Shown here: positions 1-34,684 of the stretch, piece by piece
Numbering within the stretch: position 1 is the stretch's first letter
Layout of the letters: each line of letters begins with the position of its first letter
Origin: Haloarculaceae archaeon
GTDB lineage: Archaea; Halobacteriota; Halobacteria; Halobacteriales; Haloarculaceae
Direction: 5' to 3'
Length of the DNA: 34,684 nt
NCBI GenBank assembly: GCA_007122455.1
Contig: SKTU01000018.1
Coordinates: 1-34,684, forward strand
The notes under the pieces: generated by a model
The model's input: the letters and a program-made list of their open reading frames with translations, nothing else
Told to the model about the DNA's origin: nothing
The model's database searches: none
Made by a program: the position numbers and the translations under genes

Positions 1-1163
1 CAATCATGGGCGCGGCAGCCTTCGTGATGGCGTCCATTCTCGGCATCGGCTACGTCAACGTCATCATCGCCGGACTCGTCCCCGCCTTCATCTTCTACGC
101 CTCCGCCGTCGTCGCCGTCCACTACATCACCGTCAACGAACTCCAGGGCCGTAAGATGGTCGACATGCGGGAATACCTGGACTCGAACCTCACCACCGCC
201 GAAGTGTGGTACGAGTCAATCCGGTTTCTGATTCCCTTCGGCGCGCTGATCTACACCCTCGGGATCGCCCGATGGACCGTCACGACCGCCGCCTTCTGGA
301 CCGTCGTCCTGATGCTACTCACCGGCTACGGCTTCCCGCTCGCGAAGACGTTCTACGAGGACGGCGCCGGAGAACTCCGCGCCGAATTCCGCAGCGTGAC
401 CGGTTCGACCCTCGACGGATTCAAATACGGGGCCGTCACGATGGCTCCGATCGCGATCGTCGTCGGTGCCATCAACGGGATCGTCGACTTGCTGGTCGTC
501 TCGGGGATCCCCGGAAAGATCGCCCTGGCCCTGCTCGGTCTGTCGGCCGGCATCCTGGCGCTGGCCGTCGTCCTCGCGATGGTCGTCTGTATCATCCTGG
601 GGCTGGGGATGCCGACGGTGGCGGCCTACGTTATCGTCGCGTTCCTGATCGCTCCGGCGTTGACCAGTCAGTTCGGCGTGACCCAGCTGGCTGCGCACTA
701 CTTCGTGTTCTACGCGGCGATGCTGTCGGGGCTGACGCCACCGATCGCCGTCGCCGTCGTCGTCGCCAGCGGGATCGCGTCTGCGAACTTCTGGGGCACC
801 TGTTATAAGGCCCTCAAGATCTCGGTCGTGCTGTTCATCCTTCCGTTCGGGTTCATCTACAACCCCGAACTGACGATCGCCGAGTTCACCGTCGAGCGGC
901 TGTGGTCGACCGTAATCGCTTTCGGCGGCGCAATCGTCGTCACTCACGGACTGAACTACTTCCGCAAGCCCGTCGAGAGCTTCGTTGCGAACCTGGGCAT
1001 CCGGCTGGTCTACTTCGTGCTCGGCTTCGTCGCCATCGTCTTCCCACAGACCGAACTGCGAGTCGGCGCGTTCGTCCTCGGCGCACTGATGATGGTCGTC
1101 CACCGGTACATGGTCGGAAGCCGGGCGGGAATTCCCGCTAGCACGGCTACGCCGGAGGACTGA
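1..1163 (+). CDS. TRAP transporter membrane fusion protein (DctM-like part), 5' truncated
   Basis: The reading frame is open from the left edge, so the true start lies outside the window; about 387 residues are visible. It is almost entirely membrane segments. The visible motif GLGMPTVAAYVI and the following segment with SGLTPPIAVAVVVASGIA are typical of the large DctM-type permease of TRAP transporters, the secondary carriers that import organic acids using an extracytoplasmic binding protein. The layout resembles the 4TM/12TM fused permease class. After the DctM core there is an extra C-terminal segment of roughly 90 residues with two or three more hydrophobic helices, as seen in fused TRAP permeases. 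The binding protein would be expected upstream, outside the window. The substrate cannot be read from the sequence. Confidence 0.9.
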   Translation, partial: IMGAAAFVMASILGIGYVNVIIAGLVPAFIFYASAVVAVHYITVNELQGRKMVDMREYLDSNLTTAEVWYESIRFLIPFGALIYTLGIARWTVTTAAFWTVVLMLLTGYGFPLAKTFYEDGAGELRAEFRSVTGSTLDGFKYGAVTMAPIAIVVGAINGIVDLLVVSGIPGKIALALLGLSAGILALAVVLAMVVCIILGLGMPTVAAYVIVAFLIAPALTSQFGVTQLAAHYFVFYAAMLSGLTPPIAVAVVVASGIASANFWGTCYKALKISVVLFILPFGFIYNPELTIAEFTVERLWSTVIAFGGAIVVTHGLNYFRKPVESFVANLGIRLVYFVLGFVAIVFPQTELRVGAFVLGALMMVVHRYMVGSRAGIPASTATPED

Positions 1164-1330
1164 CCGGCAACCATCTTTCGGCGACCGTTATCTGGATCGC
1201 GAATCGTTGCTCTCTCACGCGAACAGTACCACGTCACCGTCCAACCTCATCGCCGAATCGACCGGGATCACCACGGAGGGCTCGAAACGATCGCGACGGG
1301 GACTACGTGCGCGAAGGCGTCGAGCGGTAG

Positions 1331-1891
1331 TCACGATAGCTCCGCGACGGCCTCGCTGAGCGTTTCGCGACGTCTCGTGTCCGTCGGCATCGCGTCGGGG
1401 GCGAACCACGCGGCCGCGCTGATCTCGTCGTCGGGATCGCTGACCGTCGGCTCGGGGGCCGTCGAGCTGGCTTTAAATATCGGAACGACGCCCCACGTGG
1501 CGTATCGGCCGCTCTCGATGGTGACGCGGTTGAGCATCGCCAGCCCGTCGTATTCGGCTTCGATCCCCGCCTCCTCGGCGAGTTCCCGACGGGCGGTTTC
1601 CGGGAACGTCTCGCCGGTTTCGATCCCGCCGCCGGGAAGCACCCACATGTCGACCCCCTCGTGACGAACCAGGAGGAGCTCGCCGGCCGGATTCGTGACG
1701 AGCGTGTGAACGCCGTACGGAGCCCCCGTCCGTCGAACGCGCTCTGCGAGCGTGCGAAACCGAGATCGGGGAACGTCGGTCGCGTAGTCGCGTTCCAGGT
1801 AGCCGTCGTAGGCCGTTGCGGTTCGGTGGTACACCTGTTCGGCGCGCTGGTCGGCCTCGTCGGCGAGAAACCAGAGCCGGTTCACCGACAT
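1331..1891 (-). CDS. NUDIX hydrolase
   Basis: 186 residues. A complete Nudix box spans residues 88-110 (G, five residues, E, seven residues, then RELAEEAGI), the Mg-binding catalytic helix of enzymes that hydrolyse nucleoside diphosphates linked to another moiety. The preceding strand MWVLPGGG is also typical. An N-terminal helical part of about 55 residues (LWFLADEADQRAEQ) is common in haloarchaeal members. The frame stays open to an ATG at 1969, which would add 26 residues; I prefer 1891 because conserved-looking sequence begins just after it, but neither start has a clear promoter box. It lies downstream of the HTH regulator on the same strand. The substrate is unknown. Confidence 0.88.
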   Translation of the reverse strand: MSVNRLWFLADEADQRAEQVYHRTATAYDGYLERDYATDVPRSRFRTLAERVRRTGAPYGVHTLVTNPAGELLLVRHEGVDMWVLPGGGIETGETFPETARRELAEEAGIEAEYDGLAMLNRVTIESGRYATWGVVPIFKASSTAPEPTVSDPDDEISAAAWFAPDAMPTDTRRRETLSEAVAELS

Positions 1892-2018
1892 CGGTGCGGT
1901 GATTTCCGTGGGGAACCGTTCGTCTGCGGTCGATCGATGGAGATCGAATATCGAGTCATGTGTTGGCATACAGCTCGATGGCTGAAGAACGGTTCGGTAG
2001 GGCGCGACGACGATTCAA

Positions 2019-2657
2019 CTATTCGACGTTGTGTTCGACGAGGTTCTTCACGCCACGCCGGAAGCGCTCGGAGGCGGAGCTCTCGGAAACCCCGAGCCGA
2101 CCGGCGAGTCCCGCGAGCGTCGATTCTCGTGGAATCTCGAGATAGCCACACTCGACTGCCTCGAGCAGCGTCTCGCGCTGGGCATCCGTCAGCGTCGAGC
2201 GACCCCTGCGGCGCTCGGTGGCGTGTTCGTACAGCCGCTCGAACCGAAAGTCGATCTCGTGGTCGCGACAGAACTGATAGATGTGCTCGTAGGCCTCCCG
2301 ATCGGGGAACAGCACCTGCGCGAACCACCCGTCGTTCGTTCCGACGGACTCCTGAAGAACGGCTCCGACCCGGATGTACTCCTGTACGAGGCTCTGTTCG
2401 GCCCCGTCGGGAGTGTAATCCACACGGTAGAGGCGTCGCTCGCCGAGATCGACGAGCACGATCGGATTCTCCAGGTACGGATCGTCACCGATCGCCGCGT
2501 CGACGCAGTCGAAATCGTCGCTGGTGATCCAGGCGATCGTCTGTGTCAGACCGTTCTCCCGGGAGTAGGTCTCCTCCCACTCGATTCTGATGTCCGGAAT
2601 GCGGTGTAGCGCCTCGCCGAACAGCGGGTGATCGATGGTGAATTCGGCTATGAGCAT
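2019..2657 (-). CDS. Bat-type helix-turn-helix regulator (HTH_10 family)
   Basis: 212 residues. The last 55 residues (LTDAQRETLLEAVECGYLEIPR, then LAGRLGVSESSASERFRRGVKNL) form the HTH_10 domain of bacterio-opsin activator-like transcription factors, a large haloarchaeal family. The first 150 residues resemble the sensory/association domain that precedes this HTH in the family; no heme or metal motif is evident. The stop codon is 127 bases from the preferred start of the NUDIX gene. A TATA-like tract at 2694-2705 lies upstream, about 43 bases from the ATG. The target genes and ligand cannot be inferred. Confidence 0.88.
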   Translation of the reverse strand: MLIAEFTIDHPLFGEALHRIPDIRIEWEETYSRENGLTQTIAWITSDDFDCVDAAIGDDPYLENPIVLVDLGERRLYRVDYTPDGAEQSLVQEYIRVGAVLQESVGTNDGWFAQVLFPDREAYEHIYQFCRDHEIDFRFERLYEHATERRRGRSTLTDAQRETLLEAVECGYLEIPRESTLAGLAGRLGVSESSASERFRRGVKNLVEHNVE

Positions 2658-2693
2658 TGGAGATCGTTCGCCCGATGAAATAATCCTCGAGGA

Positions 2694-2705
2694 CTAATAT
2701 AAAAC
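2694..2705 (-). promoter_or_regulatory. TATA-like element before the HTH_10 regulator
   Basis: The AT-rich tract ctaatataaaac stands out in a 151-base divergent intergenic region. Read on the minus strand it gives GTTTTATATTAG, a good archaeal TATA element, centred about 43 bases before the ATG at 2657. It implies a 5' leader of about 15 bases. Confidence 0.45.
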
Positions 2706-2808
2706 ACCGCAATATTTCGGCTAGCAACTGATCTGTCCGTCTCTCTCGAATATCACCGATGGTTTCGATTTCCCGTCCCGACCCCGCTGACCAGTTCACG
2801 ATCGTTCC

Positions 2809-3138
2809 ATGATCCGCAACGACGACCCGGAGGCGCTCGATCGAATGTTCGACGCCCTCAGCCACCCGCTCCGTCGTCGCGTTCTCATGCTCGCCTACAG
2901 GAACGCGACCCGGGACGACCAGTTCCCCGTCGAGGAAATCGAAACCGAAAACGACGACGTCGAACAGTTCGCAAACGAACTGTACCACATCCACCTCCCG
3001 AAACTCGACGACGAGGAATACATCGAATGGGATAGGGACAGTAACTCGATCCGACGGGGACCGGCGTTCGACGACGTCGAACCGCTGCTTCGGCTGATGG
3101 ACGACAACCAGGACGAGCTCCCCGAGGAGTGGCCGTAG
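2809..3138 (+). CDS. Small winged-helix protein, DUF7344-like
   Basis: 109 residues. The start LDRMFDALSHPLRRRVLML is the ArsR-like winged-helix opening typical of the many haloarchaeal small regulators grouped under DUF7344. The second part (ELYHIHLPKLDDEEYIEWDRDSNSIRRGP) matches the recognition helix and wing pattern, in which an HxHLPKL motif precedes the wing. It likely acts as a DNA-binding regulator or phosphate-response-type protein of the family; the target is unknown. It is divergent from the HTH_10 gene and separated by 151 bases. Confidence 0.8.
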   Translation: MIRNDDPEALDRMFDALSHPLRRRVLMLAYRNATRDDQFPVEEIETENDDVEQFANELYHIHLPKLDDEEYIEWDRDSNSIRRGPAFDDVEPLLRLMDDNQDELPEEWP

Positions 3139-3225
3139 TCGTCGACGTCCGCGGAGATGTTCCGGTTTCGATCGCCCGTCGGTCGGAAACGACGGCCTTT
3201 TTCAGTATCGGCGAGAAGACGAGAT

Positions 3226-3432
3226 ATGGCATTCGAAAAGGGCGATCGCGTCGTCCTGCATGACGAACACAGCGAGTACGACGGGGAGACCGGCGAGATC
3301 TCACAGGTCTCCGAAACGATGTTCGGCGATGCGACCTACATCGTCCAGTTCGAGGAGGGACAGGAAGCCGGCATCGCCGAAGACGCGCTCGAACCGGCGA
3401 GCGAAGACGACGAAGACGAAGACGAGGAGTAG
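3226..3432 (+). CDS. Small acidic SH3-like protein, conserved in haloarchaea
   Basis: 68 residues. The pattern FEKGDRVVLHDEHSEYDGETG, followed by TYIVQFEEGQEAGI, suggests a small beta-barrel of the SH3/KOW type, then a tail of almost only D and E. I recognise the general type but not a characterised function. The ATG at 3226 is chosen because the upstream in-frame extension (from 3157) is arginine-rich and unlike a haloarchaeal protein. It is followed after four bases by the next gene, so the two are probably co-transcribed. Confidence 0.7.
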   Translation: MAFEKGDRVVLHDEHSEYDGETGEISQVSETMFGDATYIVQFEEGQEAGIAEDALEPASEDDEDEDEE

Positions 3433-3436
3433 TCCC

Positions 3437-3871
3437 GTGAGCGCCGTCCCGTTCCACTACGTCGATCTCCGAACGTTCTGCTACGAGACGGAGGACGAGC
3501 AACGGGTCGAGGCGGCGCTTCGGACGTTTCTCCCCGACGACGTCGAAATCGAGCGCGAGGTGTCGGAAGGACACCACGGCGACCGGATCCTCGTTCTGTC
3601 GATCAGGTTGGAGCGCGCCGACGAGGTGCGTCACGTGCTCGGCGAACTGGCGACACTGGAGTCGTTCGATCGGCTGCTCGAGGAGCTCGACGATCGGATC
3701 GACGACAACTGCGCGCTGTTCCTTCAACTCGACAAGCAGGCCGCTTATAAGGGCCACGTCGAACTCGGATCGGGCCTGATGCTCCGCGCGAAGGTCGAGG
3801 CGTATCCGGCGAAAAAAGAGCACGCGGTCGAGAACGCCCGGGAAGCGCTCGAGGCGCTGGCGGCGTCCTAA
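3437..3871 (+). CDS. RNA-binding domain protein (PF01877-like)
   Basis: 144 residues from a GTG start. The sequence VDLRTFCYETEDEQRVEAAL, then EREVSEGHHGDRILVLSIRL and the end segment with LFLQLDKQAAYKGHVEL match the archaeal RNA-binding family formerly DUF54, a small ribosomal-L5-like fold. GTG at 3437 follows the previous stop by four bases, and a GAGGAG at 3424-3429 provides a suitable Shine-Dalgarno match, which decides the start. Role: probably RNA metabolism; no specific partner can be named. Confidence 0.85.
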   Translation: MSAVPFHYVDLRTFCYETEDEQRVEAALRTFLPDDVEIEREVSEGHHGDRILVLSIRLERADEVRHVLGELATLESFDRLLEELDDRIDDNCALFLQLDKQAAYKGHVELGSGLMLRAKVEAYPAKKEHAVENAREALEALAAS

Positions 3872-3876
3872 TCCGG

Positions 3877-5175
3877 TCAGCGATCCCCGCGGAGCTCGTT
3901 CATGTGGTCGATACGGCGCTGGAGCAGCGCCGCCGTTCCGATGTCGTGGCGGGCCCGGAGCCCCTCCTCGCCGGCTCGTGAGAGCGCGGCTTCGGCGATC
4001 GCCTCCGCGTCAGCGATCGTGTCGGCGATCCCGACGACGGCGAACGATCGGGACGTGGTCGTGTAGATGCCGTCTTCGCGGGCGTCGACGCTCGCGTAAA
4101 ACAGCCGAGCGTCACCGGCAGATTCGGCGTCGATCTCGATCGAAGCGCCGGCTTCCGGGTCGGTCGGGTAGCCCGCCGGAACCGCGTACTTGCAGACGGT
4201 CGCCTGCTCGGAGAACTGGAGTTCGGGGAGTTCCTCGCCGTCGCGGGCCGCTCGAAGCACGGAGACGAAATCGGTATCCAACACCGGGAGCGTGTTCATC
4301 GCCTCCGGATCGCCGAACCGGGCGTTGAACTCGATCACCTTCGGTCCGTCCGCGGTGAGCATGAACTGCCCGTAGAGGATACCTCTGTAGGCCGGCATCG
4401 CGTCGACGACGCGCTCGAGTATCTCGACTGCGGCGTCGTAATCCGCTTCCGACATGAACGGGAGTTCGAACGTCGCGTCGCTGTAGGACCCCATTCCGCC
4501 GGTGTTCGGTCCCTCGTCGCCCTCGTAGGCGCGCTTGTGGTCCTGGACCGCCGGCGACGTGCGAACGGTTCCGTTGGCGACGAACGCCTGGACGGTGAAC
4601 TCCTCGCCGACGAGTCGCTCCTCGAGCACGAACGCGTCGTAGTCGCCGCCGAGGACGTAGTCGATCCCCTCCACCTTCGTGATCTGGTCACCGGTGACGC
4701 GGACGCCCTTTCCGCCGGTGAGTCCGCGAGGCTTGATCGCTAAGTCGCCGTCGTACTCGCGGATGTAGTCGGCGGCCGCGTCCGGATCGTCGAACGTCTC
4801 GAACGTCGGGCACCCGGGGATCCCGTGTTCGGCCATGAACTCCCGCTGAAACGCCTTATCCGTCTCGATGCGAGCCTCGGCTTCGCGCGGGCCGAACGCG
4901 TAGACGCCGGCCGACTCGAGCGCGTCCGAGACGCCGGCGTTCAGCGCTGACTCCGGACCGATCACGGCGAGCGTTGCGCCGACGGATTCCGCGTAGTCGA
5001 TGATTCCCGACGCGTCCGTCTCCTCGATCGTCTCGAACCCCGTCGCGAGTTCGACGATACCGGGGTTGCGGTTCGACGCACAGGCAAACAGCGTCGCGTC
5101 CGCCGACTCGGAAACGGCGTGGGCGATGGCGTGTTCGCGGCCGCCGCCGCCGATCAGCAGCACGGTTTCGGTCAT
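3877..5175 (-). CDS. purD: Phosphoribosylamine--glycine ligase
   Basis: 432 residues, the usual length for GAR synthetase. It joins phosphoribosylamine and glycine using ATP in the second step of purine synthesis. It opens with VLLIGGGGREHAIAHAV, the N-terminal PurD signature, followed by an ATP-grasp core with KPRGLTGGKGVRVT, then NTGGMGSYSDATF and a C-terminal part with IEFNARFGDPEAM, all hallmark motifs. ATG at 5175 is chosen since MTETVLLIGG is the natural N-terminus. It converges with the RNA-binding gene (five bases between stops). The 70 bases upstream contain a 16-base palindrome. Confidence 0.97.
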   Translation of the reverse strand: MTETVLLIGGGGREHAIAHAVSESADATLFACASNRNPGIVELATGFETIEETDASGIIDYAESVGATLAVIGPESALNAGVSDALESAGVYAFGPREAEARIETDKAFQREFMAEHGIPGCPTFETFDDPDAAADYIREYDGDLAIKPRGLTGGKGVRVTGDQITKVEGIDYVLGGDYDAFVLEERLVGEEFTVQAFVANGTVRTSPAVQDHKRAYEGDEGPNTGGMGSYSDATFELPFMSEADYDAAVEILERVVDAMPAYRGILYGQFMLTADGPKVIEFNARFGDPEAMNTLPVLDTDFVSVLRAARDGEELPELQFSEQATVCKYAVPAGYPTDPEAGASIEIDAESAGDARLFYASVDAREDGIYTTTSRSFAVVGIADTIADAEAIAEAALSRAGEEGLRARHDIGTAALLQRRIDHMNELRGDR

Positions 5176-5230
5176 GCGCGAGTTAGAGTTACATAGAAGT
5201 GTAAGCGTTGTCCTTCCCAGCCGATCGCCT

Positions 5231-5246
5231 GTACACGTTCGTGTAC
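5231..5246. promoter_or_regulatory. Perfect palindrome between acyl-CoA synthetase and purD
   Basis: GTACACG-TT-CGTGTAC has two perfect 7-base arms around a 2-base centre. It ends on the first base of the acyl-CoA synthetase stop codon (5246-5248 in plus coordinates) and begins 56 bases upstream of the purD ATG. The tight two-base centre favours a dimeric protein operator over an RNA hairpin, but a terminator role for the upstream gene cannot be excluded. Confidence 0.45.
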
Positions 5247-6913
5247 TATTCGAACCGTTCCTCGAGCGACGCCCGCCTGACCTTTCCGGTCGAGGTCTTC
5301 GGGAGCTCCTCGAGGAACTCGATCTCACGGGGGTACTCGTACTGGGCGAGCCGACTCCGGACGTGACTCCGCAGTTCGGCACGGAGTCCCTCGTCCGGAT
5401 TGACGCCGGCAGCGGCTTTGACGAACGCCTTCGGAACTTCGCCGCGCTCCTCGTCCGGAATGCCGATGACGCCGGCGTCGGCGACCGACTCGTGGCTGGC
5501 GAGACACTCCTCGATCTCCGTGGGGCCGATCCGGTATCCGGCCGAGATGATGACGTCGTCCTTTCGGCTCTCGAAGGCGAGATAGCCGTCCTCGTCCATC
5601 CATCCGAGGTCCTCCGTCAGGAGCCAGCCGTTTCGCACCTTCGCGTCGGTCCGATCGGGCTTGTTCCAGTATCCCGCAAAACAGACCGGGTCCTTCTCGT
5701 ACCGGACGGCGATCTCCCCGACGTCGCCGGTTGGAACCGTCGCCTCGGCCGTCCGGGGGTCGACGATCGCGATCTCGTGACCGGGGCCGGCGGGGCCGAC
5801 CATTCCCTCGCGGAACTCCGTGAGCGCGGTACAGTCTCCGGCGAGCATGTTCGCCTCCGTTTGGCCGTACCCCTCGTGAACTGCCACCCCGTCGAAGACG
5901 TCGACGGCCCACTCGACGATGCTCTCGCCGAGGGCTTCGCCGCCGGCCGCGATCGTCCGGAGCGATCCGACGTCGGCCCTCGGCGCTTCGACCTGCATCA
6001 TCATCCGCAGGGCCGTCGGCGGTGCGAAGAAGTTCGTAACGTCGTACTCCGCGAGGATCCGGAACGCCGTCCGCGGATCGAACGAACCGCCGTTGTACGC
6101 GACGGCTTCCCTCCCGTAGTACATCGCCGGGAACACCACGTCGAAAAGCGCCGCGATCCACGCCCACTCGGCGGGCGTCCAGTAGACGTCCCCGTCCCGG
6201 AGATCCATGTTCCCGAACGTGGTCACGAAGAGCGGCAGGTGGCCGAGTATGGTCCGATGGACGTGTCTGACGCCCTTCGGATCGCCGGTCGTCCCGGACG
6301 TGTAAATGAGCACGAGATCGTCCTCGGCGGCGGTGTCGGCGACGTCGAACGCCGTCGACCGATCGTCGATCGACGGCCAGAAGCGTCGCTCTTCGGCGTC
6401 CGGCTCGACGTCACCGACGAGGAGTGTCGTCTCCAGCGCCGAGAGTGAGTCGCGGGCCGCTCTGAAATCGTCGACGTTCGACTCGTCGACGACCGCGGCG
6501 ACGGCGCCCGCGTCCTCGAGTCGGTAGGCGATCGCGTCCGGACCGAACAGCGTGCTCAGCGGCACCGACACCGCGCCGAGCTTCCAGCAGGCGAGGTGGG
6601 TGATCACCGTTTCGGGGCGCTGGGGTGCGTTGATCCCGACGCGGTCGCCCCGCTCGACGCCACCGGCTTCGAGGTAGTTCGCCAGCCGGTTGGTGGCGTC
6701 CCGCAGCTCCCCGTACGTGTACGCGTCCGTCGTTCCGTCGGCCGCCTCGTATCGAAGCGCCGTTCGACCGTCACCGGCCCACCGGTCGCAGACGTACGTC
6801 GCGACGTTGAATCGATCGGGGACGTCCCACTCGAAGGAGTCGACGAGCTCGTCGTAGCTTTCAAACTCCCGCTCGTAGAAGTGGTACGCGTCGAGACGCG
6901 GGACCGCAGTCAC
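5246..6913 (-). CDS. AMP-forming acyl-CoA synthetase
   Basis: 555 residues. It belongs to the ANL superfamily, activating a carboxylic acid with ATP to acyl-AMP and then acyl-CoA. The P-loop YTSGTTGDPKG is at residues 204-214, the middle motif GYGQTEANMLAG follows, and the C-terminal catalytic lysine in KTSTGKVRR is K544. The sequence is closest to the medium-chain/acetyl-CoA synthetase-like group; substrate chain length is not readable. The start is a GTG at 6913, since a stop (TGA) lies three codons upstream in frame and no ATG is available. It reads toward purD. An inverted repeat overlaps the start. Confidence 0.93.
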   Translation of the reverse strand: MTAVPRLDAYHFYEREFESYDELVDSFEWDVPDRFNVATYVCDRWAGDGRTALRYEAADGTTDAYTYGELRDATNRLANYLEAGGVERGDRVGINAPQRPETVITHLACWKLGAVSVPLSTLFGPDAIAYRLEDAGAVAAVVDESNVDDFRAARDSLSALETTLLVGDVEPDAEERRFWPSIDDRSTAFDVADTAAEDDLVLIYTSGTTGDPKGVRHVHRTILGHLPLFVTTFGNMDLRDGDVYWTPAEWAWIAALFDVVFPAMYYGREAVAYNGGSFDPRTAFRILAEYDVTNFFAPPTALRMMMQVEAPRADVGSLRTIAAGGEALGESIVEWAVDVFDGVAVHEGYGQTEANMLAGDCTALTEFREGMVGPAGPGHEIAIVDPRTAEATVPTGDVGEIAVRYEKDPVCFAGYWNKPDRTDAKVRNGWLLTEDLGWMDEDGYLAFESRKDDVIISAGYRIGPTEIEECLASHESVADAGVIGIPDEERGEVPKAFVKAAAGVNPDEGLRAELRSHVRSRLAQYEYPREIEFLEELPKTSTGKVRRASLEERFE

Positions 6914-6939
6914 GTTCGATCACCGGTCTCGGTCGAACG
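6913..6939. repeat. Inverted repeat over the start of the acyl-CoA synthetase gene
   Basis: CGTTCGA (6913-6919) is mirrored by TCGAACG (6933-6939), with 13 bases between. A further CGTTCGA lies at 6961-6967. The repeat sits where a leaderless promoter or an operator would act on the gene starting at 6913. Confidence 0.35.
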
Positions 6940-7005
6940 CACCGGCGTGGTCGTTGTCATCGTTCGACAAGACTGGGTGGAAGCGGGAAAAACCTCTCGG
7001 CGGAT

Positions 7006-7767
7006 TTACTCCTGCTCGACGAACTCGACGCCGACCGACAGATCCCAGACGAGGCCGTACTCCCCGGTTCGTCGCTCCTCACAGATGCCGTTCACCGACT
7101 GGGCGCCCTCGTGGGAACCGTTCCACGTGACCAAATATCGGTCGGTTTCGAGATCCGTACCCGACTCGACCGTTCCACCTACGCGGGGGAACCGGCCCGC
7201 CTGTCCGTCCGCCAGCGAGACGACACTCTCGCCGTCGCCGGCGGTGAACGCCGCACCTTCCTGAAGATCGCCGGCGGTGAGCCGGACGCCGGCAGTCAGG
7301 TTGACGAGATTCAGTTCCAGTCCCGGACGCTGGTCCGTACTGGCGGCCACCCACAGCCAGTGGTGGTACCGATCGTCGTCGGTCCGGTAGATCGCGACGC
7401 AGGCGTCCTGAACGAACGCCACGGCCTCCGAATCGATGGGCTGGGGATCCAGCGTCGCCGCGGCGGTGTCGTCGGGTCGTGGTGTCTCGGGCGCGAACTG
7501 GTGGGTGAACGCGGCGACGAACTCCCCTCGTCGGTCCGCCTCGATCCCCCAGACCCCGCTCTCGCCGTAGCGGCCCTCCATCTCCTCGACGTACGACTCG
7601 AAGGCGTCCTCGTCGCGCTCAGCGTCGGACTGTGGCGACAGCTGCCAGCTCGTCGATCGATCGATCCGGGTTCGACGCTCCGTCACTCGACGCTCGACGC
7701 AGCCGGCCAACCCGCCGGCGATCAGCCCACCGGTGACCTGGAGGGCTCGCCTGCGTGACAGCTTCAT
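7006..7767 (-). CDS. Predicted Tat-exported lipoprotein of unknown function
   Basis: 253 residues. The N-terminus MKLSRRRALQVTGGLIAGGLAGC combines a twin-arginine motif with a hydrophobic stretch and a lipobox LAGC (lipid-anchored cysteine at residue 23), typical of haloarchaeal secreted lipoproteins. The mature part has no domain I recognise. It includes a patch with W and aromatic residues (YHHWLWVAAST) and ends in VWDLSVGVEFVEQE. ATG at 7767 is chosen for the signal peptide and because a TATA element lies 28 bases upstream. It is divergent from the YyaL-type gene. Confidence 0.8.
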   Translation of the reverse strand: MKLSRRRALQVTGGLIAGGLAGCVERRVTERRTRIDRSTSWQLSPQSDAERDEDAFESYVEEMEGRYGESGVWGIEADRRGEFVAAFTHQFAPETPRPDDTAAATLDPQPIDSEAVAFVQDACVAIYRTDDDRYHHWLWVAASTDQRPGLELNLVNLTAGVRLTAGDLQEGAAFTAGDGESVVSLADGQAGRFPRVGGTVESGTDLETDRYLVTWNGSHEGAQSVNGICEERRTGEYGLVWDLSVGVEFVEQE

Positions 7768-7787
7768 ATCCGCCCGGTAGAGCCGAC

Positions 7788-7800
7788 GGGTAAAATACCC
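7788..7800 (-). promoter_or_regulatory. Palindromic TATA element of the Tat lipoprotein gene
   Basis: GGGTAAAATACCC is a perfect palindrome (GGGTA-AAA-TACCC). Its centre lies 27-28 bases before the ATG at 7767, the right distance for a leaderless transcript. It lies in the 87-base region shared with the divergent YyaL-type gene. Confidence 0.55.
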
Positions 7801-7854
7801 GGCCATCCGTCCGAGAGCCACACCGCTTACCAGCGAGGAACCCCCATACGTACC

Positions 7855-9963
7855 ATGGAAAACCGTCTCGCCGAAACCGCATCCCCGTATCTCCGCCAGC
7901 ACGCCGACAACCCGGTGGCGTGGCAGCCATGGGACGAGACGGCGCTCGAACTGGCCCGCGAGCGCGACGTCCCGATATTTCTCTCGATCGGCTACTCGGC
8001 CTGCCACTGGTGTCACGTGATGGAGGAGGAGAGCTTCTCGAGCGATCCGATCGCCACGCGTCTGAACGAATCGTTCGTGCCGATCAAGGTCGACCGAGAG
8101 GAGCGGCCGGACATCGACTCGGTGTACATGACCGTCTGCCAGCTCGTCCGCGGCAGCGGCGGCTGGCCGCTCTCGGTCTGGCTGACTTCCGACGGCAGAC
8201 CGTTTCACGTCGGGACCTACTTCCCGCCCGTGCCCCGGCAGGGAATGCCGAGCTTCCAGCAGGTGCTCGACGGGATCGTCGACGCCTGGAACGACCCCGA
8301 CGAGCGGGACGAGCTGGAAGCGCGCGCCGACCAGTGGGCCGCCGCGGTCGAGGGTGAACTCGAGGAGACGCCGGAGACGCCCGGGAACGCCCCCGAACGT
8401 CAGCTTCTCTCGTCGGCCGCGGATGCCGCAGTTCGAGGTGCCGATCGCGACTACGGTGGCTGGGGGAGCGGACAGAAGTTCCCGCATCCTGGGCGGATCC
8501 ACCTGCTGCTTCGAGCGGCCGACCGAACCGGTCGAGACGTCTATCGGGACGTCGCGACGGAGACGCTTGACGCGATGGCCTCGGGCGGGCTCTTCGACCA
8601 CGTCGGCGGCGGCTTCCACCGCTACTGCGTCGATCGGGAGTGGGTCGTCCCCCACTTCGAGAAGATGCTCTACGACAACGCCGAGCTACCGCGGGCGTTC
8701 CTCGCGGGATATCAGCTGACTGGCGAGGACCGGTACGCTCGGGTCGCTCGGGAGACGTTCGCCTTCCTCCAGCGGGAGCTCACGCATCCGGAGGGCGGTC
8801 TCTACTCGACGCTCGACGCCGAGAGCGAACGCGACGGCTCCCGCGAGGAAGGGGCGTTCTACGTCTGGACGCCCGAGGAGATCGGCGCCGTCGTCGACGA
8901 CGACCTCGACGCGGATCTGTTCCGCGACCGCTACGGCGTCACCGAGTCGGGCAACTTCGAGGGACGAACCGTCCTCACAGAATCGGCGTCGATACCGGAA
9001 CTCGCCGCGGAGTTCGATCTCGATCCCGAGAACGTTCGAGCGCGACTCTCGAGAACTCGACAGCGCGTTCTCGAAGCCCGCGCCGACCGTCCACGACCGC
9101 CCCGTGACGGAAAGATACTCGCCGGGTGGAACGGGCTGGCGATCTCCGCACTCGCCGAGGGAGCGCTGGTTCTCGATCCGTCCTACGCTGACGCGGCCGC
9201 GGACGCCCTCTCCTTCTGTCGCGATCGACTGTGGGATCCGAAGCGGCGGCGGCTCGACCGCCGGTTCGAGGACGGACGAGTCGGGATCGACGGCTACCTC
9301 GAGGATTACGCGTTCCTCGGAAGAGGAGCCCTGGACTGCTATCAGGCGACCAGCGACGTCGACCAGTTGGCGTTCGCAGTCGAACTCGCCCGAGTCATCG
9401 GCCGAACGTTCTACGACGCCGACCGAAAGACGCTCTACTTCACTCCGGAGGGTGGCGAGTCGCTGCTCGCTCGCCCCCAGGAGCTAACCGACACGTCGAC
9501 GCCCTCCAGCACCGGCGTCGCAGTCCAGCTCCTGGACGCAGTCGATCGGTTCGTCCCGGACGAGGGGCTCGGCGAGATCGCCGAGAGCGTCCTGCGGACC
9601 CACGGGAGCACGCTCGAGCGGAACCCGCTCACGCACAGTTCGCTCGTGCTCGCCGCGGACAGCCGCGCGGTCGGCGCGCTGGAGCTGACAGTGGCGAGCG
9701 ACGGCCTCCCGGACGCGTTCCGGGAGGCGGTCGCCGAGCGATACCTCCCGACTCGACTGCTGTCGGTTCGTCCGCCGACCGACGACGGCCTCGACGAGTG
9801 GCTCGACGCGCTGGGCGTCGACGCGGTTCCGCCGATCTGGGCCGACCGGACGGCACGCGACGGGAAGCCGACGGTGTACGCCTGCCGGTCGTTCACGTGC
9901 TCGCCACCGAACCAGGAGATGCGCTCGGCCCTCGAGTGGGCCGATCGGCTCGCCCCCGAGTAA
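7855..9963 (+). CDS. Thioredoxin-domain protein of the YyaL/SSP411 (DUF255) family
   Basis: 702 residues, the usual length. The N-terminal 160 residues are the DUF255 thioredoxin-like domain with GYSACHWCHVMEEESF; the CxxC is C50-H-W-C53. The rest is an (alpha/alpha)6-barrel glycosidase-like region (for example FDHVGGGFHRYCVDREWVVPHFEKMLYDNAELPRAFL), as in human SPATA20 and bacterial YyaL. The biochemical activity of the family is not well established. The stop codon abuts the convergent winged-helix gene, with no bases between. Confidence 0.95.
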   Translation: MENRLAETASPYLRQHADNPVAWQPWDETALELARERDVPIFLSIGYSACHWCHVMEEESFSSDPIATRLNESFVPIKVDREERPDIDSVYMTVCQLVRGSGGWPLSVWLTSDGRPFHVGTYFPPVPRQGMPSFQQVLDGIVDAWNDPDERDELEARADQWAAAVEGELEETPETPGNAPERQLLSSAADAAVRGADRDYGGWGSGQKFPHPGRIHLLLRAADRTGRDVYRDVATETLDAMASGGLFDHVGGGFHRYCVDREWVVPHFEKMLYDNAELPRAFLAGYQLTGEDRYARVARETFAFLQRELTHPEGGLYSTLDAESERDGSREEGAFYVWTPEEIGAVVDDDLDADLFRDRYGVTESGNFEGRTVLTESASIPELAAEFDLDPENVRARLSRTRQRVLEARADRPRPPRDGKILAGWNGLAISALAEGALVLDPSYADAAADALSFCRDRLWDPKRRRLDRRFEDGRVGIDGYLEDYAFLGRGALDCYQATSDVDQLAFAVELARVIGRTFYDADRKTLYFTPEGGESLLARPQELTDTSTPSSTGVAVQLLDAVDRFVPDEGLGEIAESVLRTHGSTLERNPLTHSSLVLAADSRAVGALELTVASDGLPDAFREAVAERYLPTRLLSVRPPTDDGLDEWLDALGVDAVPPIWADRTARDGKPTVYACRSFTCSPPNQEMRSALEWADRLAPE

Positions 9964-10305
9964 CTACGCCACGAGCGCGGCGACGCGCTCGTCGCTAGCG
10001 AGGGCGTCCCGGAGCTCAGTGCCGCTCGCTTCCAGTCCGTACCTCGGCCGTCCCTTTCCGACCGGTGAGGTGTCCTCTCGGGAGATCTCCTCGAGCAGTC
10101 CGGCGCCCCGGAGCGACTCCATCGCCCGAATCACGTCGGCCTCCGACGGAACGCCGCCGACGTCGGCGTCCGTCTCCGCGAGTCGCTCCCTGACGGCACG
10201 GCGTACGTCGCTAGAGTCGGCCGGCGTCTCCCCGCGAGTTGAAAGGTTCAGTATGCCGGCCAAAACGACGCGTTCGGTGAGGGTCGCACCCTGGATGTCG
10301 CCCAT
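9964..10305 (-). CDS. Small predicted winged-helix protein
   Basis: 113 residues. Features seen: a helical start (LTERVVLAGILNLSTRG), a middle with VIRAMESLRGAGLLEEI, and KGRPRYGLEASGTELRDAL, which read like a winged-helix recognition helix and wing. Haloarchaea have many such small regulators; I do not recognise a characterised homologue. It ends directly against the stop codon of the YyaL-type gene. It lies 39 bases downstream of the thioredoxin stop on the same strand, so it could be the distal gene of an HTTM-thioredoxin-wHTH transcript. Confidence 0.7.
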   Translation of the reverse strand: MGDIQGATLTERVVLAGILNLSTRGETPADSSDVRRAVRERLAETDADVGGVPSEADVIRAMESLRGAGLLEEISREDTSPVGKGRPRYGLEASGTELRDALASDERVAALVA

Positions 10306-10344
10306 ACGTTGTAGGCGATTCGAGGGATGAAAAACGCACCGCCG

Positions 10345-10725
10345 TCAGACGTTCGATTCGAGCTGTTCGGCGAGATGGACGGCGATCGGTAGCTCGGCGT
10401 CTTCGACGAACCAGGCCAACTCCGCTCCCGTCCCGGAGTCTTCCACGACGACCGTCGGGATCAGTTCGATGCCGTACTCCTCGACCTCCGGACCGATCTT
10501 CGAGCCGTCGTCGGCTTTCTCGACCGGGTAATGTTCGACGCGTTCGACGCCGGCAGCGTCGAGTGCCGCGCCGAAGTCGGGAAGCTGTGCTCTGCAGTCC
10601 TTACACCAGTCACCGCCCCAGACCTTCACGACGATGTCGTCGGCGAGCGCTTCGAAGACGTCGACGGCGTCCTCGTAGGAGTCGGCGTCCCAGACGGGGT
10701 TAGGTCGCATGGTTTCCAGCTTCAT
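10345..10725 (-). CDS. Thioredoxin-family protein
   Basis: 126 residues. The active site is VWGGDWCKDCRAQLPDF, with C41-K-D-C44 in the place of the thioredoxin CxxC. A later IELIPTVVVED supplies the cis-proline (IP-T) of the fold. No signal peptide, so cytoplasmic. It could reduce disulfides or act as a peroxiredoxin-system partner. It lies 43 bases downstream of the HTTM gene in the same direction. Confidence 0.9.
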   Translation of the reverse strand: MKLETMRPNPVWDADSYEDAVDVFEALADDIVVKVWGGDWCKDCRAQLPDFGAALDAAGVERVEHYPVEKADDGSKIGPEVEEYGIELIPTVVVEDSGTGAELAWFVEDAELPIAVHLAEQLESNV

Positions 10726-10768
10726 ACGTCGTCTTCGGCGGAGCGCCCTATAAGGCTCGCGCCGTCGA

Positions 10769-12166
10769 TCAGCAGTCGTACTCCCCGAGTTCGACCTGAC
10801 TCGTTTCGCCGTCGGACGCCCGTTCGACGAAGTAGACGGTCACCGACGTCACCGACGCGGCCGTTCGATCGTCGGTTTGCACGCAGTAGTAGTCCGCGAA
10901 CGCCGCAACGCGGCGGTCGTCCCCGCTGCGGAGCGCGGTCAGGTATTTCCGCCACCGGGTCGTCTCGTAGGCGTCGGGGGGACGATCCCACGACACCGGT
11001 GCCAACCGACGGGCGTCGACCGCGCTGCCGTCCGACAGCGACGCGGAGACGACGTACCATCCCTCCGTCGACGGCGGCTCCGGGGCAAACAGCTTCCAGG
11101 AGTGATCGACGGGGTCGACGGGCGCGCGCTCCGGAGTCGCGACCGCGCCGACAGCGAGCAGCTGCCAGCCGACGCTCCCGGCGAGGAGGACCGCGAAGCA
11201 CGCGGTTCGGAGGCGGTGACGACTACGGACGACTCGATCGTCCGTCGACGTATCGAATCCGGCCGATCGGAGCTGTGCCTCGACGACGTCCCACAGCGCC
11301 GCCGGCAAGAAGAGCAGGAGACCGGCGATCATCGCGGCGGGGAACAGCCCCAGCGGCATCGTCACTGCCATGCCGACGTGGGCGACGACGAACGCAGTCG
11401 CCAGCGCGCCACGCCGTCGTCCGGTCGTCGCGAGGAGGAGCGGCGACGCAACGAGGAGTCCGAGCCACAGCCACGTCAGCACCGACAGGAGAGGCGGCGA
11501 CGCGGTCAGGGCGGCACCGATCGGCGTCGCGTACCGGTCGATCGAGAGGATTCGGTGGATGGCATCGCCGGCGAGCCACGCGTCGCCGCGGAGCTTGAAG
11601 ACGGCGTTGGTCGCGTATACGAGCACGATCTGTACCAAAAGCGTCGCCGGGACGATCCCGGAGATCCGCGCCCGAGTGACCTCCCGTCCGACGGCGTCGA
11701 CGGCCCACCGCTCGGAGAGCGGGAGGAAGACGGCGAAAAAACAGAGCAGGAGCAACACCGTATCGCCGCCGTTGAGTACCGCGTAGTTCCGCGTCTGTAG
11801 CGAAACTAGCAGTACGAACGAAAGCACCGCGGCGAGTCGCGCCCGATAGCCGACGAGGAGCGAGACGGCGACGGCACCGGCGAAAACGAAGAGTGCGACC
11901 TGATACGCGACCGACCCGGAGAGCGCGTGCAGGGAGAGCCTCGAGAGCGTCGGATACAGCGCCACGAGCGTCTCTCGCGGGAGCACGCCGTCGTCGGAGT
12001 AGAACGCGACGACAGACCGCGACCGGAGGAGTAGATCCACGAGGAGTATCGCACCGATAGCGACGCGGAACGCCGCGATCGCCCGCAGATCGATCGCGGT
12101 GCGTTCGCTCACGGCGGCTCGGACGTCCAGGCGTGAGCCGTCGAAACGTCCGGTCACGGGTCCCAT
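10769..12166 (-). CDS. HTTM-domain integral membrane protein (gamma-carboxylase-like)
   Basis: 465 residues. The first 330 residues hold about 7-8 membrane helices, including LRAIAAFRVAIGAILLVDLLLR, FYSDDGVLPRE and YRARLAAVLSFVLLVSLQTRNYAVLNGGD, the pattern of the HTTM domain shared with vitamin K-dependent gamma-carboxylase. The remaining 130 residues, with DPVDHSWKLFAPEPPSTEGWYVVSA, form a soluble C-terminal domain usual for the haloarchaeal members. Function is not established for archaeal members. ATG at 12166 is the only ATG before the core. It is divergent from the cysteine synthase gene, 97 bases away. Confidence 0.85.
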   Translation of the reverse strand: MGPVTGRFDGSRLDVRAAVSERTAIDLRAIAAFRVAIGAILLVDLLLRSRSVVAFYSDDGVLPRETLVALYPTLSRLSLHALSGSVAYQVALFVFAGAVAVSLLVGYRARLAAVLSFVLLVSLQTRNYAVLNGGDTVLLLLCFFAVFLPLSERWAVDAVGREVTRARISGIVPATLLVQIVLVYATNAVFKLRGDAWLAGDAIHRILSIDRYATPIGAALTASPPLLSVLTWLWLGLLVASPLLLATTGRRRGALATAFVVAHVGMAVTMPLGLFPAAMIAGLLLFLPAALWDVVEAQLRSAGFDTSTDDRVVRSRHRLRTACFAVLLAGSVGWQLLAVGAVATPERAPVDPVDHSWKLFAPEPPSTEGWYVVSASLSDGSAVDARRLAPVSWDRPPDAYETTRWRKYLTALRSGDDRRVAAFADYYCVQTDDRTAASVTSVTVYFVERASDGETSQVELGEYDC

Positions 12167-12229
12167 TTACCGTTTTCCGGTATAGCTCTTGGGCCGTCAC
12201 CGACCCCGGCAGCGCCCCCCGGTGCCACG

Positions 12230-12244
12230 GGGGTTTTGTACCCC
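12230..12244 (+). promoter_or_regulatory. TATA-like box within a palindrome before cysteine synthase
   Basis: TTTTGTA at 12234-12240 is centred 27 bases before the ATG at 12264, as expected for a leaderless promoter. It is bracketed by GGGGT (12230-12234) and ACCCC (12240-12244), a 5-base inverted repeat over the box. A repressor bound here would block TBP. Confidence 0.45.
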
Positions 12245-12263
12245 GGTCTCGAACGGACGGGCG

Positions 12264-13253
12264 ATGAAACGGGGCATTCTGGCGACCCTCGGTTCGCCAC
12301 TGGTGCAGGTCGACTCCCCACCGGGGTCGGTCGTCGCGGCGAAGATCGAATCGAAGAACCCCGGCGGGAGCGCGAAGGACCGGCCCGCCCTGGCAATGAT
12401 CGAAGCCGCCGAGGACGCGGGCGATCTCGAACCCGGCGATCGGATCGTCGAGCCGACCTCCGGAAACACGGGGATCGGTCTCGCGCTGGTCGCCGCGGCG
12501 AAGGGGTACGACATCACTATCGTGATGCCGGCGTCGAAATCGCCCGAGCGGCGCGCGATCATGAACGCCTACGGTGCCGATCTCGAACTCGTCGACGGCG
12601 AGATAAGCGAGGCGAAGGACCGCGCCGACGAGCTCGAGGCCGAGCGGGGAATGGTCCAGCTTCGACAGTTCGAAAACCCCGCCAACCCGGAGGCGCACTA
12701 CCGGACGACCGCCGAGGAAATCCTTCGACAGGTCGAGGGGCGGACGATCGACGCGTTCGTCGCGGGGATCGGAACCGGGGGGACGATCTCCGGCACGGGT
12801 CGTCGTCTGAGAGAGGAGTTCCCGGACGTGGAGATCGTCGGCGTCGAACCGGAGGACAACGCCGTTCTCTCGACGGGAGAGAGCGGCGTCGACGACTTTC
12901 AGGGGATGGGCCCGGGGTTCGTCAGCCCGAATCTCGATCGGGAACTTCTCGACGGCGTCGAAACGGTCGGGATCGACGCCGCGGAAGCGGAGGCCCGGCG
13001 TCTCGCTCGCGAGGAGGGGATCCTCGTCGGTCAGTCGTCGGCTGCGTCGCTGCTCGCCTCCAAACGGGTTGCCGAACGGCTCGCAGCCGATCGCGGAACC
13101 GGATCGACGGACTGCCCCGGCCCGGACAACTCGACGGCGATCCTCTCGGAGGAGCCGGTCGACTACGAGCCGATCGACGACGACTGTCCGGTCGTCGTCA
13201 CGATCTTCTGGGACTCCGGAGAGCGATACATGTCGACGGGGATGTTCGACTAA
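12264..13253 (+). CDS. Cysteine synthase family protein (PLP-dependent)
   Basis: 329 residues. It converts O-acetylserine (or phosphoserine in some archaea) and sulfide to cysteine. The PLP-binding lysine is K38 in SKNPGGSAKDR, and TSGNTG (65-70) is the substrate loop. The sequence GIGTGGTISGTGRRL binds the PLP phosphate. The last 60 residues include an unusual insert (DRGTGSTDCPGPDNSTA) before the closing VVTIFWDSGERYMSTGMFD. ATG at 12264 is supported by the TATA box; the upstream extension is arginine- and proline-rich. CysK versus CysM versus O-phosphoserine sulfhydrylase cannot be decided here. Its stop overlaps the Sir2 stop by four bases. Confidence 0.93.
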   Translation: MKRGILATLGSPLVQVDSPPGSVVAAKIESKNPGGSAKDRPALAMIEAAEDAGDLEPGDRIVEPTSGNTGIGLALVAAAKGYDITIVMPASKSPERRAIMNAYGADLELVDGEISEAKDRADELEAERGMVQLRQFENPANPEAHYRTTAEEILRQVEGRTIDAFVAGIGTGGTISGTGRRLREEFPDVEIVGVEPEDNAVLSTGESGVDDFQGMGPGFVSPNLDRELLDGVETVGIDAAEAEARRLAREEGILVGQSSAASLLASKRVAERLAADRGTGSTDCPGPDNSTAILSEEPVDYEPIDDDCPVVVTIFWDSGERYMSTGMFD

Positions 13254-14011
13254 CCGAGCACGCCGTCGGCGAGTTCCGACAGCGTCTCGCCGGCCTTGGC
13301 GTGGATGACGACGTCCGCGCGGTCGTCGATCCCCGTCGGTTCCAGATTCACCACGACGAGCGATGCGCCGTTTCGGCTCGCGATGCGCGGCATCGAGGCC
13401 GCCGGCTCGACGGTCAGCGACGAACCGACGGTGAGAAAGCAGTCACACTCCGTGGCCGCACGTTTCGCCGCCATCAGGACGTCGCGCGGAAGCGCCTCCC
13501 CGAAGGAGACCGTCGCCCGCTTCAACAGCCCGTCACAGTCGTCACACCGGGGAGGTAGCGGTTCCTCGGTCAGTTTTCGGTCCAGCGTCTCCAGCGGGAG
13601 TCGACGCTCACAGTGGAGACATTTGGCCGCTCGTCGGCTGCCGTGGAGTTCGAGCACGTTCTCCGAACCGGCCGCCTGGTGGAGCCCGTCGACGTTCTGG
13701 GTGATGAGGGTCGAGAGCACGCCCGCCGCTTCGAGTGCCGCGAGCGCCTCGTGGGAGGGGTTCGGCTCGACGGCGTTCCAGTCGAACTCCTGGTTTTCGC
13801 GCATCTCGAGCCGCTTTTCCCAGTAGGCGACCGGATCGCGTCGCAGCGCCTGGATCGTGAAATCGCTCGGATCGTATCGGTCCCACAGTCCGCCGGGACT
13901 TCTGAAGTCGGGGATCCCCGACTCCGTACTGGCGCCGGCGCCCGTGAAGCCGACGACGTCGTCGCTCCCGCGAACGAGATCGACAGCCGCTTCGATCGTG
14001 TCGCTACTCAT
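13250..14011 (-). CDS. Sir2-family NAD-dependent protein deacetylase
   Basis: 253 residues, a complete small sirtuin. It removes acyl groups from lysines using NAD. Seen: GAGASTESGIPDFR (24-37) for NAD binding, QNVDGLH (105-111), the catalytic histidine H123 in ELHGS, and a four-cysteine zinc site C131, C134, C156, C159. The gene ends in a four-base antiparallel overlap with the cysteine synthase stop. An AT-rich tract (minus strand GAGTTTTTCC) about 25 bases upstream of the ATG may be the promoter. Confidence 0.95.
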   Translation of the reverse strand: MSSDTIEAAVDLVRGSDDVVGFTGAGASTESGIPDFRSPGGLWDRYDPSDFTIQALRRDPVAYWEKRLEMRENQEFDWNAVEPNPSHEALAALEAAGVLSTLITQNVDGLHQAAGSENVLELHGSRRAAKCLHCERRLPLETLDRKLTEEPLPPRCDDCDGLLKRATVSFGEALPRDVLMAAKRAATECDCFLTVGSSLTVEPAASMPRIASRNGASLVVVNLEPTGIDDRADVVIHAKAGETLSELADGVLG

Positions 14012-14055
14012 AGGTGGAACAATGGCACAGTCGAGGAAAAACTCTCGCCGGGAAA

Positions 14056-14508
14056 TCAGGCGCCGAACTCCGCCTCGGTGACGCGAACGACGAGGGTCCC
14101 TTCGACGTCCCGGAGGTCGTACTCCGGGAGGTCCCGACCGGTTCTGGCGACGAACATCGGCTCGACGAGTTCGTCGTCGTCAATGCCGTAGATCTTGAGG
14201 AATCGATCCGACTCGTCGGCGTCGATCTCGTCGTCGCGGATCGCCGTCGCGAGCGACCGGGAGAGCCACTCCTCGTCGCTGATGGACGGCTCCAACACGA
14301 GCGCGTCGCGGACGAATCGGACGAGATACCAGTTGAGATCGTTCAAAAGCGCGACCGCGGCGCCGAGCGACACCGTCTCGAGCGCGACCGTGTTGACGTA
14401 CTGCTCCCGGAGATCGTACGTCGAGAGCGCTTCTCGCGAGGTTTCCCGGGAGACGAGCTCGTAGCGCAACTCGACGTCCGGTTCGCCGACGAGACAGAGC
14501 CGGGTCAT
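14056..14508 (-). CDS. DUF5804-like haloarchaeal protein
   Basis: 150 residues. MTRLCLVGEPDVELRYELVS, the segment ETVSLGAAVALLNDLNWYLVR, and DDEWLSRSLATAIRDDE-like sequence with a terminal YDLRDVEGTLVVRVTEAEFGA resemble a conserved haloarchaeal family that I recall as DUF5804. There is no signal peptide or membrane helix and no catalytic motif is evident. It sits 36 bases after the MAT stop on the same strand, so co-transcription with MAT is likely. No function is known to me. Confidence 0.75.
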   Translation of the reverse strand: MTRLCLVGEPDVELRYELVSRETSREALSTYDLREQYVNTVALETVSLGAAVALLNDLNWYLVRFVRDALVLEPSISDEEWLSRSLATAIRDDEIDADESDRFLKIYGIDDDELVEPMFVARTGRDLPEYDLRDVEGTLVVRVTEAEFGA

Positions 14509-14544
14509 GGTTAGTTCTGCGGCGGGCCCGAAAAAGCGGTTTCG

Positions 14545-15750
14545 CTAGAACGTCGACAGCTCGCCGTCGATGACGCGCTCGGTGATCGACGTGACGTCGG
14601 CGAGTTCCTGATCGATGATCCGAGTCACCTCGTCCTCGATGTCGGCCACGGCGACCCCTTCCTCGGTGACCAGCGACGCGTCGGCGACGTGGGGTTTGTC
14701 GATCGGCTGGCCGATCTGACTGAGGAGTCGGATGCGGATCTCGCGGATCCCGTCGATCTCCTCGACGACGCTCTCCGCGATGTCGGTCGACAGCAGGTTG
14801 TAGATCTTTCCGATGTGGTTAACCGGGTTCTTGCCGCTGGTCGCCTCCATCGACATCGACCGGTTCGGCGTGATGAGGCCGTTCGCACGGTTGCCGCGAC
14901 CGACCGATCCGTCGTCGCCCTGTTCGGCGCTCGTCCCGGTCGTGGTGAGGTAGATGGACCCCTCCTCGTAGTCGTCGGCGGTGTTGACGTGGACGTTCAC
15001 GTCGCGGTCGGTGATCCCCTCGGCGAGTTCGTGGACGGATTCTCGGACGCCTTCGACGGCGGCGTCGTACGCCTCGAGGTCCTCGACGTACCGGTCGACC
15101 ATCGCCACGGCGACCGTCACGTCGATCTCGTCGCTCTCCCGCTTTCCCATCACCTTCACGTCCCGGCCGACGACGGGGTGTTCGTCGCTGTGGGCGCCGT
15201 TGAGCCGACGTTCGGTCTCGAGGACGATCCGTTCGGTTTCGGTCAGCGGGGCGTGACCGACGCCGAACGACGTGTCGTTGGCCATCGGCACCGTCGCGCC
15301 GTCCTCCGAGAAGACCTCCTGGAGGTCCCCGGACCCCTCCCCGAGCTTCACGTCCACGATGACCTCGGTACCGAAGTCGAGATACGGGAACTGTTCGGTG
15401 AGATACTCCCGCGCCGCGCGGAGAGCGATCGTCTCGGCCGGGATCTTCTGTCCCTGGTACGTTTTCGTCGCCCGCCCGGTGATGAGCAGATAGATCGGTT
15501 CGGTCACCTCGCCCCCCTCGAAGGCGGGTGCGGAGCTTCCGGCGACCAGCTGGGTCTCGTCAGTGTTGTAATGAAGAACCTTCCCGATACGGTCGAGATA
15601 CTCGCGGGCGAGCGCCTGGGAGACGTGCTCGGCGATCCCGTCGCAGATCGAGTCGGGATGGCCGAGTCCCTTCCGTTCGACGATCTCGACCTCTTGGTCT
15701 TCGACCGCGCGGCCGACGACCGGCTCGACGCGGATGTTCCTCGCGGTCAT
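14545..15750 (-). CDS. mat: Methionine adenosyltransferase, archaeal type
   Basis: 401 residues, typical for the archaeal MAT family, which differs from bacterial MetK. It makes S-adenosylmethionine from methionine and ATP. Motifs seen: [17 protein letters not shown] (26-42), the segment [20 protein letters not shown], and [15 protein letters not shown]. The ATG at 15750 is chosen over an in-frame upstream start at 15801 because a strong TATA box is centred 29 bases before it and [10 protein letters not shown] is the natural start. The upstream start would lie 5' of the promoter. Confidence 0.97.
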
Positions 15751-15774
15751 TACCGGCCGGACGCCCGGAGCGGT

Positions 15775-15783
15775 TCTATAACT
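15775..15783 (-). promoter_or_regulatory. TATA box of the mat gene
   Basis: Minus-strand AGTTATAGA is centred 29 bases before the ATG at 15750. It supports a leaderless mRNA and decides the start codon. Confidence 0.6.
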
Positions 15784-15809
15784 TACGGAAACCACACACA
15801 CTCGTTCAA

Positions 15810-16358
15810 TTACTGCTGTGCATCACCCTCGAGCAGCAGTTCCAGATAGGAGGTCCGGATCTGTTCGTCCGGATCCACTCCGAGCGCTTCGAGGATCTCG
15901 ATCGCGCCGTCGCGAGCCGGAGCGACGGTTTTCGCCTCGATCTCGATCTCGATCTCGACGAACTCGCCCAGCCCGGCGACCGTGTCGAGCGTGATCGTGT
16001 AGCCGTCGTACTCGTACCGGCTGCGGCGCTTTTCCACTATCGCGGCCGGTTCGAAGCCGAGCTTCCGGAGGATGCTGTCCATCGTTCCGGCGTCTTCGAC
16101 CGCCGTTTCGAACTCCTCTCGGCTCTTCGAGTCCTGCTCGACGAGCGGCCCTTTATACGTGATCCGGGTCGTTTCACTTCCGTCGTCTCGTTCGTGACGG
16201 AGCCGAAGCGCCTCGTCGGTCTCCGCGAACGTTCGATGCGGCGCGTCGTAGTAGTGATCCTCCTGAGTGACGGTCCCGGTGGCACTGGCGCCGATGGCGT
16301 CGAGCCGCTCGGAAACGCGGTCGTGATCTGCTCGAACCTTCAGCTCGACTTCGTACAT
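15810..16358 (-). CDS. CYTH-domain protein (CyaB/thiamine-triphosphatase-like)
   Basis: 182 residues. The ExExK signature is MYEVELKVR (E3, E5, K7), and later acidic and basic strands (ALRLRHERDDGSETTRITYKGP, VEKRRSRYEYDGYTITLD, VEIEIEIEA) line the triphosphate tunnel of the CYTH fold. Family members act as class IV adenylate cyclases or tripolyphosphatases; which one applies here is not readable. ATG at 16358 places ExExK at the N-terminus, as it should be. It is divergent from the FKBP gene, 93 bases away. Confidence 0.9.
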   Translation of the reverse strand: MYEVELKVRADHDRVSERLDAIGASATGTVTQEDHYYDAPHRTFAETDEALRLRHERDDGSETTRITYKGPLVEQDSKSREEFETAVEDAGTMDSILRKLGFEPAAIVEKRRSRYEYDGYTITLDTVAGLGEFVEIEIEIEAKTVAPARDGAIEILEALGVDPDEQIRTSYLELLLEGDAQQ

Positions 16359-16420
16359 GGCCGAGGTTTTCGGCGAGGAAAGAAAACAGCTCGGCTCTCG
16401 GGCCGGAGTGGAAACGTGAT

Positions 16421-16427
16421 TGTTAAG
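16421..16427 (+). promoter_or_regulatory. TATA-like box of the FKBP gene
   Basis: TGTTAAG, centred 28 bases before the ATG at 16452, is the only AT-rich hexamer at promoter distance. Confidence 0.4.
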
Positions 16428-16451
16428 GGTGCGACGACTGTCGTTGCAGGC

Positions 16452-17432
16452 ATGAGTGACGAACCTGCCGACGACGAGGAGAGTCAAGCCGGGGCCGACG
16501 AGGCCGAATCGCCGCCGGAAGAGGACGCAGCGTCCGAAGAGAGTCCAGCGGACACCACCGGCGTTCAGGAGGGCGACTTCGTCCGAATCGCCTACACTGC
16601 CCGCACCGTCGACGGCGACCAGCTCGTCGACACGACGGACGAGGAAATCGCCGAAGAGGAGGGCGTCGCCGACCAGGGGACGTTCGAACCGCGCGTGATC
16701 GTACTCGGCGAGGGACACCTCTTCCCCGCCGTCGAGGAGGACCTCATCGGGAAGGAAGTCGGCGACGGCGGCTCCGTCGTCGTCACCGCCGGGGAGGCCT
16801 TCGGCGAGTACGACGAGGGGAACGTCCGGACCGTCACCGCCGACAAGATCGCCGACGACGACCGATATCCCGGCGCGCGCGTCCAGATCGACGGTGAGCA
16901 GGGCGTCCTCGAGACGATCATCGGCGGTCGCGCGCGCGTCGACTTCAATCACCCGCTAGCTGGGGAAGACATCGAATACGACTACGAGATCGTCGACGTG
17001 GTCGAGGACGACCTCGAGCGCGCCGAGGGGCTTCTCGGGATGTTCCTCGACGTCGACCTCGAGATGTGGATCGACACTGACGAGGTCGAGGAGACCACGA
17101 TCGAGGAACCCGACGAGGACGATGAGGACGCAGAGCCGGAGACGGTCACCGAAACCGTCGAAAAGCGGACCCTCTACATCGAATCGACGCCGCAGCTGGC
17201 GATGAACCAGCAGTGGATGTTCCAGAAGCAACAGATCGCCCAACAGCTCATCGATCTCACGGAGATCGACCGCATGCTGATTCAGGAAGTGCTCGAAGGA
17301 ACCGGCGGAATGGGAATGCCGGGCATGATGGGCGGACTCGGCGGCGCCGGCGACGAGGATGTCGACATCGAGGAGGCGCTCGAAGAGGCCGACATCGACG
17401 CGGACGAACTCGTCGAGGATCTCGAGGAGTAA
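16452..17432 (+). CDS. FKBP-type peptidyl-prolyl isomerase, long archaeal type
   Basis: 326 residues. Residues 1-38 are an acidic linker. The FKBP domain starts at GVQEGDFVRIAYTARTVDG, with the flap-inserted chaperone domain around 126-168 as in SlyD, including RARVDFNHPLAGED (160-173). A C-terminal domain of about 135 residues follows, typical of the archaeal long FKBPs, then a glycine/methionine-rich stretch (GTGGMGMPGMMGGLGGAG, 283-300) and an acidic end. It helps protein folding in the cytoplasm. The upstream open frame to 15528 is out-of-place, arginine-rich sequence and is rejected. Confidence 0.94.
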   Translation: MSDEPADDEESQAGADEAESPPEEDAASEESPADTTGVQEGDFVRIAYTARTVDGDQLVDTTDEEIAEEEGVADQGTFEPRVIVLGEGHLFPAVEEDLIGKEVGDGGSVVVTAGEAFGEYDEGNVRTVTADKIADDDRYPGARVQIDGEQGVLETIIGGRARVDFNHPLAGEDIEYDYEIVDVVEDDLERAEGLLGMFLDVDLEMWIDTDEVEETTIEEPDEDDEDAEPETVTETVEKRTLYIESTPQLAMNQQWMFQKQQIAQQLIDLTEIDRMLIQEVLEGTGGMGMPGMMGGLGGAGDEDVDIEEALEEADIDADELVEDLEE

Positions 17433-17462
17433 TCCCGATCGCGTCGTGAGACCGTCGATCGT

Positions 17463-17720
17463 CTACTGAACCGTCGAGATCCGCCACGTCGTGGCGGAGG
17501 TGTAGGACCACTTCTCGATTTCGATGCCCTGAACGGCGTCCTGCAGCTGGACCATCAGTGCACCGATCTCCTTCGGCGACAGTTCGACGTCATCGGCGAT
17601 GAACTTGCTCTTGACGTAGAGCTCTCCACCGGACTGTTCAGCCTCCTGACGGAGGTAGTTGGCGAGTCGCTGTGCTTTACTGGATCGGTACGTGTTGGAG
17701 GTGGTTGCGTTCGTGCTCAT
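17463..17720 (-). CDS. Small winged-helix-like protein (DUF7123-like)
   Basis: 85 residues. After a serine/threonine-rich start it reads SSKAQRLANYLRQEAEQSGG, then KSKFIADDVELSPKEIGALM and IEIEKWSYTSATTWRI, a helix-turn-helix followed by a wing. This matches a small haloarchaeal family I recall as DUF7123. Its ATG lies two bases after the stop codon of the small membrane protein (TAACCATG), so they form one transcript. No DNA target is known. Confidence 0.75.
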   Translation of the reverse strand: MSTNATTSNTYRSSKAQRLANYLRQEAEQSGGELYVKSKFIADDVELSPKEIGALMVQLQDAVQGIEIEKWSYTSATTWRISTVQ

Positions 17721-17722
17721 GG

Positions 17723-17968
17723 TTACGGGGAGTAGTCGTGTCCGACAACGGCGCAGGCGGCGTTCGCGCCGACCAACCCGAGAACGGGGAGTGGATCGAC
17801 GACGGCGCCGCTCGAGACCGAGAGGATCGTCACGAGGGGCATCAGTACCGCGGCCCAGAACGCGGCCGCGCGAACGCTCGAGAGAAGCGCCGCGGCAAAC
17901 GCGTGGAGGGAGCCCTCGGTTACCGGGCCCACGGACGTGTTGAACGGCGATTTCGTCGCACTTGACAT
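17723..17968 (-). CDS. Small membrane protein upstream of the DUF7123-like gene
   Basis: 81 residues from the ATG at 17968. Two hydrophobic helices are visible (AAAFWAAVLMPLVTILSVSSG and PLPVLGLVGANAACAVVG). A GTG at 17983 gives five more residues and lies exactly where a TATA box at 18007-18014 would place the mRNA start, so the start could be either; a GAGG before the ATG favours 17968. I recognise no homologue. Coupling to the DUF7123-like gene suggests a membrane partner or a chance operon. Confidence 0.6.
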   Translation of the reverse strand: MSSATKSPFNTSVGPVTEGSLHAFAAALLSSVRAAAFWAAVLMPLVTILSVSSGAVVDPLPVLGLVGANAACAVVGHDYSP

Positions 17969-18006
17969 CGGGGATTGCCTCACTCTCCCCGAGGACCCCC
18001 GACCCC

Positions 18007-18014
18007 ATATAAAG
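18007..18014 (-). promoter_or_regulatory. TATA box of the small membrane protein operon
   Basis: Minus-strand TTTATATG lies 42 bases before the ATG at 17968 and 27 bases before the GTG at 17983. It is flanked by GC-rich sequence, so it stands out. Confidence 0.55.
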
Positions 18015-18181
18015 GGAAGTTGCTTGTGTTCAGTTCAACAGTATTCGGGCTCGACGAGTCGTTTCAGCCGGTTTTTCTGACGTTAACCGACATTTCACGA
18101 GTCGCTTAGAATCAGCTAAACGTTTTATTCTCGTTTTTGAGGCCGTATCGCCGAAATATCGACTGCGACCCGACGGGAGAG

Positions 18182-18265
18182 CGGTGAGGCTGGGATTCGA
18201 ACCCAGGAGGCCGTGTGGCCATCTGCTCTCAAGGCAGACGCAATAGTCCGCTCTGCCACCTCACC
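18182..18265 (-). tRNA. tRNA-Ser (anticodon UGA)
   Basis: Acceptor arms GGTGAGG and CCTCACC pair over 7 bases. The anticodon stem TCTGC/GCAGA encloses the loop CTTGAGA, giving anticodon TGA. A long variable arm (GGCC/GGCC stem) marks a class II tRNA, and the T-arm is CTGGG-TTCGAAT-CCCAG. Length 84 with the discriminator G; CCA is not encoded. No intron is seen. Confidence 0.95.
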
Positions 18266-18286
18266 TACGATGACGTAGCTACCGGT

Positions 18287-18298
18287 GGCGTTTAAGCG
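18287..18298 (-). promoter_or_regulatory. TATA box of tRNA-Ser
   Basis: Minus-strand CGCTTAAACGCC is centred about 28 bases before the tRNA 5' end. Confidence 0.55.
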
Positions 18299-18305
18299 TT
18301 GTCGG

Positions 18306-19037
18306 TTAGACGAGCTCGAGCCCCTCGTCACCGGCCCGCGCGTCGACGCCGCTCTCGTCGATCCACGCCGACAGGTGCGGTGGCACGAGCCGGTCGGCCC
18401 GACGGCGGCTCCTGACGAGGGCGACGGTCGCAGCCAGATCCCGTTCGGTCTCGACGACCGGCAGCAGTTCGAGGAAGTCGACGTCGAGTCCGGCGTCGAG
18501 TGCGCGATCGGTGAGGGTCCGAACGGCTGGAGCGGCGTATGCGTCCTCGAAGTTTATCGGCTCGCCGAAGGCCGCGTAGTAGACGCGACCCTCCGTACCC
18601 GGGCCGACGACGACGTCACAGCTGCGGAGCTTCATCGCGGCCCCGTCGATCTGTGCGCGAGCGAGCAGCGCCGCGCGCGGATCGACGATCCCGACGGAGC
18701 TGACTTCCTCGGTCTCGAGGAGATACGTCGCCGTGTTCCCCGCCCGCCCGGCGTACGTCTCGCCGACCTGTTTCTCGAAGCGCGCGTCCGACGGAACCGC
18801 GTCACCGAGCATCTCCCGGACGTCGGCCTCCGCGTCGTCCCCGTCGACGCCGAGCCCCTCGTAGGGCCTGTAGTTGACGAGCAGCTCCCCGCCCGATCGG
18901 GCGACCGCGGAGACGGTATCCCTGGCGAGAGCGGTGTAGCAGTCCCGAACTGCCGACTCCGAGAGCGACGAGCTGTCGGCGAGCTGTGGCAGTAGCCTCG
19001 AACGGGGCGGATCGACGAGAACGGCGACTGTAGTCAT
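18306..19037 (-). CDS. DUF2064-like protein
   Basis: 243 residues. The start MTTVAVLVDPPRSRLLPQLA, the following ESAVRDCYTALARDTVSAV, and GGELLVNYRP resemble the nucleotide-sugar transferase-like fold of DUF2064 (glycosyltransferase-A type). The remainder carries SVGIVDPRAALLARAQ, SCDVVVGPGTEGRVYYAAF and DVDFLELLPVVETERDLAATVAL, consistent with that family. Its reaction is unknown. The stop lies about 40 bases before the tRNA-Ser 5' end on the same strand. Confidence 0.75.
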   Translation of the reverse strand: MTTVAVLVDPPRSRLLPQLADSSSLSESAVRDCYTALARDTVSAVARSGGELLVNYRPYEGLGVDGDDAEADVREMLGDAVPSDARFEKQVGETYAGRAGNTATYLLETEEVSSVGIVDPRAALLARAQIDGAAMKLRSCDVVVGPGTEGRVYYAAFGEPINFEDAYAAPAVRTLTDRALDAGLDVDFLELLPVVETERDLAATVALVRSRRRADRLVPPHLSAWIDESGVDARAGDEGLELV

Positions 19038-19073
19038 ACCGGCGGTTCGGGCAGGATCACCTTGAGTTTTATA

Positions 19074-19084
19074 TTCTGCCGTTC
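19074..19084. promoter_or_regulatory. Shared TATA-like tract between DUF2064-like and a small membrane gene
   Basis: gttttatattc is the only AT-rich run in the 59-base divergent interval. It is about 18 bases before the ATG at 19097, slightly close, and about 42 bases before the ATG at 19037, so it may serve the minus gene better. Confidence 0.35.
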
Positions 19085-19096
19085 GGAGAGGCAGGC

Positions 19097-19315
19097 ATGG
19101 AATGGAGTAAGCCGCTCTCGATCCTGCTCGTCGCGATCGTCGCGATCACGACGGTCGGATCGGCGTTCGAACTCGTCCGGACGACGTTGGCGGACGACGG
19201 ACTCGCTGTCGCCAGCGCCGCGTCGCTCGCCCTCGTCGCAGTTGTCGTCGTCGCGACCGTTGTCGTCGGTGCTCGCGGGCGACGCTGGCTCGAGAATCCC
19301 GATTCGTACTGGTAG
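19097..19315 (+). CDS. Small two-helix membrane protein
   Basis: 72 residues. Helix one is ILLVAIVAITTVGSAFELV and helix two is AASLALVAVVVVATVVVGA, followed by RGRRWLENPDSYW. Conserved-looking small haloarchaeal membrane proteins like this are common; no function can be given. It ends exactly where the convergent chorismate synthase stop begins (19316), with no bases between. Confidence 0.7.
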   Translation: MEWSKPLSILLVAIVAITTVGSAFELVRTTLADDGLAVASAASLALVAVVVVATVVVGARGRRWLENPDSYW

Positions 19316-20503
19316 CTACTCGTTTTCCGGGTTCGAGGGGTGATACTCCGTGTCGTACTCCCCGACTCGCCCGTCGAGCCGATCCGGGTTGATCCGTCCG
19401 CCGAGAAGCATGAAGTCGAGAACCGTGAGAAAGAGCATCGCCTCGACGACGGGGACGCCGCGCGGCGGGAGCACGGGATCGTGACGCCCGATCACCTGCG
19501 CGTCGTCGACCACCTCGCCGGTTTCCCAGTCGACGGTCGTCTGCTCGGTCGGGATCGACGTCGGGGCGTGTAGCGTCACCTCGCCGTAGATCGGAAGCCC
19601 CGTGGTGATACCACCCTGAAGGCCGCCGTGGTCGTTTTCGACCGGAACCGGATCGCCCTCCTCGCTGACCGCGTCGGGACGGTCGCCCTCGTCGAACTCC
19701 CAGTCGTCGTTGCGATCCTTGCCGGTGTACGTCCGGGACGCCGTTCCAAGTCCGAACTCGAACGCCGTCGTCGCCGGAATCGCCATCATCGCCTGTCCGA
19801 GTCGCGCCTCGAAGGCGTCGAACCGCGGCGCACCGAGCCCGCGGGGGACGCCCCGAACTTCGAACTCGATCGACCCGCCGATCGAATCGCCCGCCTCCTG
19901 ATAGTCGCTGATCGATTCGAGCATTCGCTCGGCCGTCTCGGGGTGGCCACACCGAACGTCGTTCTCCTCGGCGTGTTCGAGCATCTCCTCGAAGCTCACC
20001 TCGGGCGCTTTCACGTCGCCGATCTGATTGACGTGAGCCTTGAGTTGCACGTCGTACTCCGACTGCTCGAGCACCTGCTTTGCGACCGCGCCCGCGGCGA
20101 CCCAGTTGACGGTTTCGCGGGCCGAGGACCGCCCGCCGCCACCCCAGTTTCGCGTGCCGAACTTCGCCGAGTAGGTGAAATCGCCGTGGCTCGGTCGCGG
20201 TGCCGTGATGAACGGCTCGTATTTCCCCGATCGAGCGTCCTTGTTCTGGATGACCATCCCGATCGGCGTCCCGGTCGTGTAACCGTCCTGGATGCCGGCG
20301 TTGATCCGTACCTCGTCGGGTTCGCCGCGGCTGGTCGTGATCATCGATTGGCCCGGCTTTCGCCGGTCGAGTTCGTGCTGGATCTCCTCCTCGTCGAGTT
20401 CGACCCCTGCCGGACAGCCCGACACCGTTACGCCCATCGCCTCGCCGTGGCTCTCGCCGAACGTCGTCACCTGAAAGAGGCGTCCGAAGCGGTTGCCGTT
20501 CAT
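19316..20503 (-). CDS. aroC: Chorismate synthase
   Basis: 395 residues, typical length. It forms chorismate from EPSP using reduced FMN, the last shared step of aromatic amino acid synthesis. Motifs: FGESHGEAMG (15-24), SGCPAG, DRRKPGQSMITTSR, and later GGGGRSSARETVNWVAAGAVA and AFEFGLGTASR. ATG at 20503 is chosen because MNGNRFGRLFQVTTFGESHG is the family N-terminus and a TATA-like box lies 29 bases upstream; the extension to 20578 is arginine-rich. Confidence 0.97.
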   Translation of the reverse strand: MNGNRFGRLFQVTTFGESHGEAMGVTVSGCPAGVELDEEEIQHELDRRKPGQSMITTSRGEPDEVRINAGIQDGYTTGTPIGMVIQNKDARSGKYEPFITAPRPSHGDFTYSAKFGTRNWGGGGRSSARETVNWVAAGAVAKQVLEQSEYDVQLKAHVNQIGDVKAPEVSFEEMLEHAEENDVRCGHPETAERMLESISDYQEAGDSIGGSIEFEVRGVPRGLGAPRFDAFEARLGQAMMAIPATTAFEFGLGTASRTYTGKDRNDDWEFDEGDRPDAVSEEGDPVPVENDHGGLQGGITTGLPIYGEVTLHAPTSIPTEQTTVDWETGEVVDDAQVIGRHDPVLPPRGVPVVEAMLFLTVLDFMLLGGRINPDRLDGRVGEYDTEYHPSNPENE

Positions 20504-20527
20504 TACCGTCCACTCGGGACGCGGGGG

Positions 20528-20538
20528 GTTTATCTTTT
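20528..20538 (-). promoter_or_regulatory. TATA-like box of aroC
   Basis: Minus-strand AAAAGATAAAC is centred about 29 bases before the ATG at 20503, consistent with a leaderless mRNA and with that start. Confidence 0.5.
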
Positions 20539-20567
20539 GCAGTGCGCGGTTCCGGCGATCCGATGGC

Positions 20568-20574
20568 CTTATAC
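20568..20574 (+). promoter_or_regulatory. TATA box of the IMPDH/GMP reductase gene
   Basis: CTTATAC is centred 36 bases before the ATG at 20607, implying a leader of about nine bases. Confidence 0.45.
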
Positions 20575-20606
20575 GCACCCATCGGCTACCGGGTAAGGGT
20601 TTGCGT

Positions 20607-21641
20607 ATGGCCTACGAAACGGGACTCTCGTACGACGATGTGTTGCTCGTTCCCCGACGATCGCCGGTAGACAGCCGCGACGACGTCGATCTATCGACGG
20701 AACTCGCGGACGGGCTCTCCCTCGAGTTGCCGATCACGACCGCGGCGATGGACAGCGTTACCGGGGCCGAGATGGCCAGGGCCGTCTCCGAACAGGGCGG
20801 ACTCGGTGTCATCCACCGGTTCCTCTCGGTCGACGAACAGGCGCGGATGGTCCGTGAGGTCGTCGACGCCGGCGAGAAAACTGCGGCGGCAGTCGGCGTC
20901 GCCGAGAACTATCTCGACCGAGCCGGGGCGCTCGTCGACGCCGGCGCGTCGATGCTCGTCCTCGACGTCGCCCACGGCCACATGGAGCGTACGATCACGG
21001 CGACGGCCGAACTCGCCGAGGCGTTCCCCGACACGCCGCTGTGTGCCGGCAACGTCGTGACGCCGGAGGGAGTCGCCGACCTCGCTGACGCGGGTGCCGA
21101 CTGCGTGAAGGTCGGCGTCGGTCCGGGGTCACACTGTACCACGCGCGTCGTCACCGGCTTCGGCGTCCCGCAGCTGACGGCGATCGAAAACTGTGCCCCG
21201 GTCGCCCGCGAGCGCGGCGTCACGACGATCGCCGACGGGGGGATCCGGTCGTCCGGCGACGCGGTCAAGGCGCTCCTCGCTGGTGCCGACGCGGTGATGA
21301 TGGGCGGCTACTTCGCCGGCACCGACGAGGCACCGGGCGAACGGATCGAGATCGACGGTGTCGCGTACAAACGGTCGCGCGGGATGTCGACCGCTGCCGC
21401 CGCCGAGGATCGGGAAGACAAGGACGTCGATATCGAGGCCGACGAGGGGATCGAGGCGCTCACCGAATACACCGGCCCCGTCGGACCGCGGCTGTCCGAG
21501 TTCGCCGCCGGCATTCGTTCGGGCTGTTCGTACGCCGGCGCTCACGACCTCGAAACCGCCCGGAAGAACGCCCGGTTCATCGAAGTTCGACCGTCGACGA
21601 GCGACCGAAACGGCGGCTACGGGATCGACCGGACCGACTGA
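20607..21641 (+). CDS. IMP dehydrogenase/GMP reductase family enzyme without CBS domains
   Basis: 344 residues, a complete (beta/alpha)8 barrel. It opens with [15 protein letters not shown]; the catalytic cysteine is C178 in [10 protein letters not shown] (171-180); [14 protein letters not shown] (210-223) binds phosphate. There is no CBS insert near residue 90, where IMP dehydrogenases carry one. The flap region 256-293 (SRGMSTAAA to EYTGPVG) has no Arg-Tyr pair, the base used by IMPDH for hydrolysis. Length and flap therefore favour GMP reductase activity, which converts GMP to IMP, over IMPDH. ATG at 20607 fits the family start. Confidence 0.88.
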
Positions 21642-21710
21642 TCGCCGCGTTCGCTCCGAGGTCGTTCGCGGAGAGCAACCGTTTAGGCCGTCCGATCCGT
21701 ACCGAACCCA

Positions 21711-22418
21711 ATGCGCCGACGGACGTTTCTCGGAGCCTCGGGGATGGCCGTAACCGGAATCGCCGGCTGTCTCGGCGGTGACAACGACGAAACCGCGGCC
21801 AACGAGTACGACTACGAGACGACGACGAGCGACGGGACGGAGGTCCCGCTCGTTCCGATAGAGGACGCGATCGAGTGGTACGACGACGACGAGACCGTCT
21901 TCGTCGACACCCGCGACCGAACCGCGTTCGACCGAGCGCGGATCGCGGGATCGGTGTTCAGTCCAGCTCCGGACGGTCAGGAGACGGACGATCCGATGAG
22001 CGAATACGACGAGGAGCGCCGGATCGTCACCTACTGCGTCTGCCCCCATTACCTGGCAGGCCTTCGGGGCGCGTCGCTGATCCGTGCGGGATACGCCCAC
22101 ACGTACGCCCTCGACGAGGGGTTCGAGCCGTGGGTCGAGGGCGGCCATCCGGTCGAGGGCGACGCCGTCGACAGCCGACCACCAGTCTACGAGATCCGCG
22201 GATCGACGGCGCCCGAATACGCCGACGAGTACGCGTGGGCCCGGCACGAACCGACCGGCCAGCGCGAAGCGGTCCCCATCCGGGCGGACGGATCGTTCAC
22301 GCTCCACCTCCGGTTCCACGATATCGACCACGCGTCGACGATCGAAGTGCAGACGCCGGGCGGGTCGACGACGGCACCGCTCGGTACATTGACCGAGGGC
22401 ACCCTGGATCTCCGATGA
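21711..22418 (+). CDS. Tat-exported lipoprotein with a rhodanese-like domain
   Basis: 235 residues. MRRRTFLGASGMAVTGIAGC is a Tat signal with lipobox, the lipid cysteine being C20. Residues 46-150 form a rhodanese domain: VFVDTRDRTAFDRARIAGSV, then RIVTYCVCPHYLAG and GYAHTYALDEGFEPWVEGGHPVEG. The active-site loop reads C109-V-C111-P-H-Y-L instead of the usual C-x-x-G-x-R. The final 80 residues look like a beta-rich domain with no assignment. It would act on the outer face of the membrane, in sulfur transfer or redox chemistry. Confidence 0.88.
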   Translation: MRRRTFLGASGMAVTGIAGCLGGDNDETAANEYDYETTTSDGTEVPLVPIEDAIEWYDDDETVFVDTRDRTAFDRARIAGSVFSPAPDGQETDDPMSEYDEERRIVTYCVCPHYLAGLRGASLIRAGYAHTYALDEGFEPWVEGGHPVEGDAVDSRPPVYEIRGSTAPEYADEYAWARHEPTGQREAVPIRADGSFTLHLRFHDIDHASTIEVQTPGGSTTAPLGTLTEGTLDLR

Positions 22419-22466
22419 GACGCCGAACACGACGTACTTAAGCAAAGGCCGCCTCGATCGCTACCC

Positions 22467-22703
22467 GTGCCCGATCCCGTACACACGACCGACCCCGATG
22501 GCGTCGACTACGGTTGGGTGATGCAGACGACGTTCGTGTTGACGATCGTGATCGGGGCGCCCGTCGTCGCGCTGCTTTCGGTCCCGGCCGATCTTCCGAC
22601 GTGGGGCTCCCGCGCCAACTTCGCGATCCGGGTCGGTGCCGTCGTGTGGCTCTGTATCGGGATCCCGGTGTACCTCTACGCTCGCTCGAACGCCGACGCG
22701 TAG
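22467..22703 (+). CDS. Small two-helix membrane protein (DUF5822-like)
   Basis: 78 residues from a GTG start. Two helices are visible (TTFVLTIVIGAPVVALLSV and FAIRVGAVVWLCIGIPVYLYA). The start PDPVHTTDPDGVDYGWVMQT resembles a small haloarchaeal family I recall as DUF5822. It overlaps the 3' end of the convergent HAD gene by 28 bases, which is unusual but both frames look genuine. It lies 48 bases after the rhodanese stop. Confidence 0.7.
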   Translation: MPDPVHTTDPDGVDYGWVMQTTFVLTIVIGAPVVALLSVPADLPTWGSRANFAIRVGAVVWLCIGIPVYLYARSNADA

Positions 22704-23197
22704 GTGAACGACGTTCCTGCCCGCTCGGCCGTTCGTTCGTCCCGCTCCGTGTCGCCGACGAAGAGCGTACGCTCCGGCGTGCCGCCGAGCCGTCGAATCG
22801 TTTCGAGGAGCGGTTCCGGATCGGGCTTCTCGGTCGCCACCGTATCCCGGCCGACGATCGCACCGACCCGATCGTCGAGCCCGTGCCGTTCGACCGCGAT
22901 CCGGCAGGCGGCTTCGCAGTTGAGCGAGCAGACGCCGACCGGTCCCTCCGGGAGCCGATCCGCCACCGGGAGCCGTTCGGATCGCCGCGCTCCCTCCCGC
23001 TCGTGTTCGCCGATGACGCGCTCGACGGCGTCCCGGTGACCGGTCTCCGTCGCGAGTTCCAGCATCTCCCAGAGGCTATCGGGCGGGGAGACGCCACGCG
23101 ACTCCAGAGTCGCCGCGACGTCGTCGGCGACCGTATCCCACTCGACCACGAGCCGAACGAGCGTGCCGTCGAGGTCGAAGACGAGCGTCCGACTCAT
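22676..23197 (-). CDS. HAD-family phosphatase
   Basis: 173 residues. Motif I is FDLDGTLV (D8, D10); the motif III lysine lies in VATEKPDPEPLL; motif IV is FVGDTERDERTAERAG, typical of phosphoglycolate phosphatase-like enzymes of the HAD superfamily. The cap is small and helical. The start ATG at 23197 overlaps a 26-residue upstream ORF in the arrangement ATGA, so the two are probably translationally coupled. The substrate is unknown. Its 3' end overlaps the convergent small membrane gene by 28 bases. Confidence 0.9.
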   Translation of the reverse strand: MSRTLVFDLDGTLVRLVVEWDTVADDVAATLESRGVSPPDSLWEMLELATETGHRDAVERVIGEHEREGARRSERLPVADRLPEGPVGVCSLNCEAACRIAVERHGLDDRVGAIVGRDTVATEKPDPEPLLETIRRLGGTPERTLFVGDTERDERTAERAGTSFTYASAFERA

Positions 23198-23274
23198 CGC
23201 TCGAACACCCCCGCGTCTGACGGGAACGTCCGGCCGCCGCTCGGTGTCGAACCGACGTAGGCAATCGCACTCAT
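23194..23274 (-). CDS. Probable 26-residue leader ORF coupled to the HAD gene
   Basis: It begins MSAIAYVGSTPSGG and ends AGVFER, with its TGA overlapping the HAD ATG as ATGA. A TATA-like box is centred 27 bases before its ATG (23297-23305), exactly the spacing for a leaderless mRNA. The HAD start is about 104 bases from that box, so ribosomes would enter at this ORF. The peptide resembles no family I know. Confidence 0.5.
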   Translation of the reverse strand: MSAIAYVGSTPSGGRTFPSDAGVFER

Positions 23275-23296
23275 TGCAGATCGTAGTCGGTCGAAC

Positions 23297-23305
23297 GGAA
23301 TAAGT
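23297..23305 (-). promoter_or_regulatory. TATA-like box of the leader ORF and HAD gene
   Basis: Minus-strand ACTTATTCC is centred 27 bases before the ATG at 23274. Confidence 0.5.
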
Positions 23306-23319
23306 ACGTTCCCCGGCGG

Positions 23320-24447
23320 CTACCCGAGCAGGTCTCTGGCGACGATCTCCTTTTGGATCTCCGTCGTCCCCTCGTATATCGTCGTGACCCTCGCGTCCCG
23401 GTAGAGCCGCTCGACCGGATACTCCGTCGTGTAGCCGTAGCCGCCGTGGATCTGCACCGCCTCGTTCGTCACGTCCATCGCCGCTTCGCTGGCGAAATAC
23501 TTCGCCATGCTCGCGGCCGCAGCCGGCGGTTCGTCCCCGTCGAGGGCGTTCGCGGCGTCGTAGGTCAACAGTCGCCCCGCCTGGACGTTCGTCCGCATCT
23601 CCGCGAGCTTGTGCCGGATCGTCTGAATCTCCGCGATCGGCTCGCCGAACTGCTCGCGCTGTTGGGCGTAATCGGTCGCGAGATCGAGCGCCGACTGGGC
23701 GAGGCCGACGGACTGGGCGGCGATCCCAACGCGCCCGCCGGTGAGTATCGACAGCGCAGCCGAGAGCCCCTCCCCTTCGGGCGTGAGCCGGTTCGCCGCC
23801 GGAACGCGGACGTCGTCGAAGACGAGCGTCGTCGTGTCGCTGGCCCGGAGACCGAGCTTCGACTCCGGAGCGCCGACGGAGAGTCCATCGACATCTTTCG
23901 GAACGACGAACTGCGTTATCGAACTCGGATCGTCCGAATCCGTCTTCGCGAAGAGGATCACCACGCCGGATCGCTCGCCGTTCGTGATCCACTGCTTCGT
24001 TCCGTTGACGACGTAGTCGTCACCGACCCGTCGGGCTTCGGTCGACATCTCAGCGGGGTTGGAGCCGGCATCGGGCTCCGAGAGCGCGAACGCTCCAACC
24101 GGTCGCCCATCGACCATCTCCGGAAGCCACCGCTCTCTCTGGGCGTCGTCGCCGAACACGGCAATACAGGACGTCGCCAGACAGTGCACCGAGAGCGCAG
24201 TCGCGACCGCCAACTGACCGTACGCGACCCACTCGTTGACGAGCGCGTACGTGAGCCCGTCGACGTCTAACCCCCCGTACTCCTCCGGGACGGTCATGGC
24301 GGTCAGCTCCAGTTCCGCGAGCCCGTTCCACACCGCCTCGGGGAACTGTCCGGTCTCGTCGGCCGACCGCGCTGTGGGCCGGATCTCCTCGAGGGCGAAC
24401 TCCCGGACGGTCTCCCTGATCGCGGCCGCTTCCGAGGAAAGCTCCAT
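23320..24447 (-). CDS. Acyl-CoA dehydrogenase
   Basis: 375 residues, full length for the short/medium-chain class. It oxidises acyl-CoA with FAD as first step of beta-oxidation or branched-chain acid breakdown. Seen: FALSEPDAGSNPAEM and YVVNGTKQWITNG in the middle domain, QTIRHKLAEM, and QIHGGYGYTTEYPVERLYRDARV near the end. The catalytic glutamate is E359 in IYEGTTEIQ. ATG at 24447 is preferred; an in-frame GTG two codons upstream (24453) is possible. Electron transfer flavoprotein is not in the window. Confidence 0.95.
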   Translation of the reverse strand: MELSSEAAAIRETVREFALEEIRPTARSADETGQFPEAVWNGLAELELTAMTVPEEYGGLDVDGLTYALVNEWVAYGQLAVATALSVHCLATSCIAVFGDDAQRERWLPEMVDGRPVGAFALSEPDAGSNPAEMSTEARRVGDDYVVNGTKQWITNGERSGVVILFAKTDSDDPSSITQFVVPKDVDGLSVGAPESKLGLRASDTTTLVFDDVRVPAANRLTPEGEGLSAALSILTGGRVGIAAQSVGLAQSALDLATDYAQQREQFGEPIAEIQTIRHKLAEMRTNVQAGRLLTYDAANALDGDEPPAAAASMAKYFASEAAMDVTNEAVQIHGGYGYTTEYPVERLYRDARVTTIYEGTTEIQKEIVARDLLG

Positions 24448-24485
24448 ATCCACTCGTCGACAGCGAGCGACTAAAACGGTCCGCC

Positions 24486-25655
24486 CTACTCTCGCAGATA
24501 CTCGACGACCGTCTCACCGTCCGCGTCGAGCCCGCCGGCCTGTGCGACCGTTGGCGAACCACCACCGCCACCGCCGAACGCGTCGGTGAGCCTCTCGACG
24601 ATCTCGCCGGCGTCGGCAGCGTCGTTCGCCCCGACCGCGAGCTGGCCGTTCGGCGTGACGAGTGCGGCCACGTCGATCCCATCGGGACGCGCTCCGACCC
24701 GCTCGCGGAGCGCATCCCCGTCGGCGGAGACGACGCCGGCGATCCACGTCGCACCGTTCCGCTCGAAGGACCCGTCGACGAGTTCGTCGATCCGGGCGTC
24801 GAGAACGCGCTCACGAAGCTCGTCCCGCTCGGCGCGCAGTTCGTCGCGTTCCGACCGCAACCGATCGATCGAGTCGACGACGCCGTCGAGGTTCGTCCCG
24901 AGCTCCGCGGCCGCGTCGAGTGCGGTTCGCTTTTCGGCCGCGCGACGATCGATGCCGTCGGGGCCGACCGAGAACTCCACCCGCGTCAACCCCTCGCCGG
25001 GGTTCGACCGACTCAGCAACGTCACCGGTCCGATTTCCCCGGTGTTGCCGACGTGCGTTCCGCCACAGGCCGCAGCGTCCCACCCCTCGATCTCGACGAC
25101 TCGGACGGTTTCGCCCGCGATACCCTCCTCCGTTTTGCTGTTGAAAGCGACGTCGTCCCGTCCGAGCGCCTCCTCGCGAGGGAGCGGCTCCCACGTGACT
25201 GGCCGACTCTCCCAGACGCAGCGGTTGACGAGGCGCTCCAGTTCGACCAGCGCATCGTCGTCGATGTCGGTCGTCGTCGAGAAGTCGACGCGGACCTTCT
25301 CTGCGTCGATGCCGAAGCCACCGTACCCCAGCTCGTCGAACAGCCTCCTGCCGGCGCCGTAGAGCACGTGGCTGGCGGTGTGAGCGCGCATACAGTACCG
25401 GCGGAACGCCGGATCGATCATCGCCTCCACGGCGTCACCGGCCTCGAGCGTCCCGTCGATCGCGTGAACGACCTCGCCGTCTACCGTCTGTACGTCGAGG
25501 ACCCGATGCCCGCCGATCGTCCCCCTATCGGCCGGTTGTCCACCGCCCTGGGGGTAGAAGTACGTCTCGGAGAGGACGACCTCGTCCCCGCCGGTCTCTA
25601 CCGTCGCTTCGAACGTGAGCGTCTCGGGCTCGGCTGCGGCCTTCGACGGAGCCAT
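24486..25655 (-). CDS. Alanyl-tRNA editing protein AlaX (large type, with DHHA1)
   Basis: 389 residues. It hydrolyses mischarged Ser- or Gly-tRNA(Ala). The zinc motifs of the editing domain are HTASH (H92, H96) and CGGTH (C197, H201). The N-terminal part YFYPQGGGQPADRGTI is the AlaRS-editing opening. A coiled coil (DSIDRLRSERDELRAERDEL) leads to a C-terminal DHHA1-like domain with DAFGGGGGGSPTVAQAGG, as in AlaX-L. ATG at 25655 is used; an in-frame GTG at 25667 exists. The acyl-CoA dehydrogenase starts 38 bases downstream of the AlaX stop in the same direction. Confidence 0.94.
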   Translation of the reverse strand: MAPSKAAAEPETLTFEATVETGGDEVVLSETYFYPQGGGQPADRGTIGGHRVLDVQTVDGEVVHAIDGTLEAGDAVEAMIDPAFRRYCMRAHTASHVLYGAGRRLFDELGYGGFGIDAEKVRVDFSTTTDIDDDALVELERLVNRCVWESRPVTWEPLPREEALGRDDVAFNSKTEEGIAGETVRVVEIEGWDAAACGGTHVGNTGEIGPVTLLSRSNPGEGLTRVEFSVGPDGIDRRAAEKRTALDAAAELGTNLDGVVDSIDRLRSERDELRAERDELRERVLDARIDELVDGSFERNGATWIAGVVSADGDALRERVGARPDGIDVAALVTPNGQLAVGANDAADAGEIVERLTDAFGGGGGGSPTVAQAGGLDADGETVVEYLRE

Positions 25656-25696
25656 GACCGACGTCACGGTTCGATCCGATAAAAACCGACCGCTCG

Positions 25697-26185
25697 CTAC
25701 TCGTCGACGAGTTCGACGTTCAGCCGCTCCTCGAGCGCGCGGATGACGGAGCCGCCGACACCGGCTCTCGGCGCGCGCCCCTGCTCGACCGCGAGTAAGT
25801 CCGCTTGCTCGATCCCGAGCTCGGCCGCCAGTTCGTCCGGCTGGAGGCCGATCTCCTGGCGGGCCGTCTCGACGCGGTCACCGTAACCGCTGACGAGATA
25901 CGGGAGTTGGTCGTCGTCGTAATCCGTTTTCTCGACCCAGTCGGTTTCGACCTTCTGGGCGTCTCCGAGCCGTGCCACGTTCTGAGCGGCTCGCTTCCGT
26001 CGCTTTCGCTCCTCGGCGGTGTCGTCGGTCGAGGACTCCTCGTCGCCGTGACGAGCACAGTCGTCGCAGAGCTCGAGTCGGGCCCCGGCGACGGTTGCCG
26101 TTCGCAACTGTCGCCCCTCGGCGCCGCAGAGTTCGCAGGCGTCGCTCGACTCACCGCCGACGCCCCCGGTCGAGTACTTGGCCAT
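25697..26185 (-). CDS. Multiprotein bridging factor 1 homologue (aMBF1)
   Basis: 162 residues. The N-terminal zinc ribbon has C17, C20, C40 and C43 (CELC and CDDC), a basic acidic linker follows, and residues 100-160 form the Cro/CI-type HTH: RQEIGLQPDELAAELGIEQADLLAVEQG. This is the archaeal MBF1 layout (TIGR00270 type), a factor bound to ribosomes and general transcription. A TTTGAAGTA tract about 26 bases upstream of the ATG may be the TATA box. It is followed by AlaX in the same direction, 41 bases between. Confidence 0.94.
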   Translation of the reverse strand: MAKYSTGGVGGESSDACELCGAEGRQLRTATVAGARLELCDDCARHGDEESSTDDTAEERKRRKRAAQNVARLGDAQKVETDWVEKTDYDDDQLPYLVSGYGDRVETARQEIGLQPDELAAELGIEQADLLAVEQGRAPRAGVGGSVIRALEERLNVELVDE

Positions 26186-26300
26186 ATTTACGTAGAGACT
26201 CGGTGTCTACTTCAAAGGTTCGAGGAACTCCTCCGGTGAGATCCCACGCCACGATGGCGAACTGTCGCGACACGCTTCGGGGCAGCGCTAAAGGAAAGCC

Positions 26301-26309
26301 CTTTTATCG
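26301..26309 (+). promoter_or_regulatory. TATA box of tRNA-Leu
   Basis: CTTTTATCG is centred 43 bases before the tRNA 5' end, giving a pre-tRNA leader of about 16 bases. Confidence 0.5.
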
Positions 26310-26347
26310 TCCCCCGGATTAGCGACGAATGCGGAGAGATACCCCGT

Positions 26348-26432
26348 GCGTGGGTAGCCAAGCCAGGCCAACGGCGCAGCGTTGAGGGCGCTGTCCTGTA
26401 GAGGTCCGCCGGTTCAAATCCGGTCCCACGCA
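26348..26432 (+). tRNA. tRNA-Leu (anticodon GAG)
   Basis: Acceptor arms GCGTGGG and CCCACGC pair over 7 bases. The anticodon stem CAGCG/CGCTG holds the loop TTGAGGG with anticodon GAG. The long variable arm marks a class II tRNA, and the T-arm reads CCGG-TTCAAAT-CCGG. 85 bases including the discriminator A; no CCA and no intron. Confidence 0.94.
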
Positions 26433-26446
26433 CTGTACACCAGTGC

Positions 26447-26467
26447 GGGTGCTCGAAGACAGCACCC
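26447..26467 (+). terminator. Hairpin after tRNA-Leu
   Basis: GGGTGCT (26447-26453) pairs with AGCACCC (26461-26467) around a 7-base loop, 14 bases after the tRNA. There is no T-run, so termination is only a guess; a processing signal is equally possible. Confidence 0.35.
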
Positions 26468-26534
26468 ACGCATCATCCTTCCGACGCAACGAACGGGAGC
26501 GGACGCTATAGCTCTCGGACCGCCACGGCCGCTT

Positions 26535-28376
26535 TCAGAACCCCCACAGCAGCGCGATACCGAGGGTGGTGAGAATCGCGAGGAGGAACTGCAGCGGGGC
26601 ACCGACCCGGAGGAAATCCGAGAACGCGTACCCACCGGGACCGTACACCATCAGGTTCGTCTGGTAACCGACGGGGGTCATAAACGACGTCGCGGAGGCG
26701 AACATCACCGTGAGCAGAAACGAAAAGGCGTCGGCATCCAGGCGGATCGCCGCGTCGACGGCGACCGGAATCATCAGGACGATCGTGGCGACCGGCGTGA
26801 TGACGTTGGCGAGAAGCCCCGTCAGAACGTAAAAGAAGAAGACGACGAGGAGGAGTGGAAGATATACATCCATCGCGACGATCACCTCCGCGATCAGGCT
26901 CGCGCCGCCGGTCGCCTCCATCGCCAATCCGAGCGGAATGACTCCGGCCAGCAGGAAGATGATGTTCCACGAGACCGCGTCATAGGCGTCAGCGGGCCTG
27001 AGACAACCCGTGACGATCATCGCGACGACGCCACCCAGCGCAGCGATCACGATCGACGCGAGATTCAGCGCTGCGGCGGCGATGACTGCGGCGAGTATTC
27101 CGACTGCCAGCGGCGTCTTCGGCGACAGTGGTGCGAGCTGCTCGTCGGCGTCGGCGAGTCGGTCGTAGGCGCGCTCGTCGGCAACGAGGAGGTTCCCCGA
27201 GTCGGTGAAGTAGTCGATCGACTCCGGCGGAATCCTCACCAACAGGAGATCGCCCGGTCTGAGCGTCGTCGCTTCGAGATCGGTCCGGATCAGCGTCCCC
27301 TCCCGGCGGATCGCGAGCACCCTGGTCCGATGAAACTCCGCCAGCCGTACTTCGGATAGCCGCTCGCCGACGTAGGACGAATCGTCGGGGACGACCGCCT
27401 TCGCGAGCCGTTTACCGGTCGGTGCACCCTCGAACGTCTCCTCGGTGACACCTTCGCGCAGGAGCTGTCGGAGCTCGTTGGCCTCTCGGAACTGGTTGAC
27501 CGCCTGTAACGTCCCGTTGACCACGAGAACGTCGTCCGTTTCGACCCGCTGGTCGGTGTACGGGGCCGAGTAGACGTCGTCGCCGCGGCGGAGCTGGAGA
27601 ACGGATACCGCCGCCTCGGCGTCGTCGTCGATCTCTTTGACGGTCCGGCCGACGAGTGGGGACGTTTCGCGCACCTGGACCTGTGAGAGGTGGTCCTCGA
27701 GTTCGAACTGCGTGATCAAGTCGGCGTCGACCGGGATCCGCGCCGGCGTGAGCCGCCAACCGATCGTCAGCAGATACGCGATGCCGACGGCGAGGATGAG
27801 GATGCCGAGCGGGGTGAACTCGAACATGCCGATCCCGTCCCGCCCGGGTATCAACTGGCGCGCGAAATCGCTGGCGAGGAGGTTAGTCGACGTTCCGACG
27901 AGCGTCAGCGTCCCACCCAGTATCGCGGCGTACGACAGCGGCAACAGCAGCTTCGACGGCGAGATACCGCTCTTCTCGGCCAGATCGGAGATCATCGGGA
28001 TGAAGACGGCCACGACGGGGGTGTTGTTGATGAATCCCGCAAGCGGTCCGGTCATTCCGACGGTGGCTGCCAGCGCCCGCCGCTCGCTTCCGCCCGTGAA
28101 TTCTGCGAGGTAGACGCCGAGACGTTGAACGATGCCAGTGTTTTGAATCCCGGCGCTCAACATGTACATCGCGACGATCGTGATCGTCGCCGGGTTCGAG
28201 AACCCGGAGATCGCCTCCTGTGGCGTGATTCCGACGACGGGTTCCAGCAGTGCCAGCGCGACCACGATCCCGATCGCGGTCGTGTCGTTCGGAACGAGTT
28301 CGGAGACGAAGAGAACGAGCGCGACGCCGATGAGAGAGAACACCACGACCGTCGCGACAGACACCTCGCCGAGCAT
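26535..28376 (-). CDS. SLC13-family permease with two TrkA-C (RCK_C) domains
   Basis: 613 residues. It has two blocks of membrane helices (about 1-205 and 400-613). SNPATITIVAMYMLSAGIQNTGIV, GFINNTPVVAVFIPM and the loop GGTLTLVGTSTNLLAS are typical of the ArsB/NhaD/DASS ion transporter superfamily. Between the blocks lie two RCK_C domains (around 215-300 and 315-390, for example ETSPLVGRTVKEIDDD and DDSSYVGERLSEVRL), which sense nucleotides or ions. Likely a sodium-driven anion (sulfate, dicarboxylate) transporter; the substrate cannot be read. A TATA box 28 bases upstream supports the ATG. Confidence 0.93.
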   Translation of the reverse strand: MLGEVSVATVVVFSLIGVALVLFVSELVPNDTTAIGIVVALALLEPVVGITPQEAISGFSNPATITIVAMYMLSAGIQNTGIVQRLGVYLAEFTGGSERRALAATVGMTGPLAGFINNTPVVAVFIPMISDLAEKSGISPSKLLLPLSYAAILGGTLTLVGTSTNLLASDFARQLIPGRDGIGMFEFTPLGILILAVGIAYLLTIGWRLTPARIPVDADLITQFELEDHLSQVQVRETSPLVGRTVKEIDDDAEAAVSVLQLRRGDDVYSAPYTDQRVETDDVLVVNGTLQAVNQFREANELRQLLREGVTEETFEGAPTGKRLAKAVVPDDSSYVGERLSEVRLAEFHRTRVLAIRREGTLIRTDLEATTLRPGDLLLVRIPPESIDYFTDSGNLLVADERAYDRLADADEQLAPLSPKTPLAVGILAAVIAAAALNLASIVIAALGGVVAMIVTGCLRPADAYDAVSWNIIFLLAGVIPLGLAMEATGGASLIAEVIVAMDVYLPLLLVVFFFYVLTGLLANVITPVATIVLMIPVAVDAAIRLDADAFSFLLTVMFASATSFMTPVGYQTNLMVYGPGGYAFSDFLRVGAPLQFLLAILTTLGIALLWGF

Positions 28377-28398
28377 GTACGGTCCCGACGACGCGGCC

Positions 28399-28408
28399 GG
28401 TATTTACT
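28399..28408 (-). promoter_or_regulatory. TATA box of the SLC13 permease gene
   Basis: Minus-strand AGTAAATACC is centred about 28 bases before the ATG at 28376. Confidence 0.5.
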
Positions 28409-28488
28409 GTTCGGGACAGCCACCACCCACGGCACTCTCGTCGATCCCTTTCTTAACGCCTATTCCGTCCCACGCCGTACGGCCGCTC

Positions 28489-29052
28489 ATGGATGAACGA
28501 GCGTGGGGTCGCGATCGAGTGACCGAGCTGACGGCAGTCCTGACAGCGGTGTCGCTTGCACTCGTCTTCGGAGCCGCGCTGCAGCTCATCCCCGTCGGGG
28601 CACTCCCACAGCCCGAACCGGTACTCGACGCGATCCCACACGTCAACGTCGCCCTCAGTCTCGCCGCGATCGGAACGATACTCGCCGGCTGGCGCTCCAT
28701 CCGCCGCGGCGACGTCGGAACTCACCGTCGGCTGATGATCGCGAGCTTCCTCCTGTTTGCGGCCTTTCTGCTGTTGTATCTCTACCGCGTCGCGGTCGAG
28801 GGCCCCACGTCCTTCGACGGACCAGCGCTAGTTCGAAACTACGTCTACGTTCCGATCCTCGTCGTTCACGTGCTGTTGGCTGTCGTCTGCGTGCCCTTCG
28901 TCTTCTACGCGCTACTGCTCGGTTCGACGCGGTCAGTTCCGGAGATCTACGAGACGACCCACGCCCGAGTCGGACAAATCGCAGCGAGCCTCTGGCTCGT
29001 CTCCTTCTCGATGGGAATCGTCATCTACGCGCTGCTGTATCTCCTCTACTGA
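28489..29052 (+). CDS. DUF420-family membrane protein
   Basis: 187 residues. Five membrane helices are visible, for example LTAVLTAVSLALVFGAALQLI, PHVNVALSLAAIGTILAGW, LMIASFLLFAAFLLLYLYRVAV, YVPILVVHVLLAVVCVPFVFY and AASLWLVSFSMGIVIYALLYLL. The loop GTHRRLMIASF and conserved histidines match DUF420, often found with heme-copper oxidase genes. Here no oxidase genes adjoin it. ATG at 28489 is preferred; the upstream open frame is antisense to SLC13. Confidence 0.85.
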   Translation: MDERAWGRDRVTELTAVLTAVSLALVFGAALQLIPVGALPQPEPVLDAIPHVNVALSLAAIGTILAGWRSIRRGDVGTHRRLMIASFLLFAAFLLLYLYRVAVEGPTSFDGPALVRNYVYVPILVVHVLLAVVCVPFVFYALLLGSTRSVPEIYETTHARVGQIAASLWLVSFSMGIVIYALLYLLY

Positions 29053-29099
29053 TCGTCCGACCGGAACACGTATCCGTCTGGGATTGACACCCAGTACCA

Positions 29100-30287
29100 A
29101 TGTCCGAATTTGCAGGCTATCGGCGCGACGACGGGCGGATCGGCGTCCGGAACCGCGTCGCCGTGATCCCGATCTCGGTCGCGGCGAGTACGATCGCCGA
29201 ACGGATCGCAGCGGAGGCCGGAGCGGGCGTCACCTCGACGCCCCACCAGATGGGAACCGAACAGCCGGCTGCAGCGCGAGCCCAAACCGAGCGAGTGCTC
29301 ACAGGTATCGGCCGGAATCCGAACGTCGGGGCGGCGCTCGTCGTCTATCTCGGCACGGAGGTCGCCGACGTCGACGGGATCGCCGACGGGATCGCCGACG
29401 TGGGAACGCCCGTCGAGACGCTCTCGATACGGTCGGCCGGCGGCGCGCGCGACACCGTCTCCGCCGGCGTCAGTATCGCCGACGAGCTATCCGACGAGAT
29501 CGCGAGCGCCCGCAGGGAAACCGCCGACGCGAGCGAGCTGATATTTGCCGTCGAATGCGGCGGAAGCGACGCCACGAGCGGTATCGCGTCGAACCCCGCC
29601 GTCGGAAACGCGTGCGATCGGTTGATCGACGACGGCGGGACCGCCTGCTTCAGCGAGACGCCGGAGTTCATCGGTGCAGAGCACGTCCTCGCCGAGCGAT
29701 GCGCCGACGAGGAGACGCGGCGCCGGCTGCTCGAGCGCGTCGATCGTCGCGAGGCGATCGCCGACATGATGGGCGTCGACCTCCGCGAGAGTCAACCGTC
29801 CCCCGGAAACAAGGAGGGTGGACTCACCACCATCGAGGAGAAGAGCCTCGGGGCGATCTCGAAGGGCGGGACCAGTCCGATCCGCGGCATCGTCGACTAC
29901 GGGGAGCCGCTTCCCGTCGGCGGCGGGTTGGTCCTGATGGACACGCCCGGCTACGACGTCGAGAGCGTCGTCGGGAAGGTCGCCGGCGGCGCCCAGATCG
30001 CCGCGTTCACCACTGGACGCGGCAGCACGACCGGCAACCCGATCGCACCCGTGATCAAGGTCACCGGTAACGCCCGAACGTGGGACCGGATGGCGAACAA
30101 CATGGACGTGAACGCGAGCACGATACTCGACGGCGAGCCGATCGACAGCGTCGGCGAGCGGATCTACGAGACGCTGCTGTCGGTGGCTGACGGGCGACCG
30201 ACCGAGGCAGAACGGCGCGGGATGGAGGAGTTCGCGATCAACGAGATCCAGCCCCGCGAACTCGAGGCGCTGGGGGAGCCGGTATGA
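29100..30287 (+). CDS. UxaA/GarD-family dehydratase large subunit A
   Basis: 395 residues. The start GYRRDDGRIGVRNRVAVIP and the C-terminal half are strongly family-like: CGGSDATSGIASNPAVG (153-169), SPGNKEGGLTTIEEKSLG (234-251), KGGTSPI, MDTPGYD and FTTGRG, shared with altronate and galactarate dehydratases and sulfolactate sulfo-lyase. The family's N-terminal HxxGC and GLGCE motifs are here HQMGTEQ (49-55) and YLGTEV (83-88), each with Cys replaced by Thr. It overlaps the SAF gene by four bases (ATGA). Likely removes water (or another group) from a sugar-acid-type substrate; the substrate is unknown. Confidence 0.9.
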   Translation: MSEFAGYRRDDGRIGVRNRVAVIPISVAASTIAERIAAEAGAGVTSTPHQMGTEQPAAARAQTERVLTGIGRNPNVGAALVVYLGTEVADVDGIADGIADVGTPVETLSIRSAGGARDTVSAGVSIADELSDEIASARRETADASELIFAVECGGSDATSGIASNPAVGNACDRLIDDGGTACFSETPEFIGAEHVLAERCADEETRRRLLERVDRREAIADMMGVDLRESQPSPGNKEGGLTTIEEKSLGAISKGGTSPIRGIVDYGEPLPVGGGLVLMDTPGYDVESVVGKVAGGAQIAAFTTGRGSTTGNPIAPVIKVTGNARTWDRMANNMDVNASTILDGEPIDSVGERIYETLLSVADGRPTEAERRGMEEFAINEIQPRELEALGEPV

Positions 30288-30610
30288 AGGGGATCGTCCT
30301 CGACGACCGCGCGCTCCTGATGGTCGAGTCGGACACGGTCGCGACCGCGCTGGACGACCTCGAGCGTGGGACGGAGCTCTCCGTCGCGGCAGTCGGTAGC
30401 GACCGGGACCGCGTCACGCTCACCGAGGATATCGCCTTCGGCCACAAGTTCGCGATCGAGCGGATCGACGCCGGCGACCCCGTCGAGAAGTACGGCGAGC
30501 GGATCGGCAGCGCCAGCCGCCCGATCGAACCGGGCGAGTGGGTGCACACGCACAACTGCGAGAGCGATCGCGGCCGCGGGGATCGCACCGCCGAGGGGGC
30601 CAACGCATGA
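30284..30610 (+). CDS. SAF-domain small subunit of a UxaA-type dehydratase
   Basis: 108 residues. The core of about 90 residues (GIVLDDRALLMVESDTVATAL, then DIAFGHKFAIERIDAGDPVEKYGERIGSA) is the SAF domain found at the N-terminus of one-chain altronate dehydratases and as the small subunit in split systems. The end PIEPGEWVHTHNCES supplies the conserved HTHN motif of UxaA/SuyA small subunits. It sits between the two large paralogues with ATGA overlaps at both ends (30284-30287, 30607-30610), so equal expression is likely. Confidence 0.9.
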   Translation: MKGIVLDDRALLMVESDTVATALDDLERGTELSVAAVGSDRDRVTLTEDIAFGHKFAIERIDAGDPVEKYGERIGSASRPIEPGEWVHTHNCESDRGRGDRTAEGANA

Positions 30611-31731
30611 GCTCTCGAGGCGTGACGCCGACCGAGGAGCTCTCCTTCGACGGCTATCGCCGCGACCGCGGCTCCGTCGGGATCCGGAACCGGCTCGTGG
30701 TGTTACCGTCGGTCATCTGTTCGCGAACCGTCGCCGACCGGATCGCCGACGCGGTTCCGGAGGCGGTCAGCACGCCGCACGACCACGGTTGCGCACAGCT
30801 CGGCGACGACAGCGACCGCACCGAGCGCACGTTCGTCGGCGTCGCGTCGAACCCGAACGTCGCCGGCGCTGTCGTCGTCGGTCTGGGATGTGAGACGATC
30901 CAGAGCGGAACGATCGTCGACCAGTTACGCGAGCGAGACGTTCCCGTATCCGAGGTGGTCATTCAGGAGGCCGGTGGAACGGAGGAGTGCTACAGAGCGG
31001 GCGTCGAGCGCGCGGAGGGGATCCTCGCGAACGCCCGTGAGGAGCCTGCCGGTCCGCTCGGGCTATCTGATCTCACCGTCGGCGTCGTCAGCGGCGACTT
31101 CCGCCCCTCGTCGCTCGGGAGCGCCGATCCGCTCGTCGGGGAGGCGGTCGACCGGATCGTCGACGCCGGTGGACGAGCGCTGATCGCGGGCGGCGAGCGT
31201 ATCGACAGCCACGGAGAGGCGATCGCCGACCGGCTCGCGACCGACGCCGCCGAAGTCGGGTTCGAAGCCGTGACGACCGGTACCGACCGGTCGTCACCGG
31301 TCTCCAGTCCGCGCCAGCGCGCGGCTGCCAGCTCCTTCGAGGAGGTCGCCGCACCGTGGAACGATCACCCGATCCGGGACGTCCTCCCGTACGGGGCGTC
31401 TGCGACCCACGACAGCGGTGTCGCGCTCGTGGACACGCCCTCGGAGTTCGGCGAGGCTGCGACGGCGCTCGCCGCCGCCGGCGCACAGCTCGTGATCCAC
31501 GTCACCGCCGACGGCGATCCGGCCGGCCATCCGATCGTCCCGACGATCAAGCTGACGGGGGACGGGGCGACCTACGAGGCGCTCTCGACGGATATCGAAT
31601 TTTTCGCAGCGGAGACGGAAAGCGACGCGCTGATCTCCAGCGTCGTGAACACCGCTCGCGGGGACGAAACGCGGAGCGAGGCCCACGGCATCACCACCTT
31701 CGCGATCACGCGCGTCGGCCCGTCGACGTAG
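30607..31731 (+). CDS. UxaA-family large subunit B, divergent paralogue
   Basis: 374 residues. It shares the fold start (GYRRDRGSVGIRNRLVVLP) with subunit A and keeps the N-terminal family motifs that A has lost: HDHGCAQ (58-64), SNPNVAGAVVVGLGCE (81-96), and EAGGTEE. By contrast the C-terminal half lacks CGGSD (VVSGDFRPS occupies the place), lacks GNKEGGLTT and EKSLG, and reads HVTADGDPAGHP where A has FTTGRG. PTIKLTG is retained. It starts in a four-base overlap with the SAF gene. Together with A this looks like one active site split over two chains. Confidence 0.88.
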   Translation: MSSRGVTPTEELSFDGYRRDRGSVGIRNRLVVLPSVICSRTVADRIADAVPEAVSTPHDHGCAQLGDDSDRTERTFVGVASNPNVAGAVVVGLGCETIQSGTIVDQLRERDVPVSEVVIQEAGGTEECYRAGVERAEGILANAREEPAGPLGLSDLTVGVVSGDFRPSSLGSADPLVGEAVDRIVDAGGRALIAGGERIDSHGEAIADRLATDAAEVGFEAVTTGTDRSSPVSSPRQRAAASSFEEVAAPWNDHPIRDVLPYGASATHDSGVALVDTPSEFGEAATALAAAGAQLVIHVTADGDPAGHPIVPTIKLTGDGATYEALSTDIEFFAAETESDALISSVVNTARGDETRSEAHGITTFAITRVGPST

Positions 31732-31785
31732 GAGGTCAACTGGCCATCAGACCAACTAAGACGCCGGCCTCTGAACCGTTTCGCG

Positions 31786-32568
31786 ATGAGCGTTACTCTC
31801 TCACAGGAGACGGAGCGACCGCACGTCGCCCACCTCCGAATCGACGCAAACGAGTTGAACCTCCTCTCGCTGGAGCTCGCCGACAGCGTGCGGGAGACGG
31901 TCGAGTCGACGCCGGATGACGTCTCCGTACTCACGATCGCTGCCCCCCAGCCCGACGACGGCGTCCGTGGGTTGACCGCCGGGCTGGATCTCGAGTGGGC
32001 CCACGATCTCACCCCGCACGAGGGACAGGATCTGCTGTACGCATTCTACGACATGATACAGGCGATCCGGGATCTGGAGGCGGTGACGATCTGTGGCTGC
32101 GGCGATTACACGCTCGGCGCCGGCTTCGAGCTCGCGATCGCCTGTGAGTTCCGGGTCGCGACCGACGACGCGGCGCTCGGCCTCCCGGAGGTCAACGTTG
32201 GCCTCCCGACGGTCATCCACGGCGGCCTGCTCGTCCGGCTCGTCGGCGAGGGGATCGCGAACGAACTGATATACAGGGGCGAGCCGATCGACGGCGCTCG
32301 GGCTTCGGAGCTCGGGATCGTGACCGACGCCGTCGGAGCCGACGAGTACGCCGAGACGGTGGACGGACTCGTCGACGAACTCGCCGCGAAGAGCCCACAC
32401 GTAATGACGCTTCAAAAGCGCGTGATGAAGCGGCTGCGATCGAACGGCGTCGAGTCGGGGATCTACGGCAGCGTCGCCGACATCGGCCGTGCGTTCGGCA
32501 GCCACGACCAGCGAGAGGCGATGGCCGCGTTTCTGGAGGACCGCGAACCGGAGTTCGAGGGCCGATGA
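31786..32568 (+). CDS. Enoyl-CoA hydratase/isomerase family protein
   Basis: 260 residues, the usual crotonase length. The oxyanion-hole region and both glutamates of classical hydratases are present: E115 in LGAGFELAIACE and E135 in LGLPEVNVGLP, so hydration of a 2-enoyl-CoA is plausible. An unusual GCGDY replaces the common NGxA before the Gly-rich turn. It follows the UxaA genes by 54 bases. AACTAAGAC about 29 bases before the ATG could be its own promoter, so operon membership is uncertain. Confidence 0.9.
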   Translation: MSVTLSQETERPHVAHLRIDANELNLLSLELADSVRETVESTPDDVSVLTIAAPQPDDGVRGLTAGLDLEWAHDLTPHEGQDLLYAFYDMIQAIRDLEAVTICGCGDYTLGAGFELAIACEFRVATDDAALGLPEVNVGLPTVIHGGLLVRLVGEGIANELIYRGEPIDGARASELGIVTDAVGADEYAETVDGLVDELAAKSPHVMTLQKRVMKRLRSNGVESGIYGSVADIGRAFGSHDQREAMAAFLEDREPEFEGR

Positions 32569-32584
32569 CGGTTCACTCGAACCG
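32569..32584 (+). terminator. Hairpin right after the enoyl-CoA hydratase stop
   Basis: CGGTTC-actc-GAACCG is a perfect 6-base stem with a 4-base loop, beginning on the base after TGA. No T-run follows. The rest of 32585-32783 shows no convincing gene. Confidence 0.4.
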
Positions 32585-32753
32585 GTGAGCTCTCGCGGAG
32601 ACGGACTGATTCGTGCTCATGCCGGGAGATAACCTCGTCGACCAATACTGTTCGGACCGTTCATCTCGAGGCATCTGGAGACGTTCCGATCCTGAAAATC
32701 CACCACTCGTGCTGTTTCGTGGAATCGACACTGGCGGACGATCCAGAGGAAAG

Positions 32754-32760
32754 GTTTGAG
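32754..32760 (+). promoter_or_regulatory. TATA-like box of a small membrane gene
   Basis: GTTTGAG is centred about 27 bases before the ATG at 32784. Confidence 0.35.
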
Positions 32761-32783
32761 ACGGGACCCACCGTACGGAACGC

Positions 32784-32984
32784 ATGAACAGAGAGTCGCT
32801 GGTGGAAGTCATCCCCCACTACCTCGCGTTGTTGATCCTGGTCATTCTCACCCTCACCGTCGTTCGAACGGCTTTCGGCGAACTCGCGTTCTGGATCGAG
32901 TTCGCGATCGTGGTCGTCGTCGCCTTCGCCTATCGACCCATCGTAATGAGACTCGGCATCGGGCCCTCCGCGTGGGAGCGGTAG
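32784..32984 (+). CDS. Small two-helix membrane protein
   Basis: 66 residues. Helices LALLILVILTLTVVRTAFG and AFWIEFAIVVVVAFAYRPIV are separated by a short loop; the tail is MRLGIGPSAWER. I recall similar small haloarchaeal membrane proteins but no function. It has its own promoter-like box. Confidence 0.7.
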   Translation: MNRESLVEVIPHYLALLILVILTLTVVRTAFGELAFWIEFAIVVVVAFAYRPIVMRLGIGPSAWER

Positions 32985-33015
32985 CTACCCACCCGATTTA
33001 CGACTACGGCAACGT

Positions 33016-33032
33016 CGGAGGATAGCCCTCCG
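33016..33032. terminator. Hairpin between convergent genes
   Basis: CGGAGG-atagc-CCTCCG is a perfect 6-base stem with a 5-base loop, located between the small membrane gene and the convergent CHRD gene. It could serve as a terminator for either. Confidence 0.4.
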
Positions 33033-33080
33033 CTAGCGGAACGTCACCACTCTGGAGGCTGATAACGGCACCAGTTCTCG

Positions 33081-33623
33081 TCAAACGGCTATCCATCCCC
33101 CGACGGGGCGGGGTCTAACTATGCCGGCTATCTCCCCGCCCGGTTCGAAACCAGTGTGCACGTTCACGACGCCGTTGCCATCCACGAGTTCCTCCCAAAC
33201 GAGATCCCCAACACCACCCACCTCATCGTCGACGTCGTCGTCGGTGATGGTTCCACTGATGCTCGCGTCATTGATCGGGCCCCCCTCGTAGAGTGGCACC
33301 CAGATGGGACCGTCCGCCCGTCCGTCGCCGTGGATATGGGCCGCAAACGCACCTTGCTCTAAATTCGCGACGTGAAGTTCGTAGTGGACAACGAGCTCCC
33401 CATTATTTGAATCGCCCTCCAGCTCCAGCGCTCCCCGACCTCTGGAACGTACTTTGCTGTGTCCCGGAATCGATGGATTGTCGGAGAGACGAGCAAAGAA
33501 ATTGGGATCCGGATGCGATCCTCCATGGTCGGCAGCTGCGATCCCTGAACCGAAGACGATTCCGCCACCGAGCCCGAGTGTCTTCAATACCGAACGACGC
33601 GATGCGTGTTTTCGATCAGTCAT
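33081..33623 (-). CDS. Tat-exported CHRD-domain protein
   Basis: 180 residues. The N-terminus carries a Tat signal (SRRSVLKTLGLGGGIVFGSGIAAA; no lipobox cysteine), so it is exported. The rest is a CHRD domain: RGRGALELEGDSNNGELVVHYELHV, QGAFAAHIHGDGRADGPIWVPLY, ending GEIAGIVRP. CHRD domains occur in chordin and in many secreted prokaryotic proteins; the role is not defined. A possible TATA tract (ACTTATCG on the minus strand) lies about 50 bases before the ATG. Confidence 0.9.
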   Translation of the reverse strand: MTDRKHASRRSVLKTLGLGGGIVFGSGIAAADHGGSHPDPNFFARLSDNPSIPGHSKVRSRGRGALELEGDSNNGELVVHYELHVANLEQGAFAAHIHGDGRADGPIWVPLYEGGPINDASISGTITDDDVDDEVGGVGDLVWEELVDGNGVVNVHTGFEPGGEIAGIVRPRPVGGWIAV

Positions 33624-34016
33624 GATTATATCCCGTTGTGGGACCCGCTATCATTGGCCTCCAATCACGATAAGTGTAATTAATGAGCACTGTTCACTTG
33701 AGCAGCGCCTCGACGGGGAAATCAGAGATCTATTTTCCACAGCTACAGGCAAATTGAAACTCCATATCGACGTCATGTAATTTCAATGACCTCCGGGAAA
33801 AACACGTACCGCCTCTGCGCTGAATGCACAGTGACATCTGGGGGAACCAACTCGACGAAGATGGATCTACTCTTGAGGTCGACCAGCCGATCGTGTGACG
33901 GTGTCTACAGAACGAACGCACAAACTACGCCTTGAGTCGCGCGATTACCAGTCGAGTTCCCCCAGCAGAATATGCGAGGTAAGCGAAGTGGTGTACGCAC
34001 AAAAGCGGTTACGTTC
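33624..34016. other. 393-base AT-richer stretch without a convincing gene
   Basis: Codon usage and base composition differ from the rest of the window, and all frames are short. A protein-like but startless fragment lies on the minus strand at 33773-33904 (see that entry). A second protein-like minus-strand end, reading FCAYTTSLTSHILLGELDW before a TAA, lies just left of the small membrane gene. No tRNA, CRISPR or direct repeat is seen. Confidence 0.5.
33773..33904 (-). pseudogene. Possible gene remnant, startless
   Basis: An open frame of 43 codons between a TAG and a TGA, with no start codon in reach. It contains DRLVDLKSRSIFVELVPP and HSAQRRYVFFPEVIEIT, which alternates hydrophobic and polar residues like beta strands of a real protein. 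It may be a decayed C-terminus or chance. I recognise no family. Confidence 0.25.
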
Positions 34017-34253
34017 CTACCACGAGAGGAGAAACCCGGCTGTTAGAATTGCCAACAGAAGTAGCATGAATACGAGTTGATGTTCTTCGGCAAACTCGCC
34101 AAACGATTCAACGGTATGTCTGAGTATCAGTAATCCGCTAATCCCCCACGCGGCGATCGCCATTACGGGGGAATTTCCTACGATAACAATCCCGTACAGT
34201 ACCATCAAAATTATTACAACTACATCAATCTTGGTCTCCCGGTTTATGTCCAT
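34017..34253 (-). CDS. Small membrane protein in the AT-richer islet
   Basis: 78 residues. Helices VVVIILMVLYGIVIVG, MAIAAWGISGLLIL and LVFMLLLLAILTAGFLL give two or three membrane spans. Base composition is more AT-rich than the surroundings. Its ATG is 11 bases after the zinc-finger gene stop, with GAGGGG overlapping that stop as a ribosome site, so the two are likely an operon. No homologue recognised. Confidence 0.6.
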   Translation of the reverse strand: MDINRETKIDVVVIILMVLYGIVIVGNSPVMAIAAWGISGLLILRHTVESFGEFAEEHQLVFMLLLLAILTAGFLLSW

Positions 34254-34264
34254 TCGTTAACCCC

Positions 34265-34531
34265 TCAAACAAGTGTACCGTCGTGATTTTCGATGATATG
34301 TGTGGGGAGCTTTTCAGGGTCGATGGTTTTGTCACAACCGTTGATCGGACACGTAGGCGGCTGGTTGAGCGAATTAACGCGAAATTCGCGACGTGAACCA
34401 CTTGAATTTGCGTGCATGATCATCCAGATATTGCAATCGGGACACCGGCGAAGATGTTGCTCCGTATCTGAGCCAAGAAGGAATTGGTTCCGGGCACTGC
34501 AACGAGAGCATTCTAACGAATTCCATTTCAT
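34265..34531 (-). CDS. Small zinc-finger protein
   Basis: 88 residues. The first zinc-binding part has CSRC and CPDC (LECSRCSARNQFLL, HLRRCPDCNIWMIM), a rubredoxin-knuckle ribbon. The second is a C2H2-like finger (CPINGC then H-x4-H in LPTHIIENH). ATG at 34531 is chosen over 34564 because a TATA box is centred 24 bases upstream of it and the longer form would start inside that box. It likely binds DNA or protein. It is the first gene of a two-gene unit with the membrane protein. Confidence 0.65.
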   Translation of the reverse strand: MKWNSLECSRCSARNQFLLGSDTEQHLRRCPDCNIWMIMHANSSGSRREFRVNSLNQPPTCPINGCDKTIDPEKLPTHIIENHDGTLV

Positions 34532-34550
34532 AGTATGTAGACTGATTGGA

Positions 34551-34560
34551 GATATATAAC
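34551..34560 (-). promoter_or_regulatory. TATA box of the zinc-finger gene
   Basis: gatatataac is a strong box on either strand; on the minus strand GTTATATATC is centred about 24 bases before the ATG at 34531. It lies about 25 bases from the insertion sequence edge. Confidence 0.55.
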
Positions 34561-34585
34561 TCACATCGTAAAATATTCGATATTT

Positions 34586-34684
34586 GGGCTCTGTAGTTTC
34601 GGTACACGGCGGTAGATTTCACGGGTATCGGACGCTCCGGCGAAGGTTGTAGACGGTGGCTTTCAGCAGCATTTCGCGGAACTC
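34586..34684 (-). mobile_element. End of an IS5-like insertion sequence, cut by the window edge
   Basis: GGGCTCTGTAG at about 34586 resembles the terminal inverted repeat of haloarchaeal IS5-group elements, and a transposase C-terminus lies just inside it. The other end and target duplication are outside the window or not determinable. Confidence 0.55.
34619..34684 (-). CDS. C-terminal end of an IS5-family transposase, truncated
   Basis: The last 21 codons of a minus-strand frame enter from the right edge, ending FREMLLKATVYNLRRSVRYP then TGA. The pattern F-R-E-x-x-L-K-x-x-V-Y-N-L-R-R is the usual C-terminal helix of haloarchaeal IS5-type (DDE) transposases. The catalytic part is outside the window, so intactness is unknown. 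Confidence 0.6.
   Translation of the reverse strand, partial: EFREMLLKATVYNLRRSVRYP

Follow-up and report, generated by a model that had tools for sequence, protein, structure and literature searches.

Three adjoining genes in the window, by which we mean the whole stretch of 34,684 nucleotides analyzed here (Haloarculaceae archaeon, contig SKTU01000018.1), encode two large subunits, A and B, and a small SAF-domain subunit. The three products probably form one hetero-oligomeric dehydratase with a composite active site, and the reaction is probably the dehydration of an aldonic acid. A and B have lost different family motifs, each chain retaining what the other has lost. This reciprocal loss is confirmed as real and conserved, and it is stronger than first described in a sequence-only reading of the same DNA. 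The A-SAF-B arrangement is new, in a superfamily that is itself known, and no enzyme of this form was found in the open-licence literature among the matches listed.

The sequence-only reading had described three genes joined by ATGA overlaps, which was borne out at the coordinates given in Table 1, both the A/SAF and the SAF/B junction being of this kind. A frameshift or a misread gene in the window was ruled out, as the frames and both junctions are clean. The start of B was taken as the ATG at 30607; the mechanical list of open reading frames has a longer version with a GTG start at 30538. All Pfam assignments lie above the cut-off: A scores 101.8 bits for GD_AH_second and 318.3 bits for GD_AH_C, B scores 126 bits and 81.2 bits for the same domains, the latter a partial match that covers profile positions 114-240 only, and the small protein scores 41.7 bits for SAF. 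The operon therefore carries the domains of the UxaA/GarD superfamily, GD_AH_second and GD_AH_C together with SAF, which may be fused or separate. Both large chains stay below the equivalog cut-off for galactarate dehydratase (TIGR03248 of NCBIfam, 730.85 bits), with 197.5 bits for A and 67 for B.

Table 1. Genes of the A-SAF-B operon and the codons at the four family cysteine columns (positions in the window).
Feature	Position	Strand	Remark
Large subunit A, 395 aa	29100..30287	+	GD_AH_second + full GD_AH_C
A codon 28, Ala	29181..29183	+	first family cysteine column (GarD C144)
A codon 53, Thr	29256..29258	+	second family cysteine column (GarD C179, HxxGC)
A codon 86, Thr	29355..29357	+	third family cysteine column (GarD C215, GLGC)
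A codon 153, Cys of CGGSD	29556..29558	+	fourth family cysteine (GarD C288), retained
SAF-domain small subunit, 108 aa	30284..30610	+	separate gene, between A and B
Large subunit B, 374 aa	30607..31731	+	GD_AH_second + degenerate GD_AH_C
B Cys38 (SVIC)	30718..30720	+	first family cysteine
B Cys62 (HDHGCAQ)	30790..30792	+	second family cysteine
B Cys95 (GLGCE)	30889..30891	+	third family cysteine

Judged by their sequences, which are 31% identical and give an E value of 4.3e-83 in a profile comparison, A and B are paralogues. They are the 2 GD_AH_C matches of the source genome (2.93 Mb, 149 contigs, 87% complete). GarD (6u7l) is the only solved relative recovered by sequence, and its fold is predicted for A and for B as single chains; UxaA and GarD share domains, SAF domain and predicted fold with the two chains. 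A single chain holds both the motifs and all four cysteines in E. coli UxaA and GarD, whereas here they are divided over two. A retains CGGSDATSG, PSPGNKEGG, EKSLG and FTTGRG, and threonine replaces cysteine in HQMGTEQ and YLGTE, exactly as first read. That account of the cysteines was correct for the two motifs and incomplete, since a third domain-2 position has also changed (Ala28 in A, Cys38 in B). B contains HDHGCAQ and GLGCE, and the statement that all of its C-terminal motifs are gone holds for the four motifs named above but not for the scaffold of domain 3, where positions such as the PIVPTIK segment are retained.

The division was followed in an alignment of A, B, their relatives from the fetched loci, and E. 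coli UxaA and GarD. The one-chain set consisted of 20 distinct sequences, comprising UxaA, GarD and every unpaired large chain from the loci found with A; it was composed without the partial L068, without L062, whose B side lies off the contig, and without the SuyAB-like loci. Family columns were defined as at least 90% identical in these 20 relatives, and a column was called kept at 80% or more and lost at 20% or less. Identical rows and the broken, partial or divergent L048, L050, L079, L104 and L107-L110 were left out of the column count. There are 81 family columns, exactly four of which are cysteine (GarD C144, C179, C215 and C288), each present in 20/20 one-chain relatives; three lie in domain 2 and one, that of CGGSD, in domain 3. 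Known members had been said to carry both motif sets in one chain, which is true of these 20 and does not hold for seven haloarchaeal SuyAB-like large subunits, described below.

The three domain-2 cysteines are present in 0/46 haloarchaeal A chains (one row is gapped at the first column) and in 43/43 haloarchaeal B chains, and the fourth cysteine is present in 46/46 A and 2/43 B. In Bacillales, all 22 A chains lack these cysteines, with a gap at the third column, and have the fourth, while B has the three in 22/22 and the fourth in 0/22. The four conserved cysteines that one large chain would carry are thus placed three on B and one on A. Over the 81 columns, the haloarchaeal chains (46 A, 43 B) show 33 columns kept in A and lost in B, 5 lost in A and kept in B, 31 kept in both, 2 lost from both and 10 intermediate; the corresponding numbers for Bacillales (22 A, 22 B) are 31, 5, 27, 2 and 16. 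In both groups, the columns lost in A and kept in B all belong to domain 2, and those kept in A and lost in B all belong to domain 3. The three cysteine columns are among the five of each group, the remaining two differing by group. Chance or artefact was ruled out as an explanation, because the same partition occurs in these two distant groups; the reciprocal loss proposed from a single operon is conserved throughout the comparison.

The two chains also differ in how conservation is distributed along them. Mean pairwise identity in A is 0.795 for domain 3 and 0.607 for domain 2 in haloarchaea, and 0.805 and 0.649 in Bacillales; the values for B are 0.522 for domain 3 and 0.603 for domain 2 in haloarchaea, and 0.492 and 0.681 in Bacillales. 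One-chain members resemble A in this respect (0.493 for domain 3, 0.384 for domain 2), so B is the chain with reversed domain conservation. B evolves faster than A in 15/15 pairs and has lost many family positions, which could be taken to mean that it is a decaying duplicate held by linkage. The B frame is interrupted in L048 and in genome G156, and it extends past the end of a contig in G245; the A frame, however, is likewise interrupted in L050, G126 and G156. Such decay is highly improbable, given that the dN/dS of B is 0.12-0.33 in 15/15 pairs and that its cysteine module is invariant in archaeal and bacterial chains. Purifying selection acts on B, and dN/dS is lower still for A in every pair.

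The occurrence of the genes was surveyed in 293 haloarchaeal genomes of the order, with queries all derived from this operon. At most six candidates were scored per genome, so further distant copies may be missed; sequences were read for unmatched or odd genomes only, and elsewhere A and B were told apart by identity and position. A family match was found in 53/293 genomes, 47 with A and six with a SuyAB-like gene only; one genome (G034) has both A and a SuyAB-like gene. B adjoins A in 46/47 A-bearing genomes, which is not the SuyAB arrangement of one SAF and one large subunit only. The sole A genome without an adjoining B (G141) has an open frame (L099:2050-2976) read as a fusion of the first half of A with the end of B in which SAF has been lost, a remnant of an A-B deletion. 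Because B lies beside A in all the others and the exception is a remnant of both, A without B in many genomes is not the case, and the proposal that the two genes occur together in haloarchaea was upheld. In the order of a Bacillus, 4 of 299 genomes (starting genome included) have a close B, each time adjoining A and SAF.

The locus set was found with A as query; L001-L003 are copies of the window, and some of L004-L014 look conspecific with some of L015-L049. The order A-SAF-B is present in 44/46 haloarchaeal loci, the two exceptions being L041, which ends soon after A, and L047, where a SAF gene was not detected between the two large genes. The order is B-SAF-A in 23/23 bacterial loci, and the four Bacillales genomes with a close B comprise three with B-SAF-A and one with SAF-A-B (L113, genome G472). 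Plasmid records annotate these genes as ‘UxaA family hydrolase’. Each large chain is predicted to fold well alone, which would suit a pair of independent enzymes that share one operon and catalyze different reactions, each with SAF; this is quite improbable, since the counted loci have a single SAF gene for both chains, B accompanies A almost without exception, and each chain is without what the other has.

Two loci depart from the common pattern in other ways. In addition to its normal triplet (L105), genome G028 has a second A/B pair (L104:2247-4641) that is divergent and in which no SAF was detected; the NK loop is altered in its A, and Asn occupies the first cysteine column in its B. In L053, two SAF and large-subunit pairs of equal length, score and motifs (1983-3478 and 7142-8637) lie within 7 kb and may represent either a duplication or assembly redundancy.

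SuyAB is a known system in which SAF and the large subunit are separate, as here. Seven haloarchaeal loci (L096-L098, L100-L103) contain SAF and large-subunit pairs with CATSD/AHAGE motifs; SAF adjoins in all seven and B in none, unlike in the triplet. The neighbors in the two scanned loci, TauE and a 2-hydroxyacid dehydrogenase in L097 and Ldh_2 in L101, suggest that these pairs are sulfolactate sulfo-lyases. Like A and unlike B, their large subunits lack the domain-2 cysteines, with Tyr, Arg and Gly at the three columns, and the fourth cysteine is kept (7/7 loci for each). Six of the seven genomes have no other family match at the threshold, and the seventh (G034) has its A/B pair elsewhere. 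Since these loci have lost the same three cysteines and have SAF only, cysteine loss alone does not demand B, which is the chief ground for caution about a shared site. In the leading alternative, A and SAF might then be a complete enzyme of the SuyAB kind, with B in a regulatory, stabilizing or iron-delivering role outside the active site. In keeping with this, A is the more conserved of the two chains, and the neighbors do not cleanly separate the two kinds of locus, because Ldh_2 adjoins the A-SAF-B locus L017 as well as L101. We nevertheless regard this as unlikely: the cysteine module is kept in every B counted (43/43 haloarchaeal, 22/22 Bacillales) while domain 3 of B drifts, and a scaffold role would be unexpected for a chain in which these cysteines are kept and the rest is lost.

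The reading that we prefer is a single enzyme with its site shared between A and B. If the family needs its four cysteines together with the domain-3 motifs, a complete site could exist only where domain 2 of B meets the third domain of A, giving each A-B pair a single site, and the mirror site formed by domain 2 of A and domain 3 of B would be dead. Domain 2 of B would supply a three-cysteine module (Cys38, Cys62, Cys95), a probable binding site for iron or for an iron-sulfur center, and domain 3 of A would supply the CGGSD cysteine and the PSPGNKEGG, EKSLG, MDTPGYD and FTTGRG loops for substrate and metal. Such an inter-chain site agrees with the structure of GarD, which reportedly dimerizes via its second domain and binds metal in its third. 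Counterpoints to the composite site are the 2/81 family columns lost from both A and B in each group, the faster evolution of B and the cysteine loss in the SuyAB-like loci.

A report on D-arabinonate dehydratase C785_RS13685 (PMC6336799) bears on the proposed metal center. That enzyme belongs to the same superfamily, dehydrates an aldonic acid and has four iron-related conserved cysteines. According to that text, the four cysteines are conserved across the superfamily except in SuyAB and are related to a common iron site; that they form the active site is a proposal of its authors, and their spacing appears to fit the four columns found here. SuyAB is named there as the heteromeric case among characterized members, along with a two-gene L-fuconate dehydratase inferred from context, and those passages describe no pair of large paralogues such as that of this operon. 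Domain 2 of B has a partial fold match to IlvD/EDD; an hhalign comparison of the B alignment with the single E. coli IlvD sequence gave a probability of 0.2%, which is not significant.

The most likely reaction of the shared site would be the dehydration of an aldonic acid to a 2-keto-3-deoxy acid. The neighboring genes point to sugar-acid catabolism in general. In the window itself, the neighbors are an enoyl-CoA hydratase and a gene that looks, by eye, like an anion transporter, and these do not tell the pathway. Across 36 haloarchaeal loci, in which one member of each neighbor family was named by Pfam, an enolase-type dehydratase family lies near 19, an FAA hydrolase family near 15 and a Gfo/Idh family near 12; single loci contain PdxA with an SBD_N/NBD_C kinase, a DHDPS-type aldolase, a TPP enzyme or Ldh_2. 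Across 24 bacterial loci, an aldehyde dehydrogenase family lies near 19, FAA hydrolase near 18 and KdgT near 15. For this aldehyde dehydrogenase, which is truncated at the end of its locus, the score as an alpha-ketoglutaric semialdehyde dehydrogenase is 749 bits, below the cut-off of 770. On these neighbors, the triplet likely serves sugar-acid catabolism, and a pentonate route is plausible in Bacillales. Elsewhere in the window, the minus strand at 33081-33623 encodes a small protein with what was read by eye as a twin-arginine-like signal at its start (RRSVLKTLGLGGG).

One bacterial B gene has an unusual codon in the cysteine module. In L079, from a metagenome-assembled genome (MAG) named ‘bacterium isolate RSA8’, the B gene (4545-5672) has one internal TGA, at 4701-4703, in an otherwise open frame, and this TGA falls exactly on the codon of the HxxGC cysteine. 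The RSA8 genome encodes SelB, which scores above the cut-off, and carries two genes for tRNA-Sec with the anticodon TCA. Selenocysteine is the likely explanation, and a sequencing error is possible. The fold downstream of the TGA is weak (z -1.32, 22/200 shuffles as good), and no second B with such a TGA turned up in six genomes from the order or in the listed matches from 398 genomes of the phylum. Two different tRNA-Sec genes in one MAG (L130 and L131, genome G296) may reflect two copies or a mixed bin.

The origin of the two chains was addressed with a tree of 72 rows, in which the B chains of haloarchaea and Bacillales form one group apart from all other rows (100/99), with long branches involved, and in which haloarchaeal A and Bacillales A fall apart. 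Holding all A as one clade was not rejected (p-AU 0.294), and neither was holding haloarchaeal A with B (p-AU 0.186). As neither arrangement of A is rejected, a single and a repeated origin both stand. Duplication followed by subfunctionalization had been proposed for the pair; the paralogy is sustained, and one single event may lie behind it.

The chances are about even that this operon represents a natural trans-complementing enzyme, in which duplication of a UxaA-type dehydratase has led to one site per A-B pair, perhaps separately in haloarchaea and Bacillales, with an iron-sulfur-type cysteine module on B, the substrate domain on A and, possibly, selenocysteine in one bacterial B. If this is true, active sites across the UxaA/GarD superfamily would lie between chains. 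The operon would then constitute a natural complementation experiment on a poorly understood family of iron enzymes, in which the residues of the iron-type module are separated from the substrate module and the site is predicted between the chains. It would also give meaning to genes annotated as ‘UxaA family hydrolase’, neither large gene of such a pair being one to test alone.
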